A DNA stretch of 64,000 nucleotides from Acetobacteraceae bacterium H6797 (GTDB lineage: Bacteria > Pseudomonadota > Alphaproteobacteria > Acetobacterales > Acetobacteraceae). Position numbers and translations under genes: made by a program. Within the stretch, counting starts at the first letter, position 1, and each line of letters begins with the position of its first letter. The DNA is taken from positions 186,001 to 250,000 of the forward strand of contig JADFCQ010000003.1 of assembly GCA_015223225.1 (NCBI GenBank), in the 5' to 3' direction. Positions 1 to 64,000 of this stretch are shown piece after piece. The notes under the pieces are model-generated. The model was not told where the DNA came from and ran no database searches. It saw only the letters and a list, made by a program, of their open reading frames with translations.

Positions 1-1
1 A

Positions 2-565
2 GTGTCGGAGCGGCAGCTCGCGCAGCAATTCGGCACCGGCCGCACCACGGTCGCCCATGCGCTGCGCCAGCTTTCCGAGGCCGGGGTGGTGACGCGCAAT
101 CGTGGCCATGGCTGGCGCTTCATCGCGGGGATCGATTCGGTGGAGGATCGAGCGGCCTCTTATCGCTTCCGCCTGTTGATCGAGCCCGCGGCGCTGCTGG
201 AGCCGGGCTTCGCCCTGCCGCCGGGTTTCGAGGCGCGGATGCGGGCGCAGCACCAGCGCTTTCTGGACCGGCCCTGGTCGCCCGATCATGCGGTGGAATT
301 CTACGAGACCAATGCCTCCTTCCATCTCGGCCTGGCGGAGGCTTCCGGCAATCGCTTCTTCGCCGCCGCCATCGCGCAGCAGAACCGGGTGCGCATGCTG
401 CTGAACTATGCATGGCGCCTGGGGCCGGGGCGCGTGGAGGTTTCATCCCGCGAGCATCTGGAAATTCTCGATGCGCTCTCCGCCGGGCAGCGCGAGAAGG
501 CCTCGCAGCTCATGCGGCGGCATCTGACCGATGCCTCCGCGCTGAAAGTGATGCCCGGCGGTTGA
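2..565 (+). CDS. GntR/FadR-family transcriptional regulator (FCD type), 5' end cut by window edge
   Basis: The protein opens inside a winged helix-turn-helix: SERQLAQQFG then TTVAHALRQL is the usual GntR recognition region, so the first residues, including the real start, lie left of the window. Residues from about 55 to 180 form an all-helical FCD effector domain (FYETNASFHLGLAEASGN, then REHLEILDAL and a C-terminal MRRHL). FCD domains normally bind small carboxylates through metal-coordinating histidines, and the H in FHLGL and in REHLEI fit that pattern. It runs tail-to-tail into the ABC operon with only 2 nt between stop codons and no terminator between them. It is a plausible regulator of that operon or of genes to its left; the ligand is unknown. 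Confidence 0.85.
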   Translation: MSERQLAQQFGTGRTTVAHALRQLSEAGVVTRNRGHGWRFIAGIDSVEDRAASYRFRLLIEPAALLEPGFALPPGFEARMRAQHQRFLDRPWSPDHAVEFYETNASFHLGLAEASGNRFFAAAIAQQNRVRMLLNYAWRLGPGRVEVSSREHLEILDALSAGQREKASQLMRRHLTDASALKVMPGG

Positions 566-567
566 GC

Positions 568-2133
568 CTAACCCGTGATGGTCGGCGTCGCGTCCAGCAG
601 GTCCTTGGTATAGGCATGGCGCGGGCGGTCGAAAATATCGTCCCGGCTGCCTTCCTCCACGATCCTGCCGTTCTGCATCACCACCACGCGGTCGGCGACT
701 TCGGCGACGGCGCCGAGATCATGCGAGATGAAGAGGCAGGCGAAGCCCCGCTCCTCCTGCAGGCGGCGGATCAGCGAGAGGATCTGCTTCTGCACCGTCA
801 TGTCGAGCGCGCTGACGGGCTCATCCGCCACCACGAGCGCCGGATGCCGCACGATGGCGCGGGCGATGGCGACGCGCTGGCGCTGCCCGCCCGAGAGCTG
901 ATGCGGGAAGCGCTCGTCCATGCCGGGCAGGCCCACGGCCTCGAAAGTCTCTTTCACCCGCTGCATCTTCGCCGATCGGCTAAGATCGGTATGGCGCAGC
1001 GGCTCGGCCACGATCTCGCCGATGCGCATGCGCGGATCGAGCGAGGAATAGGGGTCCTGGAAGACGATCTGGCAGTCGAGGCGGAAGCGGCGTGCATGGG
1101 GGCCGGCGACGGGCTTGCCCTCATAGAGCAGTTCGCCGCCGCTCTTCACGAGGCGCAGCATGGCGCGGCCCAGCGTCGTCTTGCCCGAGCCGCTGCCGCC
1201 GACGAGGGCGACGGTTTCGCCCGGCGCGATGGCGAGGTCCACCCCATCCACCGCGCGCTTGCCCGGCAGGCGGCGGAGGAAGCGGCGGCGGCCGGGATAA
1301 TCGACCGTGAGGCGCTTCGCCTCCAGCAGCGGCGGCGCGGGCGGGCGCGGCGGGCGGGTGCCGCGCACCGGCATGGCATCGACCAGGGCGCGCGTATAAG
1401 GATGCTGCGGCGCCGTGAGCAATTGCCGCGCCTGGCCTTCCTCGACGATCTCGCCGAGGCGCATGACGACGGCGCGGTCGGCATAGCGAGCGACGAGGCC
1501 GAGATTATGCGTCACCAGCAGCACCGCCGTGCCATTGTCCCGCGCCAGTTCGACCATGAGGTCGAGGATCTCGGCCTGCACGAGATTGTCGAGCGCCGTG
1601 GTCGGCTCATCGGCGATGAGCAGGCGCGGCTTGGGCAGCATGACGGCGGCCAGCATCAGGCGCTGGCGCATGCCGCCGGAGAATTCATGCGGGAAGGCCT
1701 TGAGGCAGCCCTCGGGGTCGGGGATCTGCACGCGGCGGAGCATGGCGATGCATCGTTCGCGACATTCCGCCTCGCTGAGATCGCTGTGCAGGGCCAGAGC
1801 TTCGCCAAGTTGGGCGCCGATACTGAGCGCGGGGTTGAGCGAGACCATCGGCTCCTGAAAGACCATGCCGATGGTGCCGCCGCGCAATTCCCGCAGGCGC
1901 CGGGGCGTGGCGGCGGCGATATCCTCGCCATCGAGCAATATTCGCCCCGCCTGCCGCTCCAGCCCCGGCGGCAGCAGGCCGAGAATGGCGCGGCCGGTCG
2001 CCGTCTTGCCTGAGCCGGATTCGCCCACCAATGCCAGGATTTCGCCCGGCGCGATGGCGAAAGAGATGTCGCGCACGGCCTGAAAGTTCGAGGCGCCGAC
2101 GCGAAGCCCCTCGATGGCCAGGAAAGGCGTCAT
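568..2133 (-). CDS. ABC transporter ATP-binding protein, two fused nucleotide-binding domains (DppD-DppF type)
   Basis: This 521-residue protein carries two complete oligopeptide/nickel-type ATPase domains in one chain, like the GsiA and YejF fusions. The first has Walker A GESGSGKT at residues 37-44, signature FSGGMRQ at 151-157 and Walker B LLIADEP at 171-177. The second has GGSGSGKT at 312-319, LSGGQRQ at 413-419 and LVVADEP near 433-439. It should energise import of a peptide-like or nickel-type substrate at the inner membrane. The start is the ATG at 2133, which overlaps the stop of the upstream permease in an ATGA; the frame stays open further upstream but only as a shadow of that permease. 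It is the last gene of a four-gene leftward operon. Confidence 0.9.
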   Translation of the reverse strand: MTPFLAIEGLRVGASNFQAVRDISFAIAPGEILALVGESGSGKTATGRAILGLLPPGLERQAGRILLDGEDIAAATPRRLRELRGGTIGMVFQEPMVSLNPALSIGAQLGEALALHSDLSEAECRERCIAMLRRVQIPDPEGCLKAFPHEFSGGMRQRLMLAAVMLPKPRLLIADEPTTALDNLVQAEILDLMVELARDNGTAVLLVTHNLGLVARYADRAVVMRLGEIVEEGQARQLLTAPQHPYTRALVDAMPVRGTRPPRPPAPPLLEAKRLTVDYPGRRRFLRRLPGKRAVDGVDLAIAPGETVALVGGSGSGKTTLGRAMLRLVKSGGELLYEGKPVAGPHARRFRLDCQIVFQDPYSSLDPRMRIGEIVAEPLRHTDLSRSAKMQRVKETFEAVGLPGMDERFPHQLSGGQRQRVAIARAIVRHPALVVADEPVSALDMTVQKQILSLIRRLQEERGFACLFISHDLGAVAEVADRVVVMQNGRIVEEGSRDDIFDRPRHAYTKDLLDATPTITG

Positions 2134-2945
2134 CGGCCCATTCTCCGCGGATCGAGCCAGTCGCGCAGCGCGTCGCCCAGCAGGTTGACGCCCAGCAGCG
2201 TGAGCGCGATGCAGGCGCCGGGCGCGATGCCAAGCCAGGCCGCGCTGTCGAGATAGGGGCGGGCGGCGGCGAGCATATTGCCCCAGGTGGGCGCCGGCGG
2301 CGGCACGCCCAGGCCAAGGAAGCTCAGCGCGCTTTCCGCCAGGATGGCCCAGCCGAACATTGAGGTCGCCAGCACGATCACCGGCGAGATGGCGCTCGGC
2401 AGTACATGGCGCCACATGGTGTAGAGCTCGGAATTGCCGATGGAGCGCGAGGCTTCCACGAATTCCCGTTCGCGGATGGAAAGCACCGCGCCGCGCACGA
2501 TGCGGGCCATGGTGGGCGTATAGGCGAGGCCCAGCGCGGCCACGATGCCCCATTGGCTGGCGCCCAGCACGGCCAGCAGGCCGAGCCCGAGCAGGATGCC
2601 GGGGAAGGCGAGCAGCGCGTCATTCACCAGCATCAGCAGCCGATCGACCCAGCCGCGCGCGAAGCCCGCGATGAGGCCGATGGCACAGCCGAGCAGGATG
2701 GCCACCGCCACGGTCAGCAGCGCGACGAGGCAGGAGGTGCCGGCGCCCGCCATCAGCCGGCTCAGCACGTCCCGGCCCACCTCGTCGGTGCCGAGGAAAT
2801 AGAGATCGCCCGGCGGCCGTAGCCTGGCGCGCAGATTGACCTGCAAGGGGTTGAAGGGCGTCCAGACCGTGGAGAGCAGGGCCATGGCGAGGATGCCGGC
2901 GACGAGCACGCCGCCGAGCAGGGCGTTCAGACGCAGCTTCATCAT
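2130..2945 (-). CDS. ABC transporter permease, DppC/OppC type
   Basis: This 271-residue inner-membrane permease has an N-terminal membrane anchor (ALLGGVLVAGILAMALL), the family segment LGTDEVGRDVLSRLMAGA, and the binding-protein-dependent transport EAA region around ASRSIGNSELY. It pairs with the adjacent DppB-type permease to form the channel of a peptide/nickel-family ABC importer. Start and stop overlap both neighbours by four bases (ATGA), implying translational coupling. An MM doublet makes the exact first methionine uncertain by one codon. The substrate cannot be told from the permease. Confidence 0.92.
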   Translation of the reverse strand: MMKLRLNALLGGVLVAGILAMALLSTVWTPFNPLQVNLRARLRPPGDLYFLGTDEVGRDVLSRLMAGAGTSCLVALLTVAVAILLGCAIGLIAGFARGWVDRLLMLVNDALLAFPGILLGLGLLAVLGASQWGIVAALGLAYTPTMARIVRGAVLSIREREFVEASRSIGNSELYTMWRHVLPSAISPVIVLATSMFGWAILAESALSFLGLGVPPPAPTWGNMLAAARPYLDSAAWLGIAPGACIALTLLGVNLLGDALRDWLDPRRMGR

Positions 2946-3889
2946 TCGGCCGTCACGCGGGGGTCGAAGAGGGGATAGAGCAGGTCCACCACCAGATTCA
3001 CAAGAACGTAGATTGTGGCGATGAAAAGCATGACGCCCTGCACGACCGGATAGTCGCGGGCATAGATGCCATCGACCAGCAGGCGGCCGAGCCCGGGCAG
3101 GGTGAAGACCGTCTCGATCACCGCGATGCCGCCCAGAAGATTGCCGAGCACGAGGCCCATCAGCGTCAGCGTCGGCGCGAAGGCATTGGGCAGCACATGC
3201 TTGCCCAGCACCTTGAATTCCGAGAGGCCCTTGGAGCGCGCATGGGCCACGTATTCCAGCCGCAGCACGTCGATGGCGGCGCTGCGGGCCATGCGCGTCA
3301 GCACGCCCGTCTCGATCAGCGCGAGGGTGACGATGGGCAGGATGATATAGGTCACCGCCTGCCAGGGATTCTCGGCGAAGGTGACATAGCCGACGACCGG
3401 CACCCAGCCGAGCTTCAGCCCGAAGAAGAGCAGCATCAGCAGGCCGAGCCAGAAGCTCGGGATGGAAAGAAGCAAGGTGGCGCCTGCGACGACGGCGACG
3501 TCGATGCCCTTGTCCTGCTTCCAGGCGGCGATGGTGCCGAGCGGCACGGCGATGAGCCCGGCCAGCGCCACGGCCACCAGCACGATCGCGGCCGTGACCT
3601 GGAAGCGGTCCAGGATCAGCGGCAGCACCACCTCGTCATTGGAGATGGCGCGCCCGAGATCGCCCCGCAGCGCATGGCCGAGCCAGGTGAGGAACTGCAT
3701 GGGCAGGGGCTGGTCGAGCCCCATGGTCTTGCGCAGGGCCGCGAGCTGTTCGGGATCGGCCGTATCGCCCAGCATGAGCTGCGCCGGATCGCCCGGCACG
3801 AGGCGCATGAGGACGAAGACGGCGATGGCCACGAGCAGCAGCGTGGGAAGCGCCATGAGCAGGCGTTTCAAGGCATAGGCGATAGACAT
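2942..3889 (-). CDS. ABC transporter permease, DppB/OppB type
   Basis: The 315-residue protein opens with the classical DppB start (KRLLMALPTLLLVAIAVFVL followed by MRLVPGDPA) and has about six predicted membrane segments. The EAA-type loop lies near EYVAHARSKGLSEFKVLGKH. It forms the second half of the transmembrane channel. It lies 41 nt downstream of the hydrolase gene and overlaps the DppC gene by four bases. No periplasmic receptor gene is found in the operon, which is unusual since DppA-type genes usually sit first. Confidence 0.92.
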   Translation of the reverse strand: MSIAYALKRLLMALPTLLLVAIAVFVLMRLVPGDPAQLMLGDTADPEQLAALRKTMGLDQPLPMQFLTWLGHALRGDLGRAISNDEVVLPLILDRFQVTAAIVLVAVALAGLIAVPLGTIAAWKQDKGIDVAVVAGATLLLSIPSFWLGLLMLLFFGLKLGWVPVVGYVTFAENPWQAVTYIILPIVTLALIETGVLTRMARSAAIDVLRLEYVAHARSKGLSEFKVLGKHVLPNAFAPTLTLMGLVLGNLLGGIAVIETVFTLPGLGRLLVDGIYARDYPVVQGVMLFIATIYVLVNLVVDLLYPLFDPRVTAE

Positions 3890-3930
3890 CGGCGGCGCGC
3901 CCTATTCGGCGCTCGCGCGGGCGGCGCGCA

Positions 3931-5046
3931 TCAGGCGGCCTGCTCGGCGGGCGTATCGGCGAGGGTATAGCGGGTGAAGCTCCGGTTCAGCGCCGGCAGC
4001 GGGCAAACCTCCAGCAGGCCGAGCGCGGGCTTCATCAGCAGCATCGCGACGGTTGCGGAAAGATTGCCGCCCGAATTGACGCGCGGCGGCCGGCAGACGG
4101 AATGCGGCGTCTGGTAATCGTCGAAAAGCGCGCTGCGGGCTGCCTCGATGCCCAGGCTGCCGCGCTGCTTCTCCAGCAGCTCGCGCACGCGCATGTCGCG
4201 ATAGAGGCTGTCGGGCGTGTTCACGATGCCCGTATCCTTGAGCTTCGAGAGCGCGACAGGGCTCTGCCAGTGATTGGCATGCACGATCATCCCGTCCGTC
4301 GCATGGATCTGGAAGCTCTCGTCGGGCGCGCATTCGAAATCGATGGCGACGCCGCCGGCCTGGCTGACGATGATATTGTTCGAGCCGGATTTGGGCGTGG
4401 TATAGACGGCGTGGAAGGCGCGGGCGACGTATTCCTGCTCCAGCACCTTGCGGCGCAGCAGCGCGAGCGGCACGCCGAGCTTGCGATAATCGCGGTCGCT
4501 CTCAAGGTAGTTGGCGGTGATGGCGATGCCCGCTTCGTTCAGCCCCGCCCGCGCGAGCCCGCCGGCCTCGACGAAGGTGAGCATATCCGGCCCATGCTCC
4601 TGGCGGATGCGGAGCACCACGCCGGTTTCGGCACACTCCTTCTTCCAGTCCCAGTTCTGGCCATGGACCAGCAGCCCGTCATCGGTGACGGAGGGGAGGA
4701 GGACGATGCCGGTGCAGCCATCCGGGTCCTTCCGCGCCACTTCGGCGCGCTTGCCGAGCTGCAGCACCTCGGTGCGGCAATTAATGAGGACGATATCCTC
4801 GAAAGGCGCATTGGCGCCCTCGGCGATGCCGCGCATCTCGGCCACGTAATCCGGCGCGAAAGCCTCGATATGGGGCACGAATTCCCGCGCCCAGCCACGG
4901 ATGCGCTCCGCGGAATGGCCGCCGGCCCCGAGCTGGGCGGCGTAATGGCCGATGCTGCGATGGATGCGCGCGCTCGCCTGCCGGCCGTAGCTGCGGCCCC
5001 TGGTCTCGGCGTCGCCACGCAGATCGATGAGCGGAAATGGTTCCAC
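3931..5046 (-). CDS. C45-family N-terminal-nucleophile hydrolase / acyltransferase-like protein
   Basis: The protein resembles the acyl-CoA:6-aminopenicillanate acyltransferase (peptidase C45) family. The hallmark INCRTEV is present, with the putative nucleophile Cys near residue 90; family members self-cleave before this Cys and hydrolyse or transfer acyl-amide bonds. Other family-like segments are GQNWDWK and the ANYLESD region. I chose the GTG at 5046 because AAGGAAGAG lies six bases upstream of it; an ATG 20 codons earlier (5106) is possible but adds a charged tail and has no clear ribosome site. There is no signal peptide, so it probably acts in the cytoplasm. As first gene of the importer operon, it may act on the imported amide or peptide. 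Function is inferred. Confidence 0.8.
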   Translation of the reverse strand: MEPFPLIDLRGDAETRGRSYGRQASARIHRSIGHYAAQLGAGGHSAERIRGWAREFVPHIEAFAPDYVAEMRGIAEGANAPFEDIVLINCRTEVLQLGKRAEVARKDPDGCTGIVLLPSVTDDGLLVHGQNWDWKKECAETGVVLRIRQEHGPDMLTFVEAGGLARAGLNEAGIAITANYLESDRDYRKLGVPLALLRRKVLEQEYVARAFHAVYTTPKSGSNNIIVSQAGGVAIDFECAPDESFQIHATDGMIVHANHWQSPVALSKLKDTGIVNTPDSLYRDMRVRELLEKQRGSLGIEAARSALFDDYQTPHSVCRPPRVNSGGNLSATVAMLLMKPALGLLEVCPLPALNRSFTRYTLADTPAEQAA

Positions 5047-5156
5047 CGGCAGCTCTTCCTTGTGAGTCGTCTTTGGCTTGATGAACTTTGTGGTGCCAAA
5101 GAGCAATTCACGTTAGCAGCGGCCCGGCGCCGGGCTCAAGACGGAATCGTGACGAG

Positions 5157-5191
5157 ACGAAAAGGGCCCGCACCGCCTGGCGGCACGGGCC
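5157..5191 (-). terminator. Rho-independent terminator after the Bug receptor gene
   Basis: On the minus strand a GC-rich inverted repeat (outer arms GGGCCCG/CGGGCCC with an inner CCGCC/GGCGG element) is followed by TTTTCG. It lies about 10 nt past the stop codon at 5201 and would end transcription of the receptor gene before the C45-importer operon. Confidence 0.75.
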
Positions 5192-5200
5192 CGAAGGCAC

Positions 5201-6178
5201 TCAGTCCAGCTTGGCGCCCGAGACGCGGACCACCTCGCGCCACTTCACGTCCTCGCTTTGGATGAACTTGGCGAAGTCGGCCGAGCCGAGGAAATTCGGG
5301 TCCGTCCCCGCCTCGCGCAGGCGGGAGAGCAGGGCCTGGTCCTTCATCTGCTCGCCGATGGTGCTGCTCAGCTTCTCGATGATGGGCCGCGGCGTCTTGG
5401 ACGGCGCCTGGAGGCCGAACCAGGCGACGGATTCGAAATCGGGAATCCCGCCCTCGATCACCGTCGGCACATCCGGCATCGGCGCCCAGCGCGCCTTGCT
5501 CGTCACCGCGATGAGCCGGACCTTCCCCTCGCGCAGATAGGGCAGGTAGGTCGGCAGGTTGTCGATGGAGAGATCGACGCGGTTCGACATCAGGTCCGGC
5601 AGGAGGGAGCCCGTGCCGCGATAGGGCACGTGGGTCAGCTCGGCGCCGGTGCGGGCCTTGAAATACTCGCCGGTCAGATGGCCGGAAGTGCCGTTGCCCG
5701 GGGTGGCGAAGGTCAGCTCGCCCTTGCGCTCCTTGGCCAGGGCGATCAGCTCCTGGACGTTCTTCGCCTTCACGTTCGGGCTGGCCACGATGCCGTTGGT
5801 CACCAGATTGACCATGGCCACGGCCGTCAGGTCCTTCTGCGCGTCGAAGGGCATGCGGGAATAGAGGAACTGGTTGATGGTCGCGGTGCCGATCGTGCAC
5901 ATCAGCAGCGTATGCCCGTCGGGCTCGGACTTGGCGACGACATCGGCGCCGATATTGCCGCCCGCGCCGGGGCGGTTGTCCACGACGACAGGCTGGCCCA
6001 GCACGCTCGAGATGCGCTCGGCGATGATCCGGGCGGTCAGATCGGTGGAGCCGCCGCCGGGGAAGGGGACGATGAGGCGGATCGGCCGGTTCGGATAGGC
6101 GCCCTGGGCGCGGAGAACAGCTGGGGCCGCAAGAAGGCCAGCGGCGGCGAGCGCGAGGCGCCGCGTGATATGCGTCAT
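5201..6178 (-). CDS. Bug/TctC-family periplasmic solute receptor
   Basis: This 325-residue protein has a twin-arginine-like or Sec signal (TRRLALAAAGLLAAPAVLRAQ) and then the Bug signature YPNRPIRLIVPFPGGGSTD and VVDNRPGAGGNIGADVVA. Such proteins bind carboxylates or aromatic acids in the periplasm for tripartite tricarboxylate transporters (TctABC). The ATG at 6178 has AGGAACTCC just upstream, which decides this start. No TctA or TctB is next to it, so it is an orphan receptor that must borrow a membrane partner from elsewhere, as is common in Bug-rich genomes. It lies 71 nt downstream of a second Bug gene on the same strand; the pair may be one transcript. Confidence 0.93.
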   Translation of the reverse strand: MTHITRRLALAAAGLLAAPAVLRAQGAYPNRPIRLIVPFPGGGSTDLTARIIAERISSVLGQPVVVDNRPGAGGNIGADVVAKSEPDGHTLLMCTIGTATINQFLYSRMPFDAQKDLTAVAMVNLVTNGIVASPNVKAKNVQELIALAKERKGELTFATPGNGTSGHLTGEYFKARTGAELTHVPYRGTGSLLPDLMSNRVDLSIDNLPTYLPYLREGKVRLIAVTSKARWAPMPDVPTVIEGGIPDFESVAWFGLQAPSKTPRPIIEKLSSTIGEQMKDQALLSRLREAGTDPNFLGSADFAKFIQSEDVKWREVVRVSGAKLD

Positions 6179-6249
6179 TCCGGAGTTCCTCAGTTTTATC
6201 TGAGGCTCAGTTAGACGCGCTTTGCCGCCCCGCGCAACCTCGATCGGCC

Positions 6250-7290
6250 CTAGTCCACCGTGGCGCCGGAGCGCTTCACGATCGCCGACCATTTCTCGAT
6301 CTCAGCTTTGACGAAGCGGTCGAAGCCTTCGGGCGAGGTGCCGCCATCGGGCGTCAGCTCGGGCTTCATGCCGCCGAGGTCTGCGAGCTTTGCCCAGGTC
6401 TCGGGCTCCTTCACCACGGCGTCGATCTCGCGGCCGAGCTTGTCGACGATGGGCTTGGGCGTGCGGCCCTGGGCCTGCACGCCGAACCAGGCCGTGGCCT
6501 CCACGCCGGGGAAGCCTTCCTCGGCCGTGGTCGGCACCTCGGAGAGGGCCGGGGAGCGGCTCCTGGTCGTGACCGCCATGGCGCGCAGGCGCCCCTCGCG
6601 CAGATGGCCGATAACGGAGGGGAGGTTGTCCACGCCCATCTGCACCCGCCCGGCCATGACCTCGGCCATCATCGGCCCGGCGCCGCGGAAGGGGACGTGG
6701 GTGATGTCGATCTTCGCCTCGAGCTTGAGCAATTCGCCCGTCATATGCAGCGAGGTGCCCGCGCCGGAGGAGCCGAAGTTGAGCTGGCCGGGATGGGCCT
6801 TGGCATAGGCCACCAGTTCCTTGAGGTTGCGGACCGGCAGGTCCTTGTTGACGAAGATCACGTTGGGAACACGGATGAGCAGGCCGATATTCGCCAGCTC
6901 CTCCGGCCTGTAGGGCATCTTGGCGCCATAGAGCTGGTAGTTGATGGCGCCCGAGGAGATGGTTTGCATCAGGATGGTGTAGCCATCGGCCTCCCCCTTC
7001 GCGACCAGCTCGCTGCCGATATTCCCGCCCGCGCCCGCGCGGTTCTCAATGGGGAAGGGCTGGCCCAGCCGGGCATTGAGCCGCTCGCCGAGAATGCGCG
7101 CGGCGATGTCGGTGGTGCCGGCGGGTGTGAAGGGCACCACGAAGCGCACCGGCCGGGTCGGCCAATTGGCGCTGCCCTGGGCCCGGGCGATGGAAGGCAG
7201 CAGCGCGGGCAAAGCGAGGCCCGCGCCAAGCAGGGCGAAACCGCCGCCCGCACCCAGCAGGGCGCGGCGACGCATCGACGTCTCGTGCAT
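6250..7290 (-). CDS. Bug/TctC-family periplasmic solute receptor
   Basis: This 346-residue receptor has a Tat-like leader (MRRRALLGAGGG, hydrophobic stretch, then SIARAQG) and family motifs WPTRPVRFVVPFTPAGTTD and IENRAGAGGNIGSELVA. It starts at ATG 7290 behind GGGAGGAAATGAC. It is similar in plan to its downstream neighbour at 5201-6178 but clearly diverged, so the two are unlikely to be a recent duplication. Ligand unknown. The first gene of this leftward pair, it is divergent from the ndvA-like exporter across about 150 bp. Confidence 0.93.
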   Translation of the reverse strand: MHETSMRRRALLGAGGGFALLGAGLALPALLPSIARAQGSANWPTRPVRFVVPFTPAGTTDIAARILGERLNARLGQPFPIENRAGAGGNIGSELVAKGEADGYTILMQTISSGAINYQLYGAKMPYRPEELANIGLLIRVPNVIFVNKDLPVRNLKELVAYAKAHPGQLNFGSSGAGTSLHMTGELLKLEAKIDITHVPFRGAGPMMAEVMAGRVQMGVDNLPSVIGHLREGRLRAMAVTTRSRSPALSEVPTTAEEGFPGVEATAWFGVQAQGRTPKPIVDKLGREIDAVVKEPETWAKLADLGGMKPELTPDGGTSPEGFDRFVKAEIEKWSAIVKRSGATVD

Positions 7291-7443
7291 GTCATTTCCT
7301 CCCGCGCGGGCATCTGCGGCCCGCTGCGGCGCCTTTGGCGCCTGGTGTTTGTCCCTGTCCTGTTCGTGCCGCAATCGCGTGCTCTTGTGCAAGCGATCAG
7401 TGGCCCCTTTCTAATCGGGGGTGGGAAGAGGGTGAGGCCGGCC

Positions 7444-9207
7444 ATGCGCTTCTTCAGGACTTATGCCCGGGTGCTCAGGCTGCTGGCGCCCGACCGGGGC
7501 GTGGCCTTCTTTCTGCTCTTCGGCGCCCTGGCGCTGGCGGGGCTGCAATTCATGGAGCCGGTGCTCTTCGGCCGGGTGGTGGACCTGCTCTCGGCCTCGG
7601 GCCGGCTCGGGCATGAGGAACTGGTCTCGAACACCCTCTCGCTGCTCGGGCTCTGGGCGGCGGTGGGGCTCGCGGGCATTCTCTGCAACGTGGCGGTGAG
7701 CCTGATGGCTGACCGCATGGCGCATCGCAACCGTCTGGCGGTGATGCATCGCTATTTCCAGCACGTCCTGGCCCTGCCGCCCGCCTTCCATGGCGATACG
7801 CAATCCGGCCGGCTGATGAAGGTGATGCTGGTCGGGTCGGACAACCTCTTCTACCTCTGGCTCTCCTTCTTCCGGGAACATCTGACCACCTTCCTCGCCG
7901 CCATCGTGCTGCTGCCGATGACGCTGATCCTGAACTGGCGGCTGGGGCTGCTGCTCATCGCGCTGGTGGCGATCTCGACGGCCATCTCGGCCTTCGTCGT
8001 GGCGCGGACGCATGTGGCGCAGGGCAAGGTCGAGGCGCTGCATACCCAGCTCGCGGGCAATGCGCAGGATACGCTGGCCAATGTCGTCATCGTGCAATCC
8101 TTCGCCCGGCTGGCGGCCGAGGCGCGGCTCTTCGGCGATATCGCGCGGCAGGTGCTCGACCATCAGTTTCCGGTGCTGAATTGGTGGGCAGTGGTCTCCG
8201 TCATGACGCGCTCGGCCAGCACCATCTGCGTCATCGCCATTTTCGTCCTCGGCACCTGGCTGCATCTGCAGGGCCTGGCGAGCGTCGGCGAGATCGTCTC
8301 CTTCATGGGCCTCGCCACGCTGTTGATCGGGCGGATCGAGGGCGCGGTGGGCTTCGTCTCCCGCCTCGTCTTCCAGCTTCCGGCGCTGGAGGAGCTGTTC
8401 GACGTGCTGGAGGCGCGCAGCAGCGTGCCCGATGCCGCGAAGCCCGTGCCCCTGCCGGCGGCGGCGGGGCTGGTCGCCTTCGAGAATGTTGGCTTCGCCT
8501 ATCCCCGCGGGCCGCGCATCCTCGACGGGGTGAGCTTCACCGCCGAGCCGGGCCGCAGCGTGGCGCTGGTGGGCCATACCGGCGCGGGCAAGACCACGGC
8601 CATGGCCCTGCTCCAGCGGCTATGGGACCCGGTGGAGGGCCGGATCACCATCGACGGGCACGACCTGCGGGAGATCTCCCTCGACGATCTGCGGCGGCAT
8701 ATCGGCGTGGTCTTCCAGGACAGCATGCTCTTCAATCGGACGATCCGGGAGAACCTGCTCGTCGGGAAGCCGGACGCGACCCAGGCCGAGCTGGAGGAAG
8801 CCTGCCGCCAGGCCGAGGCGCATGACTTCATCACCCGCCAGCCGGAGGGCTATGACACGATGGTGGGCGAGCGCGGCACTTCGCTATCCGGCGGGCAGAA
8901 GCAGCGCCTGGCCATCGCGCGCGCTTTGTTGAAGAACCCGCCCATCCTGATCCTGGACGAGGCGACCAGCGCGCTCGATGCCGCAACCGAGGCGCGGGTG
9001 CAGAAGGCGCTCAAGGCGCTGATGTCGGGGCGGACGACCTTCATCATCGCCCATCGCCTCTCCACCGTGCGGGAAGCCGATGAAATCCTGGTTTTCGAGC
9101 AGGGTAGGGTGGTGGAGCGGGGCGATTTCCGCAGCCTCGTCGCCCTCAGGGGCCGTTTCGCGGAGCTGGTGGAGACGCAGTTGGCCGGTGGCGTCGTCGC
9201 GCTCTGA
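7444..9207 (+). CDS. ndvA: ABC exporter, beta-glucan (NdvA/ChvA) type, fused permease-ATPase
   Basis: This 587-residue half-transporter has an N-terminal six-helix exporter domain and a C-terminal ATPase: Walker A GHTGAGKT near residues 377-384, LSGGQKQR near 481 and Walker B ILILDEATSALD just after. The N-terminus (FFRTYARVLRLL, EPVLFGRVVDLLS) and the segment VLNWWAVVSVMTRSASTICV match the cyclic beta-1,2-glucan exporter subfamily NdvA/ChvA rather than lipid A MsbA. It would export a glucan across the inner membrane as a homodimer. No glucan synthase (NdvB) is in the window, so the substrate assignment rests on subfamily resemblance. The frame is open far upstream, but ATG 7444 matches the family N-terminus. 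Confidence 0.85.
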   Translation: MRFFRTYARVLRLLAPDRGVAFFLLFGALALAGLQFMEPVLFGRVVDLLSASGRLGHEELVSNTLSLLGLWAAVGLAGILCNVAVSLMADRMAHRNRLAVMHRYFQHVLALPPAFHGDTQSGRLMKVMLVGSDNLFYLWLSFFREHLTTFLAAIVLLPMTLILNWRLGLLLIALVAISTAISAFVVARTHVAQGKVEALHTQLAGNAQDTLANVVIVQSFARLAAEARLFGDIARQVLDHQFPVLNWWAVVSVMTRSASTICVIAIFVLGTWLHLQGLASVGEIVSFMGLATLLIGRIEGAVGFVSRLVFQLPALEELFDVLEARSSVPDAAKPVPLPAAAGLVAFENVGFAYPRGPRILDGVSFTAEPGRSVALVGHTGAGKTTAMALLQRLWDPVEGRITIDGHDLREISLDDLRRHIGVVFQDSMLFNRTIRENLLVGKPDATQAELEEACRQAEAHDFITRQPEGYDTMVGERGTSLSGGQKQRLAIARALLKNPPILILDEATSALDAATEARVQKALKALMSGRTTFIIAHRLSTVREADEILVFEQGRVVERGDFRSLVALRGRFAELVETQLAGGVVAL

Positions 9208-9357
9208 GGCCGCCGCGCTTATATGCGGTGCACACCGGCTGCATTGCTTTTGTTCCATCAAATCCGGCACCATGGGCCTGCCAAATAAGGTGGTGGGTGC
9301 GTCGGTGCCCTCTCCGGTAGCCGTCGGCCTCCCGAAAAGAAGAAGGGAAGCGACCCA

Positions 9358-9795
9358 ATGAATGTGGCCAGGATTCTGCAACACAAGGGGAGCGACGTCA
9401 TCGCCGTCGCGCCCGAGATGGATATCGCGGCGGTGGCCGCCATCCTCTCCCGCTACCGGATCGGCGCGGCCCTCGTGCGCGATACCGAAGGCCATGTGCA
9501 CGGCATCATCAGCGAGCGCGACATCGTGCGCGCCGTGGCGCGGGAAGGGGTGAAGGCGCTCGATTGCTCCGCCGCCCATCTGATGACGCGCCAGCTCTAT
9601 ACCGTGCGTCCGGGGGACAGCGTCATCCATGCCCTGAGCGTGATGACGGGGCAGCGCATCCGTCACCTGCCGGTGGTGGACGGCAAGGGCGGGCTCGTCG
9701 GGCTGGTCTCGATCGGCGATCTGGTGAAGGCGCGGATCGAGCAGGCGGAGCTGGAAGCGGAGAGCCTGCGGGAATTCGTCGCGACCGCCGGATAG
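9358..9795 (+). CDS. Tandem CBS-domain protein
   Basis: This 145-residue soluble protein consists of two CBS motifs. The first covers about residues 8-60 (PEMDIAAVAAILSRYRIGAALVRD) and the second about 72-130 (SVIHALSVMTGQRIRHLPVVD). Paired CBS domains usually bind adenosine nucleotides or SAM and act as regulatory modules. There is no attached enzyme domain. Stand-alone CBS pairs of this length are common in alphaproteobacteria and their targets are mostly unknown. It ends just before a bidirectional terminator shared with mscL. Confidence 0.9.
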   Translation: MNVARILQHKGSDVIAVAPEMDIAAVAAILSRYRIGAALVRDTEGHVHGIISERDIVRAVAREGVKALDCSAAHLMTRQLYTVRPGDSVIHALSVMTGQRIRHLPVVDGKGGLVGLVSIGDLVKARIEQAELEAESLREFVATAG

Positions 9796-9811
9796 TCCCC
9801 GCCGCCCGACG

Positions 9812-9851
9812 AAAAAAGCGCCGGTTCCTGTATGGAACCGGCGCCTTTTTA
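9812..9851. terminator. Bidirectional rho-independent terminator between the CBS gene and mscL
   Basis: The arms GCGCCGGTTCC and GGAACCGGCGC are perfect, with a short TGTAT loop. An A-run precedes them and a T-run follows, so the element can end transcripts arriving from either convergent gene. Confidence 0.92.
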
Positions 9852-9862
9852 TTAAAAATCCT

Positions 9863-10369
9863 TCATTCAATCGGCGGCGGCTGCGGGCTCGGCGGCGGCG
9901 CGGCCGGGCTTTCCTTACGCTGCGCCTTCAGCTCCTCGAGGATATCGGCGAGCAGCTTTTCCGTGGCGCTGGGGCCCGAGGCCTTCTTCACCTCGCGCAG
10001 ATGCAGCTTCGTCAGGAACTGCAGCAGCCAGAAAATGGCCAGGGCAACGATCAGGAACTTGATGATCGCGTTGATGAACTTGCCGATCGCGAGCACCGCG
10101 GCGCCGGACTGGCGCGTGGCCTCCAGCGAGGGCAGGCGCTCTCCCGACAGCACGACGAAGACGTTGGAGAAATCGACCCCGCCGATCAGCAGGCCGATGA
10201 TGGGATTGATCAGATCTTCGACGAGCGAAGAAACGATGGCGGTGAAGGCTGCGCCGACGACTATACCGACGGCGAGGTCGATGACGCTGCCCCGCATGAT
10301 GAAGGCCTTGAACTCGCTGACCCAGTTGGGCTGCTTCAGGCCAATATTGGAGATGGGTTTCAGTGGCAC
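9863..10369 (-). CDS. mscL: Large-conductance mechanosensitive channel MscL
   Basis: This 168-residue protein shows the MscL pattern: an amphipathic N-terminus leading to EFKAFIMRGSVIDLAVGIVVGAAF (TM1, pore-lining), a periplasmic loop, and TM2 (IGKFINAIIKFLIVALAIFWLL). It ends in a charged helix and a proline-rich tail (about 15 residues, mostly P and A) longer than in E. coli. It is an emergency release valve for osmotic downshock in the inner membrane. The start is GTG 10369 behind GGAGAG; the extra dozen residues before the conserved EFKAF segment are common in alphaproteobacterial homologues. Confidence 0.95.
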   Translation of the reverse strand: MPLKPISNIGLKQPNWVSEFKAFIMRGSVIDLAVGIVVGAAFTAIVSSLVEDLINPIIGLLIGGVDFSNVFVVLSGERLPSLEATRQSGAAVLAIGKFINAIIKFLIVALAIFWLLQFLTKLHLREVKKASGPSATEKLLADILEELKAQRKESPAAPPPSPQPPPIE

Positions 10370-10766
10370 GGCTCTCTCCTGCTCGGTCCGGCCTTCTCGG
10401 CCCGGGTGGGGCGCGGTCGCGCTGAAGGGCGGCCCTCCCTCGCGTCACAGGCTAGACCGCCTCCGGGGCATAACGCCATGCCGCGCGGCCCGGTTGCCGC
10501 CCCGCTCGCGGAGGTTTTTCCGCAGTGCACCACGCAGCACGGCCATGTCGATACCGAACAGGTCTATGATCTCGGAGGTCTGGACGCACCGGCATACAGC
10601 GGCTTATGTCAATGCGTCGGCGCGCCGACAGGAACGTGCAAGTTAAACTCAAGGCGTAGCGGCCGAACCGCTCCCATGACCGAACCCGACGTCGATCCAC
10701 CTTGCCCATGCCGGATTGGGCCAGCGTGGGGAGGCGTGTCCTTTATGCCGCAAACCGAGAACGTCC
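10370..10766. other. Intergenic region between mscL and dctA
   Basis: About 400 bp separate the divergent mscL and dctA starts. I see no convincing gene in it; short frames have no ribosome site or recognisable content. A perfect 14-bp palindrome, GTCGGCGCGCCGAC, lies at 10616-10629, and the sequence around 10640-10660 is less GC-rich, a possible promoter zone for dctA. I could not find a sigma-54 -24/-12 element, although some dctA genes use one. Confidence 0.5.
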
Positions 10767-12044
10767 ATGCTCAAACGCGCGCTATCGCTGCTCTACGTTC
10801 AGGTGCTGATCGCCATTGTGATCGGCATTCTGCTCGGTGCTTTCTATCCCCAGACCGGCGCTGCCATGAAGCCGCTGGGCGACGCTTTCGTGAAGCTGAT
10901 CAAGCTGGTTATCGCCCCGGTCGTCTTCCTGACCATCGTGCATGGCATTTCCAGCGTGCGCGAGGCCAGCAGCGTCGGCCGCGTCGGCCTGAAGGCGATC
11001 GTCTATTTCGAGGTGGTTTCCACCTTCGCGCTGGTGATCGGCCTCGTCGTCGCCAAGGTGTTCCAGACGGGCTCCGGCTTCAACATCGACCCGGCGGCGC
11101 TCGACAGCAAGGTCATCCAGGGCTTCGTCAACCAGGCCCAGCGCGACAGCGTCGTGGCGCATCTGATGGCGATCATCCCCGACACCTTCTTCGGCGCCTT
11201 CGTGAATGGCGATCTGCTGCAGGTGCTCTTCCTGGCCGTGATCACCGGCTTCGCCATCAACGCCCTGCCGGACCGCCTTCGTGAGCCCACCGTGAAGGTG
11301 CTCGACACCATGGCGGCGATCTTCTTCGGCGTGGTGAAGATCGTGGTGATGGCCGCCCCGATCGGCGCCTTCGGCGCCATGGCCTTCACGATCGGCGCCT
11401 ATGGCGTGCGCTCGCTGGCCAATCTCGCCGAGCTGGTCGCGACCTTCTACATCACCTCCTTCCTCTTCGTGGTGGTGGTGCTGGGCGCCATCGCGCGTTT
11501 CTGCGGCTTCTCGATCTTCCGCTTCATCAACTACATCCGCGAGGAACTGCTCATCGTGCTCGGCACCTCCTCCTCGGAGAGCGTGCTGCCGCAGCTGATG
11601 CGCAAGATGGAGCGCCTGGGCGCTTCGCCGAAGGTCGTCGGCCTCACGGTGCCGCTGGGTTACTCCTTCAACCTCGACGGTACGAATATCTACATGACGC
11701 TGGCGACCATGTTCCTGGCCTATGCCACGAACACGGAGCTGACGCTGACCCAGGAACTGACCATCCTCCTGGTCGCGATGCTGACCTCGAAGGGCGCCTC
11801 GGGCGTGACCGGCGCGGGCTTCATCACCCTGGCCGCGACGCTCTCGGTCATCCCCGACATTCCCATCGCGGCGCTGGCGGTGCTGATCGGCATCGACAAG
11901 TTCATGAGCGAATGCCGCGCGCTGACCAACCTCATCGGCAATGGCGTGGCCTGCGTGGCCGTCAGCCGCTGGGAGGGCGAGCTGAACAAGGAGAAGCTCG
12001 ACAAGGTGCTGCACGCCAAGCATAGCGACGTCGCGACGGTCTGA
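10767..12044 (+). CDS. dctA: C4-dicarboxylate:cation symporter, DctA/DAACS family
   Basis: The 425-residue inner-membrane protein has the DAACS family blocks: [19 protein letters not shown] near the N-terminus, the serine-rich re-entrant loop [16 protein letters not shown], the transport-core segment [13 protein letters not shown], and [19 protein letters not shown] followed by [11 protein letters not shown]. These point to uptake of succinate, fumarate or malate with sodium or protons. I start at ATG 10767, which gives the usual short N-terminus before the first helix; an in-frame TTG 17 codons earlier is less likely. No DctB/DctD sensor pair is adjacent. A strong bidirectional terminator follows. 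Confidence 0.93.
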
Positions 12045-12061
12045 CCGCCGCGTCGGCCAAG

Positions 12062-12100
12062 AAAAAGGCCCGCCGGAGCAATCCGGCGGGCCTTTCCTGT
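12062..12100. terminator. Bidirectional rho-independent terminator between dctA and the TRAP operon
   Basis: Perfect arms GGCCCGCCGGA and TCCGGCGGGCC with an A-run on the left and T-rich sequence on the right. It serves both the rightward dctA transcript and the leftward dctM end. Confidence 0.92.
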
Positions 12101-12139
12101 TTCGATGCCCGGTGGCGATCCGCCCCCAAGCGCCGGGGC

Positions 12140-13471
12140 CTAGCGGGCCAGCATAGTCGTGGGCAGCCAGGTCACGATGGCGGGAAACACCGTGACGATC
12201 GCCACTGCCGCCAGCATCAGGAAGAAGAACGGCAGTGTGTGCTTGGCCACCGTGAAGATGTCCTTGTCGGTCAGCCCCTGCAGCACGAAGAGGTTGAAGC
12301 CGACCGGCGGCGTGATCTGCGCCAGTTCCACCACCAGCACGATGAAGATGCCGAACCAGACCAGGTCGAACCCCGTCGCCTGGATGATCGGCATCACCAC
12401 GCTGGCGGTCAGCACGATCATGCTGATGCCGTCGATGAAGCAGCCCAGGATCAGGTAGATCACCGTCAGCACGAGAATGATCATATAAGGGCTGAAACCC
12501 TGCGACCCCACCCAGCTCGCCATGGCGGCGGGGATGCCCGAATAGGCCATGGCCTGCGTCAGGAAGGCCGCGCCCGCCAGGATCAGGTTGATCATGCAGG
12601 AGAGCCGCGTGGCACCCATCAGGCTTTCGGTGAAGGACTTCCAGGTGAGCGTCCGGCCCCAGGCGGAGAGGATGAGCGCGCCGATCACGCCGAAGACCGC
12701 CGCCTCCGTCGCCGTGGCCCAGCCGAGATAGATGCTGCCCATCACGAAGGCGATCAGCAACACCACGGGGATGAGTTGGCCGCTTTCGCGGATCATCTTC
12801 CCCAGCGGCATCGGCGGGTCGCGCGGCGGCGTCAGCTTCGGGTTCAGCATCGACCAGATGGCGATATAGCCGCTGAAGAGCACCATCAGCATGATGCCGG
12901 GGATGATGCCCGCCATGAACAGCCGCACGATCGAGACTTCGGCCGCGACGCCATAGACGATCATGACGATGGAAGGCGGGATGAGCAGGCCGAGCGTGCC
13001 GGCGCCCGCCAGCGAGCCGATGGCCATGGGCCCGTGATAGCCACGGGAGGTGAGGGCCGGCAGCGCCATCTTGCCGATGGTCGCCGCCGTGGCCGCGGAG
13101 GAGCCCGAGACGGCGGCGAAAATGCCGCAGCCGATGACGTTCACATGCATCAGCCGCCCAGGCAGCCGCTGCACCCAGGGCGAGAGGCCACGGAACATGT
13201 CCTCCGACAATTTCGTACGGAAGAGGATTTCACCCATCCAGACGAAAAGCGGCAGGGCCGCCAGGGTCCAGGAGGCCATGGACTGCCAGATGGCCGTGCC
13301 CATGACCTTCTCCACCGGGAAGGTCGGCATGGACGGGATCAGCCAGGGCAGCACGACCACGCCGCAGAAGCCCACCAGCATCAGCGACAGGCCGATCCAG
13401 ACGCCCATCCCGAGGAAGAGGAAGAGCAGGACGAGCAGCAGCCCGCCTGCTTCGATCTGACCGAAATCCAT
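12140..13471 (-). CDS. dctM: TRAP transporter large permease subunit (DctM)
   Basis: The protein has about 443 residues and about 12 membrane segments. Family blocks include AAVSGSSAATAATIGKMALP, AGAGTLGLLIPPSIVMIVYG and TPPVGFNLFVLQG, which are typical of the DctM ion-coupled transport subunit. It forms a complex with DctQ and takes substrate from the periplasmic receptor DctP. The start ATG at 13471 follows GGAGGAAGTGTG and overlaps the dctQ stop (TGATG), showing translational coupling. It ends the operon. Confidence 0.95.
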   Translation of the reverse strand: MDFGQIEAGGLLLVLLFLFLGMGVWIGLSLMLVGFCGVVVLPWLIPSMPTFPVEKVMGTAIWQSMASWTLAALPLFVWMGEILFRTKLSEDMFRGLSPWVQRLPGRLMHVNVIGCGIFAAVSGSSAATAATIGKMALPALTSRGYHGPMAIGSLAGAGTLGLLIPPSIVMIVYGVAAEVSIVRLFMAGIIPGIMLMVLFSGYIAIWSMLNPKLTPPRDPPMPLGKMIRESGQLIPVVLLIAFVMGSIYLGWATATEAAVFGVIGALILSAWGRTLTWKSFTESLMGATRLSCMINLILAGAAFLTQAMAYSGIPAAMASWVGSQGFSPYMIILVLTVIYLILGCFIDGISMIVLTASVVMPIIQATGFDLVWFGIFIVLVVELAQITPPVGFNLFVLQGLTDKDIFTVAKHTLPFFFLMLAAVAIVTVFPAIVTWLPTTMLAR

Positions 13472-14010
13472 CACACTTCCTCCGCGGCACGCTCGAGCGC
13501 CGATTTTTCAGCCGCCACGCGATAGGAGGGCGTGCCTCCGGCGAGATGCACCACCAGGTCGTCGATCAGGGAAATGGCGAAGACGGCGACGCCGAGGCCG
13601 CAGGCCAGTTGCGGCCACCAGAGCTTCCAGGCCACCGATCCCTGCGACACGTCGTCGAATTCGAGGGAGTCCGTCCCGAGATCGAGCATCGCATAGGCGA
13701 AGACGATGCAGAGCGCGGCGGCGACGACGAGCGCCAGCGCCTCCATCACGAAGCGCGCGCGGCCCCTGACATGCCCGATGATCAGGTCCACGCGGATATG
13801 CGCGCCATGGCGGAAGGAATAGGCCAGCGGCAACAGGGCGGAGGCGGCGACGGCGAAGGCCGTGAGGTCATCAGCCCCGGGCACTTCCCGGCCGGTTTCG
13901 CGCCCCGCGATCTGGACCACGATGATGACGGCAACGGCCGCGAGGCAGAAGGCACCGGCGATGCCTCCCGCCAGATATAGCGCATTGAGCGCACGACGTA
14001 GCATGACCAT
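13471..14010 (-). CDS. dctQ: TRAP transporter small permease subunit (DctQ)
   Basis: This protein of about 179 residues has four predicted membrane segments and the DctQ hallmarks: RETGREVPGADDLTAFAV in the first half and RHGAHIRVDLII between helices 2 and 3. It bridges DctP and DctM. I start at ATG 14010 (AGGA about ten bases before it); ATG 14004, two codons later, is equally possible. A longer upstream frame exists but enters the intergenic hairpin and lacks a membrane-protein character. Confidence 0.9.
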   Translation of the reverse strand: MVMLRRALNALYLAGGIAGAFCLAAVAVIIVVQIAGRETGREVPGADDLTAFAVAASALLPLAYSFRHGAHIRVDLIIGHVRGRARFVMEALALVVAAALCIVFAYAMLDLGTDSLEFDDVSQGSVAWKLWWPQLACGLGVAVFAISLIDDLVVHLAGGTPSYRVAAEKSALERAAEEV

Positions 14011-14120
14011 CCAGGATATCCTGTCGGAGAAAGATAGAGGTCTTGGCCTCTGACGACGTGCTGGTCCGGATGTCCCGGCTCGGTGCGCCTCCGGCGGCAC
14101 CGCATCCGGCCAGTTGGCGG

Positions 14121-14145
14121 GGCCCGGCACCATTGGTACCGGGCC
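14121..14145 (-). promoter_or_regulatory. Intercistronic hairpin between dctP and dctQ
   Basis: The two arms pair almost perfectly (GGCCCGG/CCGGGCC outer, ACCA/TGGT inner, one mismatch). No T-run follows, so it is not a classic terminator. Such hairpins behind receptor genes usually stabilise the upstream message, giving more receptor than permease; that role is inferred here. Confidence 0.55.
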
Positions 14146-14151
14146 GTCGGA

Positions 14152-15138
14152 TCAGGCCTTGTAGGCGTCGATCAGCTTCTTGCCGTCCTCGCCGGCCTTG
14201 GCGATCCATTCCTGCGTCATGGTGTCGCCGATCTTGGCGAGGGCTTCCATCACCGCCGCGGAAGGCTGCTGCACCGTCATGCCCTTGGCACCCAGCGCGG
14301 CTTCGCGATCGATCATCTGCTGCTTGCTCATCTCCCAGCCGCGGGTCTCGGCGTTGGCGGCGGCAGTGCGGATGGCGGTCTTCACCTCAGCCGGCAGGGC
14401 TTCGAAATCGCGCGAGCGGACGATGATGGCGTTCTTTGTGAAGGTGAAGCCGATGGGCGTGAAGAACTTGCAGAAGTCCCAGGCCTGCACGTCCACGCCG
14501 GTCGCGGCGGAGGTGACCATGGCGTTCACGACGCCCGTGGCGAAGGCCTGCGGCACCTCGGCCTGCTGCACCAGAGTCGGCGTCGCGCCGATCAGATTGG
14601 CGAAGCGGTTGGTCAGCGCCGAGAAGGTGCGGAGCTTCTTGCCCTTGAAGTAGTCGAGGCTCGTGACCGGATCATTGGTATAGAAGCCCGAGGGGGGCCA
14701 GGGCGTCATATAGAGCAGCGACGCGCCGGTCTTTTGCAGCCGCGCCTCGATATAGGGGCGGGACAGGTCAGCGAGCTTCTTCGCCTGCTCGTGGTTCGTC
14801 ACCAGCTGCGGAATACCGTCGACCTCGAAGAACGGGTCTTCATTGCCATAGGCCGAGAGCAGGATCTCGCCCAGCTGGACCTGGCCGGTCTGCACGCCAC
14901 GGCGGATCTCGGGCATCTTCAGCAGCGCGGCATTGCTGTGAAGCTGGATATTGACCTTGCCACCCGAGGCCTTCTGAACATCCTCGATGAATTTGGCGAT
15001 GTTCTGGGTGTGGAAATTGCCGTCCGGATAGGCGGTGGCCATCTGCCAGCGCGCCTGCGCGGCGGCATCGCGACCCACGAGGCCGGCGGCAGCGCCAGCG
15101 GCGCCGGCGAGCAGCATGCTGCGGCGGTTCATCATCAT
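14152..15138 (-). CDS. dctP: TRAP transporter periplasmic receptor (DctP)
   Basis: The 328-residue protein has a signal (MNRRSMLLAGAAGAAAGLVG, then DAAAQA) and the DctP family core: YPDGNFHTQNIAKF near the mature N-terminus, SNAALLKMPEIRRGVQTGQV, and KGKKLRTFSALTNRF, which carries the conserved Arg that salt-bridges a carboxylate ligand. It captures an organic acid for DctQM. Three successive ATG codons occur; the one at 15138 lies six bases past GGGAGA and is chosen. It follows the GntR gene on the same strand after 182 bp. Confidence 0.95.
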   Translation of the reverse strand: MMMNRRSMLLAGAAGAAAGLVGRDAAAQARWQMATAYPDGNFHTQNIAKFIEDVQKASGGKVNIQLHSNAALLKMPEIRRGVQTGQVQLGEILLSAYGNEDPFFEVDGIPQLVTNHEQAKKLADLSRPYIEARLQKTGASLLYMTPWPPSGFYTNDPVTSLDYFKGKKLRTFSALTNRFANLIGATPTLVQQAEVPQAFATGVVNAMVTSAATGVDVQAWDFCKFFTPIGFTFTKNAIIVRSRDFEALPAEVKTAIRTAAANAETRGWEMSKQQMIDREAALGAKGMTVQQPSAAVMEALAKIGDTMTQEWIAKAGEDGKKLIDAYKA

Positions 15139-15320
15139 CTTATCTCCCAAGCTCATTCCCTGATCGCACTATCGGCGGCGTCCGAAGAATGGCGCAAGGG
15201 GGGCTCGGGGCAGGCATGGGGCGATCCGTGACCGGTTTGCTCAAGCCACGGGCTGCCTTGCCAATGCGGTGGGCGATTAACGCCAGCTCATCTCCAGGAT
15301 GGGAGCCGCCCTCGACCGAG

Positions 15321-16037
15321 CTAGACGGCGGCCCGGCTGCTCTGCTGAGAAACCGAATCGGCGATGCGGGTGCAGCCCTTGTCGTGATGGCGGCCCAGCA
15401 CATCGGCCAGCGCCTCGCCATCGCGGTTGCGCAGGGCTTCCGCCATCTCCTCGTGTTCGGCCATGGCGGCGGCCCATTTCTCCGGCCCCTCATGGCCGAT
15501 GAAGCGGATGCGCTTCATCTGGGCCTGCAGCATCTCATGCATGCGGATGAGGGTGAGATTGCCCGAGAGCGCGACGATGGCGCTATGGATCGCCTGGTTC
15601 AGCTTGAAATAGGGCAGGCGGTCCCGCACGGCATAGCGCTCGCGCATGGCCTCGTGCAGGGCGAGCACCCTGCCGATCTCGGCATCGGAAGCCTCGGCGC
15701 AGGCGCGGCGGCCGGCCGTCTGCTCCAGCACCTTCAGTACCTCCATCCCGTCCGCTACATCCTTCAGTGTGAAGCTGCGGACCACGGCACCCCGGGCGGG
15801 CACCAGTTCCACCAGCCCCTCGCCGGCCAGCGTCTTCAACGCCTCGCGCAGCGGCGTGCGGGAGACGCCGAGCGTGGCGCCGAGCGCCACCTCATTGATG
15901 CGCTGCCCGGGCGAGAGCCGCCCGTCGGTCACCATATCGCGAAGCCGGGTCGCCACCTGCTCGTGCAGCGTCTGCCGCGCGATGGGGAAGGGTTCCTCGA
16001 GAAGGGCTGGGCCCGTGGCCGTGTCTGTGCTTGTCAT
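15321..16037 (-). CDS. GntR/FadR-family regulator with FCD domain
   Basis: The 238-residue protein has an N-terminal winged helix (LHEQVATRLRDMVTDGRLSPG, then VSRTPLREALKTLAGEGLV) and a helical FCD ligand domain from about residue 90 with metal-type histidines (NQAIHSAIVALSGN, EHEEMAEAL, and a C-terminal HHD). FCD regulators usually repress carboxylate uptake and catabolism genes until the acid is present. It sits between the leftward TRAP operon and the divergent PdxA2-TTT operon, so it is the natural candidate regulator for both. The start ATG at 16037 gives a normal N-terminus. Confidence 0.93.
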   Translation of the reverse strand: MTSTDTATGPALLEEPFPIARQTLHEQVATRLRDMVTDGRLSPGQRINEVALGATLGVSRTPLREALKTLAGEGLVELVPARGAVVRSFTLKDVADGMEVLKVLEQTAGRRACAEASDAEIGRVLALHEAMRERYAVRDRLPYFKLNQAIHSAIVALSGNLTLIRMHEMLQAQMKRIRFIGHEGPEKWAAAMAEHEEMAEALRNRDGEALADVLGRHHDKGCTRIADSVSQQSSRAAV

Positions 16038-16059
16038 GGGTGAACCGGTTATGCCGGGT

Positions 16060-16117
16060 TGTTATGCAACATTCGGCTCGCCAAGGCGAAGCCTCTTGCG
16101 TCATAACTGCATACAGT
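16060..16117. promoter_or_regulatory. Candidate GntR operator sites in the divergent region
   Basis: Two short inverted repeats stand out between the divergent GntR and pdxA-like genes: TGTTATGCAACA at 16060-16071 and ACTGCATACAGT at 16106-16117. Both resemble the dyad spacing bound by FadR-type regulators, and both lie where promoters for the two genes should be. This is pattern matching only. Confidence 0.35.
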
Positions 16118-16158
16118 CCACAAAACAATGAACAACGGTGCCGCCCAAAGGGTGGCCG

Positions 16159-17247
16159 ATGCGGGAAACGACACCAATGAGCAGCCAAGCCGCCGACAGG
16201 CCCGTCATTGCCCTCGCCATGGGCGACCCCAGCGGCATCAGCCCCGAATTGGCCGCGCGCGTGCTCGCCGATCCGCAGGTGCTGGCCGCGGCGGGCTATA
16301 TCGTCATCGGCGACCGTCGCGTGCTGGACGAGGGCGCCCGCCTCGCCAAGGTGAGCCTCGATCTGCGGCAGATCGGGCCGGAGGAGCCGCTGCCGGCCGA
16401 TCTTGCCAAGCCCGTCTTCATTGACCTCGCCCATGCCGAGCTGGGCGCCATCCGGCGGGGCGAGATCAGCCTGGCGGGCGGCCGCTTCGCCGCCGAGAAT
16501 TTCCGGCATGCCCTGGCCCTGGCGCAGAAGGGCCTGGCCGATGCCGTCTCCTTCACGCCCTTCAACAAGGCGGCGATGCGGCTGCATGTGCCGCATTATG
16601 ACGACGAGATCTCCTTCACCGCGAATTTCATCGGCTTCGACGGCGTCGCGAAGGAGTTCAACATCCTCGAGGGCCTCTGGAACGCCCGCGTCACCTCGCA
16701 TGTGCCGCTGAAGGACGTCTCCGCCCTGCTCACGCGCGAGACCATCATCGACAATCTGCGCCTGACGGAGGATGCGCTCCGCGCCTCGGGCATCGCCCAG
16801 CCGCGCATCGCGGTCGCCGGGCTCAACCCCCATGCGGGCGACGGTGGCAATTTTGGGCGGGAGGAGATCGACACGATCGGCCCGGCGGTGGAGGAGGCGA
16901 AGCGCCTCGGCCTCGGCTGCGATGGGCCTTTCCCGGCCGATACCGTCTTCGTTCGTGCCCAGCGCGGCGACTTCGATGCCGTGCTCACGATGTATCACGA
17001 CCAGGGCCAGATCGCGATGAAGCTCATCGGCTTCGACGCGGGCGTGACCATGCTGGGCGGCTTTCCCTTCCCCATCTGCACGCCGGCCCATGGCACGGCC
17101 TATGATATCGCGGGCAAGGGCATCGCCAATCCGGGTGCGACGCGCAATGCGCTGCTGCTCGCGGCCAAGATGGGTGCGGCCCGGCGCCGCGCCCGGCCCG
17201 AGGGCGCGCATAGCCTGAAGGAGGTCCGCGCCGCCATGGCGGCCTGA
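16159..17247 (+). CDS. 4-phospho-hydroxyacid dehydrogenase, PdxA/PdxA2 family
   Basis: The 362-residue protein follows the PdxA fold: ALAMGDPSGISPEL at the N-terminus, and the divalent-metal histidines in LHVPHYDDE, TSHVPLKDVS, NPHAGDGGNFG and MYHDQGQ. PdxA oxidises 4-phosphohydroxy-L-threonine in vitamin B6 synthesis. Its paralogue PdxA2 oxidises 4-phospho-D-threonate or erythronate in sugar-acid catabolism. The setting (FCD regulator, tripartite transporter, no B6 genes) favours the catabolic role. The usual kinase partner (DUF1537 type) is absent from the window. Start options are ATG 16159 (AAAGGGTGG upstream) or ATG 16177; I use the first with moderate certainty. Confidence 0.85.
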   Translation: MRETTPMSSQAADRPVIALAMGDPSGISPELAARVLADPQVLAAAGYIVIGDRRVLDEGARLAKVSLDLRQIGPEEPLPADLAKPVFIDLAHAELGAIRRGEISLAGGRFAAENFRHALALAQKGLADAVSFTPFNKAAMRLHVPHYDDEISFTANFIGFDGVAKEFNILEGLWNARVTSHVPLKDVSALLTRETIIDNLRLTEDALRASGIAQPRIAVAGLNPHAGDGGNFGREEIDTIGPAVEEAKRLGLGCDGPFPADTVFVRAQRGDFDAVLTMYHDQGQIAMKLIGFDAGVTMLGGFPFPICTPAHGTAYDIAGKGIANPGATRNALLLAAKMGAARRRARPEGAHSLKEVRAAMAA

Positions 17248-17319
17248 AGTTCACGAGCGCCGCATGAGGAATCCCCGAAGAGGGACGCGGCATCACCGTC
17301 CAAGAGAGGAGAAGCAGAG

Positions 17320-18321
17320 ATGCGCAAGATCATCACGGCCGTCGCCGCCAGCCTGGGGTTGGCCTTCGCCGGCACGGCCATGGCGCAGCCCGCCTGGAAG
17401 CCGACGAAGCCGGTGGAATTCGTCGCGGCCTCAGGCCCTGGCGGCGGCACCGATACTTTCGCCCGCACGGTTCAGGCCATCATCCAGAAATACGACCTCG
17501 TGCCGACGGCCGTGACCGTCTCCAACAAGGGCGGCGGCTCGGGGGCGGAAGGCTTCGTCTATACCCGCATGGCCGAGCGCGATCCGCATAAGCTGATCTT
17601 CGGCACAAACAATGCGTGGCTGCTGCCGCTGGTCGCGAAAGTCGCTTGGAAGTACACCGATCTCACCCCCGTCGCCGCCATGGCCTTCGACGAGTTCCTG
17701 CTCTGGGTGAAAGCCGATTCCCCTTACGAGACCGCGGCCGATTACATGAAGGCGATGCGCGCGGCACCTCCGGGCGAGTTCCGCATGGGCGGCGCGCAGT
17801 CGAAGGATACCGATCAGACGCTGGTGCGCATGATCGAAAAGGCAACCGGCGTGCGCTGGACCTATATTCCCTATCGCTCGGGCGGCGAGGCGGGCGTGCA
17901 GCTCGCCGGTGGCCATATCCAGTCCAATGTGAACAATCCTTCCGAGAGCATCGGCGGCTGGCGCGGCGGCCAGGTGCGCCCGCTCTGCGTCTTCGCGCCG
18001 CAGCGCCTGCCGGCCGGCCCGCGCGTGACCGAGACGATGGGCTGGGGCGACCTGCCGACCTGCCAGGAACAGGGCATTCCCATCGCCGAATATCGCATGC
18101 CGCGCACCATCTTCCTGCCCGGCAATGTGCCGCCCGGCGCGCAGGCTTTCTGGAGCGAGGTTTTCCGCAAGGTGTCGGAGACGCCGGAATGGAAGGAATT
18201 CATCGAGCGCACCTCGCAGACCGCGCGCTTCGTGCCGGCCGCCGAGCTGAGCGCGATGATGGAGCGCGAGGAGAAGAGCTCGCGTGAACTCTTCCGCGAG
18301 GAAGGCTGGCTGGTGAACTGA
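17320..18321 (+). CDS. tctC: Tripartite tricarboxylate transporter receptor (TctC)
   Basis: The 333-residue periplasmic receptor has a clear Sec signal (MRKIITAVAASLGLAFAGTAMA) and the Bug fold opening KPVEFVAASGPGGGTD. It differs from the orphan Bug receptors in the window by using AASGPGGGTD in place of VPFxxGG. Directly followed by tctB and tctA, it is the dedicated receptor of this TTT system. Its ribosome site is GAGAGGAGAAG before ATG 17320. The ligand is probably the acid degraded by the PdxA2-like and downstream enzymes (inference). Confidence 0.93.
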   Translation: MRKIITAVAASLGLAFAGTAMAQPAWKPTKPVEFVAASGPGGGTDTFARTVQAIIQKYDLVPTAVTVSNKGGGSGAEGFVYTRMAERDPHKLIFGTNNAWLLPLVAKVAWKYTDLTPVAAMAFDEFLLWVKADSPYETAADYMKAMRAAPPGEFRMGGAQSKDTDQTLVRMIEKATGVRWTYIPYRSGGEAGVQLAGGHIQSNVNNPSESIGGWRGGQVRPLCVFAPQRLPAGPRVTETMGWGDLPTCQEQGIPIAEYRMPRTIFLPGNVPPGAQAFWSEVFRKVSETPEWKEFIERTSQTARFVPAAELSAMMEREEKSSRELFREEGWLVN

Positions 18322-18348
18322 GGAAAAGCGAAGCGGGAGGCAACGGTC

Positions 18349-18849
18349 ATGCAGGATGGCGAGGGGAAGCTGCTCTCCCGCTTCGGGCTCGAGCTGGTCG
18401 GCGCGCTGTTCGTCATGGGCTTCGGCCTGACGGTGGTGCTCGGCGCGCTGGAGCACCCGGTGGGATGGGCGGAGGATGGGCCGCAGGCGGGCACGCTGCC
18501 CTTCTGGCTCGGCGCGATCGTGATGGCCACAGGGGCCTTCATCATGCTCCAGGCCGTCCGCGCGCGGCGCGGCCTGACGCTGGAGACGGTGCTCGACAAA
18601 GCCTCCGCCCTTCGGGTCGCCCGTTTCGGCATCCCGATCATCGTCTTCGTCGCGCTGATCATGCCGCTCGGCATCTATGTCGCGATGGCGCTCTATCTCG
18701 CGGCGATGCTGATCTGGCAGGGCCATGGCTGGAAGGCGGCGCTGTTTACCGCCATCGCCGCCGTCGCCTTCAGCTTCGTGGCCTTCGAATACTGGTTCGC
18801 CCTGCCTCTGCCGAAGGGGCCGATCGAAGCCTTCTTCGGCATCTACTAG
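18349..18849 (+). CDS. tctB: Tripartite tricarboxylate transporter small permease (TctB)
   Basis: This 166-residue membrane protein has four predicted helices. The first is GAFVMGF-like near residue 15-35 and the last lies near the C-terminus, ending EYWFALPLPKGPIEAFF, which is typical of TctB. It is the small subunit that holds TctA and the receptor together. GGGAGG lies eight bases before the ATG. It lies 27 nt after tctC and 10 nt before tctA. Confidence 0.92.
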   Translation: MQDGEGKLLSRFGLELVGALFVMGFGLTVVLGALEHPVGWAEDGPQAGTLPFWLGAIVMATGAFIMLQAVRARRGLTLETVLDKASALRVARFGIPIIVFVALIMPLGIYVAMALYLAAMLIWQGHGWKAALFTAIAAVAFSFVAFEYWFALPLPKGPIEAFFGIY

Positions 18850-18859
18850 GAGACGGGCC

Positions 18860-20380
18860 ATGGAAAATATCGAAGCCCTGATGCACGGCTTCTCCGTCGC
18901 GCTTACCTTCCAGCATATCGCCCTCATGCTCGGCGGCGTGCTGCTCGGCATCCTGGTCGGCGTGCTGCCGGGCCTCGGCGCGCCCAATGGCGTGACGCTG
19001 CTGCTGCCGCTGACCTTCAGCATGGACCCGGTCTCGGCCATCATCCTGCTGACGAGCACCTATTGGGGCGCGCTCTTCGGCGGCTCCACCACCTCGATCC
19101 TGTTCAATATTCCCGGCGAGCCTTCCTCGGTGGCGACGACTTTCGACGGCCATCCTATGGCCAAGCAGGGCCGCGCGACCGAGGCGCTGACGACTGCCTT
19201 TCTCTCGGCCGGGTTCGGCGCGCTGGTCGGTGTGGTGATCATCACGCTGCTCTCGGGCTTCGTGACGCGCTTCGCGCTGAAATTCGCGCCGCCCGAATAC
19301 TTCGCAGTCTATTTCCTCGCCTTTGCCTCCTTCGTCGCTTTCGGCGGCGGGAAGCCGGCCAAGACCATCGTCTCAATCTGCGCCGGCTTCGCGCTGGCGA
19401 CGGTGGGCATGGATATCGTTTCCGGCGGCATGCGCCTGACCTATGACATGCCGGAACTGATCCGCGGCGTAAGCTTCCTCGTCGTCGTCATCGGGCTTTT
19501 CGGCATCGGCGAGCTGCTGCTGACCATGGAGGAGACGCTGGAATTCCGCGGCGTCGATGGGCGCCTCTCGTTGCGCGGCGTGCTGCGCGCGATCTGCGCC
19601 CTGCCGCGCTATTGGGTTTCGCTGCTGCGCTCGGCGGCAATCGGCATCTGGATGGGCATCACACCCGGCGGGCCCACGGCGGCCTCCTTCATGTCCTACG
19701 GCATCGCGCGCCGCTTCTCGCGCAACCCCGAGCGCTTCGGCCGCGGCGCGCCGGAAGGCGTGGTCTCGCCCGAGACGGCCGACCATGCCGCCGGCACCGC
19801 CGCCATGCTGCCCATGCTGGCCCTCGGCATTCCGGGCTCCGCGACGGCCGCCGTGATGCTAGGCGGGCTGATGATCTGGGGCTTGAACCCAGGCCCCATG
19901 CTCTTCATCGAGCAGAAGGATTTCGTCTGGGGCATGATCTCTTCGATGTATGTCTCGAACGTGGTCGCGGTGATCCTGGTGCTGGCGACAGTACCGCTCT
20001 TCGCCTCGATCCTGAAGCTGCCTTTCACCATCGTCGCGCCGCTCATCGTCGTGGTCTGCGCGATCAGCGCCTGGAGCGTGGCCAGCGCGGGCTTCGATCT
20101 CTGGCTGATGCTGGCTTTCGGCATTGCGGGCTGGGGAATGAAGAAGCTCGACTATCCCATCGCACCGCTGGTGCTCGCCATGGTCATCGGCGACAAGGCC
20201 GAGGATGCCTTCCGCCAGTCCATGATCATCAGCCATGGCTCCTTCGGCATTTTCTGGTCCAATACGCTGGTCGGCTCGCTCGCCTGCCTCGGCATCGCCT
20301 TCCTGCTCTGGCCGGTGCTGAGCCTGGTGGTCCGCAAGCATCGCCAGCGGCGCGATGGGCCAGCCATGACGGCTTCCTGA
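18860..20380 (+). CDS. tctA: Tripartite tricarboxylate transporter large permease (TctA)
   Basis: The 506-residue protein has about 11-12 membrane segments and the TctA signature: GVLPGLGAPNGVTLLLPLTF, FGGSTTSILFNIPGEPSSV, and the repeated motif PGGPTAASFMSYG with LGIPGSATAAVMLGGL in the second half. It is the ion-coupled transport subunit. The start ATG 18860 follows AGGAGACGGGCC. It is the only TctA in the window and may also serve some of the orphan Bug receptors. Confidence 0.95.
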   Translation: MENIEALMHGFSVALTFQHIALMLGGVLLGILVGVLPGLGAPNGVTLLLPLTFSMDPVSAIILLTSTYWGALFGGSTTSILFNIPGEPSSVATTFDGHPMAKQGRATEALTTAFLSAGFGALVGVVIITLLSGFVTRFALKFAPPEYFAVYFLAFASFVAFGGGKPAKTIVSICAGFALATVGMDIVSGGMRLTYDMPELIRGVSFLVVVIGLFGIGELLLTMEETLEFRGVDGRLSLRGVLRAICALPRYWVSLLRSAAIGIWMGITPGGPTAASFMSYGIARRFSRNPERFGRGAPEGVVSPETADHAAGTAAMLPMLALGIPGSATAAVMLGGLMIWGLNPGPMLFIEQKDFVWGMISSMYVSNVVAVILVLATVPLFASILKLPFTIVAPLIVVVCAISAWSVASAGFDLWLMLAFGIAGWGMKKLDYPIAPLVLAMVIGDKAEDAFRQSMIISHGSFGIFWSNTLVGSLACLGIAFLLWPVLSLVVRKHRQRRDGPAMTAS

Positions 20381-20384
20381 TATC

Positions 20385-20409
20385 CCGCGAGGCTTCGACG
20401 GCCTCGCGG
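20385..20409 (+). promoter_or_regulatory. Intercistronic hairpin after tctA
   Basis: A perfect nine-base stem, CCGCGAGGC paired with GCCTCGCGG, has a seven-base loop four bases after the tctA stop. It is followed by CTAAAC and not a T-run, so it looks like an mRNA processing or stabilising element rather than a strong terminator. Confidence 0.55.
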
Positions 20410-20459
20410 CTAAACAAGGTGCACCAAAAACAACGCGCCATTCGTGGAGGGAATTGGGA

Positions 20460-21443
20460 ATGATCACACGTCGTGGCCTTGCCCGCCTAGGGGGCATGCT
20501 CGCCCTGCCGGCTCTCATCGGGCGCGCCGCGCTGGCGCAGCCGGCCTGGCCGAACCGGCCGGTGACCATGGTGGTGCCCTGGGCGGCGGGGGGCGGTGCC
20601 GATACTGTCACGCGCATTTTCACCATGGGGTTCGAGCGCGAGGTCGGCCAGCCCGTGAATGTGGTGAACCGCACCGGTGGCAATGGCATCGTCGGCCATT
20701 CCAGCATCTCCAACGCGCAGCCCGATGGCTATACGATCGGGTGCGGCACCTCGGAATTCGTGAATTTCAAGGCGCTGGGCCTCTCCGATATCGGGCCCGA
20801 CAGTTTCGAGCTGATCTCGCGCATCGCCTCCATCCCCGCGGGCGTTATGGTGAAGGCGAACGGCCCGTGGAAGGATTGGCCGAGCTTCGTCGCCGGACTG
20901 AAGGAGGGCCGCAAGGGCCAATATACCGGCTCGGGTGTTTCCACCGGCGGCTCATGGCATCTCGCGGCGGCGGGCATGACCAAGGCGCTGGGCATGGAAG
21001 CCGACCGCATCCGCTGGGTGCCGAGCATCGGTGGCGCGCCCGCGCTTCAGGATCTCGCCGCAGGTGGCATCAGCGTCTTCACCGGATCGCCCATCGAGGC
21101 GCGGCCGCTGGTCGAGGCCGGGCAGGTGCGCGTGCTGGCCGTCATGGCCGATGAGCGCATGGCGACTTTCCCCGATGTGCCGACGCTGAAGGAACTGGGC
21201 CTGAACTGGACCTATGCCAATTGGTTCTCCCTCGTTGCGCCGCCGAAGCTCAACCCGTCCGCGCGCGAACGCATCATCGAGTTGGCGAAGCGCGCGCATG
21301 CCCGCCCTGAAGTGCAGACCGTGACGAAGGATCGGGGTATCGTCCCGGTCTGGGATACGCCGGAGGAGTTCAAGGCCTATATCAAGACCTTCGGCGAATC
21401 CTCCGCCACGCTGCTGCGCGAACTCGGACTGTCGCGAGCCTGA
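20460..21443 (+). CDS. Bug/TctC-family periplasmic receptor
   Basis: The 327-residue protein has a Tat-like leader (MITRRGLARLGGMLALPALIG to ALAQ) and the motifs WPNRPVTMVVPWAAGGGAD and NVVNRTGGNGIVGHSSI. GTGGAGGG precedes ATG 20460. It is the second receptor of the same transcription unit as tctCBA, so this TTT system could draw on two receptors with different ligand preference. Only one base separates its stop from the next start. Confidence 0.92.
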   Translation: MITRRGLARLGGMLALPALIGRAALAQPAWPNRPVTMVVPWAAGGGADTVTRIFTMGFEREVGQPVNVVNRTGGNGIVGHSSISNAQPDGYTIGCGTSEFVNFKALGLSDIGPDSFELISRIASIPAGVMVKANGPWKDWPSFVAGLKEGRKGQYTGSGVSTGGSWHLAAAGMTKALGMEADRIRWVPSIGGAPALQDLAAGGISVFTGSPIEARPLVEAGQVRVLAVMADERMATFPDVPTLKELGLNWTYANWFSLVAPPKLNPSARERIIELAKRAHARPEVQTVTKDRGIVPVWDTPEEFKAYIKTFGESSATLLRELGLSRA

Positions 21444-21444
21444 G

Positions 21445-22371
21445 ATGCGGGACCTGCCGATCATCGACGCCCATCACCATTTCTGGGCGCCGACACGCAA
21501 CGACCATCCCTGGCTGAACCCCTCGCATGCGCCTATCCCTTTCCGCTATGGCGATTACAGTGCTATGTGCGGGAAGGATTTCCTGCCGCCCGATTATGAC
21601 GCGTTGACCAGCCATCACCGCATCGTCGCCAGCGTCACCATGGAAGGCGAATGGAACCCGGATGACCCGACGGGCGAAAGCCGCTGGATGGCCGATCTCG
21701 CCGCCCGTACCGGGCGCCCGGCGGGGCATGTCGCGCAGGCCTGGCTCGATCGCGCCGATGTCGCCCAGGTTCTCGAGGAACAGGCGGCGCTCCCGCTGGT
21801 GAAAGGCGTGCGGCACAAGCCGCGCGCCACCCGCGGACCGGGTACGGGCGAGAAAGGCTCGATGAGCGAGCCGACATGGCGCGAGGGCTATGCCCGTCTC
21901 GCACCGCTCGGCCTGCATTTCGAATTGCAGACGCCATGGTGGCATCTCGGCGAGGCCGCCGACCTTATCTCGGCTTTTCCCGACACCATGCTGGTTCTCA
22001 ATCATACCGGCCTGCCGAGCGACCGCTCGCCGGAAGGCCTAGCCGGCTGGCGTGCGGCCATGCGGCGCTTGGCGGAGGCGCCGCAGGCAAGGGTGAAGAT
22101 CTCCGGCCTCGGACTTGCGGGCCGGCCGTGGCGCATCGAGGAGAATATCGGCATCATCCGCGACACCATCGAGATATTTGGCGTGGCGCGCTGCATGTTC
22201 GCCTCGAATTTCCCGGTCGATGGGCTCTGCGGCAGTTTCGAGACCATCTTCGACGGCTTCCGCCAATCGGTGGCCGATCTGCCCTGGAACGACCAGCTCG
22301 CGCTGTTCCACGACAATGCCATCCGCACCTATCGCCTCGACATTCCCCTTGCTGCCGGAGCCGACGCATGA
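21445..22371 (+). CDS. Amidohydrolase-superfamily TIM-barrel hydrolase (COG3618/LigI-like)
   Basis: The 308-residue protein starts with the metal-binding IDAHHHFWAP and the PWLNP element of COG3618 lactonases and 2-pyrone-4,6-dicarboxylate-hydrolase-like enzymes. Later conserved parts are VKGVRHKP, LNHTGLPSD and KISGLGL. The last barrel strand reads FASNFPVD, where several family members have an aspartate (SDWP), so the metal or base arrangement may differ. The likely reaction is hydrolysis of a lactone or similar cyclic ester. It is translationally coupled (ATGA) to the dehydrogenase gene that follows, and probably works on the acid imported by the upstream transporter. Confidence 0.85.
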   Translation: MRDLPIIDAHHHFWAPTRNDHPWLNPSHAPIPFRYGDYSAMCGKDFLPPDYDALTSHHRIVASVTMEGEWNPDDPTGESRWMADLAARTGRPAGHVAQAWLDRADVAQVLEEQAALPLVKGVRHKPRATRGPGTGEKGSMSEPTWREGYARLAPLGLHFELQTPWWHLGEAADLISAFPDTMLVLNHTGLPSDRSPEGLAGWRAAMRRLAEAPQARVKISGLGLAGRPWRIEENIGIIRDTIEIFGVARCMFASNFPVDGLCGSFETIFDGFRQSVADLPWNDQLALFHDNAIRTYRLDIPLAAGADA

Positions 22372-23240
22372 AGATCGCATTCCTGGGCCTCGGCCTGATG
22401 GGCGCGCCGATGGCGCGCAACCTGCTCAAGGCCGGATTCGCCCTCACCGTCTGGAACCGCAGCGCCGCCAAGGCTGAGCCCTTCGCCGCCCTGGCCGCCA
22501 CGGTCGAGCAAGACGCCGCCAAGGCCGTGCAGGGGGCGGATCTCGTCATTACCATGCTCGAGAACGGCCCTGTGGTGGAGCAGGTGCTCTTCGGCTCGGG
22601 CGTGGCTGAGGCGCTGAAGCCCGGCGCCATCCTTGCCGACATGTCCTCGATCAAACCCGCCGAGGCGCAGGATCATGCGGCGCGGCTGGAGGCCCGCGGC
22701 GTGCATCACATCGACGCGCCGGTCTCGGGCGGCACGACGGGCGCCGAGGCTGGCTCGCTGGCCATCATGGCGGGCGGCGAGGCCGCAGCTTTCGCCAAGG
22801 CCGAGCCCGTGCTGCGCGCCATGGGCCGCCCCGTGCTGGTCGGGCCGCATGGCGCGGGGCAGCTCGCGAAACTCGCCAACCAGATCATCGTCGCCGGCAC
22901 CATCGGTGCGGTGGCCGAGGCCATGATGCTCGCCGTCGCCGGCGGCGCCGACCCCGCGAAGCTGCGCGAGGCGCTGCGGGGCGGCTTCGCGGAGAGCCGC
23001 ATTCTCGAACTGCATGCGCTGCGCATGGCCGAGCGGGATTTCACCACACGCGGCCGCTCCGTCACGCATCTGAAGGATCTCGACAATGCCCTTGATACGG
23101 CTGACAAGCTCCACATCGGGGCACTGCCCTTCACCGATCTGACGGCGAGCCTCTTCCGGGATCTTCTCGCCCATGAAGGCGATCTCGACCACTCGGCGCT
23201 GCTGCTGCCGCTCGAAAGGCGAGGGCGTCACTCGCCATAG
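22368..23240 (+). CDS. NAD(P)-dependent beta-hydroxyacid dehydrogenase (HIBADH family)
   Basis: The 290-residue protein has a Rossmann start FLGLGLMGAPMARNLL, the substrate-binding loop DAPVSGGTTGAE near residue 120, and the catalytic-lysine helix GAGQLAKLANQ near 165-175. Relatives include 3-hydroxyisobutyrate dehydrogenase and tartronate semialdehyde reductase. It probably oxidises or reduces a C3-C4 beta-hydroxyacid arising in this operon. Its start overlaps the amidohydrolase stop by four bases, and its 3' end overlaps the convergent unknown gene by 13 bases. Confidence 0.9.
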   Translation: MKIAFLGLGLMGAPMARNLLKAGFALTVWNRSAAKAEPFAALAATVEQDAAKAVQGADLVITMLENGPVVEQVLFGSGVAEALKPGAILADMSSIKPAEAQDHAARLEARGVHHIDAPVSGGTTGAEAGSLAIMAGGEAAAFAKAEPVLRAMGRPVLVGPHGAGQLAKLANQIIVAGTIGAVAEAMMLAVAGGADPAKLREALRGGFAESRILELHALRMAERDFTTRGRSVTHLKDLDNALDTADKLHIGALPFTDLTASLFRDLLAHEGDLDHSALLLPLERRGRHSP

Positions 23241-23680
23241 GCGAGGTCGTCCGGCCAGGTGATGAAGAGGCCCACATCACCCGGCATGCCGTCCTGGAAA
23301 TTCACGATGCGCGCGTTGAAGCCGAAGCCGCCGGGCTTCAACTCGCTTTCCCAATAGCGATAGATTTCGCCCGCATAGCCGACGAGCTGCTGCTCCCAGC
23401 CCGGCAGGGCGTGGTTGATGCGCCGGCCTTCGTCGGGGCAATAGTCGGAAGGGAAAGTGAAGATCTGCGCCTCGCGCTCGCGCCAGCGGAAGCCGTTGCG
23501 GATCTTCTTGTCAATATCGGCCTTGTCGTCGTCGGTCAGCTTGCGATTGAGGAAGAGGAGATGCTCCTCGTCATGCAGTCGGTTCTCCTCGGCCCTGGCC
23601 TGCTGCGCCTCGCGCATCGCCTCCTCCTGCTTGGCCTTGCGTTCGGCATAGAGGGCAGCGACGGTCAGCGGATGCGTCAT
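23228..23680 (-). CDS. Conserved-looking hypothetical protein, soluble
   Basis: I do not recognise this 150-residue protein. The first half is highly charged and likely a long helix (YAERKAKQEEAMREAQQARA, EENRLHDEEH). The second half is aromatic and looks globular (NGFRWREREAQIFTFPSDY, ALPGWEQQLVGYAGEIYRYW). There is no signal peptide or membrane segment. Codon use matches its neighbours. It ends within the convergent dehydrogenase gene (13-base overlap) and lies ten bases downstream of the LDH-like gene, so it is probably co-transcribed with it. Confidence 0.75.
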   Translation of the reverse strand: MTHPLTVAALYAERKAKQEEAMREAQQARAEENRLHDEEHLLFLNRKLTDDDKADIDKKIRNGFRWREREAQIFTFPSDYCPDEGRRINHALPGWEQQLVGYAGEIYRYWESELKPGGFGFNARIVNFQDGMPGDVGLFITWPDDLAYGE

Positions 23681-23690
23681 GGTGAATTCC

Positions 23691-24644
23691 TCAGTGATGG
23701 TCGAGCGAGGCGAGGGCGAAGCTCGCCGCCTCGGAGATGATGCCAGCAGAGTGCTTCAGCGCCGCTTCCTCCGCTGCGTCGAGCGGCGGCAGAAACGGGG
23801 CGGAGGCGCCGCGGCGGCCAAGGATATGGGGCAGGGACACGCAGGTTTCCTGCACGCCGAGCAGCGATTCCATCGGCGTGGAAATGGAGAAGACGACCTG
23901 CTCGTCATTGACGATGGCCTTGGTCAGCCGGGCGATGCAGCCCGCGATGCCGTAATTCGAGACGCCCTTGCCCTCCTTGATGCGATAGGCGGAGCGCCGA
24001 ACGTCCCGGCTGATCTCCTCCATCGTCGCGGGGGCAATGGGCTGTCCGATGATCTCGGCGAAGCGCAGCAGGGGAAGCCCGCCCACCTGCGCGGCGGACC
24101 AGACCAGCACTTCGGAATCGCCATGCTCGCCCAGCACATGCGCATGCACCGCGCCCGGTCCGATGCCGAGATGCCGCGCCAGCCTGTCGCGGAAGCGGGC
24201 GCTGTCGAGGGCGCAGCCGGTGCCGATGGCGCGCGAGGGCGGCACCCCGAATTGCCGCGCAGCGACCATGGGCATGACATCGACCGGATTGGTCGCGAAA
24301 AGCAGAACGGCCTCCGGCGCATGCGCCACCACCTCGGCGATCACCTTGGCCACGACCGCGACATTGCTCGCCAGCAGATCCAGCCGCGTCTGCCCCGGCT
24401 TAAGGCTCACGCCCGCGGTGATGACGACCACGGCCGCCCCGGCGAGCGCCGCATAGCCGCCCGCGCGCACCACGGGCGCATGGCCGAAAGCGGCGGCATG
24501 GGCGATATCGGCGGCCTCGCCTTCCGCCCGCGCCCGGTCGAGATCGACCAGCACGATTTCGGCGACGCCAGGCGTGCCGGCCAGCAAGAAGCCCGCCGCT
24601 GCGCCGACTTGCCCCACGCCCACGATGCCAACCTTCTCAGCCAT
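23691..24644 (-). CDS. L-2-hydroxyacid dehydrogenase of the lactate/malate dehydrogenase family
   Basis: The 317-residue protein has an NAD-binding start GIVGVGQVGAAAGF, Asp35 (VLVDLD) for the ribose, and an active site with R87 (GQTRLDL), D147 and R150 (ALDSARFR) and catalytic H174 (GEHGDSEV). The residue that separates lactate (Gln) from malate (Arg) enzymes, position 102 in the classical numbering, appears to be Leu81 in GVSLKPGQTR. A bulkier or hydrophobic 2-oxoacid is therefore plausible, and I do not assign it as strict LDH or MDH. The start ATG 24644 is clear. Confidence 0.88.
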   Translation of the reverse strand: MAEKVGIVGVGQVGAAAGFLLAGTPGVAEIVLVDLDRARAEGEAADIAHAAAFGHAPVVRAGGYAALAGAAVVVITAGVSLKPGQTRLDLLASNVAVVAKVIAEVVAHAPEAVLLFATNPVDVMPMVAARQFGVPPSRAIGTGCALDSARFRDRLARHLGIGPGAVHAHVLGEHGDSEVLVWSAAQVGGLPLLRFAEIIGQPIAPATMEEISRDVRRSAYRIKEGKGVSNYGIAGCIARLTKAIVNDEQVVFSISTPMESLLGVQETCVSLPHILGRRGASAPFLPPLDAAEEAALKHSAGIISEAASFALASLDHH

Positions 24645-24728
24645 GATGCCATCCTCATCCCAATGATGCGATCAGGCTAGCCGCAAGCCCGTGAGCCCCG
24701 CGTTGATCCAGCGCAAGAAAGCCCCGTC

Positions 24729-25361
24729 TCAGTCGAGATACTGGCTCGCCATATTCACCGTGCAGGCCAGGATGACGGCGTTGAAAAGGAAGGAGATCGC
24801 GCCATGCAGGCTCACCAGCCGCCGCGTTCCGCGATTGGTCGTGGTGACGTCGGAGACCTGGAAGGTCATGCCGATCGTCAGCGAGAAATACATGAATTCG
24901 AGGAAATCCGGCGCTTCCTTCTCGTCGCCGGGGAAGTCGATGCCCCCGCCATTCTGCCAATATTCGTGGCAGTAATGCCCGGCGAAGAGAACATGCACCA
25001 GCAGCCATGAGAGCAGGATGGTGAGGATGCCGAGCATGGCCAGGCTGACGTCATTCTGCTGATGCGCGACACGCAGATGCCAGACCACTGCGAGGATGGA
25101 AGCGATGCAGGCGGCCAGCGAGGCCAGCATCACGCCCCATTGCCCGTCATCCAGATCCTCCGCGCGCTTCTTCAGCCGCGCCGGCGTGGACCGCTGCAAC
25201 ATCCAGGCGAGCGGCGCCATATGCACCACGGCCAACGCACACCAGCCCAGCAGCACGGCCGTGGAAGGCAGCGTGCCGAAAAGGGCCGCCCCTCCACCCA
25301 CCAGCAGCCCCGCGACAATGCCCGCGATCAGGCTGGGCCGGCGGCGAAGGGCGGTGAACAT
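24729..25361 (-). CDS. DUF1345 integral membrane protein
   Basis: The 210-residue protein has about five membrane segments and the DUF1345 pattern, including HVLFAGHYCHEYW in the middle and EFMYFSLTIGMTFQVSDV towards the end. No function is established for the family. The ATG at 25361 overlaps the stop of the upstream dehydratase gene (TGATG), so it is the third gene of the oxidoreductase-dehydratase operon. Codon use is typical for the region. Confidence 0.88.
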   Translation of the reverse strand: MFTALRRRPSLIAGIVAGLLVGGGAALFGTLPSTAVLLGWCALAVVHMAPLAWMLQRSTPARLKKRAEDLDDGQWGVMLASLAACIASILAVVWHLRVAHQQNDVSLAMLGILTILLSWLLVHVLFAGHYCHEYWQNGGGIDFPGDEKEAPDFLEFMYFSLTIGMTFQVSDVTTTNRGTRRLVSLHGAISFLFNAVILACTVNMASQYLD

Positions 25362-26341
25362 CAGGCGAAGGCCTTGGCGAAGGTCGCCGGGTCCACATTT
25401 CCGCCGCTGATGACGATGCCGACCGTCTTGCCCTTGGCATCGACCTTACCCGCGAGCAGGGCGGCGAGAGCCACGGAACCGCCGGGCTCGGCGACGATCT
25501 TGAGATTCTCGAAAGCGAAGCGCATGGCGGCGAAAACCTCATCGGGCGTCACATAAACGCCGCCGGCGAGGCGCGGTTGATTGATCGCGAAAGTGAGATT
25601 GCCCGGCTGCTTCGAAAGCAGGCTGTCGCAGAGCCCGAGCCCCTTGCCGTCATTGGCGATGATATGGCCCGCGCGCAGCGAGCGGCCGTAATCGTCCCAG
25701 CCCTCCGGCTCCACGGCCCAGACAGCCGTGCCGGGCGAGGCGCCTTCGACGGCCAGCGCACAGCCGCCGATCAGCCCGCCGCCGCCGGTGCAGACGGCCA
25801 GCGCATCGAGCGTGAGCCCGGCGGCCTTGGCATCGGCCAGCAGTTCCAGCGCCAGCGTGCCCTGGCCCGCGATCACGTCCGGATGGTCGAAGGGCGGGAT
25901 GATGGTTGCGCCGCGCTCGGCCGCGAGCTGGGCGGCGAGTTGCTCGCGATCCACGCCATGGCGGTCGAAGGGCACGATCTCGGCGCCCCAGCGCTTCGTG
26001 CTCTCCACCTTGATGGCGGGGGCATCGCTCGGCATGGCGATGGTCGCCTTCATTCCCACCAGGGCTGCGGCGCAGGCCAGGGCCTGGCCGTGATTGCCCG
26101 AGGAATGCGTCACCACGCCGCCCTGGCGTACCGCCTCGCCGAGCTTCAGCGCGGCATTGGTGGCGCCGCGGAGCTTGAAGCTGCCGGTGCGCTGCAGCGG
26201 CTCGGGCTTCACCACGATGGTGCCGCCGGTCAGCCTGTCCAGCAGCGGGTTCCGCAGCATGGGCGTGCGGACGATATGGGGCGCGATGCGGGCGGCGGCG
26301 GCCTCGACATCGGCGAAGGTCGGGAGGGTGGTCGTGCTCAT
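25361..26341 (-). CDS. PLP-dependent threonine/serine dehydratase-like enzyme
   Basis: This 326-residue fold-type II PLP enzyme has the Schiff-base lysine in RTGSFKLRGA (near residue 54), the Asn loop SSGNHGQALA (about 81-90) and the phosphate-binding glycine run CTGGGGLIGG. It has no C-terminal ACT regulatory domain, as in catabolic threonine dehydratase, serine racemase and hydroxyaspartate dehydratase, so the exact amino acid is open. Its start overlaps the FAD oxidoreductase stop (ATGA). Together they could deaminate hydroxy- or D-amino acids to keto acids. Confidence 0.88.
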   Translation of the reverse strand: MSTTTLPTFADVEAAAARIAPHIVRTPMLRNPLLDRLTGGTIVVKPEPLQRTGSFKLRGATNAALKLGEAVRQGGVVTHSSGNHGQALACAAALVGMKATIAMPSDAPAIKVESTKRWGAEIVPFDRHGVDREQLAAQLAAERGATIIPPFDHPDVIAGQGTLALELLADAKAAGLTLDALAVCTGGGGLIGGCALAVEGASPGTAVWAVEPEGWDDYGRSLRAGHIIANDGKGLGLCDSLLSKQPGNLTFAINQPRLAGGVYVTPDEVFAAMRFAFENLKIVAEPGGSVALAALLAGKVDAKGKTVGIVISGGNVDPATFAKAFA

Positions 26342-27462
26342 GCGGAAAGCTTCGCAAAGCGCGCGGGATCGACAAGCGGGAGAATTGCCTTCAGCGCATC
26401 TTCGGGCTCCCGCCCTTCGATGAGATCGGCGACCAGCCGGCCGGCGGCGGGCCCGGTCTGGATACCGTAGCCGCCCTGGCCGCAGGACCAGTAGAAGCCC
26501 GGCTCGCTGCCCGCGCCGAGCGCGAGGCTGCCATCGGGCGTGAAGGTCCGGAGCCCGGCCCAGCTATGCTCCACCCGCCGCACCTCGATATCCATCGCCC
26601 GCGTGAAGCGATCGACCGCGATGGCGATGTCCAACTCGTCCGGCTGCGCGTCGCAAGGGGCGGAGGGGGTCTCGTCGACCGGGGAGACCATCAGCTTCCG
26701 CCGCGCCTCCGCGCGGGCATACCATTCCGACTGGCCCACGCCCTCCACCATCGGCCAGCCGGCGCAGTCGAAGGGCGCCGGGTCGATGATCACGGCGGTG
26801 CGGCGTTTGGGCACCAGGCCGAGCGGGCTCACCCCCGCCGCCAGTGCCACCTCGTCGCCCCAGGCACCGGCCGCATTGACGATCACGGGGGCGGTGAAAA
26901 CGGCGCCGGCACTGGTCTCGGCGTGCCAGAGGCCCTTCTCGCGCCAGACCCGCCCCGCGCGATGGCGCAGCGCCACCGTGCCGCCCGCCAATTTCACCTG
27001 ACGCAGGAAGCCCTGGTGCAAAGCCGCCACTTCCATGTCGACGCCACCGCGCTCGACGGCCGCGCCCACCGCATAGCCCTCGCGGATCGCCGGGATCATC
27101 TCCCGCGCCCGGGCGACGCTGATCTCCTCCAGCCCTTCGCCCGTCAGCAGAAGCTGATGCAGCGCCTCCGGCTCATCGGAAGGCGCCAGGAAGAGAATCT
27201 CGCGCGAACTCATCAGCGGCGCATCGGTGAAGCCGGGCGGCGGCGCCTCGAAGAAGGGGCGGGAAGCAGCGGAAAGCGCGCGCACGTCCTGGGGCCCGTA
27301 ATTCAGCAGCCAGATCGCGGCCGAACGGCCGGTCGTGTGGTAGCCCGCCGTTTCCTCCGCCTCCAGCAGCGCGACCTTGCGCGTGGCGGAGAGAAAGGCG
27401 GCGGCGGAAGCGCCCGCCATGCCCGCGCCGATGACGATGGCGCCGCTCGAATAGGTGTCCAT
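26338..27462 (-). CDS. FAD-dependent oxidoreductase, DAO/DadA-like
   Basis: The 374-residue protein has an N-terminal dinucleotide fold IVIGAGMAGASAAAFL, an ARMS-like stretch around AGYHTTGRSAA, a middle substrate domain, and a C-terminal FAD-closing segment YWSCGQGGYGIQTGPAAG. It belongs to the glycine oxidase / D-amino acid oxidase-like group. I start at ATG 27462 (CAGGATGG upstream), giving six residues before the fold; longer frames run into the intergenic region. It is the first gene of a three-gene operon divergent from the methionine transporter. Confidence 0.9.
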   Translation of the reverse strand: MDTYSSGAIVIGAGMAGASAAAFLSATRKVALLEAEETAGYHTTGRSAAIWLLNYGPQDVRALSAASRPFFEAPPPGFTDAPLMSSREILFLAPSDEPEALHQLLLTGEGLEEISVARAREMIPAIREGYAVGAAVERGGVDMEVAALHQGFLRQVKLAGGTVALRHRAGRVWREKGLWHAETSAGAVFTAPVIVNAAGAWGDEVALAAGVSPLGLVPKRRTAVIIDPAPFDCAGWPMVEGVGQSEWYARAEARRKLMVSPVDETPSAPCDAQPDELDIAIAVDRFTRAMDIEVRRVEHSWAGLRTFTPDGSLALGAGSEPGFYWSCGQGGYGIQTGPAAGRLVADLIEGREPEDALKAILPLVDPARFAKLSA

Positions 27463-27559
27463 GCGTCCATCCTGGTGCTGCGATGCCGCAGCGACAAGTT
27501 GACCGCGCCGGGAATATTCCTTAGTGATATTCTTGTAATTCCCGTCCGTGTGACGTGAA

Positions 27560-27618
27560 TTGCCGCGGGGATTTGACGGATGCAGCTTGCGCCGCGTGAT
27601 CAAGTGCTAAAAGCGCCA
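27560..27618 (+). promoter_or_regulatory. SAM-II riboswitch upstream of metNIQQ
   Basis: The sequence fits the SAM-II H-type pseudoknot. P1 is CGCGG (27564-27568) pairing with CCGCG (27592-27596). The loop segment ATTTGA (27571-27576) can pair with TCAAGT (27600-27605) to make P2, exactly where the known aptamers pair AUUUA with UAAAU. The invariant downstream GCTAAAA lies at 27606-27612. SAM-II aptamers are known from alphaproteobacterial methionine genes and shut expression when SAM is high. Here it lies about 145 nt before metN, and AGGAAG directly follows the aptamer. Confidence 0.88.
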
Positions 27619-27631
27619 GGAAGCCGCGGCC

Positions 27632-27688
27632 GTGCCAGCCGCGCTTCGTGGGTCATCCGCCATGATTGGAGGACCGCGATGCGCGTGA
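27632..27688 (+). CDS. Possible leader ORF directly behind the SAM-II aptamer
   Basis: A GTG at 27632 lies eight bases after AGGAAG (27618-27623), the first ribosome-site-like sequence past the aptamer, and opens an 18-codon frame ending TGCGCGTGA. Its stop codon falls inside the next mini-ORF, so translation of the two could be coupled. The peptide (MPAALRGSSAM start) has no recognisable content. It may be chance; what supports it is position, not composition. Confidence 0.3.
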   Translation: MPAALRGSSAMIGGPRCA

Positions 27689-27714
27689 TGATGTGTACCA
27701 GCCTGCCGCTCTGA
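27679..27714 (+). CDS. Candidate methionine/cysteine-rich leader peptide MRVMMCTSLPL
   Basis: An 11-residue frame, too short for ordinary gene finding, starts at ATG 27679 with a near-perfect ribosome site GGAGGA five bases upstream, the best one in this leader. Four of 11 residues are Met or Cys (M1, M4, M5, C6). It lies between the SAM-II aptamer and metN, and three bases past its stop a GC hairpin with three Ts begins. This is the layout of an amino-acid-sensing leader peptide; that role is inference from position and composition. Confidence 0.5.
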   Translation: MRVMMCTSLPL

Positions 27715-27717
27715 ACC

Positions 27718-27735
27718 GCCGCCCTTCGCGGCTTT
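27718..27735 (+). promoter_or_regulatory. Short hairpin behind the leader peptide
   Basis: GCCGC (27718-27722) pairs with GCGGC (27728-27732) around a CCTTC loop and is followed by TTT. The stem is only five pairs and the T-run short, so it would be a weak terminator or pause site. An additional imperfect stem, 27621-27646, precedes the leader peptide. Confidence 0.35.
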
Positions 27736-27760
27736 CCGCTTCCGCCGGGATTTTCTGATC

Positions 27761-28849
27761 ATGACCGATACGCACGGGGCCGGCAGCCTGACGCCCGCCA
27801 TCCGTCTCGAGAACCTGACCCGCCGTTTCACCGGGCGCGGCGCGGAGACGCTCGCCCTCGCGGGCGTCTCGCTCGACGTCGCGCCGGGGGAGATTTTCGG
27901 CATCGTCGGCCGCTCCGGCGCCGGCAAGTCCACCCTCATCCGCACCGTGAACCTGCTGGAACGCCCCGATAGCGGGGAGGTGACGGTGCTGGGCCAGAAG
28001 ATGCTGGGCCTGGATGATGCTTCGTTGCGCGCGGCGCGGCAGCGGATCGGCATGGTCTTCCAGCATTTCAACCTGCTCTCCTCCCGCACGGTGGCGGAGA
28101 ATATCGCCTTCCCGCTGGAGATCGCGGGCGTGCCCGCGGCCGAGCGGAAGCGCCGGGTGGAGGCGCTGCTGCCGCTGGTCGGGCTCGAGGCCAAGCGGGA
28201 CGCCTATCCGGCCCAGCTTTCGGGCGGGCAGAAGCAGCGCGTGGGCATCGCGCGGGCGCTGGCCAGCGAGCCGAAGATCCTACTCTGCGACGAGGCCACC
28301 TCCGCGCTCGATCCGGAGACGACGCAGGAAATCCTCCGCCTGATCCGTGACCTGCGCGACCGGCTGGACCTCACGGTGCTGCTCATCACGCATGAAATGG
28401 CCGTGGTGAAGGAAATCTGCGATCGCGTGGCCGTCATGGAAGCCGGCGCCGTGATCGAGACCGGCACGGTCTTCGACGTCTTCACCCAGCCCGCGCATCC
28501 GACGACCCGCCGCTTCGTCGCCGAGGTCATCGGCCGCGCCGTGCCGCCCGGCACCGTCGCGGCTCTTCCGCCGCCGGATGTGGGGGAGGAGCGGCGCCTG
28601 CTCCAGGTGCTCTTCGCCGGCCCCGCCGCGACGCGCGCCGTGATCAGCGACGTCTCGCGCCGCTTCACGGTGGATCTCAACATCGTCTCCGGCCGCATCG
28701 ACGAGATTTCCGGCCGTCCCTATGGGCTCATGGCACTCGCCGCCTATGGCCAGCCCGTCGCCATCGCCTCGGCCATCGCCTATCTGCGCGAGCTGGGGCT
28801 CACCGTCACCGATATCGCCGAAAGCGCGCTGAGCGAGGAGGGCCACTGA
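27761..28849 (+). CDS. metN: Methionine ABC transporter ATP-binding protein MetN
   Basis: The 362-residue ATPase has Walker A GRSGAGKST near residues 49-57, signature LSGGQKQR near 153 and Walker B LLCDEATSALD. From about residue 285 a C-terminal NIL-type domain follows (VISDVSRRFTVDLNIVSGRID), which in MetN binds methionine and inhibits transport. It energises import of L- and D-methionine with MetI and MetQ. Its own ribosome site is weak (GGGA about 13 bases before ATG), consistent with control from the structured leader. One base separates it from metI. Confidence 0.96.
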   Translation: MTDTHGAGSLTPAIRLENLTRRFTGRGAETLALAGVSLDVAPGEIFGIVGRSGAGKSTLIRTVNLLERPDSGEVTVLGQKMLGLDDASLRAARQRIGMVFQHFNLLSSRTVAENIAFPLEIAGVPAAERKRRVEALLPLVGLEAKRDAYPAQLSGGQKQRVGIARALASEPKILLCDEATSALDPETTQEILRLIRDLRDRLDLTVLLITHEMAVVKEICDRVAVMEAGAVIETGTVFDVFTQPAHPTTRRFVAEVIGRAVPPGTVAALPPPDVGEERRLLQVLFAGPAATRAVISDVSRRFTVDLNIVSGRIDEISGRPYGLMALAAYGQPVAIASAIAYLRELGLTVTDIAESALSEEGH

Positions 28850-28850
28850 C

Positions 28851-29516
28851 ATGCTGCCCTGGCTGACCCCCACCTTGCAGGACCTGCTGATCGATGCCGC
28901 CTGGGAAACCGCGGCCATGGTCGGCGGTTCGGCGGCCATCGCCATTCTCTTCGGCCTGCCCATCGCGCTCGCGCTCTACACCACCTCCAAGGGTGGGCTC
29001 GCGCCCAATGGCTGGCTCAACCGGCCCATTGGCCTGCTGGTGAATGCGGTGCGCTCCACGCCCTTCATCATCCTGATGGTCGCCATCGTGCCCTTCACCC
29101 GTTTCGTGGCGGGCACCTCGATCGGCACGGGGGCGGCGATCGTCCCGCTCGCGCTGGCGGCCACGGCCTTCATCGCCCGGCTCTTCGAGACGGCCTTCCA
29201 GGAAGTGGATCGCGGCGTGATCGAGGCCGCGCGCGCCATGGGCGCCTCGCGGCTGCAGATCCTGACGAAGGTGCTGGTGCCCGAGGCGCTGCCGGGCCTT
29301 CTGGCCGCGATCACGGTCACGCTGGTCTCGCTCGTTTCCTTCTCCGCCATGGCGGGCGCCATCGGCGGCGGCGGGCTCGGCGATCTCGGCATCCGCTTTG
29401 GCTATCAGCGCTTCATGCCCGAGGTGATGGCGACCGTCGTGGTCATCCTCATCATCGTGGTGCAGGGGCTGCAATCGCTTGGGGATTTCCTCGTCCGGCG
29501 CGCCCGCCGCGCCTGA
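28851..29516 (+). CDS. metI: Methionine ABC transporter permease MetI
   Basis: The 221-residue permease has five predicted helices and the MetI core: NAVRSTPFIILMVAIVPFTR, the EAA loop EAARAMGASRLQILTKVLVPEALPG, and SFSAMAGAIGGGGLGDLGIRFGYQRF. It forms the channel as a dimer with MetN. It begins immediately after metN. Confidence 0.96.
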   Translation: MLPWLTPTLQDLLIDAAWETAAMVGGSAAIAILFGLPIALALYTTSKGGLAPNGWLNRPIGLLVNAVRSTPFIILMVAIVPFTRFVAGTSIGTGAAIVPLALAATAFIARLFETAFQEVDRGVIEAARAMGASRLQILTKVLVPEALPGLLAAITVTLVSLVSFSAMAGAIGGGGLGDLGIRFGYQRFMPEVMATVVVILIIVVQGLQSLGDFLVRRARRA

Positions 29517-29559
29517 AGAACACGAACACGGCTCAAAGAAACGAAAAGGGGAAGATAAG

Positions 29560-30369
29560 ATGACCAGCATTTCCCGCCGCCTGGTGCTCGGCGCAGCCCT
29601 CGCCACACCCTCCCTGGCCTTCGCGCAGAATGCCGAGATCGGCACCGCCGCCCGCCCGCTGCGCATCGGCGCGACCGCCGGCCCTCATTCCCAGGTGCTG
29701 GAGAAGGTGAAGGAGATCGCCGCGCGCGACGGTCTCGTGCTCCGCGTCACCGAGTTCACCGATTATATCACGCCCAACGCGGCGCTCGCGGCCGGCGATC
29801 TCGACGCCAATTCCTTCCAGCATCAGCCCTTCCTCGACCAGACGGTGCGCGACCGCAAGCTGCCGCTGGTCGCCATCGGCAAGACGCTGGTTTTCCCGAT
29901 GGGGCTCTATTCCAAGCGGCACAAGGCCGTGGCGGACATTCCCAATGGCGGCCGTATCGCCATTCCGAACGACCCGACCAATGGCGGCCGCGCGCTGCTG
30001 CTGCTCGCGGCCAATGGCGCCTTCAAGCTGACGCCGGGCGCCGATTTCCGCGCCACCGTCGCCGATATCACCGAGAACCCGAAGCGCCTGCGCATCGTGG
30101 AACTCGAAGCGGCGCAGCTCCCCCGCGCGCTCGACGAGGTCGAGGCCGCGACGGTCAATACCAACTACGCCATTCCGGCCGGCCTCAACCCCGTGCGCGA
30201 CGCCATCGCCATCGAGAGCGCCGACAGCCCCTACGCCAATCTCATCGCCGTGAAGCAGGGCAACGAGAATGCCCCTTGGGCCAAGCGCCTGCTCGCTGCC
30301 TATCAGAACGATGAGATCAAGACCTTCGTGCGCGACACCTTCCAGGGTGCCGTGGTTCCTGCCTTCTGA
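29560..30369 (+). CDS. metQ: Methionine-binding periplasmic protein MetQ, first copy
   Basis: The 269-residue NlpA-family receptor has a signal (TSISRRLVLGAALATPSLAFAQ) without the lipoprotein cysteine seen in enterobacterial MetQ, so it is probably soluble in the periplasm. Family motifs include PHSQVLEKVKEIA, DANSFQHQPFLD and NGGRIAIPNDPTNGGRALLLL. ATG 29560 follows AAAAGGGGAAG. It is followed after 18 nt by a second receptor of equal length. Confidence 0.94.
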   Translation: MTSISRRLVLGAALATPSLAFAQNAEIGTAARPLRIGATAGPHSQVLEKVKEIAARDGLVLRVTEFTDYITPNAALAAGDLDANSFQHQPFLDQTVRDRKLPLVAIGKTLVFPMGLYSKRHKAVADIPNGGRIAIPNDPTNGGRALLLLAANGAFKLTPGADFRATVADITENPKRLRIVELEAAQLPRALDEVEAATVNTNYAIPAGLNPVRDAIAIESADSPYANLIAVKQGNENAPWAKRLLAAYQNDEIKTFVRDTFQGAVVPAF

Positions 30370-30387
30370 CGTCTGAGGAGTTTCCAC

Positions 30388-31197
30388 ATGCTTCGCCGTT
30401 CCATCCTCCTCGGCGCCCTGGCGGCGCCGGCCATCCTCCGCCCCGCCTTCGCCCAGTCCGGCGAGATCGGCACCGCCGCGCGCCCGCTCCGCGTGGGCGT
30501 GACCTCGGGCGTGCATGCCCAGGTGCTCGAGAAGGTGCGCGATGCCGTGGCCCCCAAGGGCCTGGTGCTGAAGATCACCGAGTTCGGTGACTTCATCCAG
30601 CCGAATGCCGCGCTGCAATCGGGTGATATCGACATCAACGTCTATCAGCACCTGCCCTTCCTGGAGGCCCAGAAGGCCCAGCGCGGCTATGACTTCGTCG
30701 CCGTCGGCAAGACGGTGCTGACCGTCATGGCCGTCTTCAGCAAGAAGGTGAAGGCGCTGAAGGACCTGCCGAACGGCGCCCGCATCGCCATTCCGAACGA
30801 CCCCACCAACGGCGGCCGCGCCCTGCTGCTCTTCGCCCAGGCCGGCGTGATCAAGCTGACCCCGGGCGTGGATTATCGCGCGACGGTTGCCGATATCGTC
30901 GAGAACCCGAAGCGCCTGCGCGTGGTGGAGCTGGAAGCCGCGACCATCTCCCGCGCGCTGGATGACGTCGATGCCGCCGCCATCACCGGGAATTACGCCG
31001 TCCCCGCCGGGCTGAACCCGATCAAGGACGGGCTGATCGCCGAGACGGCCGACAGCGTCTATACCTGCCTCGTCGTCGTCCGCGCCAAGGACAAGGACGC
31101 CCCCTGGGCCAAGGCCCTCGCCGCGGGCTATGCCGATCCGTCGGTGAAGGAATTCGTCGATGCGAAATTCGGCGGTTCGGTGATCGTCGGCGCCTGA
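30388..31197 (+). CDS. metQ: Methionine-binding periplasmic protein MetQ, second copy
   Basis: Also 269 residues, with signal MLRRSILLGALAAPAILRPAFAQ and the same motifs (NGARIAIPNDPTNGGRALLLF, ATVADIVENPKRLRVVELEAA). It is clearly homologous along its full length to the preceding gene, so the pair is a tandem duplication. Differences cluster in the ligand region (DINVYQHLPFLE against DANSFQHQPFLD), suggesting separate ligand preferences such as L- versus D-methionine or a derivative. A terminator follows directly. Confidence 0.94.
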   Translation: MLRRSILLGALAAPAILRPAFAQSGEIGTAARPLRVGVTSGVHAQVLEKVRDAVAPKGLVLKITEFGDFIQPNAALQSGDIDINVYQHLPFLEAQKAQRGYDFVAVGKTVLTVMAVFSKKVKALKDLPNGARIAIPNDPTNGGRALLLFAQAGVIKLTPGVDYRATVADIVENPKRLRVVELEAATISRALDDVDAAAITGNYAVPAGLNPIKDGLIAETADSVYTCLVVVRAKDKDAPWAKALAAGYADPSVKEFVDAKFGGSVIVGA

Positions 31198-31199
31198 TG

Positions 31200-31232
31200 C
31201 GAAAAGGCCGGGAGCGATCCCGGCCTTTTTTT
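31200..31232. terminator. Bidirectional terminator after metQ
   Basis: GGCCGGGA and TCCCGGCC arms with a GCGA loop are followed by seven Ts, and AAAA precedes the left arm. It ends the met operon and can also end the convergent GFA-gene transcript. Confidence 0.92.
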
Positions 31233-31243
31233 ATCTCCGCGAC

Positions 31244-31666
31244 TTACTCCGCTGGCATGAAGTGCAGCGTGCCGGCTCGCCGCGTCGGCGGGCCCGTGTC
31301 ATTGGTGTGGTTGACGCCATCCATGACGGGCACTTCGGGGAAGTCGAAAGGGCTCACGCCGTCAAGGCAGGCCACATTCACCGCATAGAGCTTTGTGTTC
31401 GAGCGCCGCTGGTGATGCGTATAGATGCCGCAGCGTGAGCAGAAGAAATGCTGCGCCGTGCCGGTATGGAAGCGATAGGTGGTCAGGGCTTCCTCGCCTT
31501 GCAGGATCTTGACCCCGCCCATCTCCGCCATGGCGACGACAGCGCCGCGCATCCGGCAATAGGAACAGGTGCAGCGGCGGATGGTGTCGAAACCCTCGCT
31601 GAGCTCAACCTCGAAACGCACGGTGCCGCAATGGCACTGCCCAGCGCGAAGTTCCCTGCCGCTCAC
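31244..31666 (-). CDS. GFA/CENP-V-domain zinc protein
   Basis: This 140-residue protein has the glutathione-dependent formaldehyde-activating (GFA) fold. Zinc-binding cysteines are visible as C11-H-C13, C32-T-C34-SY-C37 and C76-SR-C79. The family name comes from one enzyme proposed to form S-hydroxymethylglutathione, but most members have no proven reaction. It lies 15 nt downstream of the dehydratase gene and is very likely in the same operon. Confidence 0.9.
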   Translation of the reverse strand: MSGRELRAGQCHCGTVRFEVELSEGFDTIRRCTCSYCRMRGAVVAMAEMGGVKILQGEEALTTYRFHTGTAQHFFCSRCGIYTHHQRRSNTKLYAVNVACLDGVSPFDFPEVPVMDGVNHTNDTGPPTRRAGTLHFMPAE

Positions 31667-31681
31667 ACCCGATCTCCCGCG

Positions 31682-33247
31682 CTAGCCCATGATGCCGATC
31701 TGCCAGGGCACGAATTCATAGCCGCCCACGCCGAGCAGCTCGCTCTTGCTGCGCTCTCCCGAGGCGGTGCGCAAGATCAACTCGAAGATCCGCTGGCCCA
31801 TTTCTTCGAGACTTGAGGTGCCATCGAGGATCTCTCCGCAATTGATATCCATGTCTTCCTCAAGGCGCTGGAACATTGGCGTATTTGTCGCCAGTTTCAG
31901 CGAGGGCACCGGCTTGCAGCCGAACATCGATCCACGCCCCGTGGTGAAGGCGATGACATTCGCGCCGCCCGCCACTTGGCCCGTTGCCGAAACGGGGTCA
32001 TAGCCGGGGCTGTCCATGAAGACGAAGCCCTTCGTCGTCACCGGCTCGGCGTATCGGTAGACTTCCATCAGCGGCCCCGTGCCCCCCTTCATCGAACTGC
32101 CGAGCGACTTCTCGAAGATATTCGCGAGCCCGCCCGCCTGGTTGCCGGGGCTGACCACGCCGTTGATCTGCGTATCGCGCCCGGCGGCATAGACGTCCTT
32201 CCACCAGCGGATGCGCTCGATCAGCTTCTCGCCCACGGCCACACTGGCCGCGCGGCGCGTCAGCGTGTGCTCGACGCCATAGATTTCCGGCGTCTCCGAG
32301 AGGATCGCCGTGCCGCCATGGCGCACGAGAATATCCATCGCATGGCCCAGCGCAGGGTTCGCGGTGATGGAAGAAAAACTATCCGACCCGCCGCATTGCA
32401 GCCCCACGGTGATATGGCTCGCCGGCACCGTCTCGCGACGGATGTCATTCACCTCCGGCAGCAACTCCTTCACGGCCGCGACGCCGGCCTCGATGGTTTT
32501 CCGCGTGCCACCGACTTCCTGCATGGTAAAGGTGCGCAGCTTGGGCCCGGTGCCGAGCTTCTGGTCTTCCAGCAGCGCGCCGATCTGGTTGCGCTCGCAG
32601 CCCAGGCCGACCACCAGCACCGCCGCGAGGTTCGGATGCCGCGCGTAGCCGCCCAGCGTCCGCCGCAGCAGCGCCATCGGCTCGCCCGAGAGCTCCATGC
32701 CGCAGCCGAGCTGATGCGCTAAGGCGATGACGCCATCGACATTGGGGAAGGCGTCGAGCCCGCCATGCTTGAAGTGGTCGGCGATGCCGTTCACGACCGT
32801 TGCAGAGCAATTCACGGTTGAAAGGATGCCGATATAGTTCCGCGTCGCCACCTGCCCATTGGGCCGCACGATGCCCTGGAAGGTGGCCTGCTCCGAGGGC
32901 GGCAGCTTGTTGACCGGCTGGTAGTCCGTCGCATGGGCATAGTCGCGGTCGAATTCGCGAAAGGCGATATTATGCCCATGCAGCATCGTCCCGGCCGGCG
33001 TGTCCTGCGCCGCGAAGCCGATGACCACGTTGAACTTGCGGATCTCCTCACCCGCCTTAATGTCGCGCGTCGCGAGCTTGTAGCCAGGCGGCACGAGATT
33101 GAGGCTGGTGACGCCCTCGGAGGGAATGGGCGTGCCGGGCTCGATCCTGACCCGCGCGACGACGACATTGTCGCGCGGATGCAGGCGGATCACCGGGCCG
33201 CAGAGGCGCTTGGCCGAATGGTCGATCTTCGTCGCGGTGTCGGACAT
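31682..33247 (-). CDS. UxaA/GarD-family sugar-acid dehydratase
   Basis: The 521-residue enzyme combines an N-terminal SAF domain (about residues 15-95, with HPRDNVVVARVRIEPGTPIP) and the galactarate/altronate dehydratase catalytic region, with blocks ATRNYIGILSTVNCSATV, LAHQLGCGME, LGCERNQI, LQCGGSDSFSSITANPALG and TTGRGSMFGCKPVPSLKLATN. Family members are iron-dependent and remove water from altronate, galactarate or similar acids. Some family proteins split SAF and catalytic parts; here they are fused. ATG 33247 is preceded by AAGGAAAC. It is co-directional with the Ldh2-type dehydrogenase 35 nt upstream. Confidence 0.92.
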   Translation of the reverse strand: MSDTATKIDHSAKRLCGPVIRLHPRDNVVVARVRIEPGTPIPSEGVTSLNLVPPGYKLATRDIKAGEEIRKFNVVIGFAAQDTPAGTMLHGHNIAFREFDRDYAHATDYQPVNKLPPSEQATFQGIVRPNGQVATRNYIGILSTVNCSATVVNGIADHFKHGGLDAFPNVDGVIALAHQLGCGMELSGEPMALLRRTLGGYARHPNLAAVLVVGLGCERNQIGALLEDQKLGTGPKLRTFTMQEVGGTRKTIEAGVAAVKELLPEVNDIRRETVPASHITVGLQCGGSDSFSSITANPALGHAMDILVRHGGTAILSETPEIYGVEHTLTRRAASVAVGEKLIERIRWWKDVYAAGRDTQINGVVSPGNQAGGLANIFEKSLGSSMKGGTGPLMEVYRYAEPVTTKGFVFMDSPGYDPVSATGQVAGGANVIAFTTGRGSMFGCKPVPSLKLATNTPMFQRLEEDMDINCGEILDGTSSLEEMGQRIFELILRTASGERSKSELLGVGGYEFVPWQIGIMG

Positions 33248-33282
33248 TTTTTTGTTTCCTTGGACGTGAAGCAAGCAGGGCG

Positions 33283-34335
33283 TCAGCCGGGCATGGCGAC
33301 GCCCAGCTTCTCCGCCCACGGGCGGAGGTTGTCGATGATGCCGTCATGCAGCGGCACGGCATTGGCCGCGATGGCCTTGCGCTTGGCGACCGAGGCCTTG
33401 CCGCCCGGCAGGCGCACGCTGTCGAAGCCCTTGCGTGGCGGGTTGGTGCGGCAGAGTTCGGCCAGGTGGTCCGTCTGGCGCACGAAGGCCTCCTTGCCGC
33501 CGAAAGCGTCGGGGTCGATCACCTGGATGAAGACGCCGCCCAGCATGCCCTTGCCCGGCTTGTCCACGCGGCCATAGCCCGGCAGGCCCTGGGTGAGGGC
33601 CTCGGTCAGCAGCGCCCAGCCATAGCCCTTCTGCCCATGATCGAAGCCGCCGGCGGGCAGGATGGAGCCGCCCTGGGTCAGCACGGCCGGGTCGTTCGAG
33701 GGGTTGCCCTCGGCATCCATCAGCCAGTCATGCTCGTATTTCTTGCCCTCGCGCTGCATGCGCGCGGCCATGTTGTTGGTGGTGATGGAGGCGGAGATGT
33801 CAATCATCACCGGATCGCCCTTGGTGGGGAAACCGGCCGCGATCGGGTCGGGCGAATAGACCGGCTTGATGCCGCCATAGGGCGCCACGCTCGCCGTGCC
33901 GGGTGCGGAGGTCGCGATGATGGCCATGCAGCCCGCCTCGGTCACGCGCGGCAGATAGACCGCGAGGCAGGCGATGTGGTGGCTCTCGCGAATGGCGAAA
34001 CTCACCGTGCCATAGGTCTTCACGCGTTCCAGGCCGATATCGATGGCCTTCTCCGTGAGCCAGAGGCCCGAGAGTCGCTTGCCGTTCCAGGCCACGCAGG
34101 CGCCGCGGTCGCTGATGACCTCGGGCTCGCCGCTCTTGGCCAGCAGCCCCTGCTCCAGCTCGTCCAGATAGCGCGGCAGCAGGCCCAGGCCATGGGTGGT
34201 GTGGCCCATCAGGTCCGCCTCCACCAGCAGGCGCGAGACCGTGGCGGCCTTCTCGGCCTCCATGCCCGCCTTTTCCAGCAGGGCGGTGCCGAAGGCGCGC
34301 AGCGCGTCGGGGGAGTGGAGGGGGGCAGCGGTCAT
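33283..34335 (-). CDS. Malate/L-lactate dehydrogenase-2 (Ldh2/YlbC/ComC) family oxidoreductase
   Basis: This 350-residue enzyme of the Ldh2 fold is unrelated to classical LDH. Visible blocks are ADLMGHTTHGLGLLPRYL near residue 40-55 (catalytic His region), IRESHHIACLAVYLP, TSAPGTASVAPYGG and PVMIDISASITTNNMA. Family members use NAD(P) to oxidise or reduce sulfolactate, malate, ureidoglycolate or 2,3-diketogulonate. With the dehydratase downstream it probably handles an aldonic or aldaric acid intermediate. ATG 34335 is chosen on AAGGATC upstream and family N-terminus. Confidence 0.9.
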   Translation of the reverse strand: MTAAPLHSPDALRAFGTALLEKAGMEAEKAATVSRLLVEADLMGHTTHGLGLLPRYLDELEQGLLAKSGEPEVISDRGACVAWNGKRLSGLWLTEKAIDIGLERVKTYGTVSFAIRESHHIACLAVYLPRVTEAGCMAIIATSAPGTASVAPYGGIKPVYSPDPIAAGFPTKGDPVMIDISASITTNNMAARMQREGKKYEHDWLMDAEGNPSNDPAVLTQGGSILPAGGFDHGQKGYGWALLTEALTQGLPGYGRVDKPGKGMLGGVFIQVIDPDAFGGKEAFVRQTDHLAELCRTNPPRKGFDSVRLPGGKASVAKRKAIAANAVPLHDGIIDNLRPWAEKLGVAMPG

Positions 34336-34506
34336 CGGCAGCGATCCTTCGCGCAATATGGGCGAGGAGCGCCCCTGGCGCGGAGCATGGCTGGCGCATT
34401 TCGCCAAGGGACGTTTCTCTTGAGGATCAGGATGGCTGATATGGCAGCCCTGGGCAATCCGCCGACCGGCCTTGGCGCCTCACAGCGCCGGGGGCAGGAT
34501 GGCGCC

Positions 34507-34851
34507 ATGCTGCCCCTTTTCCTCTACGGCACCTTGCTCGATCCGCGGGTGCTGGCGCGCCAATCGGGCGATCCGCGCCTGGCGCGGCGCCTGCTGCCGG
34601 CCAAGGCGCGGGGCTTCCGCCGCGTTTTCCTGCGCGGCACGCCCTATCCGACGCTGCTGGCGGGAAAGCGGAAGGCCGCCGTGAAAGGCGCGCTGCTGCG
34701 CCCGACGCCGGCTGCCCTGGCACGTCTGAAGGCCTATGAGGGCCCCGGCTATCGGCTCACTCCGCTGACGGTCACCACGAAGCACGGCCCCCGCCGGGCC
34801 CGGGCCTGGATAGCGGCGCCCTGGCGGGCCGATCCCGCGCGGGATTGGTAG
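34507..34851 (+). CDS. Gamma-glutamylcyclotransferase-like (GGCT/AIG2) protein
   Basis: The protein has about 114 residues and the GGCT-fold signature LFLYGTLLDP at residues 4-13 and the probable catalytic glutamate in LKAYEGPGYRL near residue 78. The fold cyclises gamma-glutamyl amides to 5-oxoproline, but small bacterial members are rarely characterised. ATG 34507 is preceded by a purine-rich GGGGGCAGGATGG and gives the standard N-terminus; a start at 34432 would add 25 non-conserved residues. It is convergent with the next gene with two bases between stops. Confidence 0.85.
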   Translation: MLPLFLYGTLLDPRVLARQSGDPRLARRLLPAKARGFRRVFLRGTPYPTLLAGKRKAAVKGALLRPTPAALARLKAYEGPGYRLTPLTVTTKHGPRRARAWIAAPWRADPARDW

Positions 34852-34853
34852 CC

Positions 34854-35819
34854 TCAACCGATTTCGACCAGCTTCATCGCTTCGCCCACCGCCCGCCAAT
34901 CCGTGGCGATGCGCTGCCCGATCAGGTCCACCGAGAGCTCCACCGGCCGCAGCCCCACGCGCTCGAGCAATTGCCGCACCTGGGGAAGCCGGCTGGCCTC
35001 GGCGAAATCCGCGTTCAGTCTCTGGCGTATATCCAGCGGCACGCCGGCCGGCGCGACCACGGCGTACCAATAGTCCAGCGGCCAGTGTTCCACGCCGGCC
35101 TCGGGCAGGGTCGGCACTTCGGGCACGTCCGGCCAGCGGTGTTCGCCGATCACCACGGCGCCTCGCAACTGGCCGGACTGCACGAAGGAGACGGTGTTCG
35201 GCCCCATCACCGCATGGGCATCGCCCGCCAGCACCGCATTGATGGCGGGCACGATGCCGTTGAAGGGCGCGTGCAGCAGCTCGATGCCCAGCCGCTGCTG
35301 CAACAGGGCGCCGGCCACATGGCCATAGGAGCCGACACCTGGCGAGGCATAGACCAGCGCGCCGGGCTTCTGCCTGGCGAGGGCCACGAAACCCGGCAGA
35401 TCGGTCACCGGCAGGCCGCGGTTGAGGGCGAGGAGGTTGTAGCTCTCCCCCAGGAAAGCGACCGGCTCGAAATCCTTCACGGGGTCAAATTTAACCTGTG
35501 AAATTCGTGGAACCATGGTCAACACGGAATTGTTCACCAGGAGCAGCGTATGGCCATCGGGCTGCGCCGCCAGCGCCTGCTGCGCCCCGATACCGCCGCC
35601 GGCGCCCGGGCGGTTCTCCACCACCACGGGCTGTTTGTATTTCTGGGAGAGAATTTGCGCGATGGCCCGTGCCGCGCTGTCGCTCGTGGCGCCGGCGGGG
35701 AAGGGCGTGATGATGCGCAAAAGCTTGTTCGGCCAGGAATTTTCGGCCCTGGCAAAGCGAGGCGCCAGCGGCAGCGCGGCCGTTGCCGCCAGCAGCGCGC
35801 GGCGATGAAGGAAGGTCAT
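34854..35819 (-). CDS. Bug/TctC-family periplasmic receptor
   Basis: The 321-residue receptor has a signal MTFLHRRALLAATAALPLAP to ARA and motifs WPNKLLRIITPFPAGATSD and VVENRPGAGGGIGAQQALA. It is an orphan with no TctAB nearby. An unusual feature is the ITPFPAGATSD variant in place of VPFxxGGxxD. It is divergent from the periplasmic-binding-fold gene at 35970 across an AT-rich spacer. Confidence 0.92.
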   Translation of the reverse strand: MTFLHRRALLAATAALPLAPRFARAENSWPNKLLRIITPFPAGATSDSAARAIAQILSQKYKQPVVVENRPGAGGGIGAQQALAAQPDGHTLLLVNNSVLTMVPRISQVKFDPVKDFEPVAFLGESYNLLALNRGLPVTDLPGFVALARQKPGALVYASPGVGSYGHVAGALLQQRLGIELLHAPFNGIVPAINAVLAGDAHAVMGPNTVSFVQSGQLRGAVVIGEHRWPDVPEVPTLPEAGVEHWPLDYWYAVVAPAGVPLDIRQRLNADFAEASRLPQVRQLLERVGLRPVELSVDLIGQRIATDWRAVGEAMKLVEIG

Positions 35820-35870
35820 GGGCAGCTTCCGGAATGCGGCATGTTGCCAGACACCATCGGGACGGCGCTC

Positions 35871-35905
35871 TTGAGAATCAACACATAAAAAGAGTCTAAT
35901 TATTA
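35871..35905 (+). promoter_or_regulatory. Candidate sigma-70 promoter in an AT-rich island
   Basis: TTGAGA at 35871-35876 and TCTAAT at 35895-35900 are separated by 18 bases, and the stretch 35875-35920 is far richer in A and T than anything around it. It would drive the rightward gene starting at 35970. The match to consensus is partial. Confidence 0.45.
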
Positions 35906-35969
35906 TTTTACGAGGTTGATGTGCTGTTTTGCCGGTCCTAGTCTCCCGTCATCGAACCAGGAGATCGTC

Positions 35970-36833
35970 ATGTCCGAGACAGCATCCCGCCCCGTGCTGC
36001 GCATCGCGCCCAATAGCCCCGTCTTCGACCTGCCCATCCACGTCGCGCTGGAGCATGGGCTCTTCGAGAAGGAAGGGCTCGATGTCGCCTTCGCCGGCGC
36101 CTATGACGCCAATATCTCCTCCGACGACGCCTTCGTCCGGCAGAAGGAGGCGCTGTTCGAGAGCGGCGGCGCCAGCGCCTATAATCTCTGCGAATGGGCC
36201 GGCTTCGACCGTTCCGAGCGCGGGCGCCGGCGCAGCGTGGTGGCCTCGCTCCGTCCCGCCGTTGCGGCCCAGGCGCTGGTGACCTTCGATTCAGCGCTGC
36301 GCGAACCGCGTGACCTCGTGAAAGTGCCTGTCGCCATCAACGACCGCACGGGTTCGCATTACACTGCGCTGCAATTCCTCGAAGGCGCGCTCGAACGCGA
36401 CGAGATCGTGCTGACGCATGAGGGCTCGCCGCTCGCCCGCTATGAAGCGCTGAAATCCGGCAAGGTTCGCGTGGCGATGGTGATGGAGCCCTATATCAGC
36501 CTGCTGCTGAAGGAAGGCGCCCATCTCATCGGCACGATCTTCTATCGCGGCTCGCAGGTGATCTCGCCCGATCTGCCGCCCGAGGCCGTCGCCGCCTATA
36601 CCCGCGCGGTGGACGAGGCCGCCGCGCTGATCACCGCCGATTTCGCGCGCTACAAGCATTATATCGTCCAGCCCGTGAAGGACCGGCTGAAGCCGGAGGA
36701 GCTCGCGGACCACTTCGTCCATTACGCGCCCTCGCGCCCCGTGGATGCGGAGCGCTTCAACCATACCTACGCCTGGATGAAATCCTGGGGCCTCACCGAG
36801 GGCCGCAACGATTACGCGACCCTCGTGGCTTAA
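35970..36833 (+). CDS. NMT1/THI5-like periplasmic-binding-fold protein without signal peptide
   Basis: The 287-residue protein has the two-lobe SBP fold typical of SsuA/TauA/NMT1 proteins: LRIAPNSPVFDLPIHVALEHGL, EKEGLDVAF, VAINDRTGSHYTALQFLEGAL and VRVAMVMEPYISLLLKEGA. It lacks any N-terminal signal or lipobox, the mature-like sequence beginning ten residues after ATG 35970 (CCAGGAGATC upstream). Extending upstream adds only a cysteine-rich non-signal stretch. So it may be a cytoplasmic enzyme or ligand sensor using this fold, as with THI5 or 4,5-dihydroxyphthalate decarboxylase relatives. No ABC permease is adjacent. Confidence 0.8.
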   Translation: MSETASRPVLRIAPNSPVFDLPIHVALEHGLFEKEGLDVAFAGAYDANISSDDAFVRQKEALFESGGASAYNLCEWAGFDRSERGRRRSVVASLRPAVAAQALVTFDSALREPRDLVKVPVAINDRTGSHYTALQFLEGALERDEIVLTHEGSPLARYEALKSGKVRVAMVMEPYISLLLKEGAHLIGTIFYRGSQVISPDLPPEAVAAYTRAVDEAAALITADFARYKHYIVQPVKDRLKPEELADHFVHYAPSRPVDAERFNHTYAWMKSWGLTEGRNDYATLVA

Positions 36834-36849
36834 ATCGCCCGGCCTGAAC

Positions 36850-37803
36850 TCAACCCGCCTGGATTGGGTTCAGGCTCACCGAGGTCGCGGCCAATAGCGT
36901 CTCGACCGTTTCGAGCACCTTGGCGACCGGGAGGTTCTTCAGATCGGCTTCCTGGATCACCGTGCTCCATTCCCCGGCGGGGCCGCGCGGGGCGTGTTTG
37001 GCGGGGACGCCGGCCGCCGAGAAAAGGGCGATGGCCGGCGGGCCCATGCAGGCGGCGAGATGCATCGGCCCGGTATCGTTGCCCACCAGCAGCCTGGCAC
37101 CCGCCGCGAGCGTCGCGATATCGAAGAAGCTGGTTTTCATCGTGAGATCCAGCGCCTCCGGGCAGGCGGCGAGAATGGCGGCGGCCGCACTTTCCTCGGC
37201 CTTGCCGCCGATGATCACCGGCCGCAGCCCGCGCTCCATCAGCGCGGCGGCGAGGGCGGCGTAATTCTCCGCCGGCCAGCGCTTCACCGCGCCCACGCCC
37301 GCGCCGCCGGGCATCAGCAGCGCATAGGGCGTGTCGGGCGCGAGGCCGCGCTCCTCCAGCAGCCAGTCATGGCGGGGCGGCGGGAAGTCGGTGACGCCCG
37401 CCACGCGGATCTGCTCCTTCAGCCGGTCCACGCTATGCAACTGGCGGCGGTTGGGCGCGTCATGCGGATGCGAGCAGCCGGGCGCGATGCCGTTCCAGGG
37501 CGGACGGCCGGCGAGGCGGAAATAGCGGGCGCTACGGCTCGACGTCTGCAGGTCATAGACGAAGTCATAGCCGCGCAGGGCCTTGCGGGTGCGCAGCAGC
37601 GCCAGCACGTCCCACCAGGGCCGGCGATCCAGGGCGATCACCTGATCGAACCAGCCGCTGCGCTCGGCCATGGCGCGGAAGGGCGGCGTGGTCAGCAGCG
37701 TCAGCCTGTCCTTGGCATGATGCTGGCGCAGCGCCTCGAAAGCATGGAAGGCGTGAACGAAATCGCCCAGCGCGCCGAGCTTGATGATGAGGATGTTCTT
37801 CAT
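36850..37803 (-). CDS. Glycosyltransferase family 9 (heptosyltransferase-like)
   Basis: The 317-residue GT-B enzyme has N-terminal ILIIKLGALGDFVHAFHAFEAL, characteristic of the GT9 LPS heptosyltransferases, and the donor-binding half LLMPGGAGVGAVKRWPAENYAAL and LVGNDTGPMHLAACMGPPAIALF. It acts at the inner face of the membrane in LPS-core or related glycan assembly. No other LPS genes lie nearby. A hairpin of GCCTGAAC and GTTCAGGC (36842-36875) overlaps its 3' end and could help separate it from the convergent gene. Confidence 0.92.
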   Translation of the reverse strand: MKNILIIKLGALGDFVHAFHAFEALRQHHAKDRLTLLTTPPFRAMAERSGWFDQVIALDRRPWWDVLALLRTRKALRGYDFVYDLQTSSRSARYFRLAGRPPWNGIAPGCSHPHDAPNRRQLHSVDRLKEQIRVAGVTDFPPPRHDWLLEERGLAPDTPYALLMPGGAGVGAVKRWPAENYAALAAALMERGLRPVIIGGKAEESAAAAILAACPEALDLTMKTSFFDIATLAAGARLLVGNDTGPMHLAACMGPPAIALFSAAGVPAKHAPRGPAGEWSTVIQEADLKNLPVAKVLETVETLLAATSVSLNPIQAG

Positions 37804-37907
37804 GAGCGACCTGCCCGTCCGAGGGGGACGGTATTGCGGGCGAATGTAGCATCCGGCGCGGCCGCGATGTCATCCGGGCGAGTTTGACAAAATGTTGTGG
37901 CCGCAAC

Positions 37908-39020
37908 TTAGCGCAAGACGGCCTCGCAGGCTTGCCTGATTTCCGCCCGCACAGGCCCATCCCTTGGAGCGTCGGCGATGGTGGTGAACCAATGCTCTGG
38001 CGGATGGCGCCCGGCGGCCCGGCTGAAGCTCAGGCCGCGCAGCACCGCCTCCGCGCGCGGCGGCAGGCGTGGCGGCAGGGGGAAATCGTTCAGCGTACCC
38101 CAGACCCCGGCCCAGCAGCGCGCGACCGTCCAGGGATTATAGCCCCCGCCGCCTGTCACGATCAGCCGCGGCGCGATCTCCCGGAGGGCCAGGGCCACGG
38201 CGCGATGGGCATTGTTGGATAGGGAAAGCCGCGCCAATGGGTCTTCTTCCAGCGCATCCGCCCCGCATTGGAGCATGATGCCCTCGGGCCGGAAGCGCTC
38301 GGCCAGCGGCAGGATGGCGTGGTGCAGCACATGCGCCATCTCGCTGTCGTTGAAGCCGGTCGGCACGGGGATGTTCCGCGCCATGCCGCCCGCCCGGTCA
38401 TCGAGCGCGCCGGTAAAGGGCCAGCGATTGGCCTCATGCACCGAGACGGTCAGGACGCGGTCATCGTCATGGAAGGCATCCTGCACGCCATCGCCGTGAT
38501 GCGCGTCGATATCGACATAGAGCAGCCGTGTCAGACCGAGATCGAGCCAGGCGAGCAGCCCCAGCACTGTATCGTTCAGATAGCAGAAGCCGGCCGCGCG
38601 ATCGGGCATGCCGTGATGCGTGCCGCCGCCCGGCACATGGACCACACCGCCTTCCTCCGCCGTCAGCCTGGCGGCCAGGATCATCCCGCCCGCCCCGGTC
38701 GCCGGGCGGCGGAAGACCTCGCGATAGATCGGGTTGCCATGAGCGCCGAGATGGTGCCGCGCGCGCTCCGCCTCGCTCACGGCCTGGGCTGTCTCGACCC
38801 GCATCAGGGCGGCGATATAGTCGGGCGTGTGGAAGCGGGTGAGCTGCTCCACACTCGCCTGCGGGCTGTCGATGTAATGCTCGGGCTCGATCCAGCCCAG
38901 CGCCTCGCAGAGATCGAGCATCGGCGGCACGCGGGGAATGGCCAGCGGATGTTTCGGCCCATAAGTCGAGCCGCGATAGATGGCGGAGCCGATGAGCCTC
39001 GGCGGCGGATAGCGTGTCAC
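37908..39020 (-). CDS. Histone-deacetylase-superfamily deacetylase (AcuC-like)
   Basis: The 370-residue arginase/HDAC-fold enzyme has the tandem active-site histidines H135-H136 in GGGTHHGM and a zinc site DIDAHHGDGV (D172, H174) with a further Asp in QCGADALEEDP. The glycine-rich GGGGYNPW near the C-terminal third and the catalytic tyrosine region complete the family pattern. Bacterial relatives deacetylate acetyl-lysine (AcuC, acting on acetyl-CoA synthetase) or acetylated polyamines. AcuA/Acs partners are not in the window, so the substrate is open. Confidence 0.92.
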   Translation of the reverse strand: MTRYPPPRLIGSAIYRGSTYGPKHPLAIPRVPPMLDLCEALGWIEPEHYIDSPQASVEQLTRFHTPDYIAALMRVETAQAVSEAERARHHLGAHGNPIYREVFRRPATGAGGMILAARLTAEEGGVVHVPGGGTHHGMPDRAAGFCYLNDTVLGLLAWLDLGLTRLLYVDIDAHHGDGVQDAFHDDDRVLTVSVHEANRWPFTGALDDRAGGMARNIPVPTGFNDSEMAHVLHHAILPLAERFRPEGIMLQCGADALEEDPLARLSLSNNAHRAVALALREIAPRLIVTGGGGYNPWTVARCWAGVWGTLNDFPLPPRLPPRAEAVLRGLSFSRAAGRHPPEHWFTTIADAPRDGPVRAEIRQACEAVLR

Positions 39021-39057
39021 GGCTCAGATGATGGCGCGGCTTGCCGGGGCTTCAAGC

Positions 39058-40047
39058 TCACAGCGTGAAGGTGATGGGCAGGCGCACGGTGCTCCAGACC
39101 GCGCGGCCGTCGCGCAGCGCGGGCTCGAAGCGGCAGCGTTTGGCGGCGAGGCGGGCGGCCTCGTCCAGCACCGCCCAACCGCTGCTTTCCTGCACCTCGA
39201 CGAAGACGGTGCGGCCGTCATTCGAGACGCGCATCTTGAGCAGCACCCGCCCGGCCCAGCCAGCCTCTCGCGCTTGCTCAGGATAGGTCACCGGCACGAG
39301 GCATTCCGGGGTCCGCAGGGCCGCGAGACGTGCCTCGCCGGCCGGGGCAGGCGCCTGATCGGCTTGGAGTGGCCCGGGGGCGGATAGGCGAGGAGCGATC
39401 GATGTCCCCGTGGCGGCGGCCTGACTCGTGTTCGGGGCGGGCTGGCGCAAGGTCTCCTGCCGAGCCTCCGCAGGGACTGGCGCGAGGACTTGGCGCGGGC
39501 TGCTACTGGGCCGCTGCTGGGTGATGGCGGGCTGTCGTTGAGCCTCGGGAGCGGCGGCGGCAAGGGCTGGGCTCGGGTTAGGGGCAGGCGGGCGAGGGAT
39601 GGTCGTAGCCTCCAGTCGAGCCGCCGGTGCGGCCGCGGCGATGGCTTGGCTGGCACTGGATTCGGATGGCGTTGCGGCAGGCAGTGGCCGGGCCTCCGCT
39701 GTGGCCGAGGTCACGGCGCGCGGCGGGGCGGGCGGGAGCGGCAGGGCGACTTCCACCGCCTCCTCGCTCGCCGCCGGAATCTCCACCACAGATGATGGCA
39801 CCTCATCAGGCACGCTCGCGGCCTCCGGCGCGGTTTCCGCGGCCGCCGTCTCCTCGGCGGCCCACTCCTGCCACCGCATCTCCACGCTCCGCGCCTCACC
39901 CGCCTCCGGCAGGCCCGGCGCCGGCTGCCACAACAGCCAGCCCATGCCGCCCAGATGCGCCGTCACGCTCGCCAACAGCGCCGGGATCAGCCACCACCTC
40001 GCGCCCCGCCGTGGTGGTGGCAGGCGCCAGGCGCCCTCCGGCGTCAC
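39058..40047 (-). CDS. TonB-family energy transducer
   Basis: The 329-residue protein has a short cytoplasmic tail and one membrane helix at about residues 19-40 (WWLIPALLASVTAHLGGMGW). A long Ala/Pro-rich periplasmic linker spans about 45-240. The C-terminal TonB domain includes VTYPEQAREAGWAGRVLLKMRV and AAKRCRFEPAL. It would transmit proton-motive force to outer-membrane receptors. ExbB, ExbD and TonB-dependent receptors are not adjacent. It starts at GTG 40047, overlapping the CDF transporter stop by four bases, an unusual coupling to a metal exporter gene. Confidence 0.88.
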   Translation of the reverse strand: MTPEGAWRLPPPRRGARWWLIPALLASVTAHLGGMGWLLWQPAPGLPEAGEARSVEMRWQEWAAEETAAAETAPEAASVPDEVPSSVVEIPAASEEAVEVALPLPPAPPRAVTSATAEARPLPAATPSESSASQAIAAAAPAARLEATTIPRPPAPNPSPALAAAAPEAQRQPAITQQRPSSSPRQVLAPVPAEARQETLRQPAPNTSQAAATGTSIAPRLSAPGPLQADQAPAPAGEARLAALRTPECLVPVTYPEQAREAGWAGRVLLKMRVSNDGRTVFVEVQESSGWAVLDEAARLAAKRCRFEPALRDGRAVWSTVRLPITFTL

Positions 40048-40934
40048 AGGACGAGCACGCCCTTGTGCTTCGCCTTGCCTTCCGGCTCGACATGGATGGT
40101 GATCACCGCGGCACCCAACTCGGCCTTGAGCGCCGCCTCGATCCGGTCGCAGATGCTATGCGCGGCCTCGACCGTCATATCCGCCGGCACCACGAGGTGG
40201 AATTCCACGAAGGTGTAGCGCCCGGCATGGCGCGTGCGCAGGTCATGCGCCTCGATGGCGCCCTCGGCATTGTCGGAAACGAGGCTGCGGATGCGGTTCA
40301 GCAGATCGGGCGCCACCGCCTCGTCCATCAGCCCGCCCACGCTCTCGCGCACCAGCCCATAGCCGGAGAAGAGAATATTCGCGGCCGTCAGCGCCGCCAG
40401 CAGCGGGTCGAACCACAGGATGCCGGTGAGGGCCACGATGCCGACGCCCACCAGCACGCCGATCGAGGTCACCACATCCGAGAGCAGATGCCGCGCATCG
40501 GCCACCAGGGCAGGGGAGCGCAGGGCGCGGCCCTTGCGGAAGAGATAGGCCGACCAGAGCCCGTTCAGCCCCGTGGCCGCCGCCGAGATCAGCAGGCCGA
40601 CGCTCGCCTGTTCCGGCGCGCGCGGGGCCAGGAAGGCGTCCCAGCTCTCCTTCATGATGAGCAGGGCGGCCACGATGATCAGCGCGCCCTCGAGCACGGC
40701 CGAGAAATACTCGGCCTTGGCATGGCCGTAGGGGTGGTTCTCATCGGCCGGCTGGATGGAGAGGCGAATGGCCAGCAGCGCCGCGAAAGCGGCAGCCACG
40801 TTCACCACGCTTTCCAGCGCATCGGCCATCAGTGCGACGCTGCCCGTGAGCCACCAGGCCCCCGCCTTCAGCGCCAGCACGCTGAGGGCGACGATGACGC
40901 TGCCGCCCGCGATCCGGACCGCGACATTGGTCAT
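40044..40934 (-). CDS. Cation diffusion facilitator (CDF) family metal transporter
   Basis: The 296-residue protein has a six-helix CDF domain and a C-terminal cytoplasmic metal-sensing domain. Metal-site candidates are D38 in MADALESVVN (helix 2) and H149-x-x-x-D153 in DARHLLSDV (helix 5). The cytoplasmic loop motif HPYGHAKAEYF is typical. It probably exports Zn, Fe, Co or Mn divalent ions; the helix-2 site lacks the second Asp of FieF/YiiP, so metal specificity is not safely predicted. A cluster of GTGAC repeats lies just upstream of its start. Confidence 0.92.
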   Translation of the reverse strand: MTNVAVRIAGGSVIVALSVLALKAGAWWLTGSVALMADALESVVNVAAAFAALLAIRLSIQPADENHPYGHAKAEYFSAVLEGALIIVAALLIMKESWDAFLAPRAPEQASVGLLISAAATGLNGLWSAYLFRKGRALRSPALVADARHLLSDVVTSIGVLVGVGIVALTGILWFDPLLAALTAANILFSGYGLVRESVGGLMDEAVAPDLLNRIRSLVSDNAEGAIEAHDLRTRHAGRYTFVEFHLVVPADMTVEAAHSICDRIEAALKAELGAAVITIHVEPEGKAKHKGVLVL

Positions 40935-40956
40935 GCCGGGCGCCCTCGGCTCGCCG

Positions 40957-40991
40957 GTGTCACGATGTCACGGGTCACGATGATGTCACGC
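40957..40991. repeat. Short GTGAC-type repeats upstream of the CDF gene
   Basis: Read on the minus strand, four copies of GTGAC occur within about 33 bases, two of them in the larger unit CGTGACATC. They sit 24-57 bases before the CDF start codon, where an operator would be expected. They could also be a small slippage repeat. Confidence 0.4.
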
Positions 40992-41081
40992 GCTTGGGCC
41001 ATGGCTTCCCGTCTCGGTCGTCGTCAGGCGCGGGCCGGCGCCATGGCACCGGTCCGCCCACTGGCCTCTACCCCGCCGAGG

Positions 41082-44000
41082 TCAAACCGAGAAGTATTTT
41101 GCGCGCGGGTGATGCAGCACGATGGCGCTGGTGGACTGCTCCGGATGCAGCTGCCACTCGTCGCTGATCGAGACGCCGATACGCTCGGCATCCAGCAGCT
41201 TCAGCAGCCCCACCTGATCCTCCAGCCGCGGGCAGGCCGGATAGCCGAAGGAATAGCGGCCGCCGCGATAGCCCTGCTGCAGCATCTTCTCCATGTCGCG
41301 CTCATCCTCGCCGGCATAGCCCAGCTCGGCACGGATGCGCTTATGGACGTATTCCGCCATGCCCTCGGCCATTTCGACCGAGAGGCCATGCAGATAGAGG
41401 TAATCCTGGTAGCGATTGCCCTCGAACCACTCGCGGGCGACATCGCTCGCCTTCTGCCCGACGGTGACGACCTGCAGCCCGATCACGTCGCGCTTCTCGG
41501 GGCCGTCATTGATGTCGCGCACGAAATCCGCGATGCAATCGCCATCCTGCTTCGGCTGGCGGGGCAGGGTGACGCGCCAGAGCTCCGTCCTGCCATCCTC
41601 GTCGAAGATCACCAGGTCATTGCCCTGGCCCGCGCATTTCCAATAGCCGTAGATGGCCTGGGGCGAGAGGATCTTCTCCTGCTCGGTGAGCGCCAGCATG
41701 CGCTTGAGCACGGGGCGAAGCTCCTGCCGCGCCCAGCCCATGAAATCGTCCAGCGAACGGCCCTGCTTGCGGAAGCCCCATTGGAACTGGAAGAGGCTGC
41801 GCTCGTTGATGAAGGGCACGATGGCGCGCGGATCGGCATTGACCACGCGCGGGCCCCAGAAGGGCGGCACTGGCACGGGCTCATCGGCCGTCAGGCGGCG
41901 GCGGCGCTCCTCGGCATAGCCGGCATCTACCGGCCCATAGCCGCGCTGCTCGGTCTGACCGGGCAGGGCGCGCTCATTGCGGGACTTGCCCTTGCGCCGC
42001 GCCTGCAGGGCGGAGAGGAAGTCGTCGAAGCTGTTGCCGACCACCTTGTCCATCAGATGCAGCCCGTCGAAGGCATCGCGGGCATAGGCCACGCGGCCGG
42101 TCTGCTCGCCACCCGCATAGGCGCGCACGCAATCGTCCTCGACATAGTTGCGCGTCAGCGCCGCGCCGCCCAGCAGCACCGGCACATCGAGCCCGATGCG
42201 GTGCATCTCCTCGAGATTCTCGCGCATCACGACGGTCGATTTCACGAGCAGGCCCGACATGCCGATGGCATTGGCCTTATGCTCCTTCACCGCCGAGATC
42301 ATGTCGGCGATGGGCACCTTGATGCCGAGATTGATGACCTTGTAACCGTTATTGGTCAGGATGATGTCGACGAGGTTCTTGCCGATGTCATGCACGTCGC
42401 CCTTCACCGTGGCGAGGACGATGATGCCCTTCTCCTGCCCCTCGACGCGCTCCATATGGGGCTCGAGCCAGGCCACGGCCGTCTTCATGGTCTCGGCCGA
42501 TTGCAGCACGAACGGCAGCTGCATCTTGCCCGAGCCGAAAAGCTCGCCCACCACCTTCATGCCGTCGAGCAGCACGGTATTGATGATCTCGAGCGGCGTC
42601 AGGCCATTGTCCATCGCGCCCTGGAGGTCTTCCTCGATGCCCTTGCGGTCGCCGTCGACGATGCGGTCCTTCAGGCGGCCTTCCGGCGTCTCGGCGCGCT
42701 TCTTCGCCCCCTGGTCTGCGGCCTTACGTCCGGCGAAAATCTCCAGCATCTTCTGGAGCGGGTCATAGCCTTCCGAACGGCGATCGAAGATCAGGTCTTC
42801 CGCGACCTTCACCTCCTCGGGGGGGATGAGATGCAGCGGCTTGATCTTGCTGACATGCACGATGGCGCCCGTCATGCCGGCCTTGACCGCGTGATCGAGG
42901 AAGACGGAGTTCAGAACATGCCGCGCGGCCGGATTGAGGCCGAAGGAGATGTTCGACAGGCCGAGAATGATCTGAATATCCGGGAATTGCTCCCGGATCA
43001 TCTTGATGCCTTCGAGCGTCCAGAGGCCGAGCTTGCGGTCATCCTCATTGCCGGTCGCGATGGTGAAGGTGAGCGGGTCGATCATCAGGTCGCTCTGCGG
43101 CAGGCCATGCTTGTTGCAGGCGAAATCCACCAGCCGCGCGGCGATGCGGAGCTTGTCCTCCGCGGTCTTCGCCATGCCCACTTCGTCGATGGTGAGCGCG
43201 ATGACCGCCGCGCCAAATTTTTTGGCCAGGATCATGCGATCGGTCGCATGGCCTTCGCCATCCTCGAAATTGATCGAGTTAATGATGGGCTTGCCGCCAT
43301 GCAGCTTCAGCGCGCTCTCGATCACCGGCGTCTCGGTGCTGTCGATCACGAGGGGCGCGTTCACGCTGCTGGTGAAGCGCGTGATCACCTCGTTCATCTC
43401 GGCCATTTCGTCGCGGCCGACGAAGGCGGTGCAGACGTCGAGCGAGTTGGAGCCTTCGCCCACCTGCTCGCGGCCGATGGCGACGCAGCCGTCCCAGTCA
43501 TGGGCCGCCTGCCGCTCGCGCCAGGCCTTAGAGCCATTGGCGTTGCAGCGCTCGCCGATGGAGAAATAGGCATTCTCCTGCCGCAGCGAGACGGCGCCGT
43601 AGAGCGAGGCGACGGAGGGGATCCAGACGGGCTTGCGCGCGACGGGCGTGGGGCGATAGCCGCCGCCCACCCGGCGCAGCATCTCGTCCAGCGCCTGGAT
43701 ATGCGGCGTCGAGGTGCCGCAGCAGCCGCCGATGAGGTTCACGCCATCCTCGGTGACGAAACGCTCCATCCAGCTCGCCATCTCGGCCGGCGCCAGCGGA
43801 TAATGCGTCTTGCCATCGACCAGCTCCGGCAGGCCGGCATTGGGCTGCACCGAGATCAGCCCGCGCCAGTTCTGCGAGAGGAAGCGGACATGCTCCGCCA
43901 TTTCCTGCGGGCCGGTCGCGCAGTTCAGGCCCATCAACGGCACATCGAGGGCATCGACCACGGTGGAGGCCGCATGGATATCGGGGCCGACGAGCAGCGT

Positions 44001-44591
44001 GCCCGTCGTTTCCACCGTCACCTGCACGAAAATGGGGATATCGACGCCGGCTTCCTTGATCGCGCGCTTGGCGGCGTTCACGGCGGCCTTGATGAAGAGC
44101 GTGTCCTGGTTCGTCTCGGTCAGCAGTGCGTCGGCGCCGCCCGCGATCAGCCCCTGGCACTGAAGGAAGAGCGCGGCTTCCAGCGTGTCGTAATCGATAT
44201 GCCCCAGGCTCGGCAGCTTGGTGCCGGGGCCGATATCGCCGATCACATAGCGATGGCGCCCGTCCGAGAAAGTCTCGGCCGCCTCGCGCGCGAGTTCCAC
44301 CGCGTTCTTGTTGATCTCGAAGGCACGGTCGGAGATGTCGAATTCGCCGAGCGTGATGGGCGAGGCGCCGAAAGTGTTCGTCAGAACCATATCGGCCCCG
44401 GCCTCGTAATAGCCGCGATGGATTTCGCGCACGAGGTCAGGCCGCGAGAGCACCAGCACGTCGGTGCAGTTCTCCTTGCCCCAATAGTCCTTCTCGACAT
44501 CGAGGGTGAGCGCCTGAACACGGCTGCCCATGCCGCCGTCGCAGAGCAGAACGCGGTCGCGCAGGGCTTGCAGGAGATGGGGGCGGGACAT
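41082..44591 (-). CDS. metH: Cobalamin-dependent methionine synthase MetH
   Basis: The 1169-residue full-length enzyme transfers methyl from 5-methyltetrahydrofolate to homocysteine. Domains run in order: homocysteine/zinc domain with GGCCGTSTPH near residue 288; pterin-binding domain from about 350 (IGERCNANGS) to 620; cobalamin cap and Rossmann domains with the cobalt-ligating motif DVHDIGKN at about 731-738; and C-terminal reactivation domain (from about 900) with RYSFGYPACP near 1110. All key motifs are intact. It is 16 nt downstream of the ArsR-methyltransferase gene and probably controlled by it. ATG 44591 gives the expected start. Confidence 0.97.
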   Translation of the reverse strand: MSRPHLLQALRDRVLLCDGGMGSRVQALTLDVEKDYWGKENCTDVLVLSRPDLVREIHRGYYEAGADMVLTNTFGASPITLGEFDISDRAFEINKNAVELAREAAETFSDGRHRYVIGDIGPGTKLPSLGHIDYDTLEAALFLQCQGLIAGGADALLTETNQDTLFIKAAVNAAKRAIKEAGVDIPIFVQVTVETTGTLLVGPDIHAASTVVDALDVPLMGLNCATGPQEMAEHVRFLSQNWRGLISVQPNAGLPELVDGKTHYPLAPAEMASWMERFVTEDGVNLIGGCCGTSTPHIQALDEMLRRVGGGYRPTPVARKPVWIPSVASLYGAVSLRQENAYFSIGERCNANGSKAWRERQAAHDWDGCVAIGREQVGEGSNSLDVCTAFVGRDEMAEMNEVITRFTSSVNAPLVIDSTETPVIESALKLHGGKPIINSINFEDGEGHATDRMILAKKFGAAVIALTIDEVGMAKTAEDKLRIAARLVDFACNKHGLPQSDLMIDPLTFTIATGNEDDRKLGLWTLEGIKMIREQFPDIQIILGLSNISFGLNPAARHVLNSVFLDHAVKAGMTGAIVHVSKIKPLHLIPPEEVKVAEDLIFDRRSEGYDPLQKMLEIFAGRKAADQGAKKRAETPEGRLKDRIVDGDRKGIEEDLQGAMDNGLTPLEIINTVLLDGMKVVGELFGSGKMQLPFVLQSAETMKTAVAWLEPHMERVEGQEKGIIVLATVKGDVHDIGKNLVDIILTNNGYKVINLGIKVPIADMISAVKEHKANAIGMSGLLVKSTVVMRENLEEMHRIGLDVPVLLGGAALTRNYVEDDCVRAYAGGEQTGRVAYARDAFDGLHLMDKVVGNSFDDFLSALQARRKGKSRNERALPGQTEQRGYGPVDAGYAEERRRRLTADEPVPVPPFWGPRVVNADPRAIVPFINERSLFQFQWGFRKQGRSLDDFMGWARQELRPVLKRMLALTEQEKILSPQAIYGYWKCAGQGNDLVIFDEDGRTELWRVTLPRQPKQDGDCIADFVRDINDGPEKRDVIGLQVVTVGQKASDVAREWFEGNRYQDYLYLHGLSVEMAEGMAEYVHKRIRAELGYAGEDERDMEKMLQQGYRGGRYSFGYPACPRLEDQVGLLKLLDAERIGVSISDEWQLHPEQSTSAIVLHHPRAKYFSV

Positions 44592-44607
44592 GGCGTATTC
44601 TCGTTCT

Positions 44608-45546
44608 TCAGGCGGTCACTGAAACGGGCTGGGCCACGCGGCGCGCGGACCAGAGACGGACGGGCAGGGCACCCGGAATTTCGATGGGCTGGCCCAGGGC
44701 GCAACCGGCATGGCCGAGCCAGCGGGCGATATCCGCATCGGCGAAGCCCGGCCAGCGATGGGCGTGTTTCGCGACGAGTTCCTCGCGCCCATGCGGCGCG
44801 AAATCGGCGATGAGCAGCACGCCCTCAGGCGCCAGCACGCGGGCCGCCTCGGTCAGCGCCGCCTCCGGGTCCTCGGCATAATGCAGCACCATCTGCAGCG
44901 CGACGGCATCGAAGGCGCCATCGGCCAGCGGCAGGCGATACATATCGGCTTGCCGCACGGTGCAACGGCCCGCGAGGCCGCGCTCGGCCAGGCGCGCGCG
45001 GGCGAGGGCCAGCATGTCGCGGCTGGCATCCACGCCCAGGGCGGAATTCACCCGATCGGCGACCAGTTCCAGCAGCCTGCCGGTGCCGGTGCCGATATCG
45101 AGCAGCCGGCCGACATGGCCCGGCAATTGCTCCAGCAGTGCCGCCTCGATGGCCTGGGCCGGGAGATCCAGCGCGCGCATCTCGTCCCAATCGGCACCCT
45201 CGCGGATGAAGGCGTCCGAGGCGGTGCGGGCACGCTCGGCGGCCAGCCGGGCCGCGGCGCGGCGGTCGGCGGCCAGCGTCGGGTCGTCATCCGGCAGTTG
45301 GGCCAGGACCTGGCGCGGCAGCAGCCCGTCATGCGGGATCTGGAAATAGACATTCGCGCCCTCGGGCAGGCGGACGAGCAGCCCGGCCTCCACCATGAGC
45401 TTGAGATGGCGCGAGAGGCGCGGCTGGGACTGGCCGAGAATGGCGCAGAGATCGGTCACGCAGAAAGCCCCGCGCGCGCAAAGCGCGAGCAGCCGGAGCC
45501 GGGTGGGCTCGGCAACGGCGCGCAATTGGGTGAGCAGGGTTTCCAT
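44608..45546 (-). CDS. ArsR-family regulator fused to SAM-dependent methyltransferase
   Basis: The protein has about 312 residues. Residues 1-95 are an ArsR winged helix (AEPTRLRLLALCARG, LSRHLKLMVEAGLL) and the remainder is a class I methyltransferase domain with the SAM-binding loop LLDIGTGTGRLLELV and the LGVDASRDML strand. ArsR-type regulators of the methionine/SAM cycle (SahR) are known to act beside metH and ahcY; the appended methyltransferase fold could serve as the SAM/SAH sensor. I start at ATG 45546, which leaves the palindromic operator just upstream; the alternative ATG 45564 lies inside the palindrome. Confidence 0.88.
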   Translation of the reverse strand: METLLTQLRAVAEPTRLRLLALCARGAFCVTDLCAILGQSQPRLSRHLKLMVEAGLLVRLPEGANVYFQIPHDGLLPRQVLAQLPDDDPTLAADRRAAARLAAERARTASDAFIREGADWDEMRALDLPAQAIEAALLEQLPGHVGRLLDIGTGTGRLLELVADRVNSALGVDASRDMLALARARLAERGLAGRCTVRQADMYRLPLADGAFDAVALQMVLHYAEDPEAALTEAARVLAPEGVLLIADFAPHGREELVAKHAHRWPGFADADIARWLGHAGCALGQPIEIPGALPVRLWSARRVAQPVSVTA

Positions 45547-45560
45547 GGGCCTTGCAAATG

Positions 45561-45580
45561 ACATAAAGACTTCTTTATGT
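45561..45580. promoter_or_regulatory. Perfect 20-bp palindromic operator (9-2-9)
   Basis: ACATAAAGA and TCTTTATGT flank a CT centre without mismatch, and the site is AT-rich in a GC-rich region. It occupies the 41 bp between the divergent start codons of the ArsR-methyltransferase and the small protein at 45588. The form is that of an ArsR dimer site, so autoregulation and control of metH are likely. Confidence 0.8.
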
Positions 45581-45587
45581 CCAGCAT

Positions 45588-45932
45588 ATGGCTTGGTCCC
45601 TCGACGCCCGCACCCCCGTTCTGCTGGATGCCAGCCCCGCGAAAGGCGCGGTCTGGCTCGCCGAGGATGGGGCGCCCACCCCGCCCGAAGCCGCCTGGGT
45701 CGAGCGTTTCGCCACGCCCGTGCCCACCGCCCACCCCATCGGTTGCGCCTGCTGCCAGCCGAGAAGCGGGGCAGCTGTGGCGCTGGACCGCCTCTTCCTG
45801 GCCCGGGCCAAAGGCTCGGCGCCCTGGTTCACCGAAGTGCGGACCCTTGCCGCGACCGAGGCCGGCGCGCTCGCCCTTCGGCAGGCGGTTTCCGAAGACC
45901 CGGTCGTGAGCGCGCGGTTCAGGCTGGGCTGA
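45588..45932 (+). CDS. Small unknown protein with a CACC cysteine motif
   Basis: I do not recognise a named family. The 114-residue protein has a central HPIGCACCQPR segment with C53, C55 and C56, suited to metal binding, and a regular C-terminal helix (EAGALALRQAVSEDPVVSARF). Codon use and third-position GC look coding. It has no signal peptide. Its ATG lies eight bases past the palindromic operator and has no ribosome site, suggesting a leaderless message or an unconventional start. Small proteins of this look occur beside metal/cobalamin (CobW-type) genes, but that link is recollection and not shown here. Confidence 0.65.
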   Translation: MAWSLDARTPVLLDASPAKGAVWLAEDGAPTPPEAAWVERFATPVPTAHPIGCACCQPRSGAAVALDRLFLARAKGSAPWFTEVRTLAATEAGALALRQAVSEDPVVSARFRLG

Positions 45933-45935
45933 GGC

Positions 45936-45983
45936 TCAGCTGACGACGCCGTAGATCACCAGAAGCAGGATCAGAAGGCGCAT
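45936..45983 (-). CDS. Possible tiny hydrophobic peptide
   Basis: An ATG at 45983 opens a 15-residue frame MRLLILLLVIYGVVS, a single membrane-helix-like peptide. An in-frame ATG five codons earlier (45998) extends it to 20 residues. GGGAG lies about 13 bases before the inner ATG. It lies in the gap between convergent genes. Too short to be sure it is a gene. Confidence 0.25.
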   Translation of the reverse strand: MRLLILLLVIYGVVS

Positions 45984-46108
45984 GGCGCCGACTCCCATTT
46001 CAAACGCCCTATTGGCGCATGGGAGGAACGTGCGATTTGCCCCCGAGATGCGTGGCCTCAGCGTCAAGAAAGCGGGAATGGCCAAGCTTACGAAACCGCT
46101 GCCTGCTC

Positions 46109-46591
46109 TTAGTCCCACTCCTTAAGAGAGGGGCGCGTCGTGAAGACGACAGTGGCATATTGATGCGGCAGATCGGCGGGTTGCACGGCCCGCACCAGCA
46201 CGGTCACCTCGCCGATCTTCGTTCTCCGATCAGCGCCTCGTGTCTTGGCCGCCTGCAAAGCAGCGTCCAGCCAGGTTCCGCCGTTCCAGCCCGGCAGCAA
46301 CACCGTCGCGATTTGCTTCACGGCGTGCGTGCTGGTCGCTTCCTGCCCTGGATCGACAGGCGATTTCTGAACGAGGACTGTCATTTCCACGGTCTCCGTC
46401 GTGCCCGACGCCGACCGTGTGAGCGTTGCGGAACCCTGCGTGCGGGGCGAAAGGCAGCCGGTTAGGTTTTCGCGAACCCACCAATCGGTGCATCCCAGCG
46501 AGCCCGCCAGAGCTGCCCTGGTATCATCCGCTCGCTTATCCATCCCGGTGACCGATGTTGCGCAGGATGCAAGGAGGAGCGACGCGAGCAA
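46109..46591 (-). CDS. Hypothetical lipoprotein-like secreted protein
   Basis: This protein of up to 160 residues has a leader (LLASLLLASC) ending in a lipobox-like LASC with Cys10, followed by a soluble domain with regular strands (EMTVLVQKSPVD, GEVTVLVRAVQPAD). No family is recognised. The start is uncertain: TTG 46591 gives a leader without basic residues, and the open frame continues upstream past the Lrp stop with basic residues but no standard start. It follows the Lrp gene on the same strand by about 26 nt. GC content here is lower than in neighbours. Confidence 0.55.
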   Translation of the reverse strand: MLASLLLASCATSVTGMDKRADDTRAALAGSLGCTDWWVRENLTGCLSPRTQGSATLTRSASGTTETVEMTVLVQKSPVDPGQEATSTHAVKQIATVLLPGWNGGTWLDAALQAAKTRGADRRTKIGEVTVLVRAVQPADLPHQYATVVFTTRPSLKEWD

Positions 46592-46616
46592 CAGGCAGAA
46601 AGCAGGGGCAGGCTGC

Positions 46617-47114
46617 CTAGCCCTGCACTCTGAAAAAACTCTCCAGCGGATGATGGTTCTTCGTGAAGACCGTCTTGATCACCACATAGGAGAAATACTT
46701 CTCGATCCCGATATTCTGCCCCAGCAGATATTCAATCGTGTCCTGGTAATGCTGGATGCTGCGCGTCAGGAACCGCAGCAGATAATCATAACCGCCGCTG
46801 ACGAGATGGCATTCCACCACCTCGTCCACCGCCCGGATCGCCGCCTCGAAACGCGAGAAGTCCCGGCTGCGGTGGTCGGCGAGCGTCACCTCGGTATAGA
46901 CCGTCAGCGTATCGCCCAGCTTCTGCATGGCGATATGCGCGCCATAGCCGGTGATATAGCCCGCCTTCTCCAGCCGCTTCACCCGCATCAGGCAGGGGCT
47001 GGCCGAAAGGCCGACCGCCTCGGCCAGGTCCACATTGGTGATGCGGCCGTTCTTCTGCAGATGCGAGAGGATGCGCAGGTCGATCCGGTCGAGCTTGGGC
47101 AGCGGCGTGATCAT
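46617..47114 (-). CDS. Lrp/AsnC-family transcriptional regulator
   Basis: The 165-residue protein has an N-terminal helix-turn-helix (LDRIDLRILSHLQKNGRITN, VDLAEAVGLSASPCLMRVKRLE) and a C-terminal RAM effector domain (VVECHLVSGGYDYLLRF). Lrp-type proteins sense amino acids. ATG 47114 overlaps the stop of the GhrA-like gene (TGATG) and is preceded by AAGGGG, so the regulator is translationally coupled to the enzyme and probably regulates this operon. The frame is open far upstream but only as a shadow of the dehydrogenase. Confidence 0.92.
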   Translation of the reverse strand: MITPLPKLDRIDLRILSHLQKNGRITNVDLAEAVGLSASPCLMRVKRLEKAGYITGYGAHIAMQKLGDTLTVYTEVTLADHRSRDFSRFEAAIRAVDEVVECHLVSGGYDYLLRFLTRSIQHYQDTIEYLLGQNIGIEKYFSYVVIKTVFTKNHHPLESFFRVQG

Positions 47115-48040
47115 CAATACCCCTTGCTGCGGTCGACCTCGCCGCGCAGCGCCTCGCCCCGAGCGTAGCGGCGCAGCGTGTCCATCACATGCTCGGCCGC
47201 CGTTTCGGGCTGGGTCATGGTCGCGATATGCGGGGTGATCCAGATTTTCGGATGGCTCCAGAACGGGTGATCCGAAGGCAGGGGCTCGGGCGTCGTCACG
47301 TCGAGCATGGCATGGGCGAGCTGCCCGCTGTCCAGCGCCGCGATGAGGTCTTCCTGCACCATATGCTGCCCGCGGCCGACATTCACCAGGCTCGCGCCCT
47401 TCGGCAGCATGGCGAAAAGCTCCTTGTTCAGGATACCCCTCGTCTCGGGGGTCAGCGGGATGAGGCAGACGAGAATGTCGAGGTTCGAGAGGAACGCCGG
47501 CAGGCTCTCCCGCCCGGCGAAACACGCCACACCCTCAACCTCGCGCGGGCTGCGGCTCCAGGCGGAAAGCTGGAAGCCGAATCCCTGCAGCGTCTTCAGC
47601 ACCGACTGCCCCAACTCGCCCATGCCGAGAATGCCGACGCGCCGGGCACTCGCCGGCCAGACGCGCTTGGCCTTCCAGAGGCCCTCGGCCTGCTGCGCGC
47701 GATAGGTCGGCAGGTCCCGGTGCAGGGCGAGCACCTGGAGGGTGACGAATTCGCTCATCCCCCCGCTGATGCCGGGCTCGACCATCCGCACCACGCGCAA
47801 GCCCGGCGGCAGGATGGAGAAGTCGATCTGGTCCACCCCCGCGCCGGTCGAGAAGAGGATTTCCAGCTTGGGAAAGCGCGTCGCCAGGTCCTTCGGCGGA
47901 ACCCAGGTAGCGAGGAAGCGCACGTGCTCGCCCGCCAGGTCATCCCGCCAGAGGGCGAAGGGCTGCTCCGGCATTTTCTCGGCGAAAAGGCGGGACCAGA
48001 TGGGGCTGCGCTCGGCATCCGTCTTGATGATGAAGGTCAT
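47114..48040 (-). CDS. ghrA: D-2-hydroxyacid dehydrogenase, glyoxylate/hydroxypyruvate reductase A type
   Basis: The 308-residue enzyme has the NAD(P) site VGILGMGELGQSVL near 140-150 and catalytic residues Arg (LVNVGRGQHM), Glu (TTPEPLPSDHPFW) and His (ITPHIA). The short form without a long N-terminal catalytic lobe and LFSTGAGVDQ fit GhrA, which reduces glyoxylate and hydroxypyruvate. It lies 16 nt after the acetyltransferase gene and is coupled to the Lrp gene downstream. Confidence 0.9.
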   Translation of the reverse strand: MTFIIKTDAERSPIWSRLFAEKMPEQPFALWRDDLAGEHVRFLATWVPPKDLATRFPKLEILFSTGAGVDQIDFSILPPGLRVVRMVEPGISGGMSEFVTLQVLALHRDLPTYRAQQAEGLWKAKRVWPASARRVGILGMGELGQSVLKTLQGFGFQLSAWSRSPREVEGVACFAGRESLPAFLSNLDILVCLIPLTPETRGILNKELFAMLPKGASLVNVGRGQHMVQEDLIAALDSGQLAHAMLDVTTPEPLPSDHPFWSHPKIWITPHIATMTQPETAAEHVMDTLRRYARGEALRGEVDRSKGY

Positions 48041-48056
48041 GGTCAGTCTCCGACGG

Positions 48057-48899
48057 TCAGCCGAGGGCCTGGTTGGTGAGGGCGAAGCGCTGGGCCGGGC
48101 CAGGGCGGTCCGGCGCCGTGCCGCGAATCATGGACACGACCGAGCCCACATTGGAAAGCCCCAGCGTATCGAGCCAGGGGCCGAGCCCGCTGTCATCCTG
48201 CACATCGACGCGAATGAACTGGTCGGAGCGATAGCCCAGCCAATAGCCGATCAGCACCTTGGCCGCCTCGGCATCGGGGGCGATGACCGGGCCGACCACA
48301 TGGCCGCGCCCGAATCGGCGCATCAGCGCGAAGCCCACCGCCTCGCCGCCGCGGTCCAGCACCACGCCTTCGGAAACCTCGAGCAGGGCCTCAAGCAGCG
48401 CCCGCCGGTCGAGCCCCGTCGCCTGCCGGTCCAGCGCCGCCAGCGCCCCGGCATCGGACCGCCCCAGGGGCCGCAGCCTGTCGCCGGGCGGGGGCGGCAC
48501 GAGGCCGACGGAGAAGGGCGTGCCCTGATGCTGCTCGATCCGCCGGCCCGTCTCGGTAAAGCCCAACTTCGCATAGAGCGGGCGGCCGGGGACGGTCGCG
48601 TTCAGCATGAGGCAGCCATCGCCCAGGGCAGCCATCATCCGCTCCGTCAGCATCCGTCCGAAGCCGCGCCCCTGCGCCTCCTCGGCCACGATCACCAGCC
48701 CGATGGTAGCACCCGTGCCGAAGGGCCAGCCCAGGATGGTGCCCAGCACGCGCCCTTCCTCCTCCACCACGAAGCCGAGGCCGAGGCTGAAGTTGAAGGC
48801 CCAATCCTCCAGCCGGTGCGGCCAGCCCACGGCGCTGGAAAGCCCATGGGCGGCCGGAAGATCCTCCTGCTGCATCGCGCGCAAGGCATAGGCTGGCAA
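48057..48899 (-). CDS. GNAT-family N-acetyltransferase
   Basis: The 280-residue protein has two halves. The N-terminal half (about 1-130) is a GNAT domain with the acetyl-CoA loop EAQGRGFGRMLTERM (Q/RxxGxG/A). The C-terminal half resembles the second GNAT-like domain of YitI/Acetyltransf_18 proteins. The acceptor is unknown. The only start that keeps the first strand is TTG 48899, with GGGAGACG upstream and an in-frame stop just before; the next ATG (48875) would cut into strand one. It is first gene of the GNAT-GhrA-Lrp operon. Confidence 0.88.
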   Translation of the reverse strand: MPAYALRAMQQEDLPAAHGLSSAVGWPHRLEDWAFNFSLGLGFVVEEEGRVLGTILGWPFGTGATIGLVIVAEEAQGRGFGRMLTERMMAALGDGCLMLNATVPGRPLYAKLGFTETGRRIEQHQGTPFSVGLVPPPPGDRLRPLGRSDAGALAALDRQATGLDRRALLEALLEVSEGVVLDRGGEAVGFALMRRFGRGHVVGPVIAPDAEAAKVLIGYWLGYRSDQFIRVDVQDDSGLGPWLDTLGLSNVGSVVSMIRGTAPDRPGPAQRFALTNQALG

Positions 48900-49032
48900 T
48901 GGACTCGTCTCCCGCTATCTCGCCGCCAAGACTGGCCCGCGTATCGCAGTACAGGATGCCGTGCTCGGCAAGGATTCGGCATTTTCCACCGCGCGCTTGT
49001 CCGCCCATGCCCGCTCCGGGCATCCTCCGCCC

Positions 49033-49497
49033 ATGCCCACCACGATTCGCCTGGCCGACCTCGCCGCGACCGAGGCACTCGCCGCCCGCGCCGCCTCCCT
49101 GGCCCGGCCCGGCGATGCGCTGCTGCTCGACGGGCCGCTGGGCGCGGGCAAGAGCGCCTTTTCCCGCGCCTTTCTGCGCGCGGCGGCGGGCGATCCGCGG
49201 CTGGAAGTGCCGTCGCCGACCTTCACGCTCGTCCAGCAATACGAGCTGCCGCGCTTCCAGGCCTGGCATTTCGACCTTTACCGCCTCTCCGGCCCCGATG
49301 ACCTTTTCGAACTGGGGTGGGAGGAAGTGGCCGATGGCGTCGCCCTGGTGGAATGGCCCGAGCGGCTGGAGGACCTGAGGCCCGCCGATGCCCTCGGCCT
49401 GCGCCTCGCGCCCGACCCGGCCGATGACGAGGCCCGCTTCCTGACGCTCGAAGGCTGGCCCGACCGGCTCGCCGCGCTCACGGAGGGCTTCCCATGA
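49033..49497 (+). CDS. tsaE: tRNA t6A biosynthesis ATPase TsaE
   Basis: The 154-residue P-loop protein has Walker A GPLGAGKS at residues 34-41 and the TsaE-specific SPTFTLVQQYE and HFDLYRLSGPDDLFELG. It drives the TsaB-TsaD cycle that makes N6-threonylcarbamoyladenosine at position 37 of ANN-decoding tRNAs. ATG 49033 gives the conserved length. The amgK gene starts inside its stop codon (ATGA). The grouping tsaE-amgK-murU is found in many proteobacteria. Confidence 0.95.
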   Translation: MPTTIRLADLAATEALAARAASLARPGDALLLDGPLGAGKSAFSRAFLRAAAGDPRLEVPSPTFTLVQQYELPRFQAWHFDLYRLSGPDDLFELGWEEVADGVALVEWPERLEDLRPADALGLRLAPDPADDEARFLTLEGWPDRLAALTEGFP

Positions 49498-50501
49498 GCC
49501 TCGACCCCGCCGCCGAGGCCTTCCTGGCCGCCCATGGTTTCGCCCGCGCCGCGCGCCACACGCTGCCCGGCGATGCGGGCCACCGCCGCTATACCCGCCT
49601 GACCGGCGGCCCCGAGCCCGCGCTGCTGGTCGATGGGCGAGGGGCCTCGGCCGTGGGGCTGGACGGCGAGGCGGATCTGAGAAAATTCCGTGACATCCGC
49701 GCCCATCTGGCCGGCGGCCCGGCCCGCGTGCCGCGCCTGCTGGCCGAGGATCTGCCCGCGAATTTCCTGCTGGTGGAGGATCTAGGCCCCGTCACCATGG
49801 CCCAGCGCCTGGATGCGGGCGATGAGCCCCTGCCGCTTTATCTCGCCGCCGCCGAGGCCCTGGCCGCGATCCAGAAACTGCCGCCCCCGGCCTTCCTCCC
49901 GCCCTGGGAAGGTCGTCTGATGGGCGAGATCGCGGGGCGCACGGTGCTGGACTGGTGGTGGCCCGCCATGTTCGGCAGCGCGCCCACGCCCGCCCTGCGC
50001 GAGGCATTCTACGACGCGGTCGAGGCCATGGTCGCGCCCTTCCTCGGCGCCCATTGCTTCGTCCATCGCGACTTCTTCCCGGCCAATCTCGTGCCGCTTC
50101 CCGAAGGAGGGCTGGGCGTCATCGATTTCCAGGATGCCGGCATCGGCCACCCGGCCTATGACCTCGTGAGCCTGGTGGAAGACGCCCGCCGCCCGGTGCC
50201 CGATGCCATCCGCGAGGCGACGATCGCGCATTACCTCTCCCTCCGCCCGGAGCTGGACCCGGAGGCCTTCCGGGCGGCGATGGCAGCCATGGGCGCGCAG
50301 CGGCATCTCCGCGTCGCGACCCACTGGACAAGGCTGGCCCGGCGAGACAACAAGCCCGCCTATCTGCGCTTCGGCCCGCTCTGCTGGTCGTTGCTCGCCC
50401 GGTCGCTCGGCCACCCGGCCGCAGCACCGCTCGCCACTTTCCTCGACGCGCATATCCCTCCCGCGCGCCGATGCAACCCGCCTGAGGATGCCGCCGCGTG
50501 A
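49494..50501 (+). CDS. amgK: Anomeric MurNAc/GlcNAc kinase AmgK
   Basis: This 335-residue aminoglycoside-phosphotransferase-like kinase has the catalytic loop HRDFFPANL (H191, D193, N198) and the metal motif VIDFQDAG. Next to murU, it phosphorylates C1 of N-acetylmuramic acid from recycled peptidoglycan. The AmgK-MurU route bypasses MurA, which is why it gives intrinsic fosfomycin tolerance in pseudomonads. Start and stop are overlapped by tsaE and murU. Confidence 0.9.
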   Translation: MSLDPAAEAFLAAHGFARAARHTLPGDAGHRRYTRLTGGPEPALLVDGRGASAVGLDGEADLRKFRDIRAHLAGGPARVPRLLAEDLPANFLLVEDLGPVTMAQRLDAGDEPLPLYLAAAEALAAIQKLPPPAFLPPWEGRLMGEIAGRTVLDWWWPAMFGSAPTPALREAFYDAVEAMVAPFLGAHCFVHRDFFPANLVPLPEGGLGVIDFQDAGIGHPAYDLVSLVEDARRPVPDAIREATIAHYLSLRPELDPEAFRAAMAAMGAQRHLRVATHWTRLARRDNKPAYLRFGPLCWSLLARSLGHPAAAPLATFLDAHIPPARRCNPPEDAAA

Positions 50502-51226
50502 CCGTTCTGACCCATGCCATGCTCCTCGCTGCCGGCCTCGGCACGCGGATGCGGCCGCTCACGGCCGACATGCCCAAGCCGCTGCTCAGCCTGGCCGGCA
50601 AGCCCCTGATGGAACACGCGCTCGACCGGATCGAGGAAGCGGGCATCGAGGAAGTCGTGGTCAACGCGCATTGGTTCCCCGACCAGGTCGCCGCCATTCT
50701 CGACCGCCGCGAGAAGCCGCATACCACGCTGATCCGCGAGGATGTGCTGCTGGAGACGGGCGGCGGCGTGAAGAACGCCCTGCCGCTGCTCGGCAATGAT
50801 CCCTTCCTGATCGTGAATGGCGACGCCTATTGGCTCGACGGCCCGCGCTCGACCATCCAGGCCCTGGCCAGCCGCTTCGACGATGCCTCGATGGATGCGC
50901 TGCTGCTGGTGATCCGCACCGCCGCCGTGCCGGGCGAGGTGGGCCGCGGCGATTTCATGCTCGACCCGATGGGCCGCCCCCGCCGCCCAAAGGAGCGCGA
51001 GATGGTGCCCTACCTCTTCGGCGGCATCCAGATCGTGCATCCGCGCCTGTTCAAGGACGCGCCGGAGGGGCCCTTCTCGATGAACCTGCTCTGGGACAAG
51101 GCCATGGAGGCGGAGCGCCTCTTTTCCGTCGTGCATGACGGAGCCTGGTTCCATCTCTCCACCCCGCGCGATCTGGTGGTGGCCGAGGCGGCGCTCGCCA
51201 CCGGCCTCACCCGCCCGCTGTTCTGA
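50498..51226 (+). CDS. murU: MurNAc-1-phosphate uridylyltransferase MurU
   Basis: The 242-residue nucleotidyltransferase has the signature AAGLGTRMRPLTADMPKPLL near residues 10-30 and the metal Asp in VNGDAYW. It turns MurNAc-1-phosphate plus UTP into UDP-MurNAc for peptidoglycan recycling. The start is GTG 50498, overlapping the amgK stop (GTGA); it is followed by addB after eight bases, so all five genes tsaE to addA may form one transcript. Confidence 0.92.
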   Translation: MTVLTHAMLLAAGLGTRMRPLTADMPKPLLSLAGKPLMEHALDRIEEAGIEEVVVNAHWFPDQVAAILDRREKPHTTLIREDVLLETGGGVKNALPLLGNDPFLIVNGDAYWLDGPRSTIQALASRFDDASMDALLLVIRTAAVPGEVGRGDFMLDPMGRPRRPKEREMVPYLFGGIQIVHPRLFKDAPEGPFSMNLLWDKAMEAERLFSVVHDGAWFHLSTPRDLVVAEAALATGLTRPLF

Positions 51227-51234
51227 GCCGGGGC

Positions 51235-54200
51235 ATGGGCAAGCCCTCCTTCTCCGAAGGCGGGTTCTTCGCCATCTCCGCGCATATGCCCTTCCTGGAA
51301 GGGCTGGCGGCGGGGGTGCTGGCGCGCACGGACCCTGACGATCCGGCGGCCCTGTCGCGCACCACCATCTTCCTCCCCACCCAGCGCGCCGCGCGTGGGC
51401 TCGGCAAAGCCTTCCTGGCGCGGGCCGGCGGGCGGGGGATGCTGCTGCCGCGCTTCTCGGCGCTGGCGGGCCTCTCGGTGGAGGATGCCGACGAACTCGC
51501 GCTGCCCGGCCTGCTCGACCTGCCGCCCGCTGTCTCGCCGGCCCGCCGTCAGGCCGCGCTCACCGCCATGGTCATGCGCCTGCCGCGCCGCCATGGCGGC
51601 CCCGGCACGCCCGAGCAGGCCTGGCGCCTCGCCTCCGAACTCGCGAAGCTCATGGACGAGATGGCGCTGGAAGGCGCCGACCCGGTGCATCTGCCCGATC
51701 TGGTGCCCGAGCGCCTCGCGATCCATTGGCAGATCACGCTCACCTTCCTCGAGGGCGTCATCTCCGCCTGGAATACCTGGCTCGACGAGGCCGGGCTGAT
51801 GGATATCGGCCCCCGCCGCGTCGCCGCGCTGAAGGCCCGCGCCGAGGCCTGGGAGCGCGACCCGCCACAGGACCCGGTCATCGCCGCGGGCATCGGCGCG
51901 GGCGGCACCATTCCAGGCGCCGTCACGCTGATGGGCGTGATCGCCCAGATGCCGAAAGGCGCCGTGGTCTTCCAAGGCATGCCCGATACGGAAGACCCCG
52001 CCCTCTGGCAGGCCATTCTGGAAAGCCCGACCCATCCCCTGGCCGGGCAGGCGCGCATCCTCCGCTCGCTCGGCGTGAAGCCCCGCGACCTGCGCGATTT
52101 CCTGCCCGCCGATCTCGCCGCCGAGCTTCCCTCGATGGGGGAGGACCGCGCCGGGCTGATCGCCCGCGCCCTGCGCCCCGCCGAGGGCATCGCCGCTTGG
52201 CGCGTGCGCGAGCGGCATCGCTGGGAGAGGGCGCTCGGCGGCCTCTCGCGCCTCACCGCGCCGGATGCCCAGGCCGAGGCCTCGGCCATCGCGCTCACCC
52301 TCCGCGAGGCGATCGAGACGCCCGGCACCAGCGCGGCTCTCGTCACCCCCGATCGCGACCTCGCCCGCCGCGTCTCGGCGGAACTGTCGCGCCACGGCGT
52401 CACGGCCGATGACTCGGCCGGCGAGCCGCTTTCCCAGACCCCCGCCGGCGCCTTCCTGCGCCTGCTCTGCCGGGCCGTGGCGGATGACCTCGCGCCGGTG
52501 CCGCTGCTGGCCCTGCTGAAACACCCCATGGCCTCGGGCGGGCTGGAGCGCGCCGACTGGCTCACCGGCGTCCGCGCCCTGGAACTCCGCGCCCTGCGCG
52601 GCCCGCGCCCGGCGCCCGGCATCGAGGGCCTGCGCGCGGCCATGGGCGAGCGCCCGGCGCCCGCCCTCATCGCCCTTGTCGAGGCGCTGGCCCGCGCGCT
52701 GGACGGTTTCGCGAGCCTGCCCAATGCGCCGAACCGCACCCCCGCGCAGCTCATGGAGGCGCATCTTACCGCCGCCGAAGCCCTGGCCGCGACGCCCGGC
52801 GAGCCCGGCGGGCTTCGCCTCTACGCAAACGACGAAGGCGAGACCCTCGCGACCCATATCGCGAGCCTCACCGCCGCGCTGGACGGCCTGCCGCCCATCT
52901 CCCCCGCCGCTTGGCCCGCGCTGTTCGAGGCCATGATGGAAGGCCCGCTGGCCCCTTCCGTGCGCGCCGTGCGGAACAAGGAGGCGGCGCCCCATCCGCG
53001 CATCGCGGTGCTCGGCTTGCTCGAGGCGCGCCTGCAATGCTTCGACCGCGTCATCCTCGGCGCGCTTGAGGAGACCATCTGGCCCCAGGCGACCGATCCC
53101 GGCCCCTGGATGAGCCGCCCGATGCGCGCCGATTTCGGCCTGCCGGAACCCGAGACGCGCATCGGCCGCGTGGCCGCCGATTTCTTCTATCTCGCGGCCG
53201 GCTGCGGCGAGGTGGTCCTCTCCACCGCCGCGCGGCGGGGCGGCGCGCCGAGCGTTCAGGCCCGCTGGCTGACGCGGCTCGACACTTTCCTGGAAGGGCA
53301 GGGGATCGGCGGCCTGCCGGCCTCGCCCGCCGCCGGCTGGGCCGCGGCCCTCGACCAGCCCGAGCGCGTCACGCCCACCAGCCGCCCCTCGCCCCGCCCG
53401 CCGCTCAAGAGCCGCCCCGCGCGGCTCACGGTCTCCGACACGGCGACGCTCATCGCCGACCCCTACGCCTTCTACGCCCGCCGCATCCTGCGCCTGCGGC
53501 CCATCGACCCGCTGGATGCCGATGTGGGCGCGGCCGATTACGGCGAACTGGTCCATGACGCCATCGCGGCTTTCCTCAAGGCCATCGGCTTGGGCTGGCC
53601 CGGCGAGGAAGCCGCCCGCGCGCATTGGGCGGCGGCCAGCGAGGCGGCGCTCGCGAAAAGCGCACCCCGGCCGGGCATCGCAGCCTTCTGGGCGCCGCGC
53701 CTGGAGAATATCGGCGCCTTCGTCATCGAGCAGGAGGCGCTGCTGCGGCAGAATGGCGGGCTGCTGGCGCTCCATGCCGAGATCACCGGCAAGCTGACCA
53801 TGCGGCGCGAGGGCGGGGACGTGGAACTCGAAGCCCGCGCCGACCGGCTGGACCAGATCGCGACCGGCGCCTGGCGTGTGATCGACTACAAGACCGGCAC
53901 CACCCCTTCCCAGCGCGAGATGCTCGACGGCACGGCGCCGCAATTGCCGATGGAAGGCGCGATGCTCCAGCTCGGCGGCTTCCCCGGCATTCCGGGCGGC
54001 AGCGTGGTCACCAAGCTTTCCTATTGGAGCCTCTCGGGCGGCGAGGAGGCGGGCAAGATCGCCATGGTCGATGCCGTGACCAAGGATGGCGTGGACCTGC
54101 TCGACCTCGCCCGCGAGAAGGTCGGTGAATTGGCCGATACCTATCTGCTCGGCATGGCCGCCTTCCCGGCGCGGCCACACCCCGCCCGCGCGCCGCGCGG

Positions 54201-54264
54201 CATCGATTTCGACCATCTCTCCCGCCTTGCGGAATGGACGACCGAGCCGGAGGAGGGGGCATGA
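51235..54264 (+). CDS. addB: Double-strand break repair protein AddB (alphaproteobacterial type)
   Basis: The 1009-residue partner of AddA has a degenerate helicase N-terminus (FLPTQRAARGLGKAFL) and a C-terminal RecB-type nuclease with ARADRLDQ near 870 and VIDYKTGT near 882. The C-terminal cysteine cluster that holds an iron-sulfur centre in Bacillus AddB is not visible; cysteines here are few and scattered. It processes broken DNA ends to Chi-type sites for RecA loading. The addA start overlaps its stop (ATGA). Confidence 0.94.
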   Translation: MGKPSFSEGGFFAISAHMPFLEGLAAGVLARTDPDDPAALSRTTIFLPTQRAARGLGKAFLARAGGRGMLLPRFSALAGLSVEDADELALPGLLDLPPAVSPARRQAALTAMVMRLPRRHGGPGTPEQAWRLASELAKLMDEMALEGADPVHLPDLVPERLAIHWQITLTFLEGVISAWNTWLDEAGLMDIGPRRVAALKARAEAWERDPPQDPVIAAGIGAGGTIPGAVTLMGVIAQMPKGAVVFQGMPDTEDPALWQAILESPTHPLAGQARILRSLGVKPRDLRDFLPADLAAELPSMGEDRAGLIARALRPAEGIAAWRVRERHRWERALGGLSRLTAPDAQAEASAIALTLREAIETPGTSAALVTPDRDLARRVSAELSRHGVTADDSAGEPLSQTPAGAFLRLLCRAVADDLAPVPLLALLKHPMASGGLERADWLTGVRALELRALRGPRPAPGIEGLRAAMGERPAPALIALVEALARALDGFASLPNAPNRTPAQLMEAHLTAAEALAATPGEPGGLRLYANDEGETLATHIASLTAALDGLPPISPAAWPALFEAMMEGPLAPSVRAVRNKEAAPHPRIAVLGLLEARLQCFDRVILGALEETIWPQATDPGPWMSRPMRADFGLPEPETRIGRVAADFFYLAAGCGEVVLSTAARRGGAPSVQARWLTRLDTFLEGQGIGGLPASPAAGWAAALDQPERVTPTSRPSPRPPLKSRPARLTVSDTATLIADPYAFYARRILRLRPIDPLDADVGAADYGELVHDAIAAFLKAIGLGWPGEEAARAHWAAASEAALAKSAPRPGIAAFWAPRLENIGAFVIEQEALLRQNGGLLALHAEITGKLTMRREGGDVELEARADRLDQIATGAWRVIDYKTGTTPSQREMLDGTAPQLPMEGAMLQLGGFPGIPGGSVVTKLSYWSLSGGEEAGKIAMVDAVTKDGVDLLDLAREKVGELADTYLLGMAAFPARPHPARAPRGIDFDHLSRLAEWTTEPEEGA

Positions 54265-57200
54265 GCCTCGCCCTCACCCCGCGCCAACAGGCCCAGCAGG
54301 ACCAGGGCCTGGCCTCGGACCCCGCCGTCTCCGCCTGGGTGGAGGCCTCGGCCGGTTCGGGCAAGACCAAGCTGCTCACCGACCGGGTGCTGCGCCTGTT
54401 GCTGGCCGGCGTCTCGCCGGGGCGCATCCTCTGCCTCACCTTCACCCGCGCCGCGGCGGCCGAGATGGCCACGCGCCTCAACCGCGCGCTGGGCGTCTGG
54501 GCCGTGGCGGAGGATGCCGAATTGGCGCGGCAGATCGGCGCGCTGACCGAGCGCCCGCCGCGCCACGAGGATCTGGCCGCCGCCCGCACGCTCTTCCTCA
54601 AGGTGCTTGAACATCCGGGCGGGATGCGCATCTCCACCATCCATGCCTTCTGCCAGGCGCTGTTGCGCGGCTTCCCGCTCGAGGCCGGGCTCGCGCCGCA
54701 ATTCGGCGTGGTGGAGGACCAGGAGGCCAATGCCCTTCTCGCCTCGGCACGCGAGGCCGTGCTGGCCGGCGGGCTCGACCGCGCGGCGCTGCGCCGCCTC
54801 GCGGGCCTCGTGCCGCCCGAGCGTTTCGCCAAGCTGGTCCGCGCGCTGACGACCGAGCGCGTGCGCCTCGGCGCGGCGCTGCAACGGGGGCTCGCGCCGC
54901 TGCTCGCCGAGATCGCCGCCGTGCTCGACCTGGAGCCGGGCGAGGACGAGGAGAGCGTCATCGAGGCCGCCTGCAAGCCGCGCGAGGAGGCGACGCTGCT
55001 GCGCGCCGCCCGGCTTCTGGGCAGCAGCGGCAACGAGAAGACCGATCAGCGCAATGCCGATGCCATGGCCGGCTGGCTCGGCCAGCCGATGGCGGGGCGG
55101 GCCGCGCGCTGGGAGGAATGGGCGAGCATCTTCCTCACCAAGGAAGGCAATATCCGCAAGACGCTCTGCACCAAGGACAAGCGCATCGCCGCCAGCTACG
55201 ACGAGATCTGCACCATCATGCTGGGCGAGGCCGAGCGGGTGCAGGAGGTCGAGGCGAAGCGCGCCGCCGCCCGGCTCTTCGCCGCGACGGCCGCCCTGCT
55301 TGCCGTCGGCGCCCCGGTGCTCACGCGCTATAAGGCCGCGAAGGAGCAGCGCGGTATGCTCGATTACGACGACCTGATCGAGAAGGCGCGGCTGCTGCTG
55401 CATGACCCGGGCAGCGCCTGGGTGCTCTTCAAGCTCGATGGCGGGCTCGACCATGTGCTGCTCGACGAGGCGCAGGACAGCAACCCGGCGCAATGGGGCA
55501 TTGTCGGCGCGCTGACCAGCGAATTCTTCGCCGGCGAGGGCGCACGGGAAGAGGGCCGCACCGTCTTCGCCGTGGGCGACGTCAAGCAATCCATCTACCG
55601 CTTCCAGGGCGCCGATGCGGCGGGCTTCCATCGCGAGCGCGGCCGCGTGTCGCGCGAGACGAAGGAGGCAGAGGCGGGCTTCCGCCCCGTCCGGCTGCGC
55701 GTCTCCTTCCGCTCGGTTCCGGCCGTGCTCTCGCTGGTCGATGCGGTCTTCGCGGGCGAGGCGGCGCGGCGCGGCGTGGTGGAGCCGAGCGATCCGCCGC
55801 TGCATCACCTGCCCGATCGCGACGGCCAGGCGGGCGAGGTGGAGCTCTGGCCCCCCATCAGCGAGGACGAGCCCGAGGAGCCCCCCGCCTGGGCGCCCCC
55901 CGAGACGCCGCAGGACGCTAAGGGCCCCGCCGAGCGGCTGGCCAATGCCCTGGCCGCCCGCATCGCCCATATGCTGGCCCATGAGCGCCTGCCGAGCCGC
56001 CGCGAGAGAGGCAAGGTCCAGCCCGAGGGCCGCCCCGTGCGGCCGGGCGACATCCTGGTGCTGGTCAGGAAGCGCGCGGGCATCATGGCGCCGCTCGTCC
56101 GCGCCCTGAAGCAGCGCGGCATTCCGGTGGGCGGTGCGGACCGCATCGCGCTGGTCGATCAGCTCGCCGTGCAGGACGTGCTGGCGCTGTGCGACGTGCT
56201 GCTGCTGCCGGAGGACGACCTCACCCTCGCCGCCGTGCTGAAATCCCCCCTGCTCGGGCTCGACGAGGAGGCGCTATTCGAACTCGCCCATGCCCGGCAG
56301 GCGAGCGTCTATTTCGCCCTGGCTCAGCATCGCGGCGCCGAAACGCCCATCGGCCGGGCGGCGGACCTGCTGGCGGGGCTCGCGGCCAAGACCGACCGTA
56401 TCGGGCCGCACGAGCTGATCTCGACCATTCTGAACGAATTCACGCTCGACGGGCTGTCGGGCCGCGCCCGGCTTCTGGCCCGGCTTGGCCCCGACGCCGC
56501 CGATGCGCTGGACGAGCTGCTTTCCGCCGCCCTCGACTATGAGGGCCGACATCCGCCGAGCCTGCAGGGTTTCCTGCACCATCTCCGCCAGGGCGGGGCG
56601 GAGGTGAAGCGCGAGGCGGAGGCGGGGGCCAATCTCGTGCGCATTATGACGGTGCATGGCGCCAAGGGCCTTCAGGCGCCCATCGTCATCCTGCCCGACA
56701 CCATGGGCGGGGCCCCGCCGGAATCCGGCCTGCGCTGGGTGAAGGGCGAGCCGGAAGTGCCGCTCTGGGCGCCTCGCGCCGATGGCTATGCCGCCCGCGC
56801 CCTGACCGAGGTGAAGAGCCGGGATGCCGAGGCGGAGGCGGAGGAATCCCACCGCCTGCTCTATGTCGCGCTGACCCGCGCGGAGGACCGGCTGCTGATC
56901 TGCGGCTGGTTCAAGCGCAAGCAGCCGCGCGAGGGCAATTGGTACGACCTCATCGCCGATGGCTTCTCCCGCCTGCCGGGCGTGATCGAGACGCCCTTCG
57001 ACCCGACCCGCTTCGGCGGCGACCCGGCGGGCTTCCGCGACGGCGTGCTGCGCCGCTACGTCACCCCCCAGGCCGAGGGCGCAGCACAGCGGGAGGATGA
57101 CCTGCCCGCCTATGCCCGCGCCGCCTCCGCCCTGCCGGACTGGGCCCGCCGCCCCGCCGCGACCGAGAGCGGGGATGACCCGCTGGCCCCCAGCCATCTG

Positions 57201-57764
57201 CCGGGCGAGAACCAGACGCCGAGCCCCTCGGCCCATGGCGTGGCGCCCGACCCTCGCGGCGAACGGTTCCGCCGCGGCCTGCTGATCCATTCCCTGCTCC
57301 AGCACCTGCCGGAACTGCCGGTGGCGCAGCGCGAGGAGGCGGCGCGGCGCTTCCTGGCCCGGCCGGGCCAGGCGCTTGATGCCGCGACCCAGGCCGAGAC
57401 GCTGCGCGAGGTCATGGCCATCCTGGAATTGCCCGCGCTGGCGCCCGTCTTCGGCGAAGGATCGCTGGTCGAGGCGCCGATCGCGGGCACCTTGGGCGGG
57501 CGGCGCATCCTGGGCCAGGTGGACCGCGTGGTGATCCTGCCTGACCGGGTGATCGTGGCCGATTACAAGACCAACCGGCCCCCGCCGACCACGCCCGAGG
57601 CCGTGGCGCCGCTCTACCTCCGCCAGATGGCCGCTTATCGCGCGCTGATCGGCAAGCTCTACCCGGAGCGGCGGGTCGAGGCCTGGCTGGTCTGGACCTG
57701 GAGCGGACAGGTGATGCCGCTGCCGCCCGAGCTGCTGGACCGGCATCTGCCCACCGCTTTCTGA
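54261..57764 (+). CDS. addA: Double-strand break repair helicase-nuclease AddA
   Basis: The 1167-residue UvrD-type helicase has Walker A SAGSGKT at about 30-36, Walker B LLDEAQDS near 400, motif VI YVALTRAEDRLLI near 870, and a C-terminal nuclease with GQVDRVV near 1084 and VADYKTN near 1098. With AddB it forms the end-processing machine of recombinational repair. ATG 54261 has GGAGGAGGGGGC directly upstream. Confidence 0.95.
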   Translation: MSLALTPRQQAQQDQGLASDPAVSAWVEASAGSGKTKLLTDRVLRLLLAGVSPGRILCLTFTRAAAAEMATRLNRALGVWAVAEDAELARQIGALTERPPRHEDLAAARTLFLKVLEHPGGMRISTIHAFCQALLRGFPLEAGLAPQFGVVEDQEANALLASAREAVLAGGLDRAALRRLAGLVPPERFAKLVRALTTERVRLGAALQRGLAPLLAEIAAVLDLEPGEDEESVIEAACKPREEATLLRAARLLGSSGNEKTDQRNADAMAGWLGQPMAGRAARWEEWASIFLTKEGNIRKTLCTKDKRIAASYDEICTIMLGEAERVQEVEAKRAAARLFAATAALLAVGAPVLTRYKAAKEQRGMLDYDDLIEKARLLLHDPGSAWVLFKLDGGLDHVLLDEAQDSNPAQWGIVGALTSEFFAGEGAREEGRTVFAVGDVKQSIYRFQGADAAGFHRERGRVSRETKEAEAGFRPVRLRVSFRSVPAVLSLVDAVFAGEAARRGVVEPSDPPLHHLPDRDGQAGEVELWPPISEDEPEEPPAWAPPETPQDAKGPAERLANALAARIAHMLAHERLPSRRERGKVQPEGRPVRPGDILVLVRKRAGIMAPLVRALKQRGIPVGGADRIALVDQLAVQDVLALCDVLLLPEDDLTLAAVLKSPLLGLDEEALFELAHARQASVYFALAQHRGAETPIGRAADLLAGLAAKTDRIGPHELISTILNEFTLDGLSGRARLLARLGPDAADALDELLSAALDYEGRHPPSLQGFLHHLRQGGAEVKREAEAGANLVRIMTVHGAKGLQAPIVILPDTMGGAPPESGLRWVKGEPEVPLWAPRADGYAARALTEVKSRDAEAEAEESHRLLYVALTRAEDRLLICGWFKRKQPREGNWYDLIADGFSRLPGVIETPFDPTRFGGDPAGFRDGVLRRYVTPQAEGAAQREDDLPAYARAASALPDWARRPAATESGDDPLAPSHLPGENQTPSPSAHGVAPDPRGERFRRGLLIHSLLQHLPELPVAQREEAARRFLARPGQALDAATQAETLREVMAILELPALAPVFGEGSLVEAPIAGTLGGRRILGQVDRVVILPDRVIVADYKTNRPPPTTPEAVAPLYLRQMAAYRALIGKLYPERRVEAWLVWTWSGQVMPLPPELLDRHLPTAF

Positions 57765-57874
57765 GCGGGAAGACGCCGGAATCCATGCGCGGCGGACATG
57801 ACTTTCACGCCGTGCTTGACCTGGGGCCCTCGCGACACGACCTTCAGGCCAACAACCCGATAGGGAATCCCCCG

Positions 57875-58204
57875 ATGAGTGAATTGACCAAGGCCGTCAC
57901 CGACGAGACCTTCGCGACCGATGTGATCGAGGCCCCGGGCCCCGTGCTGGTCGATTTCTGGGCCGAGTGGTGCGGCCCCTGCCGCATGGTGGCGCCGATT
58001 CTGGACGAGATCGCCAAGGAATACGAGGGCAAGCTGACCATCGCGAAGGTGGATGTGGACGCGAATCCCGTCGTTCCGAACGATTATGCGGTGCGCGGCA
58101 TTCCGACCATGATCCTCTTCAAGGACGGTAAGCCGGTGAGCACCAAGGTGGGCGCCATGCCGAAGAGCCAGCTCAAGGAATGGATCGCCGGCGCCATCGG
58201 CTGA
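57875..58204 (+). CDS. trxA: Thioredoxin TrxA
   Basis: This 109-residue classic thioredoxin has active site WCGPC at residues 32-36, buried Asp in VLVDFWAEW, and the cis-proline loop GIPTMILF. It reduces disulfides of cytoplasmic proteins. The frame is open 30 codons upstream, but ATG 57875 (TAGGGAATCCCCC before it) matches the family length. It is 110 nt from addA and has its own terminator, so it may be transcribed separately. Confidence 0.96.
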   Translation: MSELTKAVTDETFATDVIEAPGPVLVDFWAEWCGPCRMVAPILDEIAKEYEGKLTIAKVDVDANPVVPNDYAVRGIPTMILFKDGKPVSTKVGAMPKSQLKEWIAGAIG

Positions 58205-58230
58205 GCGGCCGTTCCCGCCAGGTTTCGGAA

Positions 58231-58261
58231 GGCCTCGCTCCCCGCGGAGCGGGGCCTTTTG
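58231..58261 (+). terminator. Rho-independent terminator of trxA
   Basis: GGCC-t-CGCTCC pairs with GGAGCG-g-GGCC around CCGC (one bulged or mismatched pair) and is followed by TTTTGC, about 27 nt after the trxA stop. Confidence 0.88.
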
Positions 58262-58387
58262 CTTGCCATTCACGCCGCGCATCGCTCCCCTTTGCTTCCA
58301 CATGTGGAAGAATGGCCGTTTTGTGTCGGGAGGGACTTGCACGCCCCCCGCAGTCATGACAAAAGGCCGCCACTCCGGACGGGGCGC

Positions 58388-58462
58388 GCGGGCGTAGCTC
58401 AGGGGTAGAGCACAACCTTGCCAAGGTTGGGGTCGAGGGTTCGAATCCCTTCGCCCGCTCCA
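58388..58462 (+). tRNA. tRNA-Gly (anticodon GCC), first copy
   Basis: The 75-nt cloverleaf has a seven-base acceptor stem GCGGGCG/CGCCCGC, D-arm GCTC-AGGGGTA-GAGC, anticodon stem CAACC/GGTTG with loop TTGCCAA (GCC at 58420-58422), and a T-arm with GGTTCGAATCC. The CCA end is encoded. It reads GGC and GGU glycine codons. Confidence 0.97.
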
Positions 58463-58505
58463 GTCCGGAATTGCCTGTCGGCAGCAATGCCGAACCCGCA
58501 GGAGC

Positions 58506-58580
58506 GCGGGCGTAGCTCAGGGGTAGAGCACAACCTTGCCAAGGTTGGGGTCGAGGGTTCGAATCCCTTCGCCCGCTCCA
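58506..58580 (+). tRNA. tRNA-Gly (anticodon GCC), second identical copy
   Basis: It is identical in all 75 positions, including encoded CCA, to the copy 118 bases upstream, and the few bases just before both are also shared (GCGC). The 43-bp spacer contains no promoter-like element, so both are probably cut from one precursor. Confidence 0.97.
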
Positions 58581-58740
58581 TTTATCCTCCGCATAATTTC
58601 TCTCGTCCGGTTAGTGAACTGCGGTGTTCCGAACAGTCCTTGGCTGCGTCCCGGCGGCCGAGCGTCCTACCTTGCTAGGCGGTCGCGGAGCATCCTCGGT
58701 GTCGATGTTCCCCCGGCGGGTTCTGTTCTAGGAAGGCATC

Positions 58741-59514
58741 ATGTCTGATCCTTCCTCCCCAGCGCGTACCGTCCGGGCAGCCAGCCGTGCCCTCGATATC
58801 ATCGAGGCCGTCGCTGCCGCGCGGCGCATCAAGCACACGCAGATCGCCACGCAGCTCGGCATCCCGAAAAGCACGACGACCCAGCTGCTCGAGACGCTGG
58901 TCGAGGCGCATTACCTGCGCAGGGACCCCGAAAGCCGCACCTTCTCCCTCGGCTCGCGCATCCTCGGCATAGCGGGGCGCTATCTGGCCGAGCAGGATAT
59001 CGTGCAGGTCACGCAGCCGATCCTAAGCCGGCTGGTGACTGAGCTGGATGAAAGCTGTTTTCTGGTCGTAGGCGAGGAAGATGAGGCCGTCGTGCTCTGG
59101 CGCGAGATCTGCCAGCGCCGGCTGACCTATACCATGGCCCTTGGCGAGCGCGTCGGCCTAACGGCGACGGCAAGCGGCCTGGCCTTGCTGGCGTTCCGAG
59201 ATCCGGCGACCTGGCCGATGGTGGTGTCGCGCGAGATCGCCGATCCCCCGGCGCGCACGGCGATCCTGGCCGAATTGCCGCGGGTGGCGGCTGGCGCGCT
59301 CGCCCGGCGCGAGGGCTATGTGGAAGATGTGGCCTCGCTCGCCCTGCCGCTTTTCGACCACGGCGGCCGAGCCATCGCGGCGCTCTCCGTGGCGCTACCG
59401 ACGGCGCGGCTGGAGGCGGAACGGCTGGGGCAGATCGAGGCCGCCCTGCGCGCGGCGCAGGGCGAGGCGGCGGGCCGGCTGGGCTATCGGGGGCCGTTCC
59501 GCACCGCCGCCTAG
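58741..59514 (+). CDS. IclR-family transcriptional regulator
   Basis: The 257-residue protein has an N-terminal winged helix (AASRALDIIEAVAAARR, IATQLGIPKSTTTQLLETL) and a C-terminal GAF-like IclR effector domain (MALGERVGLTATASGLALL, REGYVEDVASLALPLFD). IclR proteins sense small organic acids or aromatics. Its stop codon overlaps that of the convergent ABC ATPase gene (CTAG shared), so it is a likely local regulator of the polyamine-type operon. ATG 58741 is the first good start. Confidence 0.92.
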   Translation: MSDPSSPARTVRAASRALDIIEAVAAARRIKHTQIATQLGIPKSTTTQLLETLVEAHYLRRDPESRTFSLGSRILGIAGRYLAEQDIVQVTQPILSRLVTELDESCFLVVGEEDEAVVLWREICQRRLTYTMALGERVGLTATASGLALLAFRDPATWPMVVSREIADPPARTAILAELPRVAAGALARREGYVEDVASLALPLFDHGGRAIAALSVALPTARLEAERLGQIEAALRAAQGEAAGRLGYRGPFRTAA

Positions 59515-60584
59515 CCCTTCAGCACATGCACGGCGCCGGGCTGGCATCGGGCCCAGACCGGCGCGCCCACGGCGAAGCGCGGCCCGGCGAAGGCGCCGTC
59601 GGCGGCCTCGCGCGCGGCGAGCAGGGCGCCGCCGGCCAGGCGGATGGTGTAGCTCGAGGCACCGCCCTGATAGATGGCCTGGGTCACCTCCCCGGCCAGC
59701 GCGCCATCCGGTTCGCCGGGCTGGCTGTCGCTCAAGGCCAGGCGCTCGGGCCGCAGCGCGATCGGCACTTCCATCATCTCCGCCGGCAGCGGGGTGGGCG
59801 CCGGGCAGCGATGGCCCATGATGTCGAGCATGGTGGCGCCCCCATCATGCAGCACGCGCGCCTGCATGAAATTGGCCAGGCCCATGAACTCGGCAACGAA
59901 GCGCGTGCGGGGATGCTCGTAGAGTTCCGCCGGGCTGCCCAGCTGCTCGATCCGGCCGGCATTCATCACCGCGATCCGGTCGCTCAGCATCAGCGCTTCT
60001 TCCTGGTCATGCGTGACGAAGAGCGTGGTGATGCCGAGTTCGCGGGTGATGCGATAGAGCTCGGTCTGCATCGCTTCGCGCAGCTTGCGGTCGAGCGCGC
60101 CGAAAGGCTCGTCGAGGATGAGGATGTTCGGCTCGACGACGAGGGCGCGGGCGAGGGCCACGCGCTGCTGCTGCCCGCCGGAGAGCTGATGCGGATATCG
60201 CTCGCCGAAGCCGCCCAGATGCACCAGCTCGAGCGCGCGTTGCGCACGCGCCTTCTGCTCGGCCGCGCCGACGCCGCGCATCTTGAGCCCGAAGGCGACG
60301 TTGGCGGCGACGCTCATATGGGGGAAGAGCGCCAAGCTCTGGAAGACCATGCCGATATTGCGCTGCTGCGGCCCCAAGCGCGTGACGTCGCGGCCGCCGA
60401 TCAGCACGCGCCCCGCATCGGGCTGCGAGAGGCCCGCGACGATGCGCAGCGTGCTGCTCTTGCCGCATCCTGAAGGGCCGAGCAGCGTAAGGAAGCGCCC
60501 GGCCTCGATCTCGAGGCTGAGATCGTGCACGGCCGGCGTGCCGCCATGGGTCTTTCGGATGTGATCGAGTTGCACGGAGGCCAT
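59511..60584 (-). CDS. Spermidine/putrescine-type ABC transporter ATP-binding protein (PotA-like)
   Basis: The 357-residue ATPase has Walker A GPSGCGKSSTL near residues 36-46, signature LSGGQQQR near 135-142, Walker B ILILDEPFGALD, and a C-terminal TOBE_2 domain (from about 275). It is the energising subunit of a PotABCD-type importer. Such systems carry polyamines, but also many other compounds in alphaproteobacteria, and the isochorismatase-like gene in the operon hints at an amide-bearing substrate. It is the last gene of the operon. Confidence 0.93.
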   Translation of the reverse strand: MASVQLDHIRKTHGGTPAVHDLSLEIEAGRFLTLLGPSGCGKSSTLRIVAGLSQPDAGRVLIGGRDVTRLGPQQRNIGMVFQSLALFPHMSVAANVAFGLKMRGVGAAEQKARAQRALELVHLGGFGERYPHQLSGGQQQRVALARALVVEPNILILDEPFGALDRKLREAMQTELYRITRELGITTLFVTHDQEEALMLSDRIAVMNAGRIEQLGSPAELYEHPRTRFVAEFMGLANFMQARVLHDGGATMLDIMGHRCPAPTPLPAEMMEVPIALRPERLALSDSQPGEPDGALAGEVTQAIYQGGASSYTIRLAGGALLAAREAADGAFAGPRFAVGAPVWARCQPGAVHVLKG

Positions 60585-60588
60585 CGGC

Positions 60589-61371
60589 TCAGCTCCCCAG
60601 GAAGCGCTTCAACCCGTAGAGCCTCTCGATCGCCAGGGCGCCGCCCATGGTCGCGAGGATGATCATCGCCGAGATGGCGGCGATCGACGGGTCGAAGTTG
60701 TATTGCATGTAGGACATGATCGCCATCGGCAGCGTCGAGGTATGGGCATCCGTGAGGAAGAGCGACACCGAGACGTCGTCGAAGGAGAGAATGAAGGCGA
60801 AGATGGCGCCGGCCGCGATGCTCTGCCGCAGCAGCGGCAAGGTCACATGCAGCAGCACCTGCCGGCGCGAGGCGCCGAAGACGAGCGCCGCCTCTTCCAG
60901 CGAGGCATCGAAGCGCGCGAGCGAGGCGAGAACGGTCCGCACCGAATAGGGCAGCACGATCAGCGCATGGCCGAGCACGAGGCGGAACCAGGCCTCGCGA
61001 ATATCAAGCGCCGCGAGCCAGACCAGGGCCGCGATGCCGATGACGATGCCCGGCACGATCAGCGGCGAGAGGAAGAGCGCCTCCAGGAAGGCCTTGCCGG
61101 CGAAGCGCCCGCGCGCGATGCCGAAGGCGGCCATGGTGCCGATCGGCGTTGCGATCGCGCTTGCGGCCAGGGCGAGCCAGAGGCTCGTCACTAGCCCGTC
61201 CATGAAGGCGCGCGAGTGCAGCGCCTCGCCATACCAGCGCAGCGAAAGGTCCCGCGGCGGAAAGCTCGGCACCGAGCCGCCATTGACCGAGACGATGAGC
61301 ACGAAGACGAGCGGCGCCAGCAGGAAGGCATAGAGCAGCGCTGCGATGGTGCGGTCGATCAGGCGCGTCAT
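60589..61371 (-). CDS. ABC transporter permease, PotC type
   Basis: The 260-residue permease has six predicted helices and the EAA-type loop LEEAALVFGASRRQVLLHVTLP. The N-terminal helix is AALLYAFLLAPLVFVLIVSV. ATG 61371 overlaps the PotB stop (ATGA). An upstream extension of the frame is a shadow of the PotB gene. Confidence 0.93.
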   Translation of the reverse strand: MTRLIDRTIAALLYAFLLAPLVFVLIVSVNGGSVPSFPPRDLSLRWYGEALHSRAFMDGLVTSLWLALAASAIATPIGTMAAFGIARGRFAGKAFLEALFLSPLIVPGIVIGIAALVWLAALDIREAWFRLVLGHALIVLPYSVRTVLASLARFDASLEEAALVFGASRRQVLLHVTLPLLRQSIAAGAIFAFILSFDDVSVSLFLTDAHTSTLPMAIMSYMQYNFDPSIAAISAMIILATMGGALAIERLYGLKRFLGS

Positions 61372-62294
61372 GCGTTCCTCCCGCTGCGATTGGCCCAGCC
61401 GCGCGTGTACCAGCCCGCGAGGCCGATGATGGCACCGAGCACGAGCAGCGTGACGGCGAGGAGGATGCCCACGAGGGCCGCGCCGAACTGCCAGTTCAGC
61501 GTCACGGAGAACTGCTGGTAGATGAAGGTGGTCAGCACGCCCGCCCGGCTGCCGCCCATCAGCGCCGGCGTCACATAGGAGGACATGGCCAGGCTGAAGA
61601 CGATGGCGCAGCCGCCCGAGAGCCCCGGCACGGCCAGGGGCAGGATGACGTGGCGGAAGGTCGCGAAGCGGCCCGCGCCCAGCGTCAGCGCCGCTTCGGG
61701 CAGGGCGGCCTCGATGCGGTCGAGCGCGCCGAGCAGCGCGAGCACCATGAAGGGCAGGAAGACATGCACGAGCCCGACCAGCACCGCGCCCGGCGTGTAC
61801 ATCATGCTCAGCGGCTGATCGATCAGCCCGAGGCCGAGCAGCAGCGTGTTCAGCGCGCCCTTGTCGCCCAGGACGATCATCCAGCCATAGGTGCGCGCCA
61901 CGATGCTGACGAGCAGCGGGGCAAGGACGATCAGCACCAGCAGGCTGCGCCAGCGCGCCGGGGCGCGCCAGATCGAGAGCGCGAGGATCATGCCGAGCAC
62001 GGCGGTGATCGCCGTCGTCAGTGCCGACATCCACAGCGTCTTCCACAAGGTCGCGGCATAGAAGCCGGTGCTGAAGAAGCGCAGGTAGTTGCGAAAGGTG
62101 AAGTCGGTGCTGGGGCTGATCACGCCCGGCTCGGGCGCGTTCAGGCTCAGCGCGAGCAGATTGGCCAGCGGCAGGAAGAGGCCGAACAGCAGCAGCAGCG
62201 CCGCCGGCAACAGCAGCCAGCCCGCGTCCATGCCCGGCCGCCGGGGCCGCGCGATGGGGTCGGCCGGCATGGCGGCCGTCACCGACTGGCTCAT
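61368..62294 (-). CDS. ABC transporter permease, PotB type
   Basis: The 308-residue permease has a hydrophobic first helix (WLLLPAALLLLFGLFLPLA), characteristic TYGWMIVLGDKGALN and the EAA loop LPEAALTLGAGRFATFRHVILPL. It pairs with the PotC-type subunit. Its start ATG 62294 overlaps the isochorismatase-like gene's stop by four bases. Confidence 0.93.
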   Translation of the reverse strand: MSQSVTAAMPADPIARPRRPGMDAGWLLLPAALLLLFGLFLPLANLLALSLNAPEPGVISPSTDFTFRNYLRFFSTGFYAATLWKTLWMSALTTAITAVLGMILALSIWRAPARWRSLLVLIVLAPLLVSIVARTYGWMIVLGDKGALNTLLLGLGLIDQPLSMMYTPGAVLVGLVHVFLPFMVLALLGALDRIEAALPEAALTLGAGRFATFRHVILPLAVPGLSGGCAIVFSLAMSSYVTPALMGGSRAGVLTTFIYQQFSVTLNWQFGAALVGILLAVTLLVLGAIIGLAGWYTRGWANRSGRNA

Positions 62295-63505
62295 GCCGCC
62301 TGCCTCGCGCTGCCCCGCCAGGCTTCGATGATGCGCGCGACAGGATCGACCCGGCCGAAATAAGTGCGGATCTGTTCCAGCGAGGCCGCGTGCAGGTCTC
62401 GCACGAGATCCTTGGTGCCGACGCCGTCTTCGGCGACGACGAGGTAGAAATCCAGCATCGAGGCGTCGCGCGCGGTGCTCTCGACGCAGCAATTGGTCGT
62501 CACGCCTGCGAGGATCACCGTCTCGATCCCCTTGGCGCGCAGGGTCGCTTCGAGGGGCGTGTCGATGAAGGCGCTGTAGCGGTGCTTGGTGATGACCGTC
62601 TCGCCCGGCAGGGGGCCGAAACCGTCGAGGAACTCGCCGCCCCATTGCCCGGTGAGGCAAACCTCGACCGCATCCGGGGCGAAGCGCGCGTGCTCGGAAA
62701 TATCGGCCGCCGAGGCGCTCCAGACCGCGCCTTCGCGCGTCTGCGTGCTGGGAAAGCGATAGGGCGAGCCGGGGCTGCGGAAGAGCGGGCCGTATTCCGC
62801 GCGGACATGCACGACATCCACGCCCGCCGCGCGGGCCGCGCCGAGCAACTGCTGGATGCGCGGCACGGCGGAGTGCACGAGTGGCATGGCTTCCTGCCGC
62901 CGCCCGGTCGCGCCATCCGGGGCGCAGAAATCGTTCTGCACGTCGATCAGCACCAGGGCCGCGCGGCCGGGGGCGACACGTTCCTCCAGGCTGCGGCGCA
63001 GGCGGGCGTGCTTCACCTCCGCCTGCCAATGCCGGGGGCCGGGGGCGGTCGCGGCCCAGGCGGCGGTCAGCGTGGCGCCCGGGATCTGCGCGGCGCCGCA
63101 GGCGGGCCCGGCAAGGCAGCCGGCTGCCTCGATCACGGCATAGCCGCGCGCGGCGGCGTCCCGCGCCGCGCAGGTCACGAAATGGGCGCGGTTGGCACCG
63201 GCGAGGACGAGGCTCCGCACGCCGTTGGAGCGCAGGATCAGCCCCAGATCGGTCGCGCCGAAAGGTCCGGCCGCCCCGGTGCGCACCGGGGCTTCATTGG
63301 GGGCCGTGGCGCAGGCGAAGCCGGGGGCGAAATCGGCCTGCCCGCGCGCGGCCTCAGGCGAGAGGAAGAGCACGAGCAGCCCGGCCTGGCGCGCCGCCTC
63401 TAGTAGGGCGGCGCAGGGCTCGGCAACCTCCCCGAGCGCGCCGGGCAGCGGGTCGATGACCAGCAGCGCGGTGGAGGCCGGGTCGGGCAGTGAAAAGGCA
63501 GTCAT
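62291..63505 (-). CDS. Double-domain isochorismatase-like cysteine hydrolase with inactive first domain
   Basis: The 404-residue protein contains two isochorismatase-fold domains. The second (about 180-390) has the full catalytic triad: D188 (LIDVQNDF), K307 (VITKHRY) and C340 (GVTTNCCVE). The first (about 10-165) aligns but reads GANRAHFV where the Cys should be (Phe109) and Gly77 where the Lys should be, keeping only D18. Family members hydrolyse amides such as N-carbamoylsarcosine, nicotinamide or ureidoacrylate. It is placed between the receptor and permease genes, coupled to both by overlaps, so it likely acts on the imported compound. ATG 63505 overlaps the receptor's stop. Confidence 0.88.
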   Translation of the reverse strand: MTAFSLPDPASTALLVIDPLPGALGEVAEPCAALLEAARQAGLLVLFLSPEAARGQADFAPGFACATAPNEAPVRTGAAGPFGATDLGLILRSNGVRSLVLAGANRAHFVTCAARDAAARGYAVIEAAGCLAGPACGAAQIPGATLTAAWAATAPGPRHWQAEVKHARLRRSLEERVAPGRAALVLIDVQNDFCAPDGATGRRQEAMPLVHSAVPRIQQLLGAARAAGVDVVHVRAEYGPLFRSPGSPYRFPSTQTREGAVWSASAADISEHARFAPDAVEVCLTGQWGGEFLDGFGPLPGETVITKHRYSAFIDTPLEATLRAKGIETVILAGVTTNCCVESTARDASMLDFYLVVAEDGVGTKDLVRDLHAASLEQIRTYFGRVDPVARIIEAWRGSARQAA

Positions 63506-64000
63506 CAGCCGGCGACTTCCATATTCCACCGCTCGGTCAGTTCCGACATCTGCGGCACCACCTTGAACCAGTCGAAAAGCTGCAGCCGGTCGAGCGGCGG
63601 CACGCGTTCGGCGGCCTTGCCGCTGAGCTGCGCCTCCTTATGCACCGGGCCCGCGATGACCGCGTTGCAGAAGGCTTCCTGGCTCTCGCGGCTGATCGCG
63701 TGGTTGATGAAGCGGTGGCAGAGCTCGGCGTTCTTGGTGTTCTTGGCGACATGGTAGGAGACCATGCCGACCATCGCGCCATCCTTGGGGAAGACGAACT
63801 TCACCGGCTTGCCCGCGTCGATCAGCGCATAGGGCGGGATATTGGTCGTCATGCCCACGACCGAGACTTCGCCGGCGTCCAGCATCTGCATCGCGTCGGT
63901 CGAGCCGGTGTAGAAGCGGCGGATATTGGGCTTGAGCGCCTTCAGCGCCGCGAAGGCCGGGTCGAGATTGCTCTCGCTGCCGCCACGCTGGCGGGCGGCG
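63505..64000 (-). CDS. Spermidine/putrescine-type periplasmic receptor (PotD-like), cut by right window edge
   Basis: The C-terminal 165 residues of a PotD/extracellular-solute-binding-1 protein are present, open to the window edge. Typical features are MQMLDAGEVSVVGMTTNIP, VKFVFPKDGAMVGMVSYHVAKN, HRFINHAISRESQEAFC and a final WFKVVPQMSELTERWN. It would deliver ligand to the PotB/PotC-type permeases. Its start and signal peptide lie beyond the window. Confidence 0.92.
   Translation of the reverse strand, partial: AARQRGGSESNLDPAFAALKALKPNIRRFYTGSTDAMQMLDAGEVSVVGMTTNIPPYALIDAGKPVKFVFPKDGAMVGMVSYHVAKNTKNAELCHRFINHAISRESQEAFCNAVIAGPVHKEAQLSGKAAERVPPLDRLQLFDWFKVVPQMSELTERWNMEVAG

Follow-up and report, generated by a model that had tools for sequence, protein, structure and literature searches.

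The window, by which we mean the whole stretch of 64,000 nt that was analysed, carries a methionine-importer operon on its plus strand, in which a SAM-II-like aptamer, a hairpin, a GGAGGA, an 11-codon open reading frame (ORF) and a 46-base spacer are followed by metN-metI-metQ-metQ (Table 1). In family profiles, the downstream proteins are identified as MetN, as MetI and, twice, as MetQ/NlpA; the MetN score is below the curated cut-off of TIGR02314, yet this is the best-matching family. The two metQ-like genes form a tandem pair within the operon. Elsewhere in the window, two identical tRNA genes lie in tandem at 58388-58459 and 58506-58577, with an anticodon that reads GCC (Gly) by eye.

The original prediction had placed an upstream ORF (uORF) for MRVMMCTSLPL, with its GGAGGA, between the aptamer and metNIQQ, and the coordinates were confirmed. 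Five bases separate the GGAGGA from the ATG, and the TGA is followed by ACC, GCCGC-CCTTC-GCGGC (27718-27732) and TTT (27733-27735). It was also correct that the best ribosome site of the leader belongs to the peptide and not to metN: the site of the uORF is strong, whereas the metN start has only a weak and distant GGGA. Folding of the whole metN leader against shuffled sequences showed no extra stability (z = 0.99).

Table 1. Positions in the window of the features of the metN leader and operon
Feature	Position	Strand	Basis or remark
SAM-II-like (RF00521) aptamer, divergent	27555..27631, core 27563-27617	+	cmscan 20.4 bits, gathering threshold 36
CGGATG in the 5' strand of aptamer P2; proposed to pair alternatively with 27654-27659	27577..27582	+	
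Hairpin insert CCA-G-GAAGC ... GCTTC-G-TGG	27616..27651	+	closing stem common to all class A leaders folded
CATCCG, proposed switch strand: partner of 27577-27582 or lock on uORF ribosome site	27654..27659	+	
Shine-Dalgarno (SD) GGAGGA of leader peptide	27668..27673	+	sequence
Leader peptide uORF MRVMMCTSLPL	27679..27714	+	ATG 27679, TGA 27712-27714
uORF-metN spacer with more C than G (rut-like) and with the weak 27718-27732 hairpin	27715..27760	+	
metN, methionine ABC transporter ATPase	27761..28849	+	TIGR02314 371 bits, cut-off 499.7; best family
metI permease	28851..29516	+	NF008049 over cut-off
metQ-like lipoprotein 1	29551..30369	+	TIGR00363 over cut-off
metQ-like lipoprotein 2	30388..31197	+	TIGR00363 209 bits, just below cut-off

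Of the RF00521 matches given by cmscan in the stretch, the aptamer scores highest, and we call it SAM-II-like because its score is below the gathering threshold. The alignment spans all 79 positions and contains the core GAUUUGA, CUUGC and CUAAA together with the P1 hairpin; in the DNA, the core motifs GATTTGA, GCTTGC and AAG.GCTAAA are intact, and by eye UGCAGC could pair with GCU..GCG as a putative P2 pseudoknot. The UUU and GCUUGC/GCUAAA motifs form the ligand pocket of SAM-II. From this resemblance the window element is a putative SAM sensor. The same genome also has a canonical SAM-II of 65 bits at another place, in front of a gene that we read as metZ from its translation. In an RF00521 search of the whole genome the window site was not among the matches listed, and the best match besides the 65-bit SAM-II scored 14.4 bits.

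At E 1e-80 or better, 42 of the 249 genomes of the family have a MetN relative, and a pattern search found the aptamer in four genera, namely the window's own and those labelled here g4 (4 of 15 genomes), g16 (19 of 19; this genus takes in Roseomonas sp. 18066, L004 = L147) and g24 (5 of 5, with genes other than metN following in the loci read). The core motifs are identical in g1, g4 and g16, and nearly all relatives found have the same core; where an RF00521 match was listed for them, it scored 17.5-21.1 bits, also below the gathering threshold of 36. Three genera, the window's own and two related genera of the Acetobacteraceae, provided 24 distinct leaders with the aptamer before metN, which are of two layouts. 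The 17 leaders of class A, including that of the window, have a hairpin insert whose closing stem is constant in all those folded and whose inner part is variable, and TTGGAG or TTGGGG is the SD sequence in nearly all class A relatives. The 7 leaders of class B, all of g16, are without the insert and have the ORF within about 15 bases of the aptamer. Covariation was looked for in the hairpin insert and the SD hairpin of class A and none was found, the pairs being nearly invariant; the insert stem varies too little to show compensatory changes. The distance from the uORF to metN ranges from 46 to about 200 nt among the leaders. Among the other metN leaders, L005, L029 and L036 (Thalassospira, alphaproteobacterial MAG) have a SAM-II-like core adjoining metN, with a terminator-like hairpin and U-run. 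The aptamer-less metN leaders L098, L104, L106, L102, L111 and L091 have in common ATGGCTGAYCTGC or a similar sequence some tens of bases upstream, and an Rfam scan of such leaders (L098, L104, L106, L111, L091 and L096) gave no match over threshold.

The original prediction was to be judged by conservation of the frame and the ribosome site within the Acetobacteraceae, and it was borne out: a short Met/Cys ORF distinguishes 24 of 24 leaders from the controls. An ORF of 6-11 codons with Met or Cys beyond the start is present in all 24 metN leaders carrying the aptamer, in 0 of 21 metN leaders without it, and in 1 of 28 canonical SAM-II leaders from across the class, where it has a single Cys. 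To score these ORFs, the best short one starting with ATG was taken from the 140 nt that follow the aptamer, and its internal Met/Cys codons were compared with a dinucleotide-shuffle null. The mean was 2.38 in the 24 leaders versus 0.15 in the shuffles, and p was below 0.05 in 20 of 24 (0.004 for the window leader), values that overstate independence because the counts come from phylogenetically related sequences. Among 345 short ORFs on both strands of the window, the uORF is the sole ATG ORF of 4-15 codons that has a GGAGG-like site and at least three internal Met/Cys codons. The peptides include MTCRMPLC, MTCRMPRR, MICRMPRR, MPCRMCPC, MTCRMHRD and MTCRMRSR in class A of g16, MMCRPCRN, MMRRTCRI, MMCNTRRI and MTMCCPRRT in class B, and MRPEMCPC, MRRMMRMARRN and MRRIMRLARTG in g4; three g4 leaders have no Cys in the uORF. 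The enrichment in Met could partly mark alternative starts, because Met codons also serve as starts. A longer class A peptide from an earlier start (e.g. MGHPTVLEMPGV...) was considered and rejected, being out of frame in L122 and L131.

In ten aligned class A leaders, mean identity falls from 0.75 in the uORF to 0.33 in the 30 nt past its stop. Most close pairs differ by 0-3 bases in the uORF versus 8-19 in the following 30 bases in an ungapped count, the exceptions being L135/L136, L134/L136 and L126/L149. TGA, TAG and TAA interchange at the same stop position, and synonymous exchanges occur in place within the uORFs (CGA/CGC, TGT/TGC). Cys is encoded by TGT and TGC in a ratio of 35:17 in the uORFs of both classes, compared with 3:30 in ten genes of the window. 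Conservation of SLPL, like that of the Met/Cys part, had been proposed as a check; the frame and the Met/Cys codons are indeed kept, but SLPL itself is unique to the window. As in an amino-acid attenuator, a conserved short ORF carries candidate regulatory codons that match the amino acid of the operon. At the level of sequence comparison, it is established that the uORF is conserved, is biased towards Met/Cys and occurs together with the aptamer, and a conserved leader peptide, as opposed to a chance ORF, is well supported.

A possible link between the aptamer and the uORF lies in two hexamers. CGGATG, in the variable part of an aptamer P2 strand, and CATCCG, just before the ribosome site of the uORF, form a perfect 6-bp complement in 17 of 17 class A leaders, CGGATG being by itself a common hexamer (71 copies on both strands of the window). 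The pair is absent in 7 of 7 class B leaders, which have CGCATG or AGCATG in the aptamer and lack CATCCG. CATCCG lies within a predicted SD hairpin in most of class A (TCCGAC:GTTGGA; in the window TCC/CCA with TGG/GGA); in L128 and L144 another local fold is better than this hairpin. Pairing of CGGATG with CATCCG would be mutually exclusive with the SD hairpin and P2. Covariation speaks neither for nor against such a swap, because its strands are invariant. Since layouts with and without the hairpin insert exist in related species, the strand-swap model is directly testable.

The region after the uORF tends to be rich in C. In the 80 nt past the stop of the window uORF, C makes up 0.39 and G 0.29, and C exceeds G by at least 0.10 over this length in 21 of 24 leaders versus 14% of the 80-nt stretches of the window, which served as the reference; the C-rich stretch would fit a Rho loading region. 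It is lacking in three g4 leaders.

Aptamers of this kind also precede other operons. A second one in the same genome (G000:C1:579818, L002/L190) has 82% identity to that of the window over 54 bases and is followed by an ORF for MGMPGRCRR, and the aptamer is found before non-metN operons in g16 and g24 as well. The second operon of the window's own genome encodes a 72-aa protein, a TctC-type receptor and a luciferase-like monooxygenase, and that of L189 encodes a 72-aa protein, a SnoaL-like protein and a Cys/Met-metabolism PLP enzyme; these may be sulfur-supply operons. The 72-aa protein (SRPI...GRFVGVAV; L190:619-834, L189:480-695) is conserved as the first gene of this second aptamer class and had no match in a Pfam search. 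Many second-class leaders have tiny Cys ORFs (MRCRR, MCCRR, MRRCCR, MCCWG, MCCC), often along with a hairpin around the stop codon, and 5 of 22 are without a Met/Cys ATG ORF. Stop-centred hairpins are clear in many non-metN and some class B leaders (CGGCGC-TGA-GCGCCG, CGACGC-TGA-GCGTCG, GTCGAAA-CTAGA-TTTCGAC). As a general feature they were rejected, being absent in the window and, in class A, no better than in shuffles.

Our working model is a two-input leader in which the SAM-II-like aptamer gates a Met/Cys leader peptide and the peptide controls metN, a reading that we favour while rating it somewhat short of probable. With SAM bound, P2 would take the CGGATG strand, leaving CATCCG free for the hairpin that hides the GGAGGA, and the leader peptide would stay untranslated; without SAM, CGGATG would pair with CATCCG and the ribosome site would open. 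When Met- or Cys-tRNA is scarce, the ribosome would pause at the Met/Cys codons and cover the C-rich stretch downstream, keeping Rho, the probable opponent of metN readthrough, off the RNA, so that metNIQQ is transcribed. When these amino acids are plentiful, the ribosome would finish the uORF and leave, and Rho would end transcription. By this logic metN would be expressed only when low SAM coincides with a shortage of Met/Cys. We infer that the leader peptide is translated, that SAM is bound, that the strands swap, that the ribosome stalls and that Rho acts, and dual sensing of SAM and Met/Cys may be taken as a reasonable model. In general terms, a SAM riboswitch acting on the start of a Met/Cys leader peptide would be an AND gate for SAM and aminoacyl-tRNA within one RNA, with a related Cys-only version before the sulfur-type operons of the same genomes; this too we propose tentatively, at a little under an even chance.

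Alternatively, the aptamer might gate the uORF, and uORF translation might feed metN by coupling, through termination-reinitiation or opened RNA, with no sensing of charging. Such coupling would agree with the strong uORF site beside the weak metN site, with the riboswitch-controlled uORF that is needed for downstream expression in M. tuberculosis (PMC11260477), and with S. meliloti metA, where the SD of SAM-II works from a distance (PMC9373788). It leaves unexplained, however, why Met/Cys and the rare TGT codons persist where other residues are replaced, and the uORF-metN distance is variable; we consider it unlikely, though deserving serious weight. That the aptamer alone controls metN, with the uORF as a by-product of conserved RNA structure, appears improbable: the aptamer (0.98 identity) and the SD region (0.84) are indeed the best-conserved parts of the leader, but the Met/Cys codons of class A fall mainly in one frame (27/82 versus 10/82 and 1/70), the stops interchange, and the same kind of peptide is kept in two different layouts.

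Classical attenuation by amino acids through an intrinsic terminator is the least likely of these readings. The original prediction had noted the GCCGC/GCGGC hairpin with TTT after the uORF, which is present in the window, where a second GCCGC, within the uORF, could be a rival partner for GCGGC; but it is weak, with five pairs and three T, and it lies where identity has already dropped. No conserved intrinsic terminator was found after the uORF among the leaders, and a terminator-like site occurs within 140 nt after the uORF in 1 of 42, a non-metN one. An attenuator of this type is unlikely because the hairpin is not conserved, and we rejected it. The ligand, on the other hand, might be other than SAM, such as SAH or a sulfur metabolite, and the logic of the uORF may then stay the same. 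The scores of 17-21 bits, compared with 65 bits for the SAM-II before the metZ-like gene of the same genome, would allow this, but the pocket motifs UUU and GCUUGC/GCUAAA are unchanged, and we give such a ligand a low probability.

If the two-input model is true, this leader would be a natural case of two measurements in series, a metabolite being sensed by the RNA and its amino-acid precursors by the stalling of ribosomes, and Roseomonas-like bacteria may assess SAM as well as the supply of amino acids before the importer is made. We know of no riboswitch that accompanies the polycysteine short ORFs of mycobacteria. A literature search, with subscription papers mostly outside its scope, found no paper pairing SAM-II with a Met/Cys leader peptide. 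In a 2014 survey SAM_alpha was confined to Rhizobiales and Rhodobacterales (PMC4239095), so the Acetobacteraceae regulon, with metN and sulfur-type operons as targets, appears undescribed in the literature searched. The pairing had been thought unfamiliar; with a SAM-II-like aptamer it is real before metN in three genera, but partial precedents exist (PMC11260477, PMC9373788). In S. meliloti metA, SAM-II exerts control at a distance, AUG1 is in frame with metA and unused, and AUG1 and AUG2 have a terminator between them (PMC9373788). The present leader resembles that one in its aptamer type, in a ribosome site that adjoins the aptamer and in a start codon that precedes the one actually used by a good distance; unlike it, the metN leader has a separate, stop-terminated Met/Cys ORF, with no conserved terminator after it. 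Thalassospira (L029, L036) likewise has a SAM-II-like core directly before metN, but with a plain terminator-like hairpin and U-run, and no Met/Cys uORF was noticed there.

The B12 riboswitches of M. tuberculosis ppe2 and metE also combine a riboswitch with a uORF, which is translated there and sets downstream expression; they differ in ligand and in belonging to an actinobacterium, and no link of the uORF codons to the amino acid of the pathway is reported in the abstract (PMC11260477). The polycysteine short ORF attenuators of mycobacteria (Canestrari et al. 2020, as cited in PMC9094748) resemble our leaders in that a very short ORF upstream contains Cys codons. They are leaderless according to the title of that study. 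The window ORF starts about 120 nt after the aptamer start and has its own SD, and the metN peptides mix Met and Cys. The window peptide has one Cys, several being found only in some other leaders, and it is the second class (MCCRR, MRRCCR, MCCC) that resembles the mycobacterial ORFs.
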